Below are positions 1 through 44,973 of a stretch of DNA of 44,973 bases, one piece after another. This stretch comes from a virus. Every line of letters begins with the position of its first letter. Within the stretch, counting starts at the first letter, position 1. The stretch is from positions 1 through 44,973 of IMG/VR virus record IMGVR_UViG_3300025121_000080. One strand, 5' to 3'. A program made the position numbers and the translations under genes. Under the pieces are notes generated by a model. That model was not told the origin of the DNA. It was given only the letters and a program-made list of their open reading frames with translations, and made no database searches.

Positions 1-8
1 TATGCTTT
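1..8. other. Aberrant contig end (likely chimeric bases)
   Basis: The first eight bases do not match the eight bases preceding the other copy of the terminal repeat (44840-44847). Bases 1-12 are instead an exact reverse complement of 203-214, sharing the 4-bp microhomology GTGC with the true sequence. This is what an inverted chimeric read or strand-switch artefact would leave at a contig end. A real sequence variant is the alternative: the reading frame stays open, giving Met-Leu-Cys-Ala where the other copy reads Met-Ile-Arg-Ala. Confidence 0.55.
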
Positions 9-134
9 GTGCAACCCCACACCGCCAAGTTCGCTGTAAATTCTGCACCTGAAACCATGTAAGACGGTCTAATAGATGCTCAGGGGCTTTTCATGACAGC
101 CCGAATAATCTATTCATGCTGGCAGGCACAATTT
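9..134. repeat. Terminal direct repeat, left copy (126 bp)
   Basis: Identical over 126 bp to 44848-44973. It carries the 3' end and stop codon of the last rightward gene (44709-44891), the intergenic spacer and half of a strong hairpin, and it ends inside that hairpin's loop. The simplest reading is the overlap of a circularly assembled, circularly permuted genome (expected for a P22-like headful packager). A physical short direct terminal repeat is the alternative. The length is close to a common large assembler k-mer, which favours the overlap reading. Confidence 0.9.
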
Positions 135-159
135 ATCCCTCGATTGTGCGGCTGCCAGC
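118..159. other. Large imperfect hairpin between convergent operons
   Basis: Left arm 118-132 pairs with right arm 143-159 through 15 base pairs, interrupted by a 2-nt bulge (150-151), with a 10-nt loop (133-142). No T-run follows on either strand, so it is not a canonical intrinsic terminator. It lies between the rightward gene ending at position 52 (of the circular map) and the leftward gene ending at 165, where a bidirectional terminator or RNA stabiliser would be expected. The terminal repeat ends inside the loop. Confidence 0.6.
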
Positions 160-164
160 AACCC

Positions 165-224
165 CTAATCGAATAGAATCTCCAGCAGCACCAGCAAGGC
201 AAGCACAAAGCATAGGGTAATCAT
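165..224 (-). CDS. Tiny membrane peptide, 19 aa
   Basis: The ATG at 224 overlaps the stop of the upstream gene (ATGA) and has an AGGA ribosome site six bases upstream. The product is almost entirely hydrophobic (Leu, Val, Ile, Phe) and ends in Phe-Asp, so it could span a membrane once. It is the last gene of the 2199-165 leftward operon. A diverged relative, similar in DNA sequence too, is the last gene of the other leftward operon at 30981-31067. Function is unknown; small holin- or toxin-like membrane peptides have this form, but nothing identifies it. It is too short to be certain. Confidence 0.4.
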   Translation of the reverse strand: MITLCFVLALLVLLEILFD

Positions 225-400
225 GGCAAATCCTGCTTGTAGTCGGTTAGATAATACTTCCCCCGCCAATAGTGCATAGTTATAGTGCATCCCGAATCAT
301 ATCCTACAGTTTTTACTCCGAATAACTTGGCAAGAAAAATAGTCAACTTGCTTGCTCTGAGTGTATTGAGGGCAAAAATAATATGGATAGGAGTGCTCAT
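221..400 (-). CDS. Small hypothetical protein, 59 aa
   Basis: The ATG at 400 overlaps the stop of the preceding gene by ATGA and its own stop overlaps the next ATG, so it sits in a tightly coupled chain. The first half is hydrophobic or basic; the second half is rich in Tyr, Trp, Gly and Asp (Tyr-Tyr-Leu-Thr-Asp-Tyr near the end). No family is recognised. The overlap pattern on both sides is the main evidence that it is translated. Confidence 0.55.
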   Translation of the reverse strand: MSTPIHIIFALNTLRASKLTIFLAKLFGVKTVGYDSGCTITMHYWRGKYYLTDYKQDLP

Positions 401-585
401 GGTTTAACCCTTTCATCCGGCACAAGTGGCAATCCATACCGCTTGGCATGATTGCGTAGCGCAACACTGATCCATGCCTGAGAAACCCCAAAGTGTACCT
501 GGGCCTCTTTGCGGGTATGTTTAAAACCACCTATTGACCCGGTGCAATAGGCGTAGATAAGGGAGCTTTGAGTTGGGCGGATCAT
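397..585 (-). CDS. Small helix-turn-helix-like protein, 62 aa
   Basis: The start ATG at 585 overlaps the upstream stop (ATGA). Residues about 24-52 read as a possible DNA-binding helix-turn-helix: Lys-Glu-Ala-Gln-Val-His-Phe-Gly-Val-Ser-Gln-Ala-Trp-Ile-Ser-Val-Ala-Leu. The Gly-Val-Ser turn is followed by a Trp/Ser/Leu recognition-type helix. It could be a small Cro-like or accessory regulator. The HTH call rests on pattern only. Confidence 0.65.
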   Translation of the reverse strand: MIRPTQSSLIYAYCTGSIGGFKHTRKEAQVHFGVSQAWISVALRNHAKRYGLPLVPDERVKP

Positions 586-1028
586 TGGGTAGCCTTTGCT
601 TTAAGGATTGTTTCGCCTGCTAAATTCTGAATAAACCGGAAAGCTTGCTCAAATGTCCAGTCATACCCTATAGACTGAGCGCGTATAGTATGCAAAGCCT
701 CCAGCAATTCCGCATTGATAGCCTTGAGACTGTCCAGTTTAACTTGTAATTCCTCTTCCCTTGAAAATACGCCGGATAGCAAGGTATTTTTTTGCTCCAG
801 TTTGGCAATACATTGCTGCTGTTCGTAAATAAGAGCGTTAAGACTTTTTTCTTTTGCCATTGTCAAGATAGAAAGCTGTTCAAAGAGGCTTTTATAATAT
901 CCTATATCTCTACATGCCTCGCATTGTGTTTTACCGCTCGCGTCAATAATCCATCCATGCTGGCAGCGCGGAGTATGTTGCACCTTATCAACAGGGCTGG
1001 AAACTGATGTATCAGAATTGTTTTTCAT
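582..1028 (-). CDS. Zinc-motif plus coiled-coil hypothetical protein, 148 aa
   Basis: Near the N-terminus is a Cys-x-His ... Cys-x-x-Cys cluster (residues about 22-39) that could bind zinc. A long helical, Glu/Gln/Leu-rich coiled-coil segment follows (about residues 50-115), then a short C-terminal tail. The start at 1028 is preceded by AAGGGGA at seven-base spacing, and that ribosome site is also the 3' end of the upstream gene. Proteins of this layout are common uncharacterised phage early or accessory products. No function assigned. Confidence 0.7.
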   Translation of the reverse strand: MKNNSDTSVSSPVDKVQHTPRCQHGWIIDASGKTQCEACRDIGYYKSLFEQLSILTMAKEKSLNALIYEQQQCIAKLEQKNTLLSGVFSREEELQVKLDSLKAINAELLEALHTIRAQSIGYDWTFEQAFRFIQNLAGETILKAKATQ

Positions 1029-1031
1029 GGT

Positions 1032-1226
1032 TTATTCCCCTTTACTGATAATTATGTATTGTGTGCCGTTTGGCATTCTGGATAATGGCGGAAGCCCATC
1101 ATGGGCGCGATTTGAATTGTAACCTGCAAGGGCAATTTCACGGTATGTCATGCCATAACCGTCTGTGATAACACTGGTAAAACTGCCTTGTTCGCGTGTT
1201 GGTGGTACTATCAGTCGAACTTTCAT
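1032..1226 (-). CDS. Small hypothetical protein, 64 aa
   Basis: The start at 1226 follows a good AGGGGA ribosome site that overlaps the last codons (Lys-Gly-Glu-stop) of the upstream gene. Its own last codons are again Lys-Gly-Glu-stop and form the ribosome site of the next gene. The protein has mixed beta-type composition and a Met-Pro-Asn-Gly-Thr-Gln segment near its end. No family recognised. Confidence 0.65.
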   Translation of the reverse strand: MKVRLIVPPTREQGSFTSVITDGYGMTYREIALAGYNSNRAHDGLPPLSRMPNGTQYIIISKGE

Positions 1227-1227
1227 G

Positions 1228-1446
1228 TTATTCCCCTTTGATTATTGAAAGGTTATCGGATGGAACTAAGCCTTCGCACTCCGAATCTGTGATACAGCCA
1301 AGCCCACCATTAGCAAGCGGCATTGGATCGGCGTTATCAGGCAGTCCGGCCAGGTTGCTTATGATAGCCAATAGAGCGACCATGATTATCGCCAAGACTG
1401 TCCATATTAGGTGGGTGTTGCGCTTCCAGCGGGTTATATGGTTCAT
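1228..1446 (-). CDS. Small membrane protein, 72 aa
   Basis: The start overlaps the preceding stop by ATGA. A short basic N-terminus (Arg-Trp-Lys-Arg) is followed by a ~20-residue hydrophobic helix (about residues 14-34), giving a predicted N-in single-pass membrane protein with an ~35-residue outer tail. The tail has two Cys (Gly-Cys-Ile-Thr-Asp-Ser-Glu-Cys) that could form a disulphide. The C-terminal codons double as the next gene's ribosome site. Function unknown. Confidence 0.65.
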   Translation of the reverse strand: MNHITRWKRNTHLIWTVLAIIMVALLAIISNLAGLPDNADPMPLANGGLGCITDSECEGLVPSDNLSIIKGE

Positions 1447-1871
1447 AATATGGCTATGCCGCGTGAATAATAGGCGTTAATATCTGCGCCTGCCGGTACT
1501 TGGTCGTTACTGACTGAATACAAGGCACAGCCGCGCGGGTCACCTTGCACGTAAAACGTGAGTGTCGGGTATTTGGCTTGGAATTTGGCAAGCCGCTTTA
1601 ACGCTCCAGTTTCACGGTCAGCGATAGGATAACGGTTATCTTTCCATCCTGAAGCTGTGGCATATTGACGGCGTAGGAATGGCTTATTTGTCACTTCGTC
1701 ACGTTCCACGGACAGGCTTACCCTATCGTCACCAGTGCCGCATTCAAGCTCGTGCCAACGGCGCAAAGTCCTCGAGATGCGGCGCAATGGGTCAATGTCG
1801 GCATAGTCAATGCCGGATGTAGTCAATGCGCGGATCATCCAATCGCGTTCCTGCAATTCTCTTTTAGTCAT
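1443..1871 (-). CDS. Conserved phage hypothetical protein, 142 aa
   Basis: Charged soluble protein with a helical N-terminal half (Arg-Arg-Ile-Ser-Arg-Thr-Leu-Arg-Arg-Trp-His-Glu-Leu-Glu-Cys-Gly) and a C-terminal segment containing Gly-Asp-Pro-Arg-Gly-Cys-Ala-Leu-Tyr. From memory, this combination occurs in many uncharacterised phage accessory proteins; no enzymatic motif is evident. It lies in the leftward operon, 79 bp downstream of the first gene and overlapping the next by ATGA. Confidence 0.7.
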   Translation of the reverse strand: MTKRELQERDWMIRALTTSGIDYADIDPLRRISRTLRRWHELECGTGDDRVSLSVERDEVTNKPFLRRQYATASGWKDNRYPIADRETGALKRLAKFQAKYPTLTFYVQGDPRGCALYSVSNDQVPAGADINAYYSRGIAIL

Positions 1872-1950
1872 GGTATCGCCTCATATAGTTAGTTATGGCC
1901 TAGCCTGCGCCCTGCTACCCGCTGCGACGAGTAGCAAGACAGGACTATGG

Positions 1951-2199
1951 TTAGAGTAAAGCGCGGCAAAGAGCATCCGCTTCGCTGGTATCAATAGCCG
2001 TTTCAATAGCCGACACATAATCTGTATATTGAGGATGATTGACTGGTAGCAGCTTGCCAGTGCCGGTTCTGTGTGATTGCACAATAAGCCCTGCGCGGAT
2101 AACACAGGCGTTATATCGGACAGAATTATGAATCTCACGCGATACTTTCGGCATTGATGGCCGTGTCGGGGCGATGATTGAATCAATAGCTGTTTGCAT
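1951..2199 (-). CDS. Small hypothetical protein, 82 aa; first gene of the leftward operon
   Basis: The ATG at 2199 is preceded by an AGGGGA ribosome site at eight bases. The sequence is soluble and rich in Ala, Ser and Thr, with an acidic helical C-terminus. A longer overlapping frame (1893-2186) lacks a ribosome site and has implausible composition, so this frame was chosen. No family recognised. Confidence 0.6.
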   Translation of the reverse strand: MQTAIDSIIAPTRPSMPKVSREIHNSVRYNACVIRAGLIVQSHRTGTGKLLPVNHPQYTDYVSAIETAIDTSEADALCRALL

Positions 2200-2575
2200 A
2201 ATAAAATTCCCCTAAGTTAATGAATAGAACGTGCGGCCAGGACTACATCAGCACAATAGCACATCTTGATATAATAGCAAGAGATATAACATCTAAATCA
2301 ATGAACGGTAAGCACACTCGCAACCTATTGATTATCAGGATAGTGAAATACGCATAATCATAATGATTTGACATAATGAATTAGTTGAGTTTAGAATTAC
2401 ACCATGCGCCCATAACCCAGGCGTTGCAATAGCTCCCCGGCTTATGCAGATAAACGCACCGACAGGCACTGATTACGGCAACCTGTCAGAACACTGAGCG
2501 ATAAACAATAGGGGCAAGCCTGATGCACAGACGCAGGAAAATTCAATTCAAACATCACAAAGCGGGTGAGATTCT
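2200..2575. other. Intergenic region between the leftward small-gene operon and the late operon
   Basis: 376 bp with no credible ORF. It holds a rightward promoter (2368-2397) and an inverted repeat with 6-bp arms, GACAGG at 2461-2466 and CCTGTC at 2482-2487. The AT-rich stretch 2250-2330 contains TATTAT-like hexamers on the minus strand that could serve the leftward operon, but I cannot single out one promoter. Its position just before terS makes it a candidate for packaging recognition (pac). Confidence 0.6.
2368..2397 (+). promoter_or_regulatory. Putative sigma70 promoter for the packaging/late genes
   Basis: TTGACA (2368-2373) and TAGAAT (2392-2397) separated by 18 bp, about 180 bp upstream of terS, on the coding strand of the late operon. 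The -35 is a perfect consensus; the -10 matches four of six positions. Confidence 0.5.
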
Positions 2576-3007
2576 ATGTCTAACGCTATCGCAATCATCA
2601 ATAAGCAAATAATTTGCGACCAACTCGCACAAGGTATGCGATTGTCAGAGATAGCAAGTCTATTAGGTATTACTCCAGCAGCTATATCCCAACAGCTAGT
2701 CAATGATCCAGATTACACAACAGCACAAGTCCTATTCGTGGAAGCAAGAATGGATAAACGTGAGAGTGAGCTGGAAGCTGCAAAAGACCAGCTTAATGTT
2801 ACACGCGCACGTGAACTATTATTACACAGTAGATGGTTAGCTGAACGTTTAGCACCTGACAAGTATGGTAAGGATAGTCAGCAAGTGGTTAACATAGCCC
2901 CTGTCTTTAATGTGATCGTATCCAATCCTACCCCTACCTATACGTATGATTCAGACACTAGCCAAAGACAAGACCCAGGGGGGGTTAAGTGTGTGGAGCA
3001 GGGGTAA
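2576..3007 (+). CDS. terS: Terminase small subunit (DNA recognition)
   Basis: Predicted small terminase subunit, which binds the packaging site and presents concatemeric DNA to the large subunit. Residues about 10-45 form an HTH: Leu-Ser-Glu-Ile-Ala-Ser-Leu-Leu-Gly-Ile-Thr-Pro-Ala-Ala-Ile-Ser-Gln. A charged helical oligomerisation segment follows (about 55-100), then the Leu-Ala-Pro-Asp-Lys-Tyr-Gly motif often seen near the C-terminus of small terminases. The gene lies directly upstream of the large subunit, as in most tailed phages. The first 15 codons contain alternative starts, but the ATG at 2576 is the only one placing the HTH within the ORF with room upstream. Confidence 0.8.
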   Translation: MSNAIAIINKQIICDQLAQGMRLSEIASLLGITPAAISQQLVNDPDYTTAQVLFVEARMDKRESELEAAKDQLNVTRARELLLHSRWLAERLAPDKYGKDSQQVVNIAPVFNVIVSNPTPTYTYDSDTSQRQDPGGVKCVEQG

Positions 3008-3034
3008 AGGGGTGATTGTGTGTGGATATACATG

Positions 3035-3076
3035 TACGCTCTAATATTTAGATTTTACGCTCTAATATTCAGATTT
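3035..3076. repeat. Tandem 21-bp direct repeat between terS and terL
   Basis: Two adjacent 21-bp units (3035-3055 and 3056-3076) differ at a single base (T versus C). They lie in the gap between terS and a small ORF. Iterons at this place could be a terminase binding (pac) site or a translational or transcriptional control element. Confidence 0.8.
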
Positions 3077-3088
3077 AGGGATGGTTAT

Positions 3089-3229
3089 ATGCCAGATGAA
3101 TTCACACGGAAGTTTCATCCTGAAATAGCTTTATTGATGGATATGATTATAGCAATCAGGAAGTTACGTTCACAGATAAATATCCATGCTAGTACAAGAC
3201 CAGAGTTATTGATTGTTTTTAATGGCTGA
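3089..3229 (+). CDS. Small hypothetical protein between terS and terL, 46 aa
   Basis: A longer in-frame reading begins at 3020 but would translate the tandem repeat into a duplicated Tyr-Ala-Leu-Ile-Phe-Arg-Phe peptide. The ATG at 3089, with AGGG eight bases upstream, is the more credible start. Its stop overlaps the start of terL by a few bases, suggesting translational coupling. No recognised domain; a short hydrophobic helix lies in the middle. Confidence 0.5.
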   Translation: MPDEFTRKFHPEIALLMDMIIAIRKLRSQINIHASTRPELLIVFNG

Positions 3230-4649
3230 GTTATTTCCACGACAGAACTTTGCTTTTCTTAGCCCTGCTACAGAGATACTGTATGGTGGCGCTGCTGGGG
3301 GTGGTAAGAGTTACTTAATGAGGACTTCAGCGATAAGGTGGTGTTGTGAGATACCTGGGATTCAGGTTTACTTGTTTCGTAGGACTTTACCTGATTTAAG
3401 GGATAATCATCTTAGAGGGCCTACTTGTTTTCAGGTGATGTTAAGTGAATATATTCAGAGTGGTCATGTGAAGGGGCCTACTCAGGAGAACGAGTTTAAG
3501 TTTTGGAATGGTAGTGTTTTACACCTTTGTTATTGTGACTCTGAGAGCGATGTAACCAAGTACCAAGGTGCTGAGATTCATGTTTTGATGCCAGATGAAC
3601 TCACGCATTTTACCGAGTATCAGTATAGGTTCTTGAGAAGTCGGGTACGTGTTGCTGGGTTGAAGATTCCTGATAAGTATAAGGGGATGTTGCCTAGAAT
3701 TGAATGTTCGAGTAATCCGGGGTCTATTGGTCATGCTTGGGTTAAGAGGAGTTTTATCAGTCCTAAGGCGGAGGGGGTTATCTGGAGGACACCTTCTGAG
3801 GAGGGGGGGATGTTAAGGCAGTTCATTCCTGCCAAGTTGAGTGATAACCCTGCTTTAACGACTGACGATCCAAACTATGCTGACAGGTTGAGAGGTTTGG
3901 GGAGTGATGCTCTTACTCAGGCTATGTTGGATGGGAATTGGGACATTATTGCGGGACAGGCTTTTGAGAAACTGGATAAGAGGATTCATCGAATAGAGCC
4001 TTTTGACCCTCCTGAAGACTGGTTGTGTTTTGGTTCTTTCGATTGGGGTAGTTCAAGGCCATTCTCTTTTGGTGCTTGGACGATAAGTAATGGTGATATG
4101 CTTCCTGATGGTCGAGTTTACCCACGGGGCGCGATGATTCGTTACGATGAGTGGTATGGGTGGAATGGGAAACCCAATGAAGGGTTGAGGATGGAAGTCG
4201 CTGAAGTCTGCGATGGTATCAAGGAAAGGTTAAAAGGAAGGAAACTGGCTTATATCGCTGCCGATCCTGCGATGTGGAAGGTGGACGGGGGGCCTAGCCA
4301 TGCGGAGGTCTTTGCTAGGCGGAGGTTAAGTCTCAGAAAAGCCGATAATTCACGAATAGCCGGTTATCTGGAGGTAAGGGGTAGAATCAAGGGTGATGAA
4401 TTCCCAATGTTGTATGCGACTAAAAACTGTCATTCTGGATTCTGGCGTACAATGCCTGATATTGTGATGGACGAGAATCATACTGAGGACATAGATACAG
4501 ATCAAGAAGACCACTGTGCAGATGATGTGAGATATGCCTGTATGTCTCGTCCGTGGGCTAAAGTAATTGAAAAGAAGAAGCCTAAGTTAGATATGTGGGA
4601 CAGGGCTTTTGCAAGAGAATCCGGTGGTTTGAACTGGAAAACTGTTTAG
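3222..4649 (+). CDS. terL: Terminase large subunit (ATPase and nuclease of the packaging motor)
   Basis: Packages DNA into the prohead and cuts concatemers. The N-terminal ATPase has a Walker A motif, Gly-Gly-Ala-Ala-Gly-Gly-Gly-Lys-Ser (residues 22-30), and a Walker B, Val-Leu-Met-Pro-Asp-Glu (about residues 122-127). The C-terminal RNase H-like nuclease shows acidic residues in Ser-Phe-Asp-Trp-Gly-Ser, Ala-Ala-Asp-Pro-Ala and Ala-Asp-Asp-Val. At 475 residues it is normal for the family. The ATG at 3222 was chosen over an in-frame TTG at 3213 because it gives the usual N-terminus and follows the stop-overlap pattern. Nuclease-type TerL with a P22-like portal suggests headful packaging (inference). 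Confidence 0.93.
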   Translation: MAELFPRQNFAFLSPATEILYGGAAGGGKSYLMRTSAIRWCCEIPGIQVYLFRRTLPDLRDNHLRGPTCFQVMLSEYIQSGHVKGPTQENEFKFWNGSVLHLCYCDSESDVTKYQGAEIHVLMPDELTHFTEYQYRFLRSRVRVAGLKIPDKYKGMLPRIECSSNPGSIGHAWVKRSFISPKAEGVIWRTPSEEGGMLRQFIPAKLSDNPALTTDDPNYADRLRGLGSDALTQAMLDGNWDIIAGQAFEKLDKRIHRIEPFDPPEDWLCFGSFDWGSSRPFSFGAWTISNGDMLPDGRVYPRGAMIRYDEWYGWNGKPNEGLRMEVAEVCDGIKERLKGRKLAYIAADPAMWKVDGGPSHAEVFARRRLSLRKADNSRIAGYLEVRGRIKGDEFPMLYATKNCHSGFWRTMPDIVMDENHTEDIDTDQEDHCADDVRYACMSRPWAKVIEKKKPKLDMWDRAFARESGGLNWKTV

Positions 4650-4675
4650 GATGAGCGTAGTTCAAGGAGTAACCT

Positions 4676-6958
4676 ATGGCTAAAAAGAGTAATAAATCAG
4701 TCGCCAAACCCCAAGATTCTATAACAGATGACCAGCATAACCAACTTGTATCATGGGTCAATGAATTCGATGACGCTACTCTTGAGTCAAGGAATCTTTC
4801 CGAAAAATCCCGTGATTATTACGATTCAAAACAACTCTCCGATGCGGAAGTAAAAGAACTAAAGGCTAGAGGTCAGCCGATAGTCGTTATAAACCGTATA
4901 AAACCCAAGATGGACGGGTTGATGGGGATGGAAAAATCCAACAAAACTACCGCTAAATGCTTTGCCCGTACCCCAAAACACCAAAAAGGCGCACAAGCCG
5001 CCACTGAATCAATCAAATTCGTCCTTCAAGATAACTTTTACGACCAAATCCGCTCTCAAGGCTGGAATGACCTTCTGATGGAAGGTACTTGTGGGACAGA
5101 AATCAGTATAAAAAATGTAAGAGGCGAGAAAAAAATCACCCAAAGTGGTATTCATTGGGATAGATTGATTTATGACCCACATCGCCGCCAAAGAGACTAT
5201 TCTGACGCGAAATTCCTCGGTCAATTCATTTGGATGGATCACCAGGATGCGTTGGATATGTTTCCAGACGCTAAAGAAATCCTCGAAACTACGTTTTCTG
5301 GTTCAGATACCTTCCAAGACAAGCCAAAATGGGTAGATCAGACCCGTAAACGTGTTCGCGTCATCGAACTTTACTGGAAAGATGGAGGGGAAGTTAAATT
5401 CGCCACTTTCACTAGAGGTGGTTACTGCTCTCCACCTAAAACTTCAATTTACAAGAATGAAGATGGTGAAACAGTCTGGCCTTATGAGTTTTCCTCGATG
5501 TTCATTGATAGAGAAGGTCAAGCCTATGGAGCTTGCCGTCAACTTCTCGATGTTCAGGATGAAATCAACAAAAGACGCTCCAAAGCTCTCCATTTGATGT
5601 CAGTCAGGCAGACTTTCGGTACTGCCGGAGCCGTTGCAGATGTGAATGAAGCTCGTACGCAGTTGGCAAAACCAGATGGACACGTTGAATTCGCCTTCGG
5701 TGAGATGGGTAAGGACTTCGGTATCTTACCTACCGGAGATATGGTAGCTGCTCAATTCAACCTTTTAACCGAGTCAAAGAACGAAATTGACGCTGTTTCC
5801 TACAACGCCGCCGCCGCAGGTAAAGAAACCCGTCAAATGTCAGGGGTTGCTTTGAGAAGTAGAGAGGCCGCTAGTCAGACAGAACTAGCCCCAATGTTCG
5901 ATGTGCTGAAAAACCACGATCTTCGTGTTTATCGTAAAGTATGGAATACAATTAAACAGTTCTGGAAAGAAGAGAAGTGGATTCGGGTCACTGATGACGA
6001 GAACAACCTGAAATGGGTTGGTTTGAACAAACCCATGACAAAAGGCGAAATGATGCTCCAGCAAGCTCAAGAACAAGGTGTTCCGCCTGAACAACTGCAA
6101 CAGATGCAATCGCAGATTGCTCAAGACCCAATGATGCAGGAAATTGTCTCGACTGAGAATGACATTGTGAATCTCGATGTTGATATGATTATCGAAGACG
6201 CGCCCGACTCGGTAACTACTCAAATTGAAGACTTCCAAGTTATCGGTGAGATGGTCAAATCAGGTTTTCAAATGCCTCCTTTAGCTGTAATCGAAGCCTC
6301 TCCACTGTCAAATAAAGACAAGATCATCAAGATGATGAAGGAAGCCCCTCAGTTATCTCCCGAACATCAGAAACAGATGGAAGAAATGCAGCAACAAATG
6401 GAAACTCTTCAGCAGGAAGGACAGAAACTCCAACAAGAGAACCAACAGTTGAAGATGGGTGTTCAAGAGTCTCAAATGAAGATTCAAGCTGGTGTTCAGG
6501 AATCCCAGATGAAACTTCAGGCTAAACGCGAAGAAGTCCAACAAGACCTCCAGTTACGCCAAGAGATTCAAGCTGCTGAACTCCAACTCGAAAGAGAACG
6601 TGTTTCAGCACAGATTCAACTTGAACGAGAAAAAGCAATAGCCCAACTCGAACTTGAGAAAATGAAGGCTGAGATGAACGCGGATGGAGAGGTTGACCAT
6701 GCTATAGCAAAAGTCCAAAATCTAATCTCAATGCACGAAACCAAAGTCCAATCCATGTTCGATATGCACTCCGCCAAGCAAGAAGGTGACGCAGAAACCA
6801 AAAAATCCGAGATGGATACAGGTAATATGCAAGCCATGCACCAAGAAATGATAAACGCGGTAGGTGAAATCGTAAATAACATGAACCAGAAGAAATCCAT
6901 CAATCTTATTAGGAAAGATGGCATGATTTCAGGCGCAGAAGTTACTACACTTCAATAA
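4676..6958 (+). CDS. P22-like portal protein
   Basis: Dodecameric portal at the unique capsid vertex, through which DNA enters and leaves. Length (760 aa), position after TerL and the N-terminal pattern fit the P22 gp1-type portal family: Val-Val-Ile-Asn-Arg-Ile-Lys-Pro-Lys-Met-Asp followed by the Trp-Asp-Arg-Leu-Ile-Tyr-Asp-Pro segment. The C-terminal ~200 residues (about 460-700) are extremely rich in Gln, Glu, Met and Lys with heptad-like periodicity, consistent with the long helical barrel or coiled coil of P22-type portals. The ribosome site AAGGAG lies before the ATG. No sign of truncation. Confidence 0.9.
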   Translation: MAKKSNKSVAKPQDSITDDQHNQLVSWVNEFDDATLESRNLSEKSRDYYDSKQLSDAEVKELKARGQPIVVINRIKPKMDGLMGMEKSNKTTAKCFARTPKHQKGAQAATESIKFVLQDNFYDQIRSQGWNDLLMEGTCGTEISIKNVRGEKKITQSGIHWDRLIYDPHRRQRDYSDAKFLGQFIWMDHQDALDMFPDAKEILETTFSGSDTFQDKPKWVDQTRKRVRVIELYWKDGGEVKFATFTRGGYCSPPKTSIYKNEDGETVWPYEFSSMFIDREGQAYGACRQLLDVQDEINKRRSKALHLMSVRQTFGTAGAVADVNEARTQLAKPDGHVEFAFGEMGKDFGILPTGDMVAAQFNLLTESKNEIDAVSYNAAAAGKETRQMSGVALRSREAASQTELAPMFDVLKNHDLRVYRKVWNTIKQFWKEEKWIRVTDDENNLKWVGLNKPMTKGEMMLQQAQEQGVPPEQLQQMQSQIAQDPMMQEIVSTENDIVNLDVDMIIEDAPDSVTTQIEDFQVIGEMVKSGFQMPPLAVIEASPLSNKDKIIKMMKEAPQLSPEHQKQMEEMQQQMETLQQEGQKLQQENQQLKMGVQESQMKIQAGVQESQMKLQAKREEVQQDLQLRQEIQAAELQLERERVSAQIQLEREKAIAQLELEKMKAEMNADGEVDHAIAKVQNLISMHETKVQSMFDMHSAKQEGDAETKKSEMDTGNMQAMHQEMINAVGEIVNNMNQKKSINLIRKDGMISGAEVTTLQ

Positions 6959-6988
6959 CGCCGCAAGGCACTTTTAAGGAGAAACAAC

Positions 6989-7414
6989 ATGGCAACATTC
7001 AACAAAGTATACAGTTTCACAGAGAACGTAGCGGAGGGCGTATTTAACCTCGGCACAGACCAACTTAAGGTTGCTCTCACAAACACAGCACCGACAACTG
7101 GCGACACGGTGTATGCCTCACTAACCGCGCCTCTTGCAACTACCAACCTCTCAGGAGCTACACCCTTCAATGTCACGACCTCAACATCGGCACAAACAAC
7201 AGGTGTTTATAAACTTGTTTGCGCTGATCTTGTACTGACTGCCACAGGTGCTGTCGGGCCTTTCAGATATGTGGCTTTGTACGATGACACGCCGACATCT
7301 CCAGCTGATCCGCTGATCGGTTGGTACGATTATGGTTCAAGCATTAGTTTGGCGAATACGGAGACGTTTACAATCGACTTCGATGCGACGAATGGTGTGT
7401 TGACTATTACGTAA
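6989..7414 (+). CDS. Small virion-associated beta protein, 141 aa
   Basis: Strong AAGGAG ribosome site upstream. It has a Thr/Ala/Leu-rich beta composition and the N-terminal pattern Phe-Asn-Lys-x-Tyr-Ser-Phe-x-Glu-Asn-x-Ala-Glu-Gly-Val-x-Asn-Leu-Gly-x-Asp-x-Leu-Lys-Val-Ala. I recognise this from a widespread family of short uncharacterised phage proteins located next to tail or capsid genes. A head decoration or tail-fibre-associated role is plausible, but neither is shown. It starts the ~9.4 kb block that separates the portal from the scaffold. Confidence 0.65.
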   Translation: MATFNKVYSFTENVAEGVFNLGTDQLKVALTNTAPTTGDTVYASLTAPLATTNLSGATPFNVTTSTSAQTTGVYKLVCADLVLTATGAVGPFRYVALYDDTPTSPADPLIGWYDYGSSISLANTETFTIDFDATNGVLTIT

Positions 7415-7416
7415 TT

Positions 7417-9297
7417 ATGCAGCTAGTTACTGCATCGCTTCCGGCTGATACCACTAGCACAACGGCAACCGCCCTTGCCAGCCTAACCACGTCTGTCAAC
7501 GTCTCGAATGCGGAGGCTCCGGTAGTTGGAGATGATTTCTACGCTAGTAGCGCAACACAGGCTGCCTGGGGTAACAAACTCCCTCGCACGTTCAATGTAA
7601 AGCATAACAAGCATTCCAATCTTGCTGGGGATGGCATAGACGTTTGGGGTGCGAATATCACCAGCGGTACGGCCACACTGAATGTAACGGGAGCCGCCTT
7701 TACTGCTGCTGATGTAGGTAAAGTAATCGGCGTAGAGGGTGCTGGCGTTTCCGGTGCTTGGTTGATTACGACAATCTCCAGTTATACGGATGCAACTAAT
7801 GTTGTGCTTGCAACGAACGCATCCACGACAGTATCTTCGGTTTTTGCTACTAAACTCTACAATGCCTTCTATGGCACGGATGATACCGCTGCATTACAGG
7901 CGTTGATTATGGCTGTATATCGAGATGGTTCAGGTAATTATCTCGGTAATGCAAAACTGATCTTCCCTGATGCGCTCTATATCATCAATGGTGCTTTGCA
8001 GAACAACGTATCTGTTCCAGGTTATGAATCCTATGACAATGCGATAGATTTCAACTCGCAAATCTATATACCAGGACTTCCACCAGACGCGCAGAATCCG
8101 AATCCAGGAGCAAGAGCAAATGGAAATATACATCGGCATAGATGGAGTATAACACTCGAAGGCGAGACTCCACCACACTGGCTACAAACAGCAGATACGG
8201 GTGGCACATTTGATGAAACATCTCCGGTAACAGGGACGAGAATACGATCAACTATTCAAGGTAGTGGCACTTATCCATCCATCGTCTGTGCAAAGGGCGG
8301 CGGAACAACACTCGGTGCGAATGGTGTCAACAACAATAAGTTTGGCCCTGATTTGGTAGTTAGAAACATATGTTTTCAGTACACAGCAAGCGCATCATCA
8401 ACATCTACAATGTGTGGAGTTAATGGAGACAGAGCAAAAACAACGCTTTATTCAAATGTGGCGGTCTTCCCGCACAACCTATCCTTGCAAAATATGGCTG
8501 TACCAACCATGAATACCGTTGGATTGATACCAGCAGGAGCAGGTGATGAAATGTACAATGTCACTGAATTTTGCAATGTTGGCGGATTTAAGTATGGTTA
8601 TTTTAGTGGGGAACATTTTTCTATACGAGATAGCAGTGCTTGGGTATGCGAGTCTGCATTGGGATTGATAGATAGCATGCACGTTGTAAATATTGATTTG
8701 CTTGATGTCTCTGCTTGTAAATACGGAGTATCAAAGGTAAACGGTACACTCTTATGTAGTTTAGTAAGGGGTTGCCTGACTGGAGAAATGAGATACGAAG
8801 GGTCAACTACAAAGTGGTGGTCAAACGAAGCGCAGGTTAATGATCCAAGCAATTATGTTTATGGTGAATTAACCTTAACCCCATTGCAAGGGGTTGCTGG
8901 TTATAATGCCCATCGCGCAAGTAAATTAGGCGGGCAGAATATAAAGACGCGAGTAATTGGGGAATTTGCGCTATATGCCCTGCACACCGGAACAACCTAC
9001 ACATTCGCTTATCTGTATGAAGCACAGCAGGTCCACACATTCAACAATGCGGCAGCCATAACACTGCATTATCCACAAGGGAATGTGGCAACGCTTGCTG
9101 GTTATTGCCAGAACTTTGATATAAATTCAGTTATTGAGTGTATACAGACAGGTGCAGGACAAGTGACCGTTGTAGGAGATGGAACAATGGTAGTTACCTA
9201 CCCTCCAGGAAAAACAAAATCTGCTGGGGCTGGTTCAACTTTCTTTCTTCGGAGAACAGCAACTAATCAAGTCTATGTTTCAGGAGACTTGGCATGA
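7417..9297 (+). CDS. Tail spike with right-handed beta-helix (pectate-lyase-like) domain
   Basis: Predicted receptor-binding or depolymerase tail spike. The hallmark Gly-Thr-Asp-Asp-Thr-Ala-Ala-Leu-Gln-Ala-Leu-Ile at about residue 153, followed by a Leu-Ile-Phe-Pro-x-x-x-Tyr-x-Ile segment, is the start of the pectate-lyase/GH28-type beta-helix used by many polysaccharide-degrading spikes. The preceding ~150 residues would attach it to the tail. At 626 residues it is typical. It overlaps the next fibre gene by four bases (ATGA). The substrate is presumably a host capsule or O-antigen (inference). Confidence 0.8.
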   Translation: MQLVTASLPADTTSTTATALASLTTSVNVSNAEAPVVGDDFYASSATQAAWGNKLPRTFNVKHNKHSNLAGDGIDVWGANITSGTATLNVTGAAFTAADVGKVIGVEGAGVSGAWLITTISSYTDATNVVLATNASTTVSSVFATKLYNAFYGTDDTAALQALIMAVYRDGSGNYLGNAKLIFPDALYIINGALQNNVSVPGYESYDNAIDFNSQIYIPGLPPDAQNPNPGARANGNIHRHRWSITLEGETPPHWLQTADTGGTFDETSPVTGTRIRSTIQGSGTYPSIVCAKGGGTTLGANGVNNNKFGPDLVVRNICFQYTASASSTSTMCGVNGDRAKTTLYSNVAVFPHNLSLQNMAVPTMNTVGLIPAGAGDEMYNVTEFCNVGGFKYGYFSGEHFSIRDSSAWVCESALGLIDSMHVVNIDLLDVSACKYGVSKVNGTLLCSLVRGCLTGEMRYEGSTTKWWSNEAQVNDPSNYVYGELTLTPLQGVAGYNAHRASKLGGQNIKTRVIGEFALYALHTGTTYTFAYLYEAQQVHTFNNAAAITLHYPQGNVATLAGYCQNFDINSVIECIQTGAGQVTVVGDGTMVVTYPPGKTKSAGAGSTFFLRRTATNQVYVSGDLA

Positions 9298-11555
9298 CTA
9301 TAGAAAACTTTACAGGTTATACGGAAGTTGATCCTGGAACGCAAATTTCAACTTCTTCCAGTAGAGTTACTTACACAGCACTTTCGCGTGCTGCTGACGC
9401 TTATATTTATTATGATTTTGGGGCTGGTTATTTTAGCGGAAGAGCTTATCTTGAAGGAACATATTTAATTTCTGCTGGAACGGGGGCATCCCCAAAATCA
9501 GCATCAATAGGATTTAGTGATACTGTAAATGATGGAAATGCAACAACCAATCAGGTAGGAGCATATCATTGGCTGGATGGAACAAATGCAATTGTTCAAG
9601 ATTATGTTTACCTAAGAGAAAGCTCTGCTTATGCAGGCGCGACAATCTCTCCGACATTATCTCTTAATACAAATTATTACTACAGAACTGGATTTCTCTC
9701 TTCGCTTGGACAATATGGAGGTGGATTTACACAAGTCTTTAGTGATTCTGGATTAACTACTTTAATCGCATCTGGAGCAAAAGCAAGAGCGGCAGCAATA
9801 AATTATCAGTATGTAATCGCTAGTCAGGGTTATACGACTGGCGGGGCAATGACCATCTCTGGTTATGATGAGAATGTCACTGTATTTCAACCAACCGCAG
9901 GAATAGACCTCACCACCGGCGTAGAGACGGACACCGGAACTGGCAGACTCGTTGTTTGCGCAGACTGCATCGTAGCAACCGCACTGAACATCGCTAATAG
10001 CGAAACCGCAAAGCACGTTGCGATAGATGAAGGTGCGGGTTTCTTCGGGGATTACAAAGTCAGCGGTGTATTGAATGTAACTGCATTCACCAACGGCACA
10101 GTTGGGCAGATGTTTGACATTCTCGCAGTGACAGATGCCGCTGCGGATGCCGGTGTTGCCAATGATTTGCAGGGCATCAGTATCTATTATGCAACCGCAT
10201 CTACCTATAAGCCTTATATCCATCAAGCTGTGGGTGGGTCAGATTCATTCTCTACAGTTGGCCCGACACTAAATACCAATCAACCCTATTCCTTCACGCT
10301 GGAGCGTTCTGGAACCACACTGACGCTCAAGGTATGGAATGATCTGGTACTCGACGCGAATTTTGAGGGAACCAGTCAGGTTGGAACGACAGTAACTTGG
10401 ACAGGTCGCGCAACAACGACATATCGTTACCTATTACCAGTAACCTCGTATCTGAATGGAGCAACCAGCAGAAGCTCGACGTTTACGCTTGGCGGGGTAA
10501 GAATTTATGAAGCAACTACCCTTACCGCCGAAACAGGGGCTTTCTCTCTTTCCGGTATTGCTGTTGGCTTAACCAAGACAAACATTTTATCTGCCACCAC
10601 TGCAAGTTACTCACTGAGTGGCATAGCTGTTGGTTTGACCCATACATTCCCATCGTTGACCGCAGGAACAGGAGCGTTTTCACTTTCTGGTATAGCGGTA
10701 ACCTTGACCCAAGGGACGCTAAGGCTGACGGCAGAAGTAGGGGCGTTCGGGGTATCTTTAAAAGCCGCCGATTTACTCTACGTCAATCATCTATTTGTAG
10801 ATGTAAAGGCGTTTACACTTACAGGGGGAGCAGTAAGTTTTGTTTATAACCGCAATTTACCGACTGTAGTTGGAGAATTTTCGCTTGCTGGATTAGCAAC
10901 TGCGTTTAGAAAAACACTTGGTATAGCTGCTGATGTAGGAGCGTTCTCGCTTAGTGGGCAGGTCGCAGGGCTGTCAACTACAATGGCGTTGTTAGAAAAA
11001 GTAGGTTGGAGGCTTATTACCGCCGCTGGAGTTCCCATAACTAGTGCATCACCTTCCCCAAAAATAACTATTAGTCGTATGTCAGATGGTGCCATTTATG
11101 ATTGGGCTGATGCAACTTTTAAGCTGGCTGGGTTGACGACACCAGACGGAGATATGATTGAGACTAATCCGACCTATTTACCAGGAGCGTACGAAAAGTC
11201 TATCTCGGTTAACGGGTTTGATGGTAGGTATACTATCTATGGAAAGTATCTTGGCACACCTTCGCAATACTCAAGCCCTATCGAAATGGAACTTGCTGAT
11301 GGTGTTTTGTGGAGTACAGTAGTTACAGACAATCTGGGGCTAGTAGTTGGCTATACAGACACACTGGAAGCAAGCATGGCCAGAGTATCTGCTGCCATTA
11401 CAAACAAACACGTTCTAAACCCTGCTGATGGAACAGTGAAGGTCTATGACGATGCTGGAGCATTACTTTACAGTGGCCTAGCCTATTCAGACGCAGCAGG
11501 AACTGTTCTTTATGATGGAACGGCTGCGGTGCACCATACCACGAGATTAGCATGA
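9294..11555 (+). CDS. Large tail fibre with duplicated beta-sandwich domains and 23-residue repeats
   Basis: 753 residues. Residues ~1-200 and ~205-405 look like two related lectin/LamG-like beta-sandwich domains; both contain Tyr-x-Phe or Tyr-Ala patterns and end with a 'Thr-Val-Phe' or 'Arg-Ile-Tyr-Glu' strand. Residues ~407-565 hold about seven imperfect repeats of ~23 residues built on Gly-Ala-Phe-Ser-Leu-Ser-Gly-Ile-Ala-Val, a common phage fibre shaft repeat. The last ~190 residues form a separate tip or attachment domain. It is translationally coupled to the spike gene. Domain duplication and shaft repeats point to a receptor-binding fibre that can change length by recombination. Confidence 0.75.
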   Translation: MTIENFTGYTEVDPGTQISTSSSRVTYTALSRAADAYIYYDFGAGYFSGRAYLEGTYLISAGTGASPKSASIGFSDTVNDGNATTNQVGAYHWLDGTNAIVQDYVYLRESSAYAGATISPTLSLNTNYYYRTGFLSSLGQYGGGFTQVFSDSGLTTLIASGAKARAAAINYQYVIASQGYTTGGAMTISGYDENVTVFQPTAGIDLTTGVETDTGTGRLVVCADCIVATALNIANSETAKHVAIDEGAGFFGDYKVSGVLNVTAFTNGTVGQMFDILAVTDAAADAGVANDLQGISIYYATASTYKPYIHQAVGGSDSFSTVGPTLNTNQPYSFTLERSGTTLTLKVWNDLVLDANFEGTSQVGTTVTWTGRATTTYRYLLPVTSYLNGATSRSSTFTLGGVRIYEATTLTAETGAFSLSGIAVGLTKTNILSATTASYSLSGIAVGLTHTFPSLTAGTGAFSLSGIAVTLTQGTLRLTAEVGAFGVSLKAADLLYVNHLFVDVKAFTLTGGAVSFVYNRNLPTVVGEFSLAGLATAFRKTLGIAADVGAFSLSGQVAGLSTTMALLEKVGWRLITAAGVPITSASPSPKITISRMSDGAIYDWADATFKLAGLTTPDGDMIETNPTYLPGAYEKSISVNGFDGRYTIYGKYLGTPSQYSSPIEMELADGVLWSTVVTDNLGLVVGYTDTLEASMARVSAAITNKHVLNPADGTVKVYDDAGALLYSGLAYSDAAGTVLYDGTAAVHHTTRLA

Positions 11556-11941
11556 TCGTAGGGGGTGGATATGGGTTCGGGAGGTCTTTAGGGGCGCATG
11601 GGTATGGATTTGCTTATGGTGTAGTTGTTCCACCAGTAGAAGAAGAACATCACGGTAAAGGTGATAATGATGGCAGGAAACGCCATAAGTCCATTATCAA
11701 GCCTACTGGACTTTTAGCCCGTAAAAATGTTAAAATAGACCAACTTGAGAAAGAGCAACATCAAGTAGTCGAAAAAGTCTTAAAGGGACTATCAAAAGCC
11801 CCTGAAGTCAGAGAAGAAATCGAAGTAATCCAGATGAGTCTGGCTGAGATCGACTTTGAGTTAAAAGTGTTGTTACATAAGCAATTTAGAACTCAGGAGG
11901 ATGAAGCAATGCTATTGATTCTCATTGCTGCTAATATTTAA
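11552..11941 (+). CDS. Hypothetical protein with Gly/Tyr-rich start and coiled coil, 129 aa
   Basis: Overlaps the fibre gene by ATGA and its stop overlaps the next ATG by one base. Residues 1-25 are unusually rich in Gly, Tyr and Phe; 33-60 are charged (Glu-Glu-Glu-His-His ... Arg-Lys-Arg); 60-129 are a predicted helical coiled coil. It could be a fibre-associated adaptor or chaperone, suggested only by position. No family recognised. Confidence 0.6.
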   Translation: MIVGGGYGFGRSLGAHGYGFAYGVVVPPVEEEHHGKGDNDGRKRHKSIIKPTGLLARKNVKIDQLEKEQHQVVEKVLKGLSKAPEVREEIEVIQMSLAEIDFELKVLLHKQFRTQEDEAMLLILIAANI

Positions 11942-12594
11942 TGAAAATCGGCTTCTTCGTGCAAAAAACCACCCCAGAATCTCTTATTCACTTCGAGATT
12001 GCAAAATACATGATCGCTTCCGCACGGAAGGTCATGCCTGATGTCCCAATAGTCCAGTTTACCGATTATGACTCCCCTATCGTAGAAGGCGTTGATATGC
12101 ACATCCGTATCGGCGGAAATCTCCCTATGGCTGTAAGACGTATCGAACACCACGCCTCTTGTATTGGAGATTGGTTATTCTGCGATTCAGATGTTATTTT
12201 CCAGAAAGATTGTAGAGATGTTTTTGAAGAACCTTTCGATGTGGCGCTTACAGACAGAGTGGGTACTTACATGCAAGGAACTGAATACGCCAAACAGCAA
12301 CCCTATAACATGGGAGTGACTTTCAGCAGGAATCCTGAATTCTGGAAAATGGTTGGAGGACGGTTAATGGCACTCCCAGAACAATATCAGGAATGGGCTG
12401 GGGATCAAATTGTTGTCTGCGATATGGCGGATAACCAAACTACTCCTTTTGACATCGTAATCATTCCTGGAAAGATTTACAACTTCACCCCGAAGAAGGA
12501 AAGTGAAGATTACTCACATGCAGCAATCGTACATTTTAAGGGAGGAACAAGAAAATCATGGTTACTGAATACAAAGATGAACGCGGCAGGATAA
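11941..12594 (+). CDS. GT-A-fold glycosyltransferase (GT8-like)
   Basis: Predicted nucleotide-sugar-dependent glycosyltransferase of about 217 residues. A DxD metal/nucleotide-sugar motif (Phe-Cys-Asp-Ser-Asp-Val-Ile-Phe, about residues 80-87) follows a hydrophobic beta strand (Asp-Trp-Leu-Phe). A later Tyr-Asn-Met-Gly-Val-Thr-Phe segment and His near the C-terminus (Val-His-Phe-Lys-Gly) match the usual acceptor/Mn-binding positions. It heads the sugar-type enzyme cluster and overlaps both neighbours. The acceptor is unknown; virion protein or host surface are the options. Confidence 0.7.
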   Translation: MKIGFFVQKTTPESLIHFEIAKYMIASARKVMPDVPIVQFTDYDSPIVEGVDMHIRIGGNLPMAVRRIEHHASCIGDWLFCDSDVIFQKDCRDVFEEPFDVALTDRVGTYMQGTEYAKQQPYNMGVTFSRNPEFWKMVGGRLMALPEQYQEWAGDQIVVCDMADNQTTPFDIVIIPGKIYNFTPKKESEDYSHAAIVHFKGGTRKSWLLNTKMNAAG

Positions 12595-12938
12595 TTGACG
12601 TATCAGACCTAGAGTTTCATGGACTTCAGATAATCGAGTCCAAGAAAGGTTCTGTCAGGAGCAATCATTTTCATAAGCGCGGAGGTCATTTATTGTATAT
12701 CCTCAGCGGCAAGATGGAATACATTGAGGCTACTGTACCGGCTATAACAGCGATTTGTGGAGGGATGGTAGAGACTGAACAAAGAACTAAAATCATCAGC
12801 GCCGGTGAATCAATCTTCACTGGCCCCATGATAGCCCACAAAACAACTTTCCTTGAGGACACCGTGATGGTCTGCTGCCCCACGATGAGACGCACTGATG
12901 GTGGTTATCTGGATGACTTGGTAAGGTGTGAACTGTGA
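12558..12938 (+). CDS. Cupin-fold sugar isomerase/epimerase-like protein
   Basis: 126-residue single-domain cupin. The pattern Gly-Ser-Val-Arg-Ser-Asn-His-Phe-His-Lys (about residues 32-41), with Leu-Tyr-Ile-Leu-Ser-Gly-Lys, is cupin motif 1. The later Pro-Met-Ile-Ala-His-Lys-Thr-Thr-Phe (about 91-99) is motif 2. Together they give the His residues that bind metal or substrate. Similar domains act as NDP-hexose isomerases/epimerases or sugar-binding proteins in deoxysugar pathways. It overlaps the upstream glycosyltransferase by 37 bp; its own ribosome site, GGAGG, lies 12 bases upstream of the ATG. Confidence 0.7.
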   Translation: MVTEYKDERGRIIDVSDLEFHGLQIIESKKGSVRSNHFHKRGGHLLYILSGKMEYIEATVPAITAICGGMVETEQRTKIISAGESIFTGPMIAHKTTFLEDTVMVCCPTMRRTDGGYLDDLVRCEL

Positions 12939-14020
12939 TTACCGAGAAGACAACTTGCCGCCTCTGCAATGCTCCTGTAAAGCCAGTCTTCGCGCTTACT
13001 CCCACCCCTATTGCGAATAATTATGCCGATACACCAGATTCTAACGCTCACCGCTACCCACTGGAACTTACCGAGTGTACCGAGTGTGGTCATGTCCAGC
13101 AGAGATACGTTATATCAGACCTCTTTCAAGATTATAAATACACCACACCTGCAACAGTCGCACGATACCTCGACCCAACAGCAAAACTCATAAGAGAGCG
13201 ATTCCCGAAGGCCAAAACCGTCCTTGAGATAGGTTCAAACAATGGGACTTATCTAAACGTATTAAGGGATAATGGATTTGAAGCATATGGGGTTGACCCC
13301 GCTGCCACAGGTGAAGGAAACATAAAAGGATATTTCACCGAGGAATGGGCAAAAGATCGCAAAGACCTTAAATATGACCTAATAATCGCCAATAATGTCC
13401 TAGCCCACATAGACGACCTGCAAGATGTATTCCGTGGCATAAATCACCTTCTGGCTGACGATGGTGCGTTGATATTCGAGGTTCAATATCTCCCCGACCT
13501 GATTCAAAGTGCTTCGTTTGACATGATCTACCACGAACACATGAGCTACCATACAGTAGAACCTCTGAAAGCCTTCGTAAAGAGGTTTGGACTGGTTATC
13601 ACTAATGTTGACCACATGCCACTACACGGAGGATCAATTCGCATTACAGCACGGCGTAGTGGTAACGAGACTGTATTCCAAGAGAACCCGATAGATTGGG
13701 ATGATTTTACTAAGCGTGTTTATATACAAGCGTCAATAATCAGGAAAAAAGTAAGAGGAAATAGTGTAATTGCTTTCGGGGCAGCAGCCAAAGCCACGAC
13801 CATGATTCATTACTGTGACATCGCTGAGAATATCATTTACTGTGTAGATGATACTTTTGAGAAACAGTTTCGATATATCCCCGGAACAGATATTCGCATC
13901 CTGCCAACCTCTAACGCGAAGGATGGCGATACGATATTCTGTTTTGCCTGGAATTACTTGTCAGAAATCCGTGAAATGTTCCCCAACAGTGAACTAATAC
14001 ATCCATTCAAGGGAGATTGA
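12935..14020 (+). CDS. Zinc-binding NDP-hexose C-methyltransferase-type SAM methyltransferase
   Basis: 361 residues in the three-part layout of sugar C-methyltransferases such as TylC3/TcaB9. The N-terminal zinc module has Cys-Arg-Leu-Cys and Cys-Thr-Glu-Cys-Gly-His (residues ~6-45). The central Rossmann domain has the SAM loop Val-Leu-Glu-Ile-Gly-Ser-Asn-Asn-Gly (about 94-102). The characteristic Tyr-His-Glu-His-Met-Ser-Tyr-His follows (about 191-198), then the C-terminal domain with Phe-Gly-Ala-Ala-Ala-Lys. It would methylate a nucleotide-linked ketosugar carbon. It starts with GTG overlapping the cupin stop. All signature segments are intact. Confidence 0.85.
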   Translation: MITEKTTCRLCNAPVKPVFALTPTPIANNYADTPDSNAHRYPLELTECTECGHVQQRYVISDLFQDYKYTTPATVARYLDPTAKLIRERFPKAKTVLEIGSNNGTYLNVLRDNGFEAYGVDPAATGEGNIKGYFTEEWAKDRKDLKYDLIIANNVLAHIDDLQDVFRGINHLLADDGALIFEVQYLPDLIQSASFDMIYHEHMSYHTVEPLKAFVKRFGLVITNVDHMPLHGGSIRITARRSGNETVFQENPIDWDDFTKRVYIQASIIRKKVRGNSVIAFGAAAKATTMIHYCDIAENIIYCVDDTFEKQFRYIPGTDIRILPTSNAKDGDTIFCFAWNYLSEIREMFPNSELIHPFKGD

Positions 14021-14021
14021 A

Positions 14022-14117
14022 ATGTATCCAATAATAATTTTATTTGTATTTGCTGCGGTTATTCTTTTCGGTGGTATATATTTAATAGTTAAACATGGTT
14101 TTGGGATTGATGACTAA
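14022..14117 (+). CDS. 31-aa single-pass membrane peptide
   Basis: An ATG one base after the methyltransferase stop (TGA, then one A, then ATG) with GGGAG seven bases upstream. The product begins Met-Tyr-Pro, has a ~21-residue run of Ile, Leu, Phe, Val, Ala and Gly, then a short charged tail (Lys-His-Gly-Phe-Gly-Ile-Asp-Asp). The stop abuts the GTG of the next gene. It might anchor or assist the enzymes beside it at the inner membrane (inference). No family recognised. Confidence 0.6.
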   Translation: MYPIIILFVFAAVILFGGIYLIVKHGFGIDD

Positions 14118-15050
14118 GTGAAAATCACAGATCGCATTGATAATATCACCGGAATACCTCTTAATTATCTTTACGAGGTAATCCCACCGCCTGAATCGTG
14201 CAAGATTGAATTGACCGCGAACTGCAACTATAAATGCACGTTTTGCGTGAAATCCATCATGCCTGATAACTCACAGATGGACAGGGAATTCTATTCCAGA
14301 ATCATCCGTGAGATGTATGAAGCCGGAGTGAAAGAACTTGGTGTGTTCTACATCGGGGAATCCTTCACCTGTAAATGGCTCCCAGAGGCCATAAAGGAAG
14401 CGAAGGATGTTGGATTCCCCTATGTATTCCTGACCACAAATGGAAGTGCGGCTACTCCAGAACGAGTCAAAGCATGTATGGAAGCAGGATTGGACTCACT
14501 CAAATTCTCGGTAAACTTCACCGATGATGAACAATTCAAAACGATTGCACAGGTCAATCCGAAACTTTATCACCATGCCTTAAAGAATATCGAATTGGCA
14601 GCAAAAGTCAGGAATGAAGGAAAGTACGACTGTGGAATCTATGCCAGTTCAATCAAGTTCGATGGTGAACAGGGCGAGAAAATGCAGCAGATCATCGACA
14701 AATATGTTTTGAGTTATGTTGATGAGTTTTATTGGTTGCCACTTTACGGTATGAGTGGTGCGTCTAAAGCAGCAGGATGGAAACCTCAAGCAGGGAATCC
14801 AGGACGCTTGGATAATATGAGAGTATCCATACCTTGCTGGGCAGCGTTCACCGAGGCTCATATAACAGCTAAAGGTAAATTGGCTGCTTGCTGTTTTGGC
14901 ACTGGAGCAGATGGTGATTTGGTCATGGCTGATTTGAATGAAGTCAATTTCATGCAAGGCTGGAACTCGCAGAAGTTTCAGGAGCTCCGCCATGCTCACT
15001 TGACGAACAACTTGAAAGGAACGGGCTGTGAATCCTGCATCACAGGCTAG
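14118..15050 (+). CDS. Radical SAM enzyme with SPASM-like C-terminus
   Basis: 310-residue radical S-adenosylmethionine enzyme. Cys36-x3-Cys40-x2-Cys43 is the canonical [4Fe-4S] ligand set. Downstream Gly-Glu-Ser and Thr-Thr-Asn-Gly segments fit the TIM-barrel SAM-binding strands. The C-terminal Cys residues (Ile-Pro-Cys-Trp, Ala-Ala-Cys-Cys-Phe-Gly and Gly-Cys-Glu-Ser-Cys) resemble a SPASM/twitch auxiliary cluster domain. SPASM enzymes usually modify peptides, and some act on sugars such as aminoglycosides. It starts at GTG right after the membrane peptide. The reaction cannot be deduced from the sequence. Confidence 0.8.
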   Translation: MKITDRIDNITGIPLNYLYEVIPPPESCKIELTANCNYKCTFCVKSIMPDNSQMDREFYSRIIREMYEAGVKELGVFYIGESFTCKWLPEAIKEAKDVGFPYVFLTTNGSAATPERVKACMEAGLDSLKFSVNFTDDEQFKTIAQVNPKLYHHALKNIELAAKVRNEGKYDCGIYASSIKFDGEQGEKMQQIIDKYVLSYVDEFYWLPLYGMSGASKAAGWKPQAGNPGRLDNMRVSIPCWAAFTEAHITAKGKLAACCFGTGADGDLVMADLNEVNFMQGWNSQKFQELRHAHLTNNLKGTGCESCITG

Positions 15051-15696
15051 GCTCGGCTTAATTGGTAGGGGATATTGGGGTAACGTATATGCCAAAACTC
15101 TCACTGAAATGGGTATCCCATTCAGGCAGATGGGAATTGATTGGGACTGCAAAGGACTTGACGGTGTAATCATCGCATCTAAAGCCGAGTCTCACTTCCT
15201 GATAGCCAAAAGCCTGATACTAGCACGGATGCCAGTATTGATAGAGAAGCCTATCGCCATGAGCTACAAACGCGCTGTAAGACTTCTGGAGTGGGCAGAA
15301 GAGTGGAAGAACAGTATTGTATTTGTCAGCCATACGAGGCTTTATTCAAAGGAATGGGTAGAGTTCAAGAATAGTCTTCCAGAAGTATTCAGTATCGAGG
15401 CGCAAGCTGGAAGCAGATGTAAAGTATCTCCTAAATGGGATTGGGGTCCGCATCTGGTAGCTATGACATTAGACTTGGGATTTGACCCTTTGAAAGCCAA
15501 GATACGTTGTGAGAATTGGGACTTGCCATTTAAGTTTATTGTGAATGATAAATATGAGTTTAACGACCCACCCTGTATTCCTACACCTTTAACCGTGATG
15601 ATTGGAGAATTTGTGAAAGCGATTGAAAAAGGCGAACAGAATATCGAAGGGCTTAAATTGGGGGTTTTAGTAACGCAATATTTAAGTGCAGATTGA
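15028..15696 (+). CDS. Shortened Gfo/Idh/MocA-family NAD(P)-dependent oxidoreductase
   Basis: 222 residues, against the ~330-380 usual for the family. The nucleotide-binding Gly-Leu-Ile-Gly-Arg-Gly-Tyr-Trp-Gly starts at residue 10, and the family hallmark Glu-Lys-Pro (in Leu-Ile-Glu-Lys-Pro-Ile-Ala) is present near residue 72. The His of the Trp-Gly-Pro-His segment may be the conserved active-site His. A large part of the C-terminal substrate-binding sheet seems to be missing, so activity may be altered. It starts at GTG, overlapping the radical SAM gene by 23 bp. Relatives oxidise or reduce sugar-ring hydroxyls. Confidence 0.75.
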   Translation: MNPASQARLGLIGRGYWGNVYAKTLTEMGIPFRQMGIDWDCKGLDGVIIASKAESHFLIAKSLILARMPVLIEKPIAMSYKRAVRLLEWAEEWKNSIVFVSHTRLYSKEWVEFKNSLPEVFSIEAQAGSRCKVSPKWDWGPHLVAMTLDLGFDPLKAKIRCENWDLPFKFIVNDKYEFNDPPCIPTPLTVMIGEFVKAIEKGEQNIEGLKLGVLVTQYLSAD

Positions 15697-16373
15697 TGGC
15701 TTTATCTAGTTTTCTTATGCAAGAGTTAATCAAGCGTGTGCGCCCTGGACAGCGTATATGCTCACTTGGTTATCCGGACATAATTGCGACTCCTGATGAA
15801 GTTAGTGCAATCGTCGGGAATGTCAGCTTAAAATATCTCGATAAAAGTGTCAGTAAGAGACACGGCGTTAGTTACCTGCTCCCTGACGCACAGGACTTCT
15901 TCAAGTCACTGGATATTGAATTGGATGTGTATGATGTGGTGAAAGAGCGTGGATGCGAGATAATCTGCGACTTGAATCATTCTTTACATACCATTGAAGA
16001 GTATGATGTGGTCATAGACGTAGGCACAATGGAGCATTGTTTCAACATCGGCCAAGCCTTGATGAACATGGCTTCACTGGTAAGATTGAATGGATATATC
16101 ATTCATGAAAACCCATTTTTGGCTGGTAATCATGGATTTTATGGTATAAATCCAACTCTCTACACGGACTTTTACGAGCAAAATGGTTTTGAGATTGAAA
16201 TGGTTAAACTGGCTGATATGCACGGTGGAACATACATCCATGATGCGCCAAGGACAAAACGATTTCAGATAAGTTCGCCACAGGAACTATCGTGCATTGC
16301 AGTAGCAAAACGCAAGGTTATTAAAGAGTTTACCTTTCCGATTCAGACGAAATACAAGGAGTTAATTAAATGA
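15696..16373 (+). CDS. Class I SAM-dependent methyltransferase-like protein
   Basis: 225 residues. The N-terminal part (Arg-Ile-Cys-Ser-Leu-Gly-Tyr-Pro-Asp) and the central Tyr-Asp-Val-Val-Ile-Asp-Val-Gly-Thr-Met-Glu-His resemble motif I/IV of Rossmann methyltransferases that use a 'Gly-Thr-x-Glu-His' loop. The following Asn-Gly-Tyr-Ile-Ile-His-Glu-Asn-Pro strand also fits. ATG at 15696 was preferred to the in-frame TTG one codon earlier; it overlaps the previous stop. The substrate is unknown. As the last enzyme before the scaffold gene, it completes the modification cluster. Confidence 0.65.
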   Translation: MALSSFLMQELIKRVRPGQRICSLGYPDIIATPDEVSAIVGNVSLKYLDKSVSKRHGVSYLLPDAQDFFKSLDIELDVYDVVKERGCEIICDLNHSLHTIEEYDVVIDVGTMEHCFNIGQALMNMASLVRLNGYIIHENPFLAGNHGFYGINPTLYTDFYEQNGFEIEMVKLADMHGGTYIHDAPRTKRFQISSPQELSCIAVAKRKVIKEFTFPIQTKYKELIK

Positions 16374-17146
16374 GCATGGACGACATATTAAACGACACAA
16401 AACCAGAACCAGTTGCAACGCCGGAACCTACGCCTGTAGTCGCTGCTCCAGAACCAGCCCCCGTAGCGGCTGCGCCAGAGCCAACTCCTGCGCCTGTTGT
16501 TGCAGAACCAGTAGTTGCAGAGCCGATTGACGAAACTACGGGGATGACCCCGAAGGAAAAGGCTTTCTATGCTAAATCCAAGGATGAAACCCGCAAACGT
16601 CAGGAATTGGAACGTGAATATGCTGTTTTGAAGGCTCAAGTTGAACAGGCAGCCAAAGCACAGCAACCAACGCAACCAACCCAACCTGAAGCCCCAAAAG
16701 AGTTCTGGGAAGACCCTGAAGGTGCGATGAAAGCACAAAGGGAAGAAATACAGCGCATGGCTGTAGGCTCTCGTTTGGAAGTTTCTGAAATGCTTGCCCG
16801 TAGGGAACATCCTGATTTTGAGGAAAAGCTGGCTGTTTTTACTGAATTGGCTAAACAAAACCCAAATTTAGCTCATCAGATGCTTCAAAACCAAGACCCA
16901 GCCTCATTTGTCTATAAAATAGCCAAGAATCACAGCGATCTGCAACAAGCTGGAAGTTTGGATGGTCTTCGTGCCAAAATTGAAGCTGAAACCCGTATCA
17001 GGATTGAAACTGAGTACAAGATGAAGGAAGAAGCTAAGGCTGCTGAATTAGCCAATATCCCCCAATCCCTGACAGGGGTAAGAAGCACCGGAGCGAATAA
17101 GCCGGTCTGGAGTGGGCCACCGAGCTTCGATGAGCTTTTGCATTGA
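16370..17146 (+). CDS. Capsid scaffolding protein
   Basis: Predicted internal scaffold that guides coat assembly and leaves before or during packaging. The 258-residue acidic protein begins with a ~45-residue Pro/Ala/Glu/Val-rich repeat of the type Pro-Glu-Pro-Thr-Pro-Val-Val-Ala. Long charged helices follow (about residues 60-230), then a short C-terminal tail. This composition and the position immediately before the coat gene are standard for phage scaffolds. AAGGAG eight bases before the ATG; the start overlaps the preceding methyltransferase stop. Confidence 0.8.
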   Translation: MSMDDILNDTKPEPVATPEPTPVVAAPEPAPVAAAPEPTPAPVVAEPVVAEPIDETTGMTPKEKAFYAKSKDETRKRQELEREYAVLKAQVEQAAKAQQPTQPTQPEAPKEFWEDPEGAMKAQREEIQRMAVGSRLEVSEMLARREHPDFEEKLAVFTELAKQNPNLAHQMLQNQDPASFVYKIAKNHSDLQQAGSLDGLRAKIEAETRIRIETEYKMKEEAKAAELANIPQSLTGVRSTGANKPVWSGPPSFDELLH

Positions 17147-17161
17147 TGTGAATGGTCACTA

Positions 17162-17190
17162 TTGACATTATGTAAAATGAGGCGTATAAA
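17162..17190 (+). promoter_or_regulatory. Strong sigma70-type promoter for the major capsid gene
   Basis: TTGACA (17162-17167), 17-bp spacer, TATAAA (17185-17190). Transcription would begin near 17197, leaving a ~140-nt leader before the coat ATG. This sits in the middle of the late operon and gives the coat and small head gene their own high-level transcript, matched by the terminator at 18876-18901. Confidence 0.75.
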
Positions 17191-17196
17191 TCGCCC

Positions 17197-17335
17197 CAAG
17201 TGCTGACCACTCAGGGTCAATGAATTTGTAATATCGTAACAAGATGGGCCGTCTCCATTAAGGACGTTAGTTTACCGCTGCCAGGTATATGGGCATGTTG
17301 TGAAAAGACAATTCCTTAACTAATTGGAGATTATT
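17197..17335 (+). promoter_or_regulatory. Long leader of the coat transcript
   Basis: About 139 nt between the predicted start site and the coat ATG, with no ORF. GGAG lies six bases before the ATG. The length is unusual among the otherwise overlapping late genes and could stabilise the mRNA or regulate coat translation. No specific fold identified. Confidence 0.4.
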
Positions 17336-18439
17336 ATGGCTCAGACTTATGCTGTATCTGGCTTGACTCCTCAGCAGTGGGATAGTGATTTCTTCCGTGA
17401 TTATGTCCGTAGCTCACGCTATCGCAGATATATGGGAACGGATGAAGCCTCGATTATCCAACTGAAAGAGAGTTTGACCTCAAAGAAGGGCGATGCGGTA
17501 ACTTTCGCTCTTGTCAACGAACTCACCGGCAACGGTGTGACTGGTAACTCAACCCTGCAAGGCAATGAAGAACGGCTTGGCTCCCGTAGTCATAAGCTGA
17601 CAGTTGACGTTTTGCGTCATGCTGTCGCTGTTGACGATTGGGATGAACAGAAGTCCGTCATTGATTTGCGTGATGCCGCAAAAGTCCAGCTTCGTGAATG
17701 GTCGCAAAAGAAACTGCGCGACTCGATCACGTTGGCTTTGGGACAGATTGACGGCGTTAACTTCCTCGACGCAACCAACGCACAACTTGATACATGGACT
17801 GCTAATAACAGCGACCGCATCTTGTTTGGTGATGCAACCTCCAACTATGGTGCAGACTTCTCTACCGCCCTTCTGACGGTGAGTGCCGGTGCTACCCTGA
17901 CCCCTAATATGCTGAGTTTGATGAAACGGATGGCGCAAGCTGCTTCCCCGAAAGTCAAGCCCGTCTATAACAGGGAAATGGATCAGGAATGGTACGTGGT
18001 CTTTATCGGCCCCCGTGCTTGGCGTGACCTGACCGAAGACAATCCTACTACCAACGTATTGACACTCGCTAACCGTGATGCACGGGTACGCGGTGAAGAT
18101 AATCCCCTGTTTACGGGAGATTCGCTGGTTTGGGACGGCATGATCCTTCGTGAAATTCCTGAAATCGCTGTTCTGACTGCTGGTGCTGGCTCAGTGACGA
18201 CTTCTACTGGTGTATCGGTAGAGCCTGTCTATCTGTGCGGTGCTCAAGCAATTGGTGCGGCATGGGCGCAGCGGACTAAGAGTACAACTGAGACAACCGA
18301 CTATGGCTTCTTGCATGGTGTGGGTGTTCAGGAAATCCGCCGCATTGAGAAACTACGCTTTGGTACAGGTGCATCTGACCTTACGACCCCGAAAGATCAT
18401 GGGATTGTGACGGCCTTTGTCTCTGCACCGGCTGATTAA
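17336..18439 (+). CDS. Major capsid (coat) protein, N4-gp56 family
   Basis: Main shell protein, 367 aa. The N-terminal Val-Ser-Gly-Leu-Thr-Pro-Gln-Gln-Trp-Asp-Ser-Asp-Phe-Phe, the Thr-Gly-Asn-Gly-Val-Thr-Gly-Asn-Ser-Thr-Leu-x-Gly-Asn-Glu-Glu segment and the His-Ala-Val-Ala-Val-Asp-Asp pattern are those I associate with the N4-gp56/DUF4043 major capsid family (HK97 fold). The ATG at 17336 follows GGAG at six bases; an in-frame TTG at 17324 was rejected because it lies within the ribosome site. It follows the scaffold and its own promoter. Confidence 0.85.
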   Translation: MAQTYAVSGLTPQQWDSDFFRDYVRSSRYRRYMGTDEASIIQLKESLTSKKGDAVTFALVNELTGNGVTGNSTLQGNEERLGSRSHKLTVDVLRHAVAVDDWDEQKSVIDLRDAAKVQLREWSQKKLRDSITLALGQIDGVNFLDATNAQLDTWTANNSDRILFGDATSNYGADFSTALLTVSAGATLTPNMLSLMKRMAQAASPKVKPVYNREMDQEWYVVFIGPRAWRDLTEDNPTTNVLTLANRDARVRGEDNPLFTGDSLVWDGMILREIPEIAVLTAGAGSVTTSTGVSVEPVYLCGAQAIGAAWAQRTKSTTETTDYGFLHGVGVQEIRRIEKLRFGTGASDLTTPKDHGIVTAFVSAPAD

Positions 18440-18450
18440 GGAGAACTAAC

Positions 18451-18864
18451 ATGGCTACTCGTCAATCTACAAGAATTGCCAAGGCTGGTACTCAACCTAA
18501 AGGACTGCGTGTTGGTTTGGTTGCAGTCACAGGTACTTACTCGGTGGCAGCAGCTACTTCCCTTTCCGCTGGTGACGTTATCCAGATGGTGAAGGTTCCG
18601 GCTAACGCCCAACTTATTTACATGAAGCTGACTGGTGGTTCTGGTGATGCTCTCGTTACCGTGGGTGATACCGTGTCAACAGCACGTTATCTCTCTTCTG
18701 TGACGATGGGTTCCAACTCGTCCACTATCCGCACTATCAATACGATGTCTGCCCCGTACACCTACTCGGTTGACTCGACCATTGATATTACCGTTGGTAC
18801 GGTGTCCGTGGGAACGATTACAGGTGGTTTCGACATGACCTGTATCTTCTCTATGGATCCATGA
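18451..18864 (+). CDS. Small head protein, probable capsid decoration, 137 aa
   Basis: Immediately downstream of the coat gene with an AAGGAG ribosome site, sharing its promoter and ending just before the terminator, so it should be made in amounts similar to coat. The composition is Thr/Ser/Val/Gly-rich beta sandwich, typical of decoration or head-stabilising proteins. The N-terminus is basic (Arg-Gln-Ser-Thr-Arg-Ile-Ala-Lys). Family not identified with certainty. Confidence 0.6.
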   Translation: MATRQSTRIAKAGTQPKGLRVGLVAVTGTYSVAAATSLSAGDVIQMVKVPANAQLIYMKLTGGSGDALVTVGDTVSTARYLSSVTMGSNSSTIRTINTMSAPYTYSVDSTIDITVGTVSVGTITGGFDMTCIFSMDP

Positions 18865-18875
18865 TGTAACTAATC

Positions 18876-18901
18876 GGGGAGGAGAAATCCTCCCCTTTTT
18901 T
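18876..18901 (+). terminator. Rho-independent terminator after the capsid genes
   Basis: Perfect 8-bp stem (GGGGAGGA 18876-18883 with TCCTCCCC 18888-18895), GAAA tetraloop (18884-18887) and six T (18896-18901). It separates coat and decoration genes from the downstream glycosyltransferase and tail genes. Confidence 0.93.
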
Positions 18902-18919
18902 GCTATCAGGAGAACGAAA

Positions 18920-20338
18920 ATTACTCTTCCAATCTGGGATGAAGCAAACAAGCATCATTTAGCAAAGAATTATGTAGAAGCAGAACGCCTTTATGGTCTG
19001 GTACTTGAACAGAACCATGACAATCCCGGTCTTTTGGGAACGATGGGCACATTATTTTTAGAGACTGGCCGGATAGGTTTGGCTATCTCGTTTTTACACC
19101 GTGCGGCGGCGATGACTCCGCAAGCAGATATTTTGTGTAACCTGGCAATAGCTTATAAGCAGTCAGGCCAGCACGACAAGACATTTGAGTATTTCAAGAA
19201 AGCAGTAAAGAACAACCCTTCGGCAGAGATTCTTGGTAACTATGCTGGATTGTGGGTGAATTACGGAACCCCAGATGAGGCTATCAAACAAGCAAATAAA
19301 GCCTTGAAACTGGACAAAGACTGCCACATGGCGCACTGGAACAAAGCCCTTGCTCTATTGGAAAAGGGTGAGTGGAAAGAGGCGTGGGAAGAACATGAAT
19401 GGGGCTTGAAGCACAAAATAAGGACAGACCGGCATAAAGACCTGCCTTATTGGGATGGGACTAGCGGGAAGACGATTTTGGTCTATGGTGAACAAGGGAT
19501 AGGCGATGAAATCATGTTCGCCTCCATGCTCCCAGACCTGATGAAAGAAAATACAGTTATTTTAGAGTGTCATAAACGGCTTAAACACTTATTTGAAGAG
19601 TCTTTCCCCGGTTTGATTGTTTATGGCACAAGAGAAGACGGCGAATTAACGTGGCCTAACGATCACCAGATTGACTACAGAGTATCAATAGGTTCTCTGG
19701 GGAGGTGGTTCAGACAAGAGAAAAAAGACTTTCCCGGTACGCCTTATCTAACTGTGAATGACAAGGATTTGGTTCAACGCGGAGCCAAGATGAGGGTCGG
19801 GTTAAGTTGGACAGGAGGACTTAAACCCGGACGTATCGCAGCAAGGTCTGTTCCAATTCAACTTTGGGGTTCGATACTAGAACAGGATTGTGAATTTGTT
19901 TCTTTACAATACACGGATTGCGCGAAAGATATTGAGGAAACCGAACAGTTATACGGTATCAAGATAAAGCAGTTCGATGAAATAAAGGCTGATGATTACT
20001 ACGAAACAGCCAAGTTGGTAAATAGTTGTGACTTGGTGATTTCATGCTGTACCTCTGTTATTCATTTAGCGGGTGCTTTGGGAGTGCCTTGTTGGGTGAT
20101 GGTTCCTAACAAACCTGCATGGAGGTATGGCGTTAAAGGTGGGATGAGGTGGTACAGAAGTGTCAGGCTTTATCGGCAACCAGAAGGTAGTAAGGAAATG
20201 TGGCTTGCGGTAGTCGAGAAGATTGCACAGGATTTGGCTGAATTACGACAGGAGGAATCATGCAGTTCGTTTACACCGCAGGCGCATATAAATGTTATCG
20301 AGGGTACGAGTTCGTTAATTTCAAGCCAACAAACATAA
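18920..20338 (+). CDS. TPR-repeat glycosyltransferase-like protein with an unusual start
   Basis: N-terminal tetratricopeptide repeats (about residues 5-165, alanine/glycine/tyrosine TPR pattern) are joined to a glycosyltransferase-9/heptosyltransferase-like C-terminal half. That half has Tyr-Gly-Glu-Gln-Gly-Ile-Gly-Asp-Glu-Ile, a Leu-Ser-Trp-Thr-Gly-Gly strand and Cys-Cys-Thr-Ser-Val-Ile-His-Leu-Ala-Gly-Ala-Leu-Gly-Val-Pro. The first ATG (19040) and a TTG (19034) would cut through the first TPR. The frame is open upstream to an ATT at 18920 with AGGAG seven bases before it, which restores the full repeat, so ATT is the proposed start. Start uncertain; protein class fairly sure. Confidence 0.75.
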   Translation: MTLPIWDEANKHHLAKNYVEAERLYGLVLEQNHDNPGLLGTMGTLFLETGRIGLAISFLHRAAAMTPQADILCNLAIAYKQSGQHDKTFEYFKKAVKNNPSAEILGNYAGLWVNYGTPDEAIKQANKALKLDKDCHMAHWNKALALLEKGEWKEAWEEHEWGLKHKIRTDRHKDLPYWDGTSGKTILVYGEQGIGDEIMFASMLPDLMKENTVILECHKRLKHLFEESFPGLIVYGTREDGELTWPNDHQIDYRVSIGSLGRWFRQEKKDFPGTPYLTVNDKDLVQRGAKMRVGLSWTGGLKPGRIAARSVPIQLWGSILEQDCEFVSLQYTDCAKDIEETEQLYGIKIKQFDEIKADDYYETAKLVNSCDLVISCCTSVIHLAGALGVPCWVMVPNKPAWRYGVKGGMRWYRSVRLYRQPEGSKEMWLAVVEKIAQDLAELRQEESCSSFTPQAHINVIEGTSSLISSQQT

Positions 20339-20499
20339 CTGACAAGGCCACTGAAACGCTCTTGCTGTTGAACAAGGAATTCAAGAAAGTTGAAAATGAA
20401 AAAGAAGTCAGGAAAGAAGCCCCCAAAGAAGTGTTGATTGTTCCACGTGAAACAATCACTCTTAAAAATAAGGGTGGAAGACCGCGAAAGGTGCATTAA
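20260..20499 (+). CDS. Small basic-tailed protein, 79 aa
   Basis: Begins inside the 3' end of the TPR gene in another frame, with a strong AGGAGGA ribosome site. The first ~30 residues are aromatic and beta-like; the rest is a charged helix (Lys-Glu-Val-Glu-Asn-Glu-Lys-Glu) ending in Gly-Gly-Arg-Pro-Arg-Lys, an AT-hook-like motif. The stop abuts the next ATG. It could be a head-completion or DNA-contacting structural protein; no family recognised. Confidence 0.65.
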   Translation: MQFVYTAGAYKCYRGYEFVNFKPTNITDKATETLLLLNKEFKKVENEKEVRKEAPKEVLIVPRETITLKNKGGRPRKVH

Positions 20500-21192
20500 A
20501 TGTTAAAAATTTTCATCGGTTATGATCCGAACGAAACTGTTGCCTATCACGTATTGGCGCACTCAATCATGCGTCAGTCCAGCGTACCTGTCTCTATCAC
20601 GCCGTTGATTCTGAAACAGCTTCCAATGACCCGTCCCCGTGACGTTCATCAATCTACTGAGTTTTCCTTTTCCCGCTTCTTAGTCCCTTATCTTTGCGAT
20701 TACAAAGGCAAGGCAATCTTCATGGATTGTGACCTCTTATTCAGGATGGATATTGCTAATCTGTGGAAGCAGGTATCTGATAAAGAAGCCGCTGTGTCAG
20801 TGGTAAAGCATAACTACACGCCTAAATCAGAGAAATTCCTGAATCAAAAAAATTACGGATATGCCAAGAAAAACTGGTCTAGCCTGATGTTGTTCAATAA
20901 TGAAAAATGCACCAGTTTGACATTTGATGTTGTTAATAAAGAAACGGGTATGTATTTGCATCAATTCGAGTGGACAGACAACATTGGAAGTATGCCTGAA
21001 TCTTACAATCATTTGGTGGGCGAATATAAGCCTAATCCTGATGCGAAGATTGTTCATTACACCCTTGGAACACCTTGTTTTGCCAAATATGCCCATTGTG
21101 AATTTGCTCAAGAATGGCGTGATGAATATGAATTGATGGTGCATCACAACAAAATAGGTGAGTTTTCATTGCCTGAAAGGAACGCAGCGTGA
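20500..21192 (+). CDS. GT-A-fold glycosyltransferase (second copy type)
   Basis: 230 residues. The N-terminal Lys-Ile-Phe-Ile-Gly-Tyr-Asp-Pro-Asn-Glu and the DxD-like Phe-Met-Asp-Cys-Asp-Leu-Leu-Phe (about residues 75-82) mark a nucleotide-sugar transferase of the GT8-like kind. Ser-Phe-Ser-Arg-Phe-Leu-Val-Pro-Tyr-Leu just before is a typical acceptor-side segment. It is distantly similar in plan to the 11941-12594 protein but not a recent duplicate. It lies between head and tail genes, so it would be expressed late. Confidence 0.75.
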   Translation: MLKIFIGYDPNETVAYHVLAHSIMRQSSVPVSITPLILKQLPMTRPRDVHQSTEFSFSRFLVPYLCDYKGKAIFMDCDLLFRMDIANLWKQVSDKEAAVSVVKHNYTPKSEKFLNQKNYGYAKKNWSSLMLFNNEKCTSLTFDVVNKETGMYLHQFEWTDNIGSMPESYNHLVGEYKPNPDAKIVHYTLGTPCFAKYAHCEFAQEWRDEYELMVHHNKIGEFSLPERNAA

Positions 21193-21872
21193 CCACAAAT
21201 TTCACCAGAACGCGCAATCAACTGGCTACCAAGATACTGAGTAAAATCACTCAGTCTGGTTCCAATTCAGTCTCGTCTACTGATGCTGGTCTGGTATATG
21301 AAGCGATTGATCTGCGTTTGAAGGAAATGCAAAAGTTGGGGATATTCTGGAGGAAGGTAAACAAGACCCCTCTTTCTTTTACGATCACTGCCAATATAAA
21401 TTCTGCCAGTGCTTCTGCTGATGTTCTGTTTCCTGTAGCGATGTATGTCACAGATAACTCTGCCGATGTTGAAGTTGAGATAATCGGCATAAAAGAATAC
21501 GCAGACATTCAAAATAAAACTGATAGCGGAACCCCGACTAAAGTTCTTTGGAATGGTAGTGCAGAGTTCATTTTCTGGCCTGTTCCAATAGCGAATACCA
21601 CAGCAAAATTGACTTATGAAAAGCTGATAGACGACACGGCTGATACTACCGCACCAGATATTGAAGTCTCAATGATGAAATCCCTGATAGATATCATCGC
21701 TTACGATTTGGGAGATGATTTCGGTATAAATGAATCGAAGATGCGGAGATGGGAAGCTGCTGCTGAGAGAGCCGAAAGAAATATCCGTAAATTAGGTATT
21801 CAACGAGTAGCTTTGACTACGGTAGTGATTGATAGTTACGATAGCAAACCAGACGATTATGCGACAGTTTAG
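21189..21872 (+). CDS. P22 gp4-like head-tail adaptor (portal-bound tail factor)
   Basis: 227 residues; GTG start overlapping the previous stop. The pattern Thr-Arg-x-Gln-Leu-x-Thr-Lys-Ile-Leu ... Asp-Ala-Gly-Leu-Val-Tyr-Glu-Ala-Ile-Asp-Leu-Arg-Leu-Lys-Glu at the N-terminus, and the position before a gp10-like gene, match the gp4-type factor that binds under the portal and starts tail assembly. The C-terminal half has the helical Glu-Arg-Ala-Glu-Arg-Asn-Ile-Arg-Lys-Leu segment. P22 gp4 also has muramidase activity in some reports; no such motif is apparent here. Confidence 0.65.
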   Translation: MTTNFTRTRNQLATKILSKITQSGSNSVSSTDAGLVYEAIDLRLKEMQKLGIFWRKVNKTPLSFTITANINSASASADVLFPVAMYVTDNSADVEVEIIGIKEYADIQNKTDSGTPTKVLWNGSAEFIFWPVPIANTTAKLTYEKLIDDTADTTAPDIEVSMMKSLIDIIAYDLGDDFGINESKMRRWEAAAERAERNIRKLGIQRVALTTVVIDSYDSKPDDYATV

Positions 21873-23577
21873 AATCCCACTTGCCGGTTCATTTTCTACC
21901 CGTATAGACAAGTCTTCTACAGACACGTCTTTGGGTATTGCTGGAATTGGAGTGGCTGGAATAATGGTTGCAGGGAAAACCGCTGCTGCAAGTCAGAAAG
22001 ACCGCAGATTCCAGAACTGTTTTAATCATGTGATAGACCGCGTGCCTTATCTGTTGAAAAGACCGGGATTCGCGGCTTTGAACACCCCGGCAGCAGGGAA
22101 TATCGGGAGTTCAATAATGGTCTGGTCTGGTCAGGGAACCGGACAAAAAGTAATCACGGCCTTTGGAGCGACTAACTCGACCATTTATGACGGGACAACT
22201 TCACTCGGAACTATCACAGGGATGGCGACTGGAATCACTGAGACTTTTGTAGGAACTGAGGCTACTTTGGTAATCTCAAGCAATGACAATACTGCGTGGA
22301 GTGTTTCAGGTACATCTGTAACTTATGGTGGAGGTACTGGATTAACTTTTGTAGGCGATACTCATTCAAACACGACTGTTGATAACATAACCGTAAACAC
22401 AGCTACTCTAGGTCTGGTAGTCGGTCAATTATTGACGGGTACAGGATTCGCTGCGAATACCCGTATCGTATCTATCGCAGCAAACTCTATAGTGGTAAGC
22501 GTGGCAACTACTGCGACAAACGCAGGGGTAACGATTACCAGAACTTATCTCGGGAAAATCATAGACGCAGACTTCCCCGGAAACGCAGGTTATACCCTCG
22601 CAGGAACCTTTGCTCATATAGATGGTTTCGCTTGTATTATGACCAACGATGGAAAATTGTGGGCTAGTGACCTGAATACCGTTACCGCTTGGACAGCGAC
22701 CTCTTATGACTCCGCAAATGCTTATCCAGATAAAGGGGTTGGGTGTATCAGGCGAAAGAATTTCATCATGGCATTCGGGACAAATTCATTGGAATTTTTC
22801 TACAACGCTGGATTAACTCCTTTCCCTCTCTCCAAAGCCAAGTCCATGACTGAGAAGGTGGGTGCTTTTACGGGGGATGCAGACGCAGATACCATAGCAC
22901 AAATATCAGACACAATATTCTGGGGTGGAAGCCTACCGGAAGGTGGAATTTCAATCTATCAGTATGACGGGAGTATTTCAAGAATCTCGACCCCTGAGTT
23001 AGATGAAATGCTTGGATTGGTCGGGCCAAACAATATTTCTCTGACTACCGAAAGATGGTATGGGCTTTCCTTCGTGGTTGTGAATGCTAACTTAACTACT
23101 TATGTTTATTGTATTGAGGACAAGACATGGTGGGAACGACCCGGAACAAGACTTTGGTACAGATGTGCCGGAAACTCCATAGGGAATACATTATATACCT
23201 ATGGAATATCCAACACATCAACTAGTGGGAAAGTGTATGTGATTAACCCCACTGCATTTACTTTTCAGGATGACTCGGTTGCTTATACGGCTGTATGGCA
23301 AACATCTCCAGAAGATAATGGAACGAGCAAGAGAAAGTTCTGCGGTGAAATTGATCTAGTATGCGACAGGGAAATTGAAGCATCTGCACTGACGTTGATG
23401 TATTCCGATGACGATTACGAAACATTTACCACTTGGGGAGCGATAGATTTATCCGATGCACGACCAAGAGCAACAAGGTTGGGTTCGTACATAAGACGCG
23501 CTTGGAGAGGCGAACATTCAGCTAATACGCCATTCAGGATAAGGTATCTTGAGGGTCAGGTAGAAATAGGACAGTAA
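21859..23577 (+). CDS. P22 gp10-like DNA-stabilisation/tail hub protein
   Basis: 572 residues, predicted beta-propeller-type packaged-DNA stabilisation protein that caps the head-tail channel. The N-terminal Arg-Ile-Pro-Leu-Ala-Gly-Ser-Phe-Ser-Thr-Arg and Gln-Arg/Lys-Phe-Gln-Asn-Cys segments, followed by Gly-x-x-Leu/Lys-Arg-Pro-Gly-Phe, are typical for gp10-like proteins. About 100 residues (~110-220) form a Thr/Asn-rich inserted beta domain. The ATG at 21859 was preferred to upstream TTG/GTG codons that lie inside the gp4-like gene; the two genes overlap by 14 bp. Confidence 0.75.
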   Translation: MRQFRIPLAGSFSTRIDKSSTDTSLGIAGIGVAGIMVAGKTAAASQKDRRFQNCFNHVIDRVPYLLKRPGFAALNTPAAGNIGSSIMVWSGQGTGQKVITAFGATNSTIYDGTTSLGTITGMATGITETFVGTEATLVISSNDNTAWSVSGTSVTYGGGTGLTFVGDTHSNTTVDNITVNTATLGLVVGQLLTGTGFAANTRIVSIAANSIVVSVATTATNAGVTITRTYLGKIIDADFPGNAGYTLAGTFAHIDGFACIMTNDGKLWASDLNTVTAWTATSYDSANAYPDKGVGCIRRKNFIMAFGTNSLEFFYNAGLTPFPLSKAKSMTEKVGAFTGDADADTIAQISDTIFWGGSLPEGGISIYQYDGSISRISTPELDEMLGLVGPNNISLTTERWYGLSFVVVNANLTTYVYCIEDKTWWERPGTRLWYRCAGNSIGNTLYTYGISNTSTSGKVYVINPTAFTFQDDSVAYTAVWQTSPEDNGTSKRKFCGEIDLVCDREIEASALTLMYSDDDYETFTTWGAIDLSDARPRATRLGSYIRRAWRGEHSANTPFRIRYLEGQVEIGQ

Positions 23578-23587
23578 GGAGAAAATC

Positions 23588-24460
23588 ATGGGATGGTTAC
23601 AGAAAATAGCTGGCACGGTTAAATCTGCGGTTAATAATCCAATTATTAACCCTGTCGGCGCATTAGTTGAAAAAACAACCGCGCCACTTAATAATGTTCT
23701 GACTGGCAATAATTCAGGATTAGACCCGATGCAGCAACTCGCCATTGGTGGCGCTGTAGGTACAGGACTTTATGGTATGGGTGCTGGTGCTGCCGCTAAC
23801 GGTGGAATGATAGACCCTGTAACCGGATTATCCGAAGCTGGAATGGGTGTTGAGTATGGTGGGGCTGGTGGTGCGTTAGCATCTGGTGCTGCTGGAGCCG
23901 GTACTGCTGGAGCCGGTGCTGGTTCTCTATCAAGTTGGGGGCAAGCCGCACTCCCCCTAGTCCCAAATTTACTCGGTATTGCCGGTGCTAATGAAGCATC
24001 TGATAAACAAGACGCTCTCTCCCGCGAATACATGGCAATGGGTGCGCCTTATCGCGGGAAACTGGCTGAACTCTACAATAACCCCGAAGCCTATCTCGCC
24101 ACACAGCGTGGAGATATTGAAAAGAACGTCCAGAGAGGCACTGACATCATGTCCAGGTCACTGAGTATGGGCGGGAACCCCGTAGGCTCTGGAAACGCCC
24201 TCCAGCAGCTTCAGAGCTATGCTTCTGAGGGGATGGACAACCAACTATACGGAAGATTGAACGCAGAACGTCAGAATATGGCTAATTTTGGTGGATTAAG
24301 CCAATTCAATAGTGCTGCCCCGCAAGCAGGACAGAACGCGATTGATGCTGGAAGCAAGGTCTATGATGCTTACGGAGCAGCAGGGAGTACGCTCAATGAC
24401 ATATTTGGTACAAAAAAGAAAACGGCTTACGATAAATACTTGGAAAGTATTACGAGGTAA
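23588..24460 (+). CDS. Ejection-type virion protein 1 (glycine/alanine-rich)
   Basis: 290 residues with an AAGGAG ribosome site. Residues ~45-120 are a Gly/Ala-rich stretch able to insert into membranes (Gly-Ala-Gly-Ala-Ala-Ala and similar). Residues ~130-290 are helical, with Asn-Pro-Glu-Ala-Tyr and Gly-Asn-Pro-Val-Gly-Ser-Gly-Asn-Ala-Leu, a pattern seen in internal virion proteins of podoviruses. Position matches the P22 gp7/gp20/gp16 group of proteins that leave the head with the DNA. The role is by analogy. Confidence 0.6.
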   Translation: MGWLQKIAGTVKSAVNNPIINPVGALVEKTTAPLNNVLTGNNSGLDPMQQLAIGGAVGTGLYGMGAGAAANGGMIDPVTGLSEAGMGVEYGGAGGALASGAAGAGTAGAGAGSLSSWGQAALPLVPNLLGIAGANEASDKQDALSREYMAMGAPYRGKLAELYNNPEAYLATQRGDIEKNVQRGTDIMSRSLSMGGNPVGSGNALQQLQSYASEGMDNQLYGRLNAERQNMANFGGLSQFNSAAPQAGQNAIDAGSKVYDAYGAAGSTLNDIFGTKKKTAYDKYLESITR

Positions 24461-24462
24461 CT

Positions 24463-25701
24463 ATGGCGAACCTTTCATCTGTATTGCAAGGAATACCCGG
24501 TTTGCGTGGTTGGCAAGCCCAAGACCAATTTCGTCAGGAACAAATGCAGGGCGATCAGGCTACTCAACTAAATCAGATGAAGCTGGCTGAGTTGTTTAAT
24601 GGGATGCAGGAAAAGAAGCAGTTTGGCGAAATGATAAAATCTGCTGATGGTGATTTGACAAAGATTATGCCTTTGGCTATGAAAGCTGCTCCCACAAATG
24701 CAGCCGCACAAGAGTTTGTTACTAAAAATCTTCCAATAATGAAATATCAGGAAGAACAGCAAAAAGCACAACAAGCGCAAACATTAGGGAATACGCTCGG
24801 ATTTATTCAGGAAGAATCCGCACCGCAGGATATACAACGTCAGACACAATCTGCAATTATGCAACAAGGCGCACCTACTGACCGTTCGGCAGTAATTAAA
24901 CAGATGGTTACGCCACCAACAAAAACCAAGTGGAATGTAGTTGAAAGATATAACGAAAAAACTGGTATGCCAGAAAAAGTATTTGTTAATGAAAATGACC
25001 CGACAGATATACATCCTTTTGGTGGGCAGAAATCAGAAAAAGCTAGTGGTGGTGTAAAAGTTACCAACAATGTTGGTGATGCAGAAGGAAAATATGCCGA
25101 GGAAGCAGCGAAAGCACAAGTTGGGGAAATAACGCAATTAGGAAAAGAGGCAGCGGCTGCTTATAAATCCAATAAAGATTTAGATACATTTATCGCAAAT
25201 TCTGCGAACGCGCCAGAAGGTGCTTTAGCTAATATTACAACGCAAGCCATGAATCTTGGTGCAAGTCTAGGATTTAGTTCTGATGAACTAACAAGCGCAA
25301 CACTAATGAAACAGGCAATCGGAAAGAACAAGGCTACCTACATGGCTGCATTAGGAGCGCGTGGTTTAACCGACAGGGATATGGAAGTTCTTGCAGAATC
25401 GTTGCCAATGTTGAATACGAGCGTGGAAGCTAGAAATTCTGTAGCTGGTATTGTAAAAAAATCTAATGAAGCGATTTTGAAAGATTACGACTATGCCATA
25501 GAACAAGAAGGTATAAATCAACCAATCTCAGCAAAAATGCGTATTCGTCCTAGATGGTATGGAGAATGGAAGTCCGGACAGCAACCGGCACAGCAACCGG
25601 CACAGCAAAACCCATTGTCTGTAACCACGCCTGATGGTAAGACTATTAACTTTAAGTCACCACAAGCAGCGGCGGCATTCAGGAAAAAAGCGGGGCTGTA
25701 A
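24463..25701 (+). CDS. Ejection-type virion protein 2 (helical, Gln-rich)
   Basis: 412 residues, mostly helical. Residues 20-130 are very rich in Gln, Glu, Met and Ala; a linker near residue 365 has a Gln-Gln-Pro-Ala repeat. The C-terminal Thr-Pro-Asp-Gly-Lys-Thr-Ile-Asn-Phe ... Ala-Ala-Phe-Arg-Lys-Lys-Ala is a short domain often found at the end of phage internal proteins. It starts two bases after the previous gene and overlaps the next by one base. Probable injected protein by position. Confidence 0.6.
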   Translation: MANLSSVLQGIPGLRGWQAQDQFRQEQMQGDQATQLNQMKLAELFNGMQEKKQFGEMIKSADGDLTKIMPLAMKAAPTNAAAQEFVTKNLPIMKYQEEQQKAQQAQTLGNTLGFIQEESAPQDIQRQTQSAIMQQGAPTDRSAVIKQMVTPPTKTKWNVVERYNEKTGMPEKVFVNENDPTDIHPFGGQKSEKASGGVKVTNNVGDAEGKYAEEAAKAQVGEITQLGKEAAAAYKSNKDLDTFIANSANAPEGALANITTQAMNLGASLGFSSDELTSATLMKQAIGKNKATYMAALGARGLTDRDMEVLAESLPMLNTSVEARNSVAGIVKKSNEAILKDYDYAIEQEGINQPISAKMRIRPRWYGEWKSGQQPAQQPAQQNPLSVTTPDGKTINFKSPQAAAAFRKKAGL

Positions 25702-27833
25702 TGGATTACGAAAAACTAGCGGCGCAGTTTGGTGGAGTGGTTGAAAGACCACCAGGTAGTATTGACTATGAAAAACTAGCACAACAATTTGGTGGAGTTG
25801 TTGAGGAGGAGCCACAAACTGCCCAACCTAATTTCTTTGAGCAAAATATGCCAATTAGCACTCGTATTGCAAAAAGTTTGTACGGTGTGGCAGAGGCGGG
25901 AACAACTATGGCTACAGGGCTGGCATCTGCTGTCCCAGCAGGTATTGCAGGGCTTGGAACATTAGCTACTGGTGGCGGCTTGGATAAAGCCGAAGACAAG
26001 ATAAGAAGAATACAGGACAGATTTACATACCAGCCCAGACAATATACAGGACAAAAAATAATTGAAGGCTTGAATGTTCCGATTGAAATGGCTAATGAAG
26101 GTCTTGGTTATGTTGGAGAAAAAGTAGGCGGAAATATTGGGCAAACAATCGGAGAGAATGTAATACCTGTTGCTGCAACAGTTGTTCCGGGTATGCAAGC
26201 CTTGAAAGCTGCAAAAGCATCAAATGCCGCCTCTATCTTGGCTAAACAAAAAGCCAATGTTGCCGATGCAGGAAAAATTGACGCTGCGAATGCTGCCAAA
26301 AAACATGGATTGATACTTAATCCGGTAGATGTTAATGCACAAGCCGGAGGGAAAGTCTTGACCGGACTTGCAAAACAGGCAGATATAAACGCGAATATGT
26401 CAGCATTCAATAATGCAAAATTAACCAGCATTGCCAAGCGTGATTTAGAAATACCAAAGTATGAAAAACTAACATCCAGCGCACCATTTAAGGCTGAAAG
26501 ACAAAAGGCTGGACTTGTCTATGAGGATGTTAAAAAAGTTGGGACAATCCCCGAACAATACACTGGTGAGTTTGTCGCAAAACTGAATTCATTGAACAAT
26601 CTTGAAGGAATGACACCTGCTGCTTCTGCTTATATGAAGCAGAACACTCCTGCTATTCTTGCGGATTTTGAACAACTATCGCAAAACGGATTTAATGCGA
26701 CAGACATTGTTAATTTTTCTCGAAAATATAGAAAAGAAGCGAACATTATTTACAAAAAAGAATTGACTGGTGGAATGTCAGTAGAAGAAGCGGCATTGGC
26801 TGATGCGAAGATGGGAATAGCCAACGGACTTGAAGACATGATTTCAAGATATACCGCTGACTTGGCAAAGGCAAACCCAAAACAATATAAAAGTCTTGCT
26901 ACCAGATGGAGTGATGCCAGAACATATATTGCAAAGTCTCATACATGGCAGAACGCAACCGATTTTAACACTGGCAAGATTGATGCTATTGCTTTGTCAA
27001 AACTGACAGCAAAAGATAATGCCATAACTGGAACATTGAAGGATGTTGGCACGATTGCTGGCAACTACCCTAGTGCATTCCAGAAACAAACCGTGCATAA
27101 GCCACTTACTACAATGGAGCATTTCAGCAGATATGGAATGGGCGGTATGACTGGCGGTATTGCTGGTGGTGGGATAGGTCTGGCGATTGGAGGCCCTGCC
27201 GGATTGATACCAGGTGCTACGACAGGTATGCTTTTGGGCGGAGCTGTAGAGCGCGGTCTACAGCCATTAGCGATGAAACGCTTAATGAGTGAAAAGTATC
27301 AACAGGGAATGAAAGTTCCTTCTTATTACGCTGCACCAGCCCCAGCAGTCAGGGCAATGCCGGATAATAAGTTGCATCCAGATACGGTTATTCCACCAAA
27401 TGAAACAGGTCTTTCTCTTGCACCACGTGGTTCAAGATTGGCTCCTGTTCAATTTGAGGTTAATCCACCAAGCACAAGAGGATTGATTGATTTTGCTGAT
27501 GAAGGTGTTGGTAAGAAAAGTAGTCGTGCTACTGAACCATTTAATCAACCAGATTCAATTCCATTCATGTTAAGGCAAGAGTTTTTGCAGCAACCTGAAA
27601 TTTCTGCCCCGATAAATGCCTTTGTCAAAGAAGCTAATAGACTACGAGGGCTTATAGAAAAGAGTCAGGGATTCTGGAAAGGAAAATATAAAAACGAACT
27701 AAATAACCTTGAACAGGAATTTGCTGCTGGTATGAAACAGATGGGGATTAGGAACGCTGGTGAGGCACATGGACTCCGTATACCATTATATGAAGTCCCA
27801 AAAGATTACAGGCTTCCGATCAAAAAACAATGA
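25701..27833 (+). CDS. Ejection-type virion protein 3 (channel-forming candidate)
   Basis: 710 residues. It opens with two tandem copies of an Asp-Tyr-Glu-Lys-Leu-Ala-x-Gln-Phe-Gly-Gly-Val-Val motif (residues 2-36). A Gly/Ala-rich hydrophobic stretch follows (about 58-95), then a long helical middle. Near residues 475-520 there is a strong glycine-zipper membrane segment (Gly-Gly-Met-Thr-Gly-Gly-Ile-Ala-Gly-Gly-Gly-Ile-Gly). Such zippers are typical of proteins that build the trans-envelope DNA channel in short-tailed phages. Third of the P22-like ejection set by position. Confidence 0.6.
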   Translation: MDYEKLAAQFGGVVERPPGSIDYEKLAQQFGGVVEEEPQTAQPNFFEQNMPISTRIAKSLYGVAEAGTTMATGLASAVPAGIAGLGTLATGGGLDKAEDKIRRIQDRFTYQPRQYTGQKIIEGLNVPIEMANEGLGYVGEKVGGNIGQTIGENVIPVAATVVPGMQALKAAKASNAASILAKQKANVADAGKIDAANAAKKHGLILNPVDVNAQAGGKVLTGLAKQADINANMSAFNNAKLTSIAKRDLEIPKYEKLTSSAPFKAERQKAGLVYEDVKKVGTIPEQYTGEFVAKLNSLNNLEGMTPAASAYMKQNTPAILADFEQLSQNGFNATDIVNFSRKYRKEANIIYKKELTGGMSVEEAALADAKMGIANGLEDMISRYTADLAKANPKQYKSLATRWSDARTYIAKSHTWQNATDFNTGKIDAIALSKLTAKDNAITGTLKDVGTIAGNYPSAFQKQTVHKPLTTMEHFSRYGMGGMTGGIAGGGIGLAIGGPAGLIPGATTGMLLGGAVERGLQPLAMKRLMSEKYQQGMKVPSYYAAPAPAVRAMPDNKLHPDTVIPPNETGLSLAPRGSRLAPVQFEVNPPSTRGLIDFADEGVGKKSSRATEPFNQPDSIPFMLRQEFLQQPEISAPINAFVKEANRLRGLIEKSQGFWKGKYKNELNNLEQEFAAGMKQMGIRNAGEAHGLRIPLYEVPKDYRLPIKKQ

Positions 27834-27883
27834 ATATAGCACCCGTAATCACAAATCAGCAGAACCAACAATAGGAGCACACT

Positions 27884-28750
27884 ATGAGCGCCATCGACTT
27901 CACCGATAATACCACTGTAGTCCCCGCCGCATGGCTTGATGACGTAGACGCAGCTATTTACGAACAAACAGGCGTAGGGAAGACTACGGTAGCCTCTGCC
28001 ACGACACCTGACATATTCGCAGTAACGACAGGACGGCTTATAGACTACACCGGAACAGCGACTTGTACGGGATTTGTGGCTGCGGTGAGTGCTGGTTCAC
28101 ACAGGACTTTGTATTGCGCTGGCGCTGCGGTATTTACAGCAGATGCTAATTTACTGATAGATGGGGTGGCAAGCGGAAGTAATCTGACTTGTGTAGCGGG
28201 TGATATTCTGGATGTGGTAGCCATTACAACTACACAGTGGAAGATAACTGCAAGAACAAGAACTACTCAAGGTTACACTCTTGCCACCGAACAAGCATCA
28301 ACATCAGGAGCATCAATAGATTTTACCGGCATTCCATCTTGGGCAACTAAAATATATGTGATGTTTAGTGGTGTTTCTACTAATGGAACAAGTGCAGTAA
28401 TAATTCAGATTGGCGATGCTGGCGGATTTGAAACAACAGGATATTTGTCAGGAGGTAGTACGTTTGCAGGTTCAGTATCCACATCAGGCTATACAACTGG
28501 TTTTGGTATAGAAAGTTCTGCTATAACATCGGCTGCTCATACCAGATGTGGTATGGCACTCCTAACATTAGAAAACGCAGCAAGTTTTAGGTGGATACAT
28601 ACAAGCAATATGGCAATGGGAAATGTATCTACTACAACACACGGGGCTGGTGTTAAAGCAACATCGGCCGCATTAACTCAGGTGCGAATCACTACGGTAA
28701 ACGGAACAGATACTTTTGATGCCGGAGCAATCAATATCGCTTACGAGTAA
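27884..28750 (+). CDS. Tail appendage/receptor-binding-type protein, 288 aa
   Basis: AGGAG ribosome site eight bases before the ATG. The N-terminal ~55 residues (Trp-Leu-Asp-Asp-Val-Asp-Ala-Ala-Ile-Tyr-Glu) look like a short virion-anchor helix. The remainder is Thr/Ser/Gly/Ala-rich beta, ending in a compact ~150-residue domain (from Gly-Tyr-Thr-Leu-Ala-Thr onwards) similar in composition to fibre-tip domains. Placed between ejection proteins and another tip-like protein. Function inferred from composition and place only. Confidence 0.55.
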   Translation: MSAIDFTDNTTVVPAAWLDDVDAAIYEQTGVGKTTVASATTPDIFAVTTGRLIDYTGTATCTGFVAAVSAGSHRTLYCAGAAVFTADANLLIDGVASGSNLTCVAGDILDVVAITTTQWKITARTRTTQGYTLATEQASTSGASIDFTGIPSWATKIYVMFSGVSTNGTSAVIIQIGDAGGFETTGYLSGGSTFAGSVSTSGYTTGFGIESSAITSAAHTRCGMALLTLENAASFRWIHTSNMAMGNVSTTTHGAGVKATSAALTQVRITTVNGTDTFDAGAINIAYE

Positions 28751-28972
28751 TTAACGTGATGCCCCACCCCAACCCAATGCAGGCCAATGTTGACGAGGTT
28801 CAGATATGACCGCAAACCCTTGTTCTCCGCCAACACCTTTAAGATGGATTTTGCCGTTGGCATCTTTCCATCCAGTAACGACTTGCGGAGCGAATACGCG
28901 CTCTTGCAAGTTATCGGTTGATGCACAGCCGAACAACGAAGCGATGAACAAATAAACAAGAATGGTTTTCAT
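28751..28972 (-). CDS. Small lipoprotein, moron candidate (73 aa)
   Basis: Only minus-strand gene inside the late operon. Met-Lys-Thr-Ile-Leu-Val-Tyr-Leu-Phe-Ile-Ala-Ser-Leu-Phe-Gly-Cys-Ala-Ser is a clear signal peptide with lipobox (Leu-Phe-Gly-Cys, acylated Cys16) and no Asp at +2, suggesting outer-membrane sorting. The mature ~58 residues contain Gly-Trp-Lys-Asp-Ala-Asn-Gly-Lys-Ile-His. Its own promoter lies at 29001-29029. Small phage lipoproteins of this kind often block receptor use by competing phages (superinfection exclusion); that role is inferred, not shown. Rz1-type function is unlikely because Rz1 is present elsewhere. Confidence 0.7.
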   Translation of the reverse strand: MKTILVYLFIASLFGCASTDNLQERVFAPQVVTGWKDANGKIHLKGVGGEQGFAVISEPRQHWPALGWGGASR

Positions 28973-29000
28973 TTGATTACATCAGTTAAGTTACAGAAAC

Positions 29001-29029
29001 ATTATCAACATATTTGATGAAGTGAGCAA
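29001..29029 (-). promoter_or_regulatory. Promoter for the reverse-strand lipoprotein gene
   Basis: On the minus strand, TTGCTC (29029-29024), 17-bp spacer, GATAAT (29006-29001), about 30 bp upstream of the ATG at 28972. This gives the lipoprotein expression independent of the late operon, as expected for a moron. Confidence 0.6.
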
Positions 29030-29037
29030 TCCCTAAC

Positions 29038-29595
29038 ATGAACGAACTCGACAACCGCATCCTAGACCAGACCTCATTCTCATGGCTTAACCTATTGGGA
29101 ATGTCAAAGAATGTACCCGTAGATGTAGGCACAGCTACCGCTGCGGCACATGCGGTGAGGTTAGACCAAACTAATCTGCAAGGTGCGGCTTTTAGTGCTT
29201 ATTTGCCTACTGCTAACCAATCAGTTACATCTGCGACATGGACTAAAGTTAATCTTAGCGCAGAAGAATTTGATGCTGCTGGAGACTTTGATGCGACGAC
29301 AAATTATCGGCATACTCCTACGATAGCGGGATATTATTCGTACTCATGGGCGGTGCAGGGAGATGGGGCTGTTATGGTCGCCCTTGGTCATGCGATATAT
29401 AAAAATGGTACTATATATAAACAAGGAGCTTATGTACAAACAGCCGCAGTAATGGTTTTAAGCGGCAGTGCTTTAGTTTATATGAATGGAACTACTGATT
29501 ACGTTGAATTATTCGGCTATGTGGCTGGGACTACTCCTGTATTTGTCTTTGGATCAGTTGCCACATATCTAACCGGATGTCTGATAAGACGATAA
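29038..29595 (+). CDS. C1q-like tail-tip protein, 185 aa
   Basis: Residues ~50-185 match the jelly-roll C1q/TNF-like pattern often used at phage fibre tips: Phe-Ser-Ala-Tyr-Leu ... Thr-Trp-Thr-Lys-Val-Asn-Leu ... Phe-Asp ... Thr-Asn-Tyr-Arg-His-Thr-Pro-Thr-Ile-Ala-Gly-Tyr-Tyr. The first ~45 residues would anchor it. It sits next to the 27884-28750 protein, so the two may form one appendage. Confidence 0.65.
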   Translation: MNELDNRILDQTSFSWLNLLGMSKNVPVDVGTATAAAHAVRLDQTNLQGAAFSAYLPTANQSVTSATWTKVNLSAEEFDAAGDFDATTNYRHTPTIAGYYSYSWAVQGDGAVMVALGHAIYKNGTIYKQGAYVQTAAVMVLSGSALVYMNGTTDYVELFGYVAGTTPVFVFGSVATYLTGCLIRR

Positions 29596-29620
29596 TTTGG
29601 TAATTGAAAGGGAGTAAGTA

Positions 29621-29914
29621 ATGGAAGAGACAGTACAAATATCATCCTTCTCAGTAACAATAATCGGGAGTTCCATTACCATTATGCTCTGTATTATAGC
29701 TGTGTTTTTAAGCAGGCTACTCAGGCAATTCGATGAACTTAATCAAACCCTAATCAAGATTGACAAGGACTTGTCCAGGGATGTTGGAGTCCTAAAATCA
29801 AGACTTCAGGAATTTGACCCGATGTGGGAAAGGTTGCGATCTGCTGAGAATTCAATAGTGGCCATTCAAAGCGGCGGTTGTGACGCTTACCATAGTAAGT
29901 TACACGCACAATGA
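29621..29914 (+). CDS. Membrane protein with coiled coil, 97 aa; lysis-region accessory
   Basis: One transmembrane helix (about residues 10-32, Ile/Leu/Val/Cys rich) is followed by a heptad-patterned helix (about 36-85). GGGAG ribosome site upstream; overlaps the next gene by ATGA. The position directly before the endolysin-like gene suggests an antiholin or holin-partner role, but a single-pass protein with a long cytoplasmic coil does not match a specific known holin class. Confidence 0.6.
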   Translation: MEETVQISSFSVTIIGSSITIMLCIIAVFLSRLLRQFDELNQTLIKIDKDLSRDVGVLKSRLQEFDPMWERLRSAENSIVAIQSGGCDAYHSKLHAQ

Positions 29915-30357
29915 AAATCGTAGTCAAGCGCACCGACTACCTCGAAACCATGACTATCGGGGAATTAAGCATAGATGGTCGTTTCTTTTGTTACAGCCTG
30001 GAGGACAAATGCCGTGAGAATCCCAAGACAGACGCGCCATTTGAGGTCGCTTACGAGAAGGTGCAAGGCGAGACTGCTATACCAGTGGGCACGTATGAGG
30101 TAATCATAGATATGTCCATGAGGTTTGGTAGGGAGATGCCAAGACTTTTGGATGTGCCTGGATTCCGTGGGATAAGAATTCATGCAGGAAATAACCCTAC
30201 CCATACCGAAGGCTGTATTCTGGTAGGAATGAGCAAAGTAGGAAAAGGTAAGGATTTATCAGGTATCGGAATGTCAAAGATTGCTTTCAATAAACTGTTT
30301 GATAAAATAGAGGCAGCCTATCAACATCACGACAACATCACTCTGGAGGTCGCATGA
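29911..30357 (+). CDS. DUF5675-family protein, likely peptidoglycan-acting lysis enzyme
   Basis: 148 residues. The segment Gly-Ile-Arg-Ile-His-Ala-Gly-Asn-x-Pro-x-His-Thr-Glu-Gly-Cys-Ile-Leu-Val-Gly (about residues 87-106) is the DUF5675 signature. It resembles the His ... Cys catalytic arrangement of L,D-transpeptidase-like folds. The protein sits between membrane proteins and the holin, exactly where an endolysin belongs, and no other lysozyme or amidase is encoded. Catalysis is inferred from motif and context. Confidence 0.7.
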   Translation: MKIVVKRTDYLETMTIGELSIDGRFFCYSLEDKCRENPKTDAPFEVAYEKVQGETAIPVGTYEVIIDMSMRFGREMPRLLDVPGFRGIRIHAGNNPTHTEGCILVGMSKVGKGKDLSGIGMSKIAFNKLFDKIEAAYQHHDNITLEVA

Positions 30358-30563
30358 ACGTAAACGCTTGGCTAATCCGTAGTCTCAAGAGCAAGACTAT
30401 CGTATTCTCGATCATCTTGGCCTCTCTTGGGGCTATACAAGCCTCTCTGGAGCTATTTAACGCTGTCCTGTCACCACAAGCCTACGGGCTTATCACGATG
30501 GTCGTAGGGGCTATCGTAGCGGCTCTGAGGGTCATTACGACTATGCCGCTAGATAAGAAATGA
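30354..30563 (+). CDS. Holin, 69 aa
   Basis: Small inner-membrane protein with two hydrophobic helices (about residues 15-38 and 43-60), a basic N-terminus (Arg-Ser-Leu-Lys-Ser-Lys) and a charged C-terminus (Asp-Lys-Lys). The layout fits class II-type holins that permeabilise the membrane to start lysis. Start overlaps the upstream stop (ATGA) and its stop overlaps the Rz start. Confidence 0.75.
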   Translation: MNVNAWLIRSLKSKTIVFSIILASLGAIQASLELFNAVLSPQAYGLITMVVGAIVAALRVITTMPLDKK

Positions 30564-30997
30564 TACAGTCTAAACTACTGGGCGGTTTGTTCATCATCCT
30601 TGCGATACTAGCGAGCTACACCGCGACCTACAAATATGGCCGGCACGTTGAATTTCTCAAACAAGAGAATATCAGGAAAGATGTTGTCATCAAGGCGAAT
30701 GCCGAGAATGAAGCCGTGAAACTTGAACTACAGGAGGTAAGACAAAATGCCGAAGCTGCTCTTAATATTATTCTTGCTACCCCTGCTCCACGGGTGCGGA
30801 TCCCCGTCTGCCCGTCTGGTGAAAGTAACGCCACCGATAGAGGCGAAATACCCGCTACCTCCGCCGAACCAACCTACGCTGACCGTCAGAGATTACTTGA
30901 TGAAGCTGGACGGACTCTTGAATCCATGGCAGCAGAATGGTCAAGAGCGATAGAGGCGTGTCGCGTGGTTATGAATTGGGCTAATCGAAGTCACTGA
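30560..30997 (+). CDS. Rz: Rz-like inner-membrane spanin
   Basis: 145 residues. An N-terminal signal anchor (about 5-25) is followed by a periplasmic helical coiled coil (about 30-75), then a variable C-terminus containing Cys. With the nested lipoprotein below it forms the spanin complex that fuses inner and outer membrane in the last step of lysis, as in lambda. Overlaps the holin by four bases. Confidence 0.85.
   Translation: MIQSKLLGGLFIILAILASYTATYKYGRHVEFLKQENIRKDVVIKANAENEAVKLELQEVRQNAEAALNIILATPAPRVRIPVCPSGESNATDRGEIPATSAEPTYADRQRLLDEAGRTLESMAAEWSRAIEACRVVMNWANRSH
30747..30953 (+). CDS. Rz1: Rz1-like outer-membrane spanin lipoprotein (nested in Rz)
   Basis: 68-residue ORF entirely inside Rz in the +1 frame, with a perfect AGGAGG ribosome site nine bases upstream. 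Signal peptide rich in Leu with a lipobox-type Leu-His-Gly-Cys (Cys17), then a Pro-rich mature part (Pro-Leu-Pro-Pro-Pro-Asn-Gln-Pro), both typical of Rz1. The fully embedded architecture is as in lambda Rz/Rz1. Confidence 0.85.
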   Translation: MPKLLLILFLLPLLHGCGSPSARLVKVTPPIEAKYPLPPPNQPTLTVRDYLMKLDGLLNPWQQNGQER

Positions 30998-31067
30998 GTA
31001 TTGACGCGCCCCTGACGAATAGAATCACAAAGGCAAGCGCAATTAGGTAGGCTATGGCGTAGGTCAT
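30981..31067 (-). CDS. Tiny membrane peptide, 28 aa (paralogue of 165-224)
   Basis: The ATG overlaps the stop of the 31064-31711 gene (ATGA), with GGAGG five bases upstream. One hydrophobic helix (Ala-Ile-Ala-Tyr-Leu-Ile-Ala-Leu-Ala-Phe-Val-Ile-Leu-Phe-Val) is followed by Arg-Gly-Ala-Ser and an acidic end. Its DNA resembles 165-224 (shared AAGGCAAGC and CGAATAGAATC blocks); here the frame reads on where the other copy stops. It is the last gene of its operon and overlaps the end of Rz on the other strand. Confidence 0.5.
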   Translation of the reverse strand: MTYAIAYLIALAFVILFVRGASILSDFD

Positions 31068-31711
31068 AGCTTCCTCCGTTCTTCTGCCATGCGGCGAATA
31101 GCATCAGCACAGGCGTTATCTTCTTCATCTCGTATGTCACGTTCATCGGAATCTAATCCTGTGTAATAGCCTGCGCCAGTGTCCGTCTCAGTGGTTCCAT
31201 ATTCAGCAAATCGCTCGTATGAAATCTTGCGACAACAATTAGCTGCGGCTTCCAGCGCCTTCGCATCATGTTCCTTGAGTGCTGATAGGTCTGGGGTGAG
31301 GGCGAGTGCCTTCTCCGCATCTCCTGTGTAAAAGCCCCACTCACCTTCTTCTTCGCAGAACTTATTTACTTGATTCTTCAAGTCAAGCAGTGCGGTGTGT
31401 TTCTGCTCGATAACCGCCAGTAGCGCAAGCTCGCGTTCGCTGGTGATGAGTGGTCGAGTGAATAGCGGAATAACTTTCGGCGGACGCAGCCAGCCACATT
31501 GTTTAACCGAGGCTTCTGCTAACACCTCGTTGATATGTTCATGTGCCCACTCACGGAAAGGAAAAACGCGCTGGTCTAATCTTTCCCCGTTCGGTTCATC
31601 ATTATACTCAAATAGCCCATATGTGGCAGGCTCCTGCTTATCAATGGCACTTATTTTCGCTTTCAAAGCAGTATTTTCAGCGATCAATTCTTCCATAGTC
31701 AGATTGTGCAT
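31064..31711 (-). CDS. Phage hypothetical protein with coiled-coil N-terminus, 215 aa
   Basis: The N-terminal helix (Met-Glu-Glu-Leu-Ile-Ala-Glu-Asn-Thr-Ala-Leu-Lys-Ala-Lys) and the Lys-Val-Ile-Pro-Leu-Phe-Thr-Arg-Pro segment at about residue 80 resemble a large class of uncharacterised early phage proteins with a 'Pro-Leu-Tyr/Phe' strand. The C-terminus is acidic and helical, with paired Cys (Asn-Cys-Cys-Arg-Lys). The start at 31711 overlaps the HNH gene by 13 bp; Met6 (31696) is an alternative. Confidence 0.65.
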   Translation of the reverse strand: MHNLTMEELIAENTALKAKISAIDKQEPATYGLFEYNDEPNGERLDQRVFPFREWAHEHINEVLAEASVKQCGWLRPPKVIPLFTRPLITSERELALLAVIEQKHTALLDLKNQVNKFCEEEGEWGFYTGDAEKALALTPDLSALKEHDAKALEAAANCCRKISYERFAEYGTTETDTGAGYYTGLDSDERDIRDEEDNACADAIRRMAEERRKL

Positions 31712-32190
31712 GTTGAATGTACCTTTCGTTTAGTTTCAAGATAAGCCTGATGCGCTTGTTCTGCTGTTATAAAAGAACCTAAATATCGCGTCTTCCCATT
31801 TATTTTAATAGTTGCCGCGTACCTATTCCGGTCTTTCTCATAATGTGCGCCCAATAGACCAGAATATTTATTTTGTGCAGTAGCCTTTATCTGATTCTGT
31901 GCATTTTCTGAATAATTTGCATCTCTCAGGTTGGTAAACTTATTATTGCTTTTTATATGATCTCGATGGTCTATGCAGCTTGCGGGCCACACACCATATA
32001 CATAAAGCCATGCAAGGCGATGAGCATAATAATGTTTACCAGATAAATGAATATGAATATATCCATCTTTTGCTTTATGTCCGGCTACGTCATTAATTTC
32101 AATACAGTTGGATATTTTTACGCGCCAAGTGAAAATACCTGTTTCAGGATCGTAGTGGAAAATCTCTTTTAATCTTTCTTGTGTAAGCAT
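31699..32190 (-). CDS. HNH endonuclease with AP2-like DNA-binding region
   Basis: 163 residues. The HNH core runs from about residue 55 to 95: Tyr-Ala-His-Arg-Leu-Ala-Trp, Asp-His-Arg-Asp ... Asn-x-x-x-Asn-Leu-Arg. The C-terminal Gly-Leu-Leu-Gly-Ala-His ... Tyr-Ala-Ala-Thr-Ile ... Gly-Ser-Phe-x-Thr-Ala-Glu-Gln-Ala is an AP2-like domain. This pairing is typical of free-standing homing endonucleases in phages. AGGA six bases before the ATG, and a dedicated promoter at 32282-32309. Probably a selfish insertion in the operon. Confidence 0.85.
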   Translation of the reverse strand: MLTQERLKEIFHYDPETGIFTWRVKISNCIEINDVAGHKAKDGYIHIHLSGKHYYAHRLAWLYVYGVWPASCIDHRDHIKSNNKFTNLRDANYSENAQNQIKATAQNKYSGLLGAHYEKDRNRYAATIKINGKTRYLGSFITAEQAHQAYLETKRKVHSTCTI

Positions 32191-32276
32191 GATGTGTCCT
32201 AACTAACAGTGAGTGAGTGGTGTCAGCTATCCAGTGAGTTAGCACCTTCAACTTGCGCGGTCTCCACCGACTGACG

Positions 32277-32309
32277 GTATAATTATACTCCCTTCAGTTT
32301 TGACTGCAA
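32277..32309 (-). promoter_or_regulatory. Leftward promoter with palindromic -10 before the HNH gene
   Basis: On the minus strand, TTGCAG (32309-32304), 16-bp spacer, TATAAT (32287-32282). The -10 sits within a 12-bp perfect palindrome (32277-32288), so it could also act as an operator. It is located at the end of the preceding ORF and would drive the HNH gene and genes downstream. Confidence 0.55.
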
Positions 32310-32519
32310 TTCTTTTATTGTTTCGTTGGCTTGGGCGAGTTGCTCTAGTAAATCTAGTTGATTCTGGTGTTGTTCCCGTAGGCTTGCTTCCAGTTTCCTA
32401 ACCTGCTCCGACATATCGCCAGCCTTGTCTTGCCAGAACCTTGCGGCAGATTGGAGTCCTTTGATAGTTTCGTTGGCTTGGGCGAGTTGCTTAGTAAACT
32501 CCAACTCTCTTCTCCTCAT
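32283..32519 (-). CDS. Coiled-coil protein with internal repeat, 78 aa
   Basis: Start overlaps the previous stop by ATGA. The protein is almost wholly helical and contains two copies of Gln-Leu-Ala-Gln-Ala-Asn-Glu-Thr-Ile-Lys-x-Leu-Gln-Ser (about residues 11-24 and 60-73), repeated also in DNA sequence. This points to a recent internal duplication of a heptad segment. No function assigned. Confidence 0.65.
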   Translation of the reverse strand: MRRRELEFTKQLAQANETIKGLQSAARFWQDKAGDMSEQVRKLEASLREQHQNQLDLLEQLAQANETIKELQSKLKGV

Positions 32520-32773
32520 GATGTTAAATTTGCAAGCCTAGCGACCATTTCTGGCCGCATTACCACAGTATTGCCAAACAGGTATGCCATGCCTATTGGC
32601 ACCGGATTATCTTGATAGCCAAACATATCAAGCAGCCAAGCGTTCATTTCTGCACGGAAAGCATCACTCATTGGAACCGCATCATGCAGTCTTAGCTTTG
32701 GTGGCGTGCGAGACTCAATAATATTTAATCCAGCAAAAGAAAATGGTCTAAATGCTTCGTACCCGTCATTCAT
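32516..32773 (-). CDS. Hypothetical protein, 85 aa
   Basis: Start overlaps the preceding stop. Soluble, with a hydrophobic middle (Ala-Trp-Leu-Leu-Asp-Met-Phe-Gly) and a C-terminal helical tail. It resembles short conserved phage proteins of unknown function; no motif assigned. Confidence 0.65.
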   Translation of the reverse strand: MNDGYEAFRPFSFAGLNIIESRTPPKLRLHDAVPMSDAFRAEMNAWLLDMFGYQDNPVPIGMAYLFGNTVVMRPEMVARLANLTS

Positions 32774-32988
32774 TTCTTTACCCTCCTAAATTTACCCTTA
32801 ATCGGCTTACAAATAGGCATATTAGCGATTGCCGCCGCTTGCACCACCCTGACATCTTCGCAAGCACTCATATCATTGTCTCTTGCCTTCACATCAAGCT
32901 CGGCAAGACTCAGCGCATACATCACGCAGCCAAGAACCATCCCTGCGAGAATGGAGAACGGTGCCAAGAGTTTTATCAAAGTGAGCAT
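32770..32988 (-). CDS. Small membrane protein, 72 aa
   Basis: N-terminal hydrophobic segment (residues ~4-28, with Gly-Met-Val-Leu-Gly-Cys) that may be a signal anchor, followed by a charged periplasmic or cytoplasmic region ending Lys-Phe-Arg-Arg-Val-Lys-Lys. The Leu-Gly-Cys could be a lipobox, but the hydrophobic stretch continues past it, so a membrane anchor is more likely. No good ribosome site seen. Confidence 0.55.
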   Translation of the reverse strand: MLTLIKLLAPFSILAGMVLGCVMYALSLAELDVKARDNDMSACEDVRVVQAAAIANMPICKPIKGKFRRVKK

Positions 32989-32995
32989 GGTGTAT

Positions 32996-33256
32996 TTATG
33001 GGGCCGAAGATACGTTATGCGTCAAGGCTTCTTTCGCCACGCATGACGCATCATACATTGCCATGCTATTTCTACTCGCTGGTAAATTATCGTCGTACAT
33101 TCCAGCAATATCTGATAAAGCCAGTTTTAACCTATTTATTTCATTCAGTGCTTGTCGAACGCGCAATGCTCCGACATTAAATCCAGCTTCATCAATAGCA
33201 TTAGCTACATCAGAAAGTTCCATTTCATCTTTTTCTTCTATATAGTAAAGTGACAT
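32996..33256 (-). CDS. Hypothetical protein, 86 aa
   Basis: GGAGA five bases before the ATG. Acidic and helical throughout, with Ala-Asn-Ala-Ile-Asp-Glu-Ala-Gly-Phe and Leu-Asn-Glu-Ile-Asn-Arg-Leu-Lys-Leu-Ala. It lies directly after the attC-like element in the direction of transcription. No family recognised. Confidence 0.65.
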   Translation of the reverse strand: MSLYYIEEKDEMELSDVANAIDEAGFNVGALRVRQALNEINRLKLALSDIAGMYDDNLPASRNSMAMYDASCVAKEALTHNVSSAP

Positions 33257-33269
33257 ATCATTCTCCGTT

Positions 33270-33292
33270 GAAAAAGCCGCCCAACCCGGCGG
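33270..33292 (-). terminator. Possible leftward terminator within the attC-like element
   Basis: On the minus strand, CCGCC (33292-33288) pairs with GGCGG (33281-33277), followed by CTTTTT. The stem is short. It coincides with the R' side of the attC-like inverted repeat, so the hairpin may serve both roles or only one. Confidence 0.4.
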
Positions 33293-33341
33293 TCAAGAGG
33301 GACTGCCGCAGAAGCGGCCTCGCTGAACTCACATGTTATGC
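33279..33341 (-). other. Solitary attC-like inverted repeat
   Basis: Read on the minus strand, R'' GCATAAC (33341-33335) and R' GTTGGGC (33285-33279, a perfect GTTRRRY match) bound imperfectly complementary L''/L' arms. A central 5-bp GCCGC/GCGGC hairpin and 6-base spacers complete the layout. Total 63 bp, the usual length of integron attC sites. It lies between ssb and the next gene. No partner core site is found nearby, so it could be a single remnant or a chance hairpin/terminator. Confidence 0.45.
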
Positions 33342-33393
33342 CCCAAACAAACGGATGTACTCCGGGGTCTTTTGGGTGACAAGATTATTCTCC

Positions 33394-33840
33394 CTAAAAT
33401 GGCAAATCATCAGACATATCTTCAAACCCTTTTGGTAAAGGCTTTTGTTCATTTGCTATCGGCTTCGTTGCCACTGGCGCATCATGTGGAACATCCGGCC
33501 TGCCAGAGTTTGTCCCACCAAGCATCTGGATATTGTCAGCGATAATCTTGGTCGAGTAACGCTCCACGCCTTCCTTGTCCTTGTATTTGTCGGTCTTCAT
33601 CTTCCCGCTGATATAGATTTGGGAGCCTTTTTTCAGATACTCAGCACAGATTTCAGCCAACTTCCCGAAGGCAGAGATGTTCACCCACTCGGTAGATTCT
33701 TGCTTAACTCCAGACTTGTCCTTCCATTGGCTACCAACTGCGATAGAAAAACTGGCAACAGCTTTGCCATCGGTCATGTATCGAACATCAACGTCCTTAC
33801 CAAGCCTTCCGATAAACGAACACTGGTTGAGGTCACTCAT
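33394..33840 (-). CDS. ssb: Single-stranded DNA-binding protein
   Basis: 148-residue SSB with an OB-fold N-terminal ~105 residues (Asn-Gln-Cys-Ser-Phe-Ile-Gly-Arg-Leu-Gly-Lys-Asp ... Ala-Ser-Phe-Ser-Ile-Ala-Val) and the conserved acidic tip Met-Ser-Asp-Asp-Leu-Pro-Phe, which recruits partner proteins. Coats ssDNA during replication or recombination and probably works with the Erf protein next to it. The ATG at 33840 follows AGGAGA and overlaps the erf stop. Confidence 0.92.
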   Translation of the reverse strand: MSDLNQCSFIGRLGKDVDVRYMTDGKAVASFSIAVGSQWKDKSGVKQESTEWVNISAFGKLAEICAEYLKKGSQIYISGKMKTDKYKDKEGVERYSTKIIADNIQMLGGTNSGRPDVPHDAPVATKPIANEQKPLPKGFEDMSDDLPF

Positions 33841-34460
33841 TTCTTTTCTCCTTGTGCTTTCTTGATTGCCGCACGCTCTTTTGAATCCAGTCTTGACCAC
33901 AAAGCTATCTTCTCGTCTGCATCTGTGACTTCGTGCAACGTGCCTAACGCATCATCCATCTTGTCAGCTTCCATGCAAGCCCTGACGCTATCAACAATTC
34001 CCTGCAATTCGCGTTGCTTGGCTTCTGGCATGGTGTCCCAGACGCTTGCGGGGACGGATTTGACTATCTTTGAATCTTGTCCGGTAGTCGCATCCAACAC
34101 ATCATGCTCGACTATTTCCATGGCTGTAACCCACAAATAACGCCTGAGATAGGTCTGTGCTGCGCCGAGATTCTGGATTGGGTGACAACCCTTCAGGTTC
34201 GCTTCAGCCATCGGGGAATAGATGCACAGAGATGTCATATCCTCTGTGTCGGTAATTTGCAAACTAGCAAGGTCATCATCATTATTACCATAACTTATCA
34301 CTCCGCATAGCCCAATCTCTGCGAATATCTTTTGCACGGCAGGAAGGAAGTCTCCCAACTCGAAATATGAATAACCTGCAAACTTGTTGTGTCCGGTCTT
34401 TTCAAGTTTGGTATTTTGAAGCCTGATACGGGCTTCCATCAATTTCTTATGCACTGACAT
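33837..34460 (-). CDS. erf: ERF-family single-strand annealing recombinase
   Basis: 207 residues. The Erf signature Leu-Gly-Ala-Ala-Gln-Thr-Tyr-Leu-Arg-Arg-Tyr-Leu-Trp (about residues 98-110) is preceded by the Tyr-Ser-Tyr-Phe-Glu-Leu-Gly-Asp-Phe-Leu-Pro motif. The C-terminal ~70 residues are an acidic/basic helical region. P22 Erf anneals complementary strands and helps circularise the injected, terminally redundant genome, consistent with the permuted ends seen here. The ATG at 34460 (Met-Ser-Val-His) has AAGGA seven bases upstream; longer forms would extend into the upstream gene. Confidence 0.9.
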   Translation of the reverse strand: MSVHKKLMEARIRLQNTKLEKTGHNKFAGYSYFELGDFLPAVQKIFAEIGLCGVISYGNNDDDLASLQITDTEDMTSLCIYSPMAEANLKGCHPIQNLGAAQTYLRRYLWVTAMEIVEHDVLDATTGQDSKIVKSVPASVWDTMPEAKQRELQGIVDSVRACMEADKMDDALGTLHEVTDADEKIALWSRLDSKERAAIKKAQGEKK

Positions 34461-34629
34461 TTTCATTCCTTTCATGTGATGCAACAAACTTCTCAAAATC
34501 CTGATTGAATGGAATATATTTTTCCAAGTCTTTCTGCATATCTTCCCATTGCTGGCATTCAAACATGTCGTTCCCAGACAGATTCTCACGTTGTTCTTGC
34601 TCTGCTGCATATTCAGATGATCGGCTCAT
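34447..34629 (-). CDS. Small acidic hypothetical protein, 60 aa
   Basis: Overlaps the upstream gene (ATGA) and the downstream erf gene by 14 bp. Very rich in Glu, Gln and Asn, mostly helical. Could be an Erf partner by position alone. No family recognised. Confidence 0.6.
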   Translation of the reverse strand: MSRSSEYAAEQEQRENLSGNDMFECQQWEDMQKDLEKYIPFNQDFEKFVASHERNENVSA

Positions 34630-35045
34630 TCCATCGCTCCCTTAATCGCCTCAATGGCTGCCGCTTGGTCATCTGGATTAGTATAGGCTAATGCTGGATA
34701 ATAATAGGTTGAAATTTTCACCTCATTATCCGGCCTTGGTATCGTCACAGTGATGGTCTTTTTGGGTGGATTCCAAGAGTAATCGTCGGCAAAATTCGGG
34801 TAATTAGTTACTCCAAAAATTACGCATTCTGCGCCGCTTTTTTTTAAATAAAGCGTATCCCCCTCAAACACAGGCTTGCCCTCTACCTCTGCTATGGATG
34901 CGCGGTATATTTCACCCCCACTCCACGATGGAGTGTTTCCGGATACATGAGTCCACTCACCTTCTGGGTTTCTTCCACGGCGATATTGAACAGTAGCCCC
35001 ATCAGCCCATAATTTAATTACTGCTGCGTGTTTATGTGGTTTCAT
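34626..35045 (-). CDS. Conserved phage hypothetical protein, 139 aa
   Basis: The N-terminal His-Lys-His-Ala-Ala-Val-Ile-Lys-Leu-Trp-Ala-Asp-Gly-Ala-Thr-Val-Gln-Tyr-Arg (residues 4-22) is a motif I know from many early phage proteins of unknown role. A beta-rich middle and an acidic C-terminal helix (Asp-Asp-Gln-Ala-Ala-Ala-Ile-Glu-Ala-Ile) follow. Start immediately follows the preceding TAA, with GAGGAG upstream. Confidence 0.75.
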   Translation of the reverse strand: MKPHKHAAVIKLWADGATVQYRRGRNPEGEWTHVSGNTPSWSGGEIYRASIAEVEGKPVFEGDTLYLKKSGAECVIFGVTNYPNFADDYSWNPPKKTITVTIPRPDNEVKISTYYYPALAYTNPDDQAAAIEAIKGAME

Positions 35046-35330
35046 TTACGCCTCCTCTGGCATACAGGTACAGCATCCCGCAGCGGCTATCCGGCGCAGA
35101 CACTCTTCATCGTGATTGCAGACCGTCGCAATATTGACTGGCTTTCTGCGTTCTTCTGCAATCTGATGTGAATCCATCCATTCCGCGCGGTCAGCGAAGG
35201 CTGGTTCATCGTTATAGATTCTGCGCTCTGTATACACGGTGGCATCCTCGATGATCTTCTGGCTGTTATTGGCGACACGGATCACATCTCCGAAGATGGC
35301 TGCGAAGTTGTTGTTGAGTTTGTTTTGCAT
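35046..35330 (-). CDS. Hypothetical protein with C-terminal Cys cluster, 94 aa
   Basis: AAGGGGGA ribosome site overlapping the stop of the pentapeptide gene; ATG at 35330 selected over an in-frame start 30 bases upstream. The C-terminus has Cys-Asn-His-Asp-Glu-Glu-Cys ... Gly-Cys-Cys-Thr-Cys, a possible metal site. No family recognised. Confidence 0.65.
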   Translation of the reverse strand: MQNKLNNNFAAIFGDVIRVANNSQKIIEDATVYTERRIYNDEPAFADRAEWMDSHQIAEERRKPVNIATVCNHDEECLRRIAAAGCCTCMPEEA

Positions 35331-35331
35331 G

Positions 35332-35880
35332 TTATCCCCCTTGGTGTGTTTTAGCCGCAAGCAAAATCAATTCACGGTTCTTTTTCCAGAACTCGGCGGC
35401 GTGTGAGTCCATTTTTGCAATTTTCTCATCATCAAAATCAATCCACTCCTGCGTAGAGTGGAATTCGCATCCAATCTTGATATGTGCATCGAAAATCATC
35501 ACAGACCAACGGAGACCGAGGATTTGCAGGATGCCCTTAGTGAGTGTGGCGATGCCATATATCGCCCCGGCCAGATTCGCCCCGTCCAGATTCGCCCCGT
35601 CCAGATTCGCCCCGTCCAGATTCGCCCTGACCAGATTCGCCCTGGCCAGATTCGCCCTGACCAGATTCGCCCCGTCCAGATTCGCCCCGTCCAGATACGC
35701 CCCGTCCAGATACGCCCCGGCCAGATTCGCCCCGTCCAGATACGCCCCGGCCAGATACACCCCGTCCAGATTCGCCCTGATTCTAACGGCAGCCTCAACT
35801 GTCAATTTGATGCTATTATTTTCGCAGTCGTGCGAAAAAATTACTCTTGAATCAAACCGTGATTTTATTTCGATGAGCAT
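35332..35880 (-). CDS. Pentapeptide-repeat protein
   Basis: 182 residues. Residues ~32-107 are pentapeptide repeats of the form Ala-(Asn/Tyr)-Leu-(Asp/Ala/Val)-(Gly/Arg), expected to form a quadrilateral beta-helix. The C-terminal ~75 residues (Ile-Leu-Gln-Ile-Leu-Gly-Leu-Arg-Trp-Ser ... Ala-Ala-Glu-Phe-Trp-Lys-Lys-Asn) form a cap. Such proteins can mimic DNA and protect or inhibit DNA enzymes (for example gyrase), but many have no known role. GGGGGA lies upstream of the ATG. The coding DNA is a near-perfect 15-bp tandem repeat. Confidence 0.85.
   Translation of the reverse strand: MLIEIKSRFDSRVIFSHDCENNSIKLTVEAAVRIRANLDGVYLAGAYLDGANLAGAYLDGAYLDGANLDGANLVRANLARANLVRANLDGANLDGANLDGANLAGAIYGIATLTKGILQILGLRWSVMIFDAHIKIGCEFHSTQEWIDFDDEKIAKMDSHAAEFWKKNRELILLAAKTHQGG
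35563..35772. repeat. Fourteen 15-bp tandem repeats in the pentapeptide gene
   Basis: Fourteen contiguous units of consensus CGCCCCGTCCAGATT, with substitutions mainly at positions 6-8 and 15. Period 15 equals one pentapeptide. The period keeps all frames open, so the long plus-strand ORFs here are shadows. Unit gain or loss by slippage would change the helix length. Confidence 0.95.
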
Positions 35881-36127
35881 GATTCCCCCATAAGTTAAAT
35901 TTGAGCCAATGATGGTCTGCATTGGCACAGGCTGTGATTCGGGTTTTCAGTTCGGAACTTAGTAATCCGCTATAACACAACGCATGGCCGATGCTGACTG
36001 CACGCTGACCTAAGTGCAGTAATGGGCCTGAATACTCACGATGCACAGGCTTTTGGCGGATGGTGCTTAATGGTATTTTGCACAAGGCAAGAGGGGCAGG
36101 TTTAGCTCTCCTCACCATCTCATCCAT
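35852..36127 (-). CDS. Doubtful ORF, 91 aa
   Basis: Open frame between the promoter-proximal genes and the pentapeptide gene, overlapping the start of the latter by 29 bp. No ribosome site before the ATG at 36127, and the composition is Leu/Ser/His/Arg-rich without a recognisable motif. It is retained because the operon would otherwise contain a ~400-bp gap. It may be a decayed gene or non-coding. Confidence 0.3.
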   Translation of the reverse strand: MDEMVRRAKPAPLALCKIPLSTIRQKPVHREYSGPLLHLGQRAVSIGHALCYSGLLSSELKTRITACANADHHWLKFNLWGNHAHRNKITV

Positions 36128-36274
36128 CCGGCAATTCTTACTTCATTTGAATCCGGCAATATGCCTACAACTCAATACTGGCGCGGGTTATGTATCTACT
36201 ACGATTCCACCCGATCCAGCGTTTCGCTGATACTTCTCAGGTTTTGTTCGATCCGGTGCTGCTACACCTACGCT

Positions 36275-36415
36275 TTAATACTGTGTCCCAAAGTGTCTCT
36301 GGATTGCGTTATTTACCACCAACACTGCACTGATAGGTACTATCCTTGACCAATCCATGTGCCAGCAATAGGACAACAGGAAAGGGCGTTTATTTGTACT
36401 TTGACGATAGCTCAC
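36275..36415 (-). CDS. Possible small protein, 46 aa, GTG start
   Basis: The GTG at 36415 overlaps the stop of the upstream gene (GTGA), with AGAGGTG five bases upstream inside that gene. The product has a basic start (Arg-Gln-Ser-Thr-Asn-Lys-Arg) and a hydrophobic stretch (Ile-Val-Pro-Ile-Ser-Ala-Val-Leu-Val-Val). Weak evidence beyond the coupling. Confidence 0.4.
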   Translation of the reverse strand: MSYRQSTNKRPFLLSYCWHMDWSRIVPISAVLVVNNAIQRHFGTQY

Positions 36416-36723
36416 TTTGTCACCTCTTTGGCTTTGGCAAGGGCTACGCGAATTGCCGGTAATACAACAGTTCGACCAGTTACGCCAATTTTGTCAATAT
36501 TGCGGTCAACCAGATATTTTTCTGCCAACTCCAAAGCCGCCACCAGTTCATCATGCGATTGCTTGAGGGCATCCCATCCGTTTACACATTGGACGATACG
36601 GGCTGCGGTATCTTCAGCACTATCTCCGTTCTTCCACATGTCAGCGACAGGCAAACCAAACTCACTGCGAATGGTCAAGCAACTTCTATTTTTTTCAACA
36701 CTCCACTTACCCTTCGTATACAT
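36412..36723 (-). CDS. Early operon first gene, hypothetical phage protein, 103 aa
   Basis: First gene behind the leftward promoter. The pattern Lys-Gly-Lys-Trp-Ser-Val-Glu ... Ala-Ala-Arg-Ile-Val-Gln-Cys-Val-Asn-Gly-Trp-Asp-Ala-Leu ... Leu-Val-Ala-Ala-Leu-Glu-Leu-Ala occurs in a very common group of small early phage proteins of unknown function. The ATG at 36723 was preferred to a TTG 15 bases upstream that is part of the GGGGGA ribosome site. Confidence 0.75.
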   Translation of the reverse strand: MYTKGKWSVEKNRSCLTIRSEFGLPVADMWKNGDSAEDTAARIVQCVNGWDALKQSHDELVAALELAEKYLVDRNIDKIGVTGRTVVLPAIRVALAKAKEVTK

Positions 36724-36794
36724 TCTCAATTCCCCCAAGTAATGTTCATTAGCGGTTTACTGCGTTTCCTATCTCGTATTAGGCTACGGACTCT

Positions 36795-36822
36795 ATTATC
36801 CATATTCTAAACCCCTTGTCAA
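36795..36822 (-). promoter_or_regulatory. Leftward early promoter
   Basis: On the minus strand, TTGACA (36822-36817), 16-bp spacer, GATAAT (36800-36795). It would start transcription near 36788, ~65 nt before the first gene, and drive the 36723-30981 operon. Its -35 lies 6 bp from the -35 of the divergent rightward promoter, so one regulator could control both. Confidence 0.75.
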
Positions 36823-36828
36823 TACCCC

Positions 36829-36857
36829 TTGCACATTTATTTGAAATATGCGACAAT
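36829..36857 (+). promoter_or_regulatory. Rightward early promoter
   Basis: TTGCAC (36829-36834), 17-bp spacer, GACAAT (36852-36857), starting near 36864, just before the 36882 gene with its GGAGG ribosome site. Back-to-back with the leftward promoter. Confidence 0.65.
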
Positions 36858-36881
36858 GCCTCATCAGTTGGAGGTTTTACA

Positions 36882-37061
36882 ATGAAAATGAAGCAAACAA
36901 TACTTGAAGCAAAGGCGCGTAGGGCTTCGTTATTGGCTCAATTTGACGCGATTGAGCCTAAGTGGGGGGCTATACAAGCTCTAGCGAATCAAAATAATGT
37001 AACAAATGCTAGAATATGGCAGTTATTGCGCCAAGCCAAGATTGAGGCGATTAAAGAGTAA
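36882..37061 (+). CDS. Small putative DNA-binding regulator, 59 aa
   Basis: First gene of the rightward transcript, placed like cro. GGAGG seven bases before the ATG; an in-frame upstream start at 36816 would lie in the promoter. Basic protein; residues ~28-54 (Trp-Gly-Ala-Ile-Gln-Ala-Leu-Ala-Asn-Gln-Asn-Asn-Val-Thr-Asn-Ala-Arg-Ile-Trp-Gln) could form a helix-turn-helix with recognition helix Asn-Ala-Arg-Ile-Trp-Gln-Leu-Leu-Arg. By place and size it may repress the divergent promoters. The DNA-binding role is inferred. Confidence 0.6.
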   Translation: MKMKQTILEAKARRASLLAQFDAIEPKWGAIQALANQNNVTNARIWQLLRQAKIEAIKE

Positions 37062-37439
37062 GCATCAAGACGCATGAGGATTGCTGTTCTGCATAAACAG
37101 TTCCGTGCAGGGAAGCGACTTGACAATGGTCGTTTAGTCCTCAGTCGTGTTGGTGAATGCGTAGGCTGATACGCAGCGCAGCGAGTATAGTGATGACTTC
37201 GGAAATTCATTATAGCGACCGAAAAGCCGGAGATCAGCACCGGCCACCAACTTCAAACCACCTCCAGGTCTTTTCCCCTACTGGAGTTTCAAAGGCTATC
37301 CAATCTAAACGGGTAGCCTTCTTTCTGTTCATTAGCTTGACGTTTCATAGACTTAGGCGTATAAAGTTCAAATGCGCTGGCCTACATCCCCTCAGAGCGT
37401 TCTAAGAAACCGCAGACGAGATGGATGATAGGACGAAGG

Positions 37440-37468
37440 AACCCCACTTAGATCAGGTGGGGTTTTTT
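37440..37468 (+). terminator. Rho-independent terminator
   Basis: AACCCCAC (37440-37447) pairs with GTGGGGTT (37457-37464), 9-nt loop, six-T run (37463-37468). It ends the rightward early transcript after the 36882 gene, making a ~380-nt 3' untranslated region. Confidence 0.9.
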
Positions 37469-37512
37469 CACATTTAGCTTGCAATTTATAATCACATCGT
37501 TTAATATTCTGA

Positions 37513-37670
37513 CATTACCGCCTTGGAAACGGTATGACAAATGAGCGGAGTTGACAGAAAGTGTCAGCCAACCCGCACGATTCTCATTTATCTACGGGTT
37601 GACCTAAAGCCGCTTACGTCATAGAAACACCAACTAAGCCGCTTACGTCCCCTCGTACAGCGGCTTTTTT
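37513..37670 (+). ncRNA. Candidate small RNA
   Basis: Bounded by a promoter-like pair (TTGCAA 37479-37484, 17 bp, TAATAT 37502-37507) and the strong terminator at 37636-37670, with no ORF between. It would give a ~158-nt RNA that includes a TGACA/TGTCA stem and an ACCG/CGGT stem. The promoter -10 is weak, so this is a hypothesis. Confidence 0.35.
37636..37670 (+). terminator. Rho-independent terminator with long stem
   Basis: AAGCCGCT (37636-37643) pairs with AGCGGCTT (37659-37666). An inner TACG/CGTA extension is separated by one bulged C (37658). A six-T run follows (37665-37670). Confidence 0.92.
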
Positions 37671-37741
37671 ATTGGCCGCTAACCTGATAGTGTTTTGTGA
37701 AGGTGTGAGCAGATGAGTAGGATGACGAGGTAACGTCCACG

Positions 37742-37945
37742 ATGAGCAGGAAAACTTTAGGATTGCGCGAACGGCAGGCTAGAAAACGGAGATTCCGTGG
37801 TGGTATGTTTTGTATTACATCCACAACTTCAGTTGGTAAGTTCAAAGCTGGTCGCAAACACATGCTTAGGTTGTCGCGCCTGTTTCATCGTCTGACCGTG
37901 GCTGAATCTGAAAAACGGGCAAATGGTGCACCGGAGACCAACTGA
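37742..37945 (+). CDS. Small very basic protein, 67 aa (uncertain)
   Basis: Arg/Lys-rich (Arg-Glu-Arg-Gln-Ala-Arg-Lys-Arg-Arg-Phe-Arg; Lys-Phe-Lys-Ala-Gly-Arg-Lys-His), so it could bind RNA or DNA, for example as an antiterminator, at a place where a lambdoid phage would have one. The only nearby ribosome-site candidate (GAGG) lies 11 bases upstream. Stops crowd the flanks. May be real or a chance ORF. Confidence 0.4.
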   Translation: MSRKTLGLRERQARKRRFRGGMFCITSTTSVGKFKAGRKHMLRLSRLFHRLTVAESEKRANGAPETN

Positions 37946-38594
37946 CAGCATCATCGCTTGTGGTAGCGTACAAGCCACCTTCACTAAGCACTATCAGCCC
38001 ACCTCAGAGCGGGTTAGCAAATGGCCTAACATCGGGCGCACTCAGAACAGATAGCAAGATAGCCCTAACTCACAAGCCGGGGCTGGCAGAAACGATCATC
38101 ACATGCCGCGAAACAGGTTAAAGCACAATGCCATTAGGAGCCTAGCAGACTTAATCTGCACCTGATAATGAGTGGATGATCCCCCGTAAGGGTTTTGAAT
38201 GATGGTGAACGCATAGGTACTGACTTGTACTGCTTACATGCCTAGTCCTGCTGTAGTGGTGGGATACTTTGCAAAGCTAGTAGTAACGGATGAGATGAAA
38301 TGCCGTGAATGTTGGGTATAAGCACCAACCGCCATCAATCAAAGCCTTCATGGAGCCTCGCTAGGGAGGGCTAAGTGCATGGCTTGTGTGCCGAGTATTA
38401 AATCTATCGGTAGTACCTTTCAATTATTCCAAGATGCTTTATTCTATTACGCTTGAAGCATGAAACGAGTATGATAAATCTGGTATTGACAGCAGTACCT
38501 AGATAAACGATAATGAATCTATACTGACGCGCCTTAAAAGTTAGGTTAGGCAAAAGGATAAAATAGGTTAAAAACAGTCGATAAAAGGATAAGA
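37946..38594. other. ~650 bp non-coding region upstream of the small-ORF operon
   Basis: Stop codons are frequent in all six frames and no ORF has a ribosome site. It contains direct TACTG repeats around 38217-38232 and short inverted repeats, and ends in the first copy of the 35-bp promoter (38481-38515). Such a conserved-length gap in a compact phage may hold the replication origin or a structured RNA. Neither is demonstrated. Confidence 0.5.
38481..38515 (+). promoter_or_regulatory. Early promoter P1 (35-bp repeat, copy 1)
   Basis: TTGACA (38486-38491), 17-bp spacer, GATAAT (38509-38514). A GGTA...TACC inverted repeat overlaps the -35, giving a potential operator. The whole 35-bp block is identical to 39317-39351. 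Drives the 38595 gene, ~75 nt downstream. Confidence 0.85.
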
Positions 38595-38768
38595 ATGAAA
38601 AACTATGATGAGTTAAGCAAGCGTATCGAAGCAATCACCAATAGCTTGGCACACACGCCAACTCGGTTAATTTTTGTTAAATTTTCGGCGGAAATGTTCT
38701 CTGAAATTGATCGCTTAAACAGAGAAATAAGACGCTTAACAAATGAACTTGACAAGGTGGGGTTCTAA
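38595..38768 (+). CDS. Small helical protein, 57 aa
   Basis: AAGGA ribosome site five bases before the ATG. Charged, helical C-terminal half (Glu-Ile-Asp-Arg-Leu-Asn-Arg-Glu-Ile-Arg-Arg-Leu-Thr-Asn-Glu-Leu) suggesting a short coiled coil. First gene after P1. No family recognised. Confidence 0.65.
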   Translation: MKNYDELSKRIEAITNSLAHTPTRLIFVKFSAEMFSEIDRLNREIRRLTNELDKVGF

Positions 38769-38769
38769 A

Positions 38770-39030
38770 ATGGCGGACGGATGGGATATTGAAGTTCAAT
38801 GTGAAAAACAAGAAATTGAAACTCCAGAGATAAAAATAGCATCGCGTATCCGTGCATGGGCAGATGGTGAGCCATGCGCGGTAGAGGACATACGCAATAT
38901 GGCTGATAAATTGGAGAGATTCGGTGCGGCATTGCGGATGATTGCTGATGTACACTCAAAAGACACATTAAGCATGGAATATGTGACGGACATAGCAAAA
39001 GAGGCATTGAAGCATTGGGAGCGGGAATGA
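38770..39030 (+). CDS. Hypothetical protein, 86 aa
   Basis: Starts one base after the previous stop. Acidic; helical second half containing Ile-Arg-Asn-Met-Ala-Asp-Lys-Leu-Glu-Arg-Phe and Ile-Ala-Lys-Glu-Ala-Leu-Lys. Resembles short phage proteins of the 'ninX/early' type but no motif is certain. Confidence 0.65.
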   Translation: MADGWDIEVQCEKQEIETPEIKIASRIRAWADGEPCAVEDIRNMADKLERFGAALRMIADVHSKDTLSMEYVTDIAKEALKHWERE

Positions 39031-39242
39031 AGTATAGCGAATACTTAGCAAGCCGCAGACCAGTTGATAAAGAAAAAGCGCGGCTTGAACAGCATATAAA
39101 TGATTTGCTAACTCTGTGGCGCGATATGGCGATAGCGTGTGCAGGAGCGGCAAATTGCAATGACAAATCAAGCCCCGGTAAATGGGCTACAAAAACAGTC
39201 GAGGACTACCAAGAATTTTGCAACAAAGTAGGGTGGCCTTAA
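39027..39242 (+). CDS. Hypothetical protein, 71 aa
   Basis: ATG overlaps the previous stop (ATGA). Helical N-terminus (Glu-Lys-Ala-Arg-Leu-Glu-Gln-His-Ile-Asn-Asp-Leu-Leu) and two Cys in the middle (Ala-Cys-Ala-Gly-Ala-Ala-Asn-Cys). No family recognised. Confidence 0.6.
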   Translation: MKYSEYLASRRPVDKEKARLEQHINDLLTLWRDMAIACAGAANCNDKSSPGKWATKTVEDYQEFCNKVGWP

Positions 39243-39245
39243 AAA

Positions 39246-39275
39246 ATGATTACACCACAACAACGGTGCATCTAG
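39246..39275 (+). pseudogene. Nine-codon remnant of a duplicated gene start
   Basis: Encodes Met-Ile-Thr-Pro-Gln-Gln-Arg-Cys-Ile then stop. Its first six codons match the start of the gene at 39764 (19 of 20 bases identical over the opening stretch) and it lies just upstream of the second copy of the 35-bp promoter. Suggests the early region grew by duplication of promoter/ORF modules. Confidence 0.45.
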
Positions 39276-39316
39276 CCTTGGGGACTTAGATAGATAGGTA
39301 TTACGGATGATACCTT

Positions 39317-39351
39317 TGGTATTGACAGCAGTACCTAGATAAACGATAATG
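39317..39351 (+). promoter_or_regulatory. Early promoter P2 (35-bp repeat, copy 2), leaderless arrangement
   Basis: TTGACA (39322-39327), 17 bp, GATAAT (39345-39350). The methylase ATG at 39357 begins six bases after the -10, at the expected transcription start, so the mRNA would have no or almost no leader. Confidence 0.85.
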
Positions 39352-39356
39352 GACCT

Positions 39357-39767
39357 ATGAAAAATGTACACTTCTCAAGTGCAACAGATTTACATGCTAC
39401 TCCTCAAGACTTCTTTGACAAGTTGAACGATGAATTTCATTTCGAGCTTGATGTATGCGCTAACAGCGAAAACACAAAATGTCCGCGATACTTTACGCTG
39501 GAAGTTGACGGATTAACTCGATATTGGAAAGGTGTTTGCTGGATGAATCCTCCCTATGGGCGAGAGATTGGCAAGTGGATGAAGAAGGCTGATGAATCTG
39601 CACGTCAAGGCGCGACAGTTGTCTGCTTAGTGCCAGCAAGAACAGACACAAAGTGGTGGCATGATTACGCAATGAAGCACGAAATTCGTTTTGTTAAGGG
39701 AAGGCTTAAATTCGGCAATGCCAAAAATTCAGCGCCTTTTCCTAGTGCTGTGGTGATAATGCGATGA
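39357..39767 (+). CDS. dam: Phage N6-adenine DNA methyltransferase (Dam-type)
   Basis: 136 residues, in the phage Dam family (PF05869 type). Catalytic Asn-Pro-Pro-Tyr (about residues 63-66) followed by Gly-Arg-Glu-Ile-Gly-Lys-Trp; upstream Phe-Glu-Leu-Asp-Val-Cys-Ala fits the SAM-binding acidic strand. The C-terminal Phe-Val-Lys-Gly-Arg-Leu-Lys-Phe-Gly is typical. Methylates adenine in a short site, protecting phage DNA from restriction or altering regulation. Directly behind P2, with no ribosome site. Confidence 0.9.
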   Translation: MKNVHFSSATDLHATPQDFFDKLNDEFHFELDVCANSENTKCPRYFTLEVDGLTRYWKGVCWMNPPYGREIGKWMKKADESARQGATVVCLVPARTDTKWWHDYAMKHEIRFVKGRLKFGNAKNSAPFPSAVVIMR

Positions 39768-39934
39768 TTACACCCCAACAACTATACCGAGACCGAGACA
39801 GATCCATATACGACCATTTCATTCATGGAAAACGTCAGAAATGGTTATCCAAGCACTACGAACTATCTGTAAGCCGTATCAAGGCTATTTGTGGTGAGCA
39901 GAGGCGTATTGAACAACAAAGGGGTGAGAGATGA
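39764..39934 (+). CDS. Small basic protein, 56 aa
   Basis: ATG overlaps the methylase stop; the stop overlaps the next ATG. Rich in Arg, Lys and Gln, with Leu-Ser-Val-Ser-Arg-Ile-Lys-Ala-Ile as a possible recognition helix (residues ~34-42). Might be a small DNA-binding protein. The last codons form the conserved GGGGTGAGAG ribosome module. Confidence 0.6.
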   Translation: MITPQQLYRDRDRSIYDHFIHGKRQKWLSKHYELSVSRIKAICGEQRRIEQQRGER

Positions 39935-39935
39935 T
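39913..39935 (+). repeat. 23-bp ribosome-site module, copy 1
   Basis: Identical to 40441-40463. Contains AAAGGGGTGAGAGATGAT: ribosome site plus start codon for the following ORF. A shortened form (GAAGGGGTGAGAAATGA) precedes the ORF at 40648. Confidence 0.85.
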
Positions 39936-40137
39936 ATGTGCAGTATTCGGCCACCGCTACATTGTTGAGCGGGTTCTGAACCACGGATCGCGCAAGGTGG
40001 GATGTACTCGATGCGGAAAGCATTGGGCGATGCACGACGGGACGCGCTCTTTTGTGTCGTGGGACGGAGAGTTTGAGGAGTTTTACGCACCATACGGGAT
40101 ATTGGCGAAAGCATCTGGCGATGTGCCGCCAATCTAA
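39931..40137 (+). CDS. Zinc-motif small protein, 68 aa
   Basis: Starts with Met-Ile-Cys-Ala-Val-Phe-Gly-His and has Gly-Cys-Thr-Arg-Cys-Gly-Lys-His-Trp (residues ~24-32). Together these form a Cys/His + Cys-x-x-Cys zinc-ribbon pattern common in small phage proteins. Translated through the 23-bp module. Confidence 0.65.
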   Translation: MICAVFGHRYIVERVLNHGSRKVGCTRCGKHWAMHDGTRSFVSWDGEFEEFYAPYGILAKASGDVPPI

Positions 40138-40149
40138 GGGGAGTATGTG

Positions 40150-40455
40150 ATGATTGATGAGAAAAATAACCCGGCTGTTAATGCGTCCCTTTTGAGCGGA
40201 AAGTTAGAGCGCAAACTAAAAAAAGACCTGCAACAGTTAAGTGATGCCGTGCTGATATACTTGCACCAGTTAGATAACGCGGTTAGCACGGACAAAACAA
40301 TCCCATTTAGGGCGGGGTCAAACATTGCGAAATTATCAAACTGGCTTGATATGGAAAACGACAAGATACGATATTTCGCTCTTGGCGTTGACCATCGCAA
40401 GGACGATAAAACGAAAGCGGTGAAGAAACTCATGCGCTCTACAACAAAGGGGTGA
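40150..40455 (+). CDS. Hypothetical protein, 101 aa
   Basis: GGGGAG ribosome site six bases before the ATG. Helical, Lys/Leu/Asp-rich (Leu-Glu-Arg-Lys-Leu-Lys-Lys-Asp-Leu-Gln-Gln-Leu). C-terminal Thr-Thr-Lys-Gly is encoded by the second 23-bp module. No family recognised. Confidence 0.65.
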   Translation: MIDEKNNPAVNASLLSGKLERKLKKDLQQLSDAVLIYLHQLDNAVSTDKTIPFRAGSNIAKLSNWLDMENDKIRYFALGVDHRKDDKTKAVKKLMRSTTKG

Positions 40456-40463
40456 GAGATGAT
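40441..40463 (+). repeat. 23-bp ribosome-site module, copy 2
   Basis: Exact copy of 39913-39935, here fusing the end of the 40150 gene to the start of the 40459 gene. Confidence 0.85.
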
Positions 40464-40644
40464 TGAGCTTCGTTATATTGAATGCGTGGTTCCTGCCCCT
40501 GAGTATGGTGAGAATATTGGTAAAACCGTTAAGAAGCTGCAATACCGCCTAAAGAATCAACCATTCTTGGATGAAACTGGAGATTTGAAAAACGCTCCAC
40601 TTGGATGGTCAGAATGGATTGATGTGCCTACCGTGAAGGGGTGA
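40459..40644 (+). CDS. Hypothetical protein, 61 aa
   Basis: Translated from the 23-bp ribosome module. Beta/loop composition with Trp-Ser-Glu-Trp-Ile-Asp-Val-Pro near the end, a pattern seen in short phage proteins of unknown role. Confidence 0.6.
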   Translation: MIELRYIECVVPAPEYGENIGKTVKKLQYRLKNQPFLDETGDLKNAPLGWSEWIDVPTVKG

Positions 40645-40647
40645 GAA

Positions 40648-40707
40648 ATGAACCAAGAAAACATCCAAGTCGGTGCCGCCCCCCACTATCAGAACTTGAA
40701 TCAATAA
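40648..40707 (+). CDS. Very short ORF, 19 aa
   Basis: Strong GAAGGGGTGAG ribosome site, then Met-Asn-Gln-Glu-Asn-Ile-Gln-Val-Gly-Ala-Ala-Pro-His-Tyr-Gln-Asn and a stop. May be the surviving start of a longer gene lost by deletion, or a leader peptide. Confidence 0.35.
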   Translation: MNQENIQVGAAPHYQNLNQ

Positions 40708-40729
40708 AAGTAAATGAGGAAATACCCGC

Positions 40730-41110
40730 ATGAGTAAGCCATTTGGAGATATGGATGTGGAAAACTTCAAACAAAAAAAACTTCGTGCATCCGAGCAGAG
40801 CGATGTGGATGCTGTTAGAGCAAGATTTGAAACTTTTGATGATTGGTTTTTCAAAGAACCATATCGCGCTAAATATCGGTCAGTTTATAACAAATCTGAT
40901 CCTGTTTATATGTCAGCAAAGGAAGCATGGGACTACCAAGCCGGTATCGCTGCCCATAACGAATGGATAAGCGTTAAGGATAGGTTGCCTGATGCAGAGG
41001 AAAGAGTGTATGTAATTATGTCGTGTCGCTGGAATAATGATTGGATGACCTCATCAAAAGCAAGTGCTGAAGAAATTACCCATTGGATGCCCCTCCCACC
41101 TAAACCATGA
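40730..41110 (+). CDS. DUF551-domain protein, 126 aa
   Basis: The C-terminal ~55 residues are a DUF551 domain: Trp-Ile-Ser-Val-Lys-Asp-Arg-Leu-Pro-Asp (about 76-85) and Ile-Thr-His-Trp-Met-Pro-Leu-Pro-Pro-Lys-Pro at the end. This family is widespread in phages of enterics and other proteobacteria and of unknown biochemical role. The N-terminal half has Trp-Phe-Phe-Lys and Ala-Trp-Asp-Tyr-Gln-Ala-Gly. GAGG nine bases upstream. Confidence 0.8.
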   Translation: MSKPFGDMDVENFKQKKLRASEQSDVDAVRARFETFDDWFFKEPYRAKYRSVYNKSDPVYMSAKEAWDYQAGIAAHNEWISVKDRLPDAEERVYVIMSCRWNNDWMTSSKASAEEITHWMPLPPKP

Positions 41111-41310
41111 CCGAAGACGACCAAGAACGCATAAGTATCATTGCGGAGGGCAATCGCATCTCACAGACTGATGCAGAGATAAAATACGAAGCGATGAACA
41201 AATCAAACCCATATGCTGATTTGGAACTTCGGGCAAAGCAAAGGAAGATTGAAAACAGGATGCGTAAGAATTTGAAGCTGGATAACAAATCGAAGGCTAG
41301 TGGCGAGTAA
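41107..41310 (+). CDS. Small helical protein ending in an attC site, 67 aa
   Basis: Start overlaps the DUF551 stop (ATGA). Charged and helical, Asn/Lys/Arg-rich C-terminus. Its TAA stop lies inside the R'' core of the first attC (GAGTAAC), as is usual for a gene cassette. The left boundary of that cassette was not found, so it may be a fusion of phage sequence with a cassette end. Confidence 0.6.
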   Translation: MTEDDQERISIIAEGNRISQTDAEIKYEAMNKSNPYADLELRAKQRKIENRMRKNLKLDNKSKASGE

Positions 41311-41366
41311 CGTTTGAATTCAGCGCCGGGCCGCTTTTGCCCGTGCGCTGGAATGATGGGTTGTGC
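41305..41366 (+). other. attC-type recombination site 1 (62 bp)
   Basis: R'' GAGTAAC (41305-41311), L'' from 41318, a central hairpin (CAGCGC-CGGGC against its complement with one unpaired base), L' ending 41354, spacer of 5, R' GTTGTGC (41360-41366). L'' ATTCAGCGC and L' ATTCCAGCGC (as complement) differ by one extra base, the extrahelical-base feature of attC. Confidence 0.8.
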
Positions 41367-42388
41367 GTCAATACTACGGAGATATGTTTTTAATGATAAA
41401 GCACGTTGTTTCTGTTTCGGGAGGAAAAGACAGCACAGCAACGCTCTTGCTCGCAATGGAAAATTGCACTCGTGAAAACATAGAGCCGATTTTCTGCGAC
41501 ACCGGCAATGAGCATGAGGCTGTCTATGAATACCTCGCCTATCTGGAACAGGCTCTGGACATCACCATCACCCGGCTCAAGGCCGACTTCAGCGAACAAA
41601 TAGCGCGCAAGCGCATGTTCATAGCTAGAGACCAGCGCAAAGGCCGAAAAGATGGTAAGCGGCTGCGCTGGAGCAACAAAGCAAAGCGTCGCGCATTGTC
41701 TGTACTGCACCCAACTGGCAATCCGTTCCTTGATCTGTGCTTGTGGAAGGGGCGATTCCCCAGCAGGAAGGCGCAGTTCTGCACCGAAGAACTGAAGCGC
41801 AACATGGCTGTTGAATTTCAACTTGATTTGATTGATGCGGGGTATCAAGTGTTGAGTTGGCAGGGCGTGCGCAGGGACGAAAGCGAAAACCGCAAAAACG
41901 CTAAAAAAGTTGAACGTATCGGCGGCGGGATTTGGACATTCCGCCCTATTGTTGATTGGACTGCGCTGGATACCTTTGCATTTGCAAAATCGCGTGGCGT
42001 CCAATCAAACCCGCTTTATACGCAGGGCATGGGGAGAGTGGGATGTATGCCTTGTATCAACGCGAGAAAGGGCGAGTTGCTACAGATTAGCAAACGATTC
42101 CCCGAACATGTGAATCGAATTGCCGAGTGGGAGGCTTTGGTTGCAATGGCAAGCAAGCGTGGAATGTCAACATTTTTTGCAGCACCAAAAATGACCAATA
42201 GAGAAGCGTCAAAGCAAACTATTGATACAAAAGTCGAATGGGCAAAAACAACACACGGTGGCAAGCAGTTTGATCTACTGGGCGATCTGCCAGAATCAAC
42301 AGCTTGCGCATCGGCTTATGGATTATGCGAATGACGCACAACGTGTAGTTGAGGGGCTGCGCTTTATGCAGTCCGCTCGAACGTAGGG
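41361..42388 (+). mobile_element. Integron-type gene cassette 1 (PP-loop/PAPS-reductase-like gene)
   Basis: Runs from the recombination point in R' of site 1 to the same point in site 2 (G^TT). The 5' end TTGTGC is the exact complement of this cassette's own R'' (GCACAAC), as expected of a cassette once circular. A single gene fills it, with its stop one base before R''. Confidence 0.8.
41393..42334 (+). CDS. PP-loop ATPase / PAPS-reductase-family enzyme
   Basis: About 313 residues. The adenylylating PP-loop Ser-Gly-Gly-Lys-Asp-Ser-Thr (residues 9-15) is intact. Then come Cys-Asp-Thr-Gly-Asn-Glu and Gln-Gly-Val-Arg-Arg-Asp-Glu-Ser motifs, and Gly-Cys-Met-Pro-Cys-Ile-Asn-Ala (Cys-x-x-Cys) near residue 215, as in PAPS/APS reductase and DndC-like sulphurtransferases. 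Phage members may act in sulphur metabolism, base modification or defence; the target is unknown. Start ATG 41393 gives the family N-terminus; ATG 41384 and GTG 41363 are alternatives. Sole gene of cassette 1. Confidence 0.8.
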   Translation: MIKHVVSVSGGKDSTATLLLAMENCTRENIEPIFCDTGNEHEAVYEYLAYLEQALDITITRLKADFSEQIARKRMFIARDQRKGRKDGKRLRWSNKAKRRALSVLHPTGNPFLDLCLWKGRFPSRKAQFCTEELKRNMAVEFQLDLIDAGYQVLSWQGVRRDESENRKNAKKVERIGGGIWTFRPIVDWTALDTFAFAKSRGVQSNPLYTQGMGRVGCMPCINARKGELLQISKRFPEHVNRIAEWEALVAMASKRGMSTFFAAPKMTNREASKQTIDTKVEWAKTTHGGKQFDLLGDLPESTACASAYGLCE

Positions 42389-42394
42389 TTCGAC
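42336..42394 (+). other. attC-type recombination site 2 (59 bp)
   Basis: R'' GCACAAC (42336-42342), spacer 5, L'' (GTTGAGGGG), loop stem CTGC/GCAG with GCTTTAT, L' (CGCTCGAAC), spacer 5, R' GTTCGAC (42388-42394). L'' and L' pair with one or more extra unpaired bases. Its length equals the classic '59-base element'. The T-arm-like look (GGTTCGACC) is coincidental. Confidence 0.85.
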
Positions 42395-42646
42395 CCCTAC
42401 TTTAACCGGAGAATGAAAATGGAAGAATGCAAACATGTATGGGTTTCAAATAGTGGTGCAGGCGGGGAGCCAGTGTTTAGGACACACCCACAACTTGCGG
42501 GGATGATTCCTTGCATGCACGTTAAATGCGAACTTTGTAATGATAGAACATGGTTCAGTCAGGCAACGTGGCTTGCACTGAAAAAACAGCAGGGGTCGAA
42601 CGCAGAAATAACCGGCGGCTGAAAGCCGTCCGGGTTGATTGACGGG
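42389..42646 (+). mobile_element. Integron-type gene cassette 2 (zinc-finger ORF)
   Basis: Bounded by G^TTCGAC of site 2 and the G^TT of site 3. The R'' of site 3 (GTCGAAC) is the exact complement of its 5' GTTCGAC. Contains one short gene whose stop lies inside site 3. Confidence 0.8.
42419..42622 (+). CDS. Small zinc-binding protein of cassette 2, 67 aa
   Basis: GGAG seven bases before this ATG (an upstream ATG at 42413 would leave no spacer). Cys-Lys-His-Val-Trp near the N-terminus and Cys-Met-His-Val-Lys-Cys-Glu-Leu-Cys-Asn (residues ~32-41) suggest a zinc ribbon. From memory, similar short proteins appear in several phages. Its stop TGA (42620-42622) is in the central stem of attC 3, as often in cassettes. 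Confidence 0.7.
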   Translation: MEECKHVWVSNSGAGGEPVFRTHPQLAGMIPCMHVKCELCNDRTWFSQATWLALKKQQGSNAEITGG

Positions 42647-42652
42647 TTAGCC
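42595..42652 (+). other. attC-type recombination site 3 (58 bp)
   Basis: R'' GTCGAAC (42595-42601), spacer 5, L'' AATAACCGG, perfect central stem CGGCT/AGCCG with a 3-nt loop (42616-42628), L' CCGGGTTGATT, spacer 5, R' GTTAGCC (42646-42652). L'' against the complement of L' (AATCAACCCGG) differs by two extra bases, the extrahelical feature. Confidence 0.85.
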
Positions 42653-42690
42653 AGCACCCCAACCGCTGGCGACAACTACAAGGAATGGAC

Positions 42691-43269
42691 ATGGACATCA
42701 AGACACTCGAAGCACTCGGCATCAGCCCGGAAACCCTTGGCGACCGGATCGTGGATCAGGCGGTCGAAGTGCTGCTGAGTACCAGCGGATTCGACCCGGA
42801 TACCGAAGAAGAGACACGCTACGAATCGCGGTTTAAGAAGGCAATCGAGGTTCGCATTCAGAAGGCGGTCGATGAAAAGATTGCTGCGCTGGCTGCGGTG
42901 CATTTGGTCCCGAGGGTTGGCGAAATGATCGAGAAGGCCGACATGCGGCAGACGAACCGTTACGGCGAACCGAATACGCCGCCAATGACGTTCAAGGAAT
43001 ACATTGCAGCCCGTGCCGAATCCTACATGAGCGAAGACGTGGATTCGAATGGCAAGAATAAATCTGAGAACGGCGATTCGTACAACTTTCGCAGCGCAGG
43101 GCCGCGACTGACCGTGCTGATGAAAATGTACATCAAAGACTCGATGGAGTCAGCGGCAAAGGCGGCGGTCAATGACATCAACAAGGTGATCGCCAAGAAC
43201 ATCGAGAAGGCAGCGAAAGACGCCATTGTTTCGGTGGCCGGATCGCTCAAGGTGGCTGTTTCGGCCTAG
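42691..43269 (+). CDS. Phage-type hypothetical protein of cassette 3, 192 aa
   Basis: AAGGA ribosome site six bases before ATG 42691 (the first ATG, 42685, abuts it). The sequence (Ile-Lys-Thr-Leu-Glu-Ala-Leu-Gly-Ile-Ser ... Gly-Phe-Asp-Pro-Asp-Thr-Glu-Glu-Glu ... Val-Asp-Glu-Lys-Ile-Ala-Ala-Leu-Ala) matches my memory of a widespread phage protein of unknown function, helical and acidic. Codon third positions are strongly G/C, unlike flanking genes, marking recent arrival from another genome. Confidence 0.75.
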   Translation: MDIKTLEALGISPETLGDRIVDQAVEVLLSTSGFDPDTEEETRYESRFKKAIEVRIQKAVDEKIAALAAVHLVPRVGEMIEKADMRQTNRYGEPNTPPMTFKEYIAARAESYMSEDVDSNGKNKSENGDSYNFRSAGPRLTVLMKMYIKDSMESAAKAAVNDINKVIAKNIEKAAKDAIVSVAGSLKVAVSA

Positions 43270-43273
43270 TGAT

Positions 43274-43280
43274 GGCTAAC
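43274..43280 (+). other. Orphan R'' half of attC 4
   Basis: GGCTAAC, exact reverse complement of the R' of attC 3, placed five bases after the stop of the cassette 3 gene. No matching GTT core follows within 100 bp apart from a poor GTTTTAC at 43325. Confidence 0.7.
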
Positions 43281-43334
43281 GTAATTTAGACACCACCAAG
43301 GTGCCCATTCCACTATAGGACTATGTTTTACACC

Positions 43335-43721
43335 ATGAGCGACTCCCGCCACTTCATATTGAGCCATGATACAGCCAGACGCACGGCTGCCGCATGTTGT
43401 ATGCTGCCAGAATACGCTGGATATAGCGTAAAGATTGAGCCGCCCACAAGGAACCTGGAGCAGAATGCAAAACTATGGGCAATGCTTGGTGAGATTAGCG
43501 CACAGGTTGACTGGTACGGGCAGAAGCTAACCGATGAAAACTGGAAAGACATATTTACTGCGTCATTGAAAAAAGAAAAGATTGTGCCGGGCTTGGATGG
43601 TGGCTTCGTGGTGTTGGGACAGCGCACATCAAAAATGAGCAAAAAAGACTTTAGCGAATTGCTGGAATTAGCTTTGGCTTTCGCAACACAAAAAAGAGTT
43701 AAATTGCATGACCAAGGCTAA
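43335..43721 (+). CDS. ninB: NinB-family recombination protein
   Basis: 128 residues. Leu-Glu-Gln-Asn-Ala-Lys-Leu-Trp-Ala-Met-Leu (about residues 42-52), Trp-Tyr-Gly-Gln-Lys-Leu, Glu-Asn-Trp-Lys-Asp and Leu-Gly-Gln-Arg-Thr-Ser-Lys-Met-Ser are the NinB (lambda Orf) signature. Lambda Orf replaces host RecFOR functions in recombination and may help Erf and SSB here. ATG 43335 chosen; 43323 is an in-frame alternative. The overlap with the next ORF is 14 bp. Confidence 0.88.
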   Translation: MSDSRHFILSHDTARRTAAACCMLPEYAGYSVKIEPPTRNLEQNAKLWAMLGEISAQVDWYGQKLTDENWKDIFTASLKKEKIVPGLDGGFVVLGQRTSKMSKKDFSELLELALAFATQKRVKLHDQG

Positions 43722-43860
43722 TACCTGCTCCACCTGCTCAAAGCGTTGGGTATCTAATGGCCTATGGTATTGTAGGAAGCGTGAAACTAAGCCTTATCCG
43801 GTTCTTGGCACAGATAAAGAAATACGGATGATAAAGGCGTGTAGGGACTATAAGAAATGA
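43708..43860 (+). CDS. Small Cys-rich protein, 50 aa
   Basis: Starts inside the end of ninB. Cys-Ser-Thr-Cys, Tyr-Cys-Arg-Lys and Ala-Cys-Arg-Asp-Tyr provide four Cys for a zinc site. The position between ninB and ninG resembles that of small nin-region zinc proteins (NinF/NinZ type), but I cannot assign one. Confidence 0.6.
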   Translation: MTKANTCSTCSKRWVSNGLWYCRKRETKPYPVLGTDKEIRMIKACRDYKK

Positions 43861-43876
43861 AGCTAAAAGTTAAGAT

Positions 43877-44134
43877 ATGAACCATAAAGAAAAGCAAATG
43901 TTATTTAAGGCGCAAATAGAGCGTGACACGATGATTGAGGAATACGATCATTTAATGGATAAACTTGAGCGTATAAAACAATGGTGTGCCGCTTATCCTT
44001 TAGAAGTTTTCCCTGAACCTGATTTCAAAAAAGCCGCAAAGGTATTAAAGGAAAATGGGATGACGATAGATGCTATAAGTGCCAGTAATATGCGCCATGT
44101 GCTAACTGGTATCCAAGATATTATAAATAAATGA
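43877..44134 (+). CDS. Hypothetical protein, 85 aa
   Basis: Weak ribosome site (AAGATATG context); stop overlaps the ninG ATG. Helical, with Ile-Lys-Gln-Trp-Cys-Ala-Ala-Tyr-Pro-Leu-Glu-Val-Phe-Pro-Glu-Pro-Asp. No family recognised. Confidence 0.65.
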   Translation: MNHKEKQMLFKAQIERDTMIEEYDHLMDKLERIKQWCAAYPLEVFPEPDFKKAAKVLKENGMTIDAISASNMRHVLTGIQDIINK

Positions 44135-44697
44135 AGCCAAAGGCTAAGAAATGCGCTGTATGTAAAATCAGCTTTACCCCGACCAAGCCACTACAGCAAG
44201 TTTGTGATTTTGGATGTGCAATCGAGTTATCTTTACAAAAGAGGGTCAAGCTAGACGCTCAAAAGGCTAAACAAGAGCGTCAGGAACGCCGCCAAGCGAT
44301 TATTAAGGCTCGTCCCTTGTCTTGGTATAGGAAGCAAGCTGAAATCGCCATAAATCGCTATGTCAGGCTTCGGGATATTAAGGATGGATGTATATCTTGT
44401 GATAAACCTGCAAATTGGGGAGGTCAATGGCACGCTTCCCATTTTAGATCGGTTGGCGCATCATCAGCTACAAGGTTTAATCTGTGGAATATCCACAAGG
44501 CTTGCTCAATATGTAATAACTGGAAGTCTGGGAACCTAGCGGAATATGAGCCTAGACTGAGGGCTAAGATTGGGGATGAAAAGGTGGATTGGCTTAAATC
44601 GCAGAATCAAATCGTTCGGTATTCACAAGAATATCTGATAAGAATAAAACAGATATTTACCAAGAAGGCTAAACTAAAAGCTAAATTAGCACATTAA
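44131..44697 (+). CDS. ninG: NinG (Rap-like) recombination protein
   Basis: 188 residues. N-terminal Cys-Ala-Val-Cys ... Cys-Asp-Phe-Gly-Cys, then Arg-Pro-Leu-Ser-Trp-Tyr-Arg-Lys-Gln-Ala-Glu, Asp-Gly-Cys-Ile-Ser-Cys-Asp-Lys and His-Ala-Ser-His-Phe/Asn-Ile-His-Lys-Ala-Cys-Ser-Ile-Cys-Asn: the NinG family pattern with zinc-binding Cys pairs. Lambda NinG/Rap resolves recombination intermediates. Overlaps the previous gene by ATGA. Confidence 0.9.
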   Translation: MKPKAKKCAVCKISFTPTKPLQQVCDFGCAIELSLQKRVKLDAQKAKQERQERRQAIIKARPLSWYRKQAEIAINRYVRLRDIKDGCISCDKPANWGGQWHASHFRSVGASSATRFNLWNIHKACSICNNWKSGNLAEYEPRLRAKIGDEKVDWLKSQNQIVRYSQEYLIRIKQIFTKKAKLKAKLAH

Positions 44698-44708
44698 AGG
44701 GATAAACT

Positions 44709-44891
44709 ATGCTATCAATACACATTCCAGATGAACAAAAGGACATTTTACTTGCCCATAAACCAGAGATCAGGCCGCGCTTCTGGTGTATGCACTGTCT
44801 AAAGGATCGGGCAGCTACCGACAGACGGTTCAAAGTCGTGATGATACGTGCAACCCCACACCGCCAAGTTCGCTGTAAATTCTGCACCTGA
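44709..44891 (+). CDS. Zinc-finger-like small protein, 60 aa
   Basis: Cys-Met-His-Cys (residues 27-30) and Cys-Lys-Phe-Cys (56-59) would form one zinc site. The basic middle (Arg-Arg-Phe-Lys) fits a nucleic-acid binder. Last gene of the rightward operon; its end lies in the terminal repeat and is copied, with a divergent start, at positions 1-52. AAGGG ribosome site upstream. Placed where lambdoid phages carry a late antiterminator, but the sequence does not match one I know. Confidence 0.65.
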   Translation: MLSIHIPDEQKDILLAHKPEIRPRFWCMHCLKDRAATDRRFKVVMIRATPHRQVRCKFCT

Positions 44892-44973
44892 AACCATGTA
44901 AGACGGTCTAATAGATGCTCAGGGGCTTTTCATGACAGCCCGAATAATCTATTCATGCTGGCAGGCACAATTT
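44848..44973. repeat. Terminal direct repeat, right copy (126 bp)
   Basis: Exact copy of 9-134. Contains the C-terminal codons and stop of the last gene and ends in the loop of the hairpin whose other arm is present only at the left copy (143-159). Confidence 0.9.

Follow-up and report, generated by a model that had tools for sequence, protein, structure and literature searches.

How does a tailed phage come to carry what look like integron gene cassettes, and from where would the genes that they delimit have been drawn? The window analyzed here, i.e. the whole 44,973-bp stretch of DNA, is an entire IMG/VR virus record in which genes for a terminase, a P22-type portal, NinB and NinG were detected, as in a tailed phage. 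Between a 67-aa ORF (41107-41310) and ninB (43323) lie three genes: one of the PAPS-reductase family, one coding for a protein of 69 aa, and a phage gene of 194 aa (Table 1). A sequence-only reading of this region had proposed a CALIN-like cassette array, with its recombination sites oriented like the genes.

Three gene cassettes with reversed genes

Both the positions and the lengths (62, 59 and 58 bp) of three attC-type sites, as well as their core pairs GTTGTGC/GCACAAC, GTTCGAC/GTCGAAC and GTTAGCC/GGCTAAC, had been given correctly in that reading: in all three 7/7 pairs the R'' of an attC exactly complements the core at the 5' end of the cassette to which it belongs. It had further held this complementarity to be decisive. 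However, in Markov shuffles of the window, GTTNNNN/NNNNAAC pairs that match commonly form chains as long as the real one or longer. Core complementarity alone is therefore indecisive; accordingly, we rejected core-pair chains as proof of attC, and built and relied on a covariance model that takes the hairpin into account. This model, R1, was trained on 28 genuine attCs, with the window sites excluded, which were chosen by core-pair linkage from integron loci of integrase-bearing genomes and of the plasmids R721 and R388; on the control loci it recovers 77 attCs. When the window is scanned with all filters off, all three sites score as attCs, the outcome that the sequence-only reading had expected of a covariance-model search, and the hairpin architecture R''/L''/L'/R' is present at each of them. 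Across ~0.83 Mb of related sequence, R1 matches below E 0.01 are confined to the window and two other loci (L062 and L040).

It is very improbable that these sites are merely attC-like terminators or regulatory hairpins of a phage operon with no part in recombination. While hairpins are common between phage genes and core-pair chains do occur by chance, here three clustered matches (E 1e-7 to 5e-6) come from a model trained solely on other integrons, Rfam gives no match to the window sites at gathering thresholds, and the cassette boundaries are found again in one phage record (G278) and in part at another locus (L082; see below). We conclude that the window carries three genuine integron gene cassettes.

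R1 scores all three attCs on the minus strand. The three cargo genes are called on the plus strand, and consequently each of them is antisense to its attC and co-directional with the phage operon, contrary to the co-orientation of sites and genes that had been described. The sequence-only reading had noted a two-arm stem, an extra base and spacers, but only on the minus strand, opposite to the genes, do the sites agree with the canonical attC in their extra bases, which then lie in the L'' arm, in the 5 nt between R'' and L'', and in the L'' arm itself. Further, the reverse complement of site 2 shares the arm GTTCGAGCGGACTGC with an attC of R388 (L189:31638-31706). The R1 scores, together with this arm comparison, rule out a plus-strand reading of the sites. 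In an ordinary bacterial cassette the gene is sense to its attC, an arrangement found in none of the three window cassettes. This reversal of the genes within their cassettes, which recurs in IntI-encoding phages, is the most unusual feature of the array, and had been overlooked.

The order of the cassettes is from right to left, leading from the junction at 43280 through cassettes 3, 2 and 1 to the last attC, which ends at 41305. What had been taken for a fourth half-site (43274-43280) is actually the G|TTAGCC junction that opens the first cassette, and the array is therefore complete at both ends. When joined, its two flanks form one continuous intergenic stretch, from which we infer an empty site, GGCGAGTAACGTAATTTAG (plus strand), located where the 67-aa ORF has its stop codon; among close relatives, none was found that covers this region with the site unoccupied. 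As the sequence-only reading had also maintained, there is no integron integrase in the 44,973-bp record (TIGR02249 profile and tblastn), and a model of the attI described below is silent at the array start at 43274, with its best match (10.5 bits) lying elsewhere. Thus, the window does not present a complete integron, with intI and attI in cis. Because the integron integrase is absent, its array of three attCs belongs with the CALINs (at least two attCs with no integron integrase nearby), and the earlier view of a CALIN-like array in a phage is upheld.

On the ninB side the edge of the array is exactly the start of a cassette, as it would be next to an attI, which could also point to a decayed phage integron, whose ancestral intI and attI were lost when the sequence on the ninB side was replaced, with no insertion in trans. 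In related phages attI and intI do occupy that position. However, given that 43274 yields no match to the attI model and that the flanks join into a single continuous intergenic stretch, we regard such a decay as unlikely.

Two further features of the window were noticed. A probable weak single attC sits in its second, minus-strand gene block, 23 nt upstream of a minus-strand gene for 86 aa (32996-33256) and antisense to it; its partner core GTTGGGC is absent nearby. At 35332-35928 (minus strand) there is a pentapeptide-repeat-like gene, whose repeats (e.g. ANLDGANLDGA) open long frames on both strands.

Table 1. Positions of the cassettes, recombination sites and cargo genes of the window, and of an attC body shared by two other phage records
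Feature	Position	Strand	Details
G|TTAGCC junction (array start, no attC)	43274..43280	-	exact complement of site 3 R''
Cassette 3 recombination unit, 679 bp	42601..43279	-	starts with TT of first core, ends with G of site 3 R'
Cassette 2 recombination unit, 259 bp	42342..42600	-	from core positions
Cassette 1 recombination unit, 1031 bp	41311..42341	-	from core positions
attC site 1 (last attC of array), 62 bp	41305..41366	-	R1 46.4 bits, E 9.6e-8; R'' GCACAAC, R' GTTACTC; attC of PAPS-reductase cassette
attC site 2, 59 bp	42336..42394	-	R1 37.9 bits, E 5e-6; R'' GTCGAAC, R' GTTGTGC; attC of 69-aa cassette
attC site 3, 58 bp	42595..42652	-	R1 43.0 bits, E 4.6e-7; R'' GGCTAAC, R' GTTCGAC; attC of 194-aa cassette
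PAPS-reductase-family gene	41396..42334	+	PF01507 E 1.2e-25; phrog_424 E 6e-67; antisense to own attC
69-aa ORF	42413..42622	+	from ORF list; antisense to own attC
194-aa phage gene	42685..43269	+	phrog_26090 E 2.7e-10; antisense to own attC
Probable weak single attC	33279..33341	+	R1 22.8 bits, E 0.0056
Shared attC body GGTCAGGGGAGCGCCGCTTGCGGCGCGTCCCCTGCACCGA	L264 20-4025 (G307); L274 8351-8413 (G354)

The window cassettes in other phages

Cassette 1 recurs in G278 (locus L062), a 20-kb record with genes for a phage-type repressor, a CII-like activator and a primase. Here, the PAPS-reductase gene shares both its cores, GTTGTGC/GCACAAC, and its leader, GGGTTGTGCGTCAATACTACGGAG, with that of the window; the attC is likewise antisense to the gene, and this is the first cassette beside a genuine IntI (TIGR02249, 477 bits). 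It is the only one of the window cassettes seen in common with an IntI-encoding phage: cassettes 2 and 3 were not found in any IntI-bearing phage. A PHROG search with the 69-aa ORF gave no match. The 194-aa gene has homologues in 15 virus contigs (58-81% identical), among them an 81% identical homologue in G307 (L082), which is preceded by a degenerate version of attC site 3. G307 is a 57-kb record with portal, head, terminase and RecT genes, and elsewhere in this phage seven attCs are antisense to methyltransferase and other genes; the same antisense arrangement is seen at three attCs of G354. A near-identical attC body is common to G307, where it occurs three times, and G354, with differing genes attached to it (Table 1). 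Overall, attCs at E <= 0.01 are present in 6 of the 99 records that have homologues of the PAPS reductase, the cassette-3 gene, NinB or the terminase; no attC was found in Acidovorax phages with a PAPS-reductase gene. The window thus combines genes antisense to their attCs with cargo of phage type, the two traits by which we recognize a pool of reversed cassettes.

Another group of loci (L085-L093) contains Pseudomonas-type phage homologues of the 194-aa gene with a conserved upstream inverted repeat (e.g. GATTTCACTGGCTGGCC...GGCCAGACGGGAAATC); as a candidate attC this repeat was rejected by R1.

Viral integron integrases and their cassettes

With the IntI of L062 as the query, we obtained 61 IMG/VR contigs with IntI relatives, a set assembled, therefore, by similarity to a single IntI. 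R1 finds 168 attC matches in these contigs, all but two on the strand opposite to intI, as in integrons generally. Codon scoring, for which long ORFs from the retrieved sequences served as the training set, places 77 of their cassette genes antisense to the attC and 10 sense, with 62 undecided, as against 5 antisense, 35 sense and 23 undecided in bacterial integrons scored in the same way, which were those of Gammaproteobacteria and two plasmids (77:10 versus 5:35, Fisher p 5e-17; by locus 27:2 versus 0:8, p 1e-6). Orientation calls from the longest ORF were noisy at high G+C and were dropped in favor of codon scoring and PHROG matches. The PHROG homology independently agrees with the orientation from codon scores: with L314 left out of both sets, the longest antisense cassette ORFs match 74 PHROG families and the sense ORFs two. 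The antisense cargo includes many DNA methyltransferases, PAPS reductases (five cassettes), a Mom-like modification protein and a DHH phosphoesterase. Upstream of intI, ~91% of the codons of predicted genes are co-directional with it, and a conserved attI (AACTTAAATTCnACGACACC...TGTCGC, read gene-wise) precedes intI, with the abutting cassette ends varying. The attI model matches at L263 and is silent on all ten bacterial control loci scanned.

These counts bear on the possibility that the window holds an ordinary CALIN, namely a piece of a host chromosomal integron taken up by the phage, in which the reversal reflects the retention of those genes that happened to be co-directional. There are documented cases of phages with integron pieces of host origin (PMC9892861), and the window is without an IntI of its own. 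Nevertheless, reversed genes are rare in bacterial integrons (5 of the 40 decided), as opposed to all three in the window and most of those in the viral cassettes; the cargo is typical of phages; and the PAPS-reductase cassette is found again in an IntI-bearing phage. Taken together, these observations render uptake from a host improbable.

Phage hallmark genes occur among the IntI-bearing records. A terminase (phrog_2 or phrog_15) was detected in 23 of the 50 tested, many of these records being fragments, and the portal phrog_21 is present in 14 of the IntI-bearing records and also in G354. In G386 the terminase is succeeded by the cassettes, then by intI and the portal, all in one direction, and the cassettes occupy the same spot, between the terminase large subunit and the portal, in both G386 (L344 3058-12317) and G354 (L274 5477-11523); a search of the initial 20 kb of G354 gave no IntI. 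IMG/VR contigs may contain chimeras or host flanks, and L314 resembles such a case. In a quick tree with partial bacterial sampling, 31 viral IntI sequences cluster apart from all 32 bacterial rows (SH-aLRT 85). The closest IntI among 369 gammaproteobacterial genomes is 64% identical, as against up to 79% among the viral relatives. In the annotated phage collection the top IntI is 57% identical, and no member of the viral IntI clade was found among the cultured phages of that collection. The metagenome number 3300009031 is common to L184, a near-identical relative of the window with a 99% identical terminase fragment, and the IntI phage G386, which makes it plausible that IntI was available within that sample.

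An IntI-like gene annotated as xerD, 48% identical, lies in a co-directional block of Virus Rctr41k (KX853513; L367 4680-5678), an enrichment-culture virus, with methyltransferase-like genes downstream; R1 finds no attC in this virus.

A proposed phage cassette pool and the known integrons

Our reading, accordingly, is that the window, though it has no integrase, belongs to a cassette pool of phages rich in DNA-modification genes, which it would share with IntI-encoding phages and whose reversed genes would be expressed with the phage operon (probability of roughly 0.7). Under this reading, a complete, integrase-less array of three cassettes would have been inserted between the 67-aa ORF and ninB, with the reversed cargo genes probably being read in one run with the genes of the phage, on into ninB. 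The cassettes would be drawn from a pool circulating among phages, some of which harbor a complete integron with the IntI co-directional with the operon, attI just upstream of it and the cassettes upstream of attI. As IntI acts on the folded bottom strand of attC, cassettes enter attI one way only, antisense to intI; with intI running along the phage operon, normal cassettes would be left antisense, whereas those with reversed genes could be expressed. If expression is limited to the latter wherever intI runs with the operon, a pool of reversed genes would be favored as a result, and we infer that this is the selective reason for the reversal. As to the array itself, the IntI of a phage or of the host may have placed it in trans at a G|TT that is not an attI; alternatively, intI and attI may have disappeared afterwards. 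The window has neither IntI nor attI to document an insertion; capture in trans by an integron integrase is plausible. IntI is known to use secondary (attG-type) sites, with which a non-attI G|TT target is consistent. One account lists attG among the IntI substrates (PMC12901181). Like attG insertions, which take place at a G|TT outside attI, the event proposed for the window would have used such a target; it differs in that the target lies in a phage intergenic stretch and that the empty site is reconstructed from the flanks only.

More broadly, the occurrence of reversed cassettes along with IntI-bearing phages suggests a dedicated system for gene-swapping among phages. We consider it likely that tailed phages possess an integron family of their own, comprising a phage-specific IntI clade co-directional with the phage operon, a conserved attI and a reversed pool rich in DNA-modification and other probable counter-defence genes, which integrase-less phages such as the window use in trans. 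The cargo would presumably act in DNA modification or counter-defence. If phages do run their own integrons, this would mean site-specific swapping of single, probably counter-defence, genes among unrelated phages, with DNA methyltransferases, Mom-like and PAPS-reductase genes at stake, and would account for a part of the mosaicism of their accessory regions. The reversed orientation also bears on how gene direction within a cassette is set and on the place in which cassettes arise.

Integrons are generally regarded as bacterial platforms that are occasionally acquired by phages. In contrast to the claim of the sequence-only reading that no well-described phage has such an array, both CALINs in phages and the recombination of phage attCs by IntI1 are already known: in Qi et al. 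2023, the phage CALINs reported number 17, and recombination with IntI1 was shown for 5 of 6 phage attCs (PMC9892861). As in the phage CALINs of TJE1, P12002L and PH101 (PMC9892861), the window has a cluster of attCs without an integrase, a cluster that in those phages partly carries methyltransferase cargo. However, in TJE1, the only CALIN of Qi et al. checked here, genes and attCs are on the same strand, unlike in the window, and that study (PMC9892861) describes no phage IntI lineage, phage attI or pool of reversed cassettes. The literature searched, which was covered in part and without preprints, yielded no description of phage integrons that combine reversed cassettes with an IntI clade and an attI of their own. 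Complete integrons in Vibrio phage Va_90-11-286_p16, Shewanella M16-3 and P1 likewise combine intI and cassettes in a phage or prophage record; yet their IntIs are host-type or class 1 enzymes that share 45-57% identity with the IntI of L062, and these integrons have been interpreted as captured host or class 1 integrons (PMC9892861). What is new is the wider system of IntI-bearing phages with reversed cassettes. In bacteria, the fixed orientation of cassettes directs their genes away from intI, under Pc. It is the recombination of the attC bottom strand by IntI that fixes this orientation at attI (PMC11023631). The phage systems are like bacterial chromosomal and class 1 integrons in the structure of attC, the rule of core complementarity and the orientation of attC relative to intI, but differ in the direction of the cassette genes: in bacteria these mostly follow the attC and point away from intI, whereas in the viral systems they oppose the attC and share the direction of intI.
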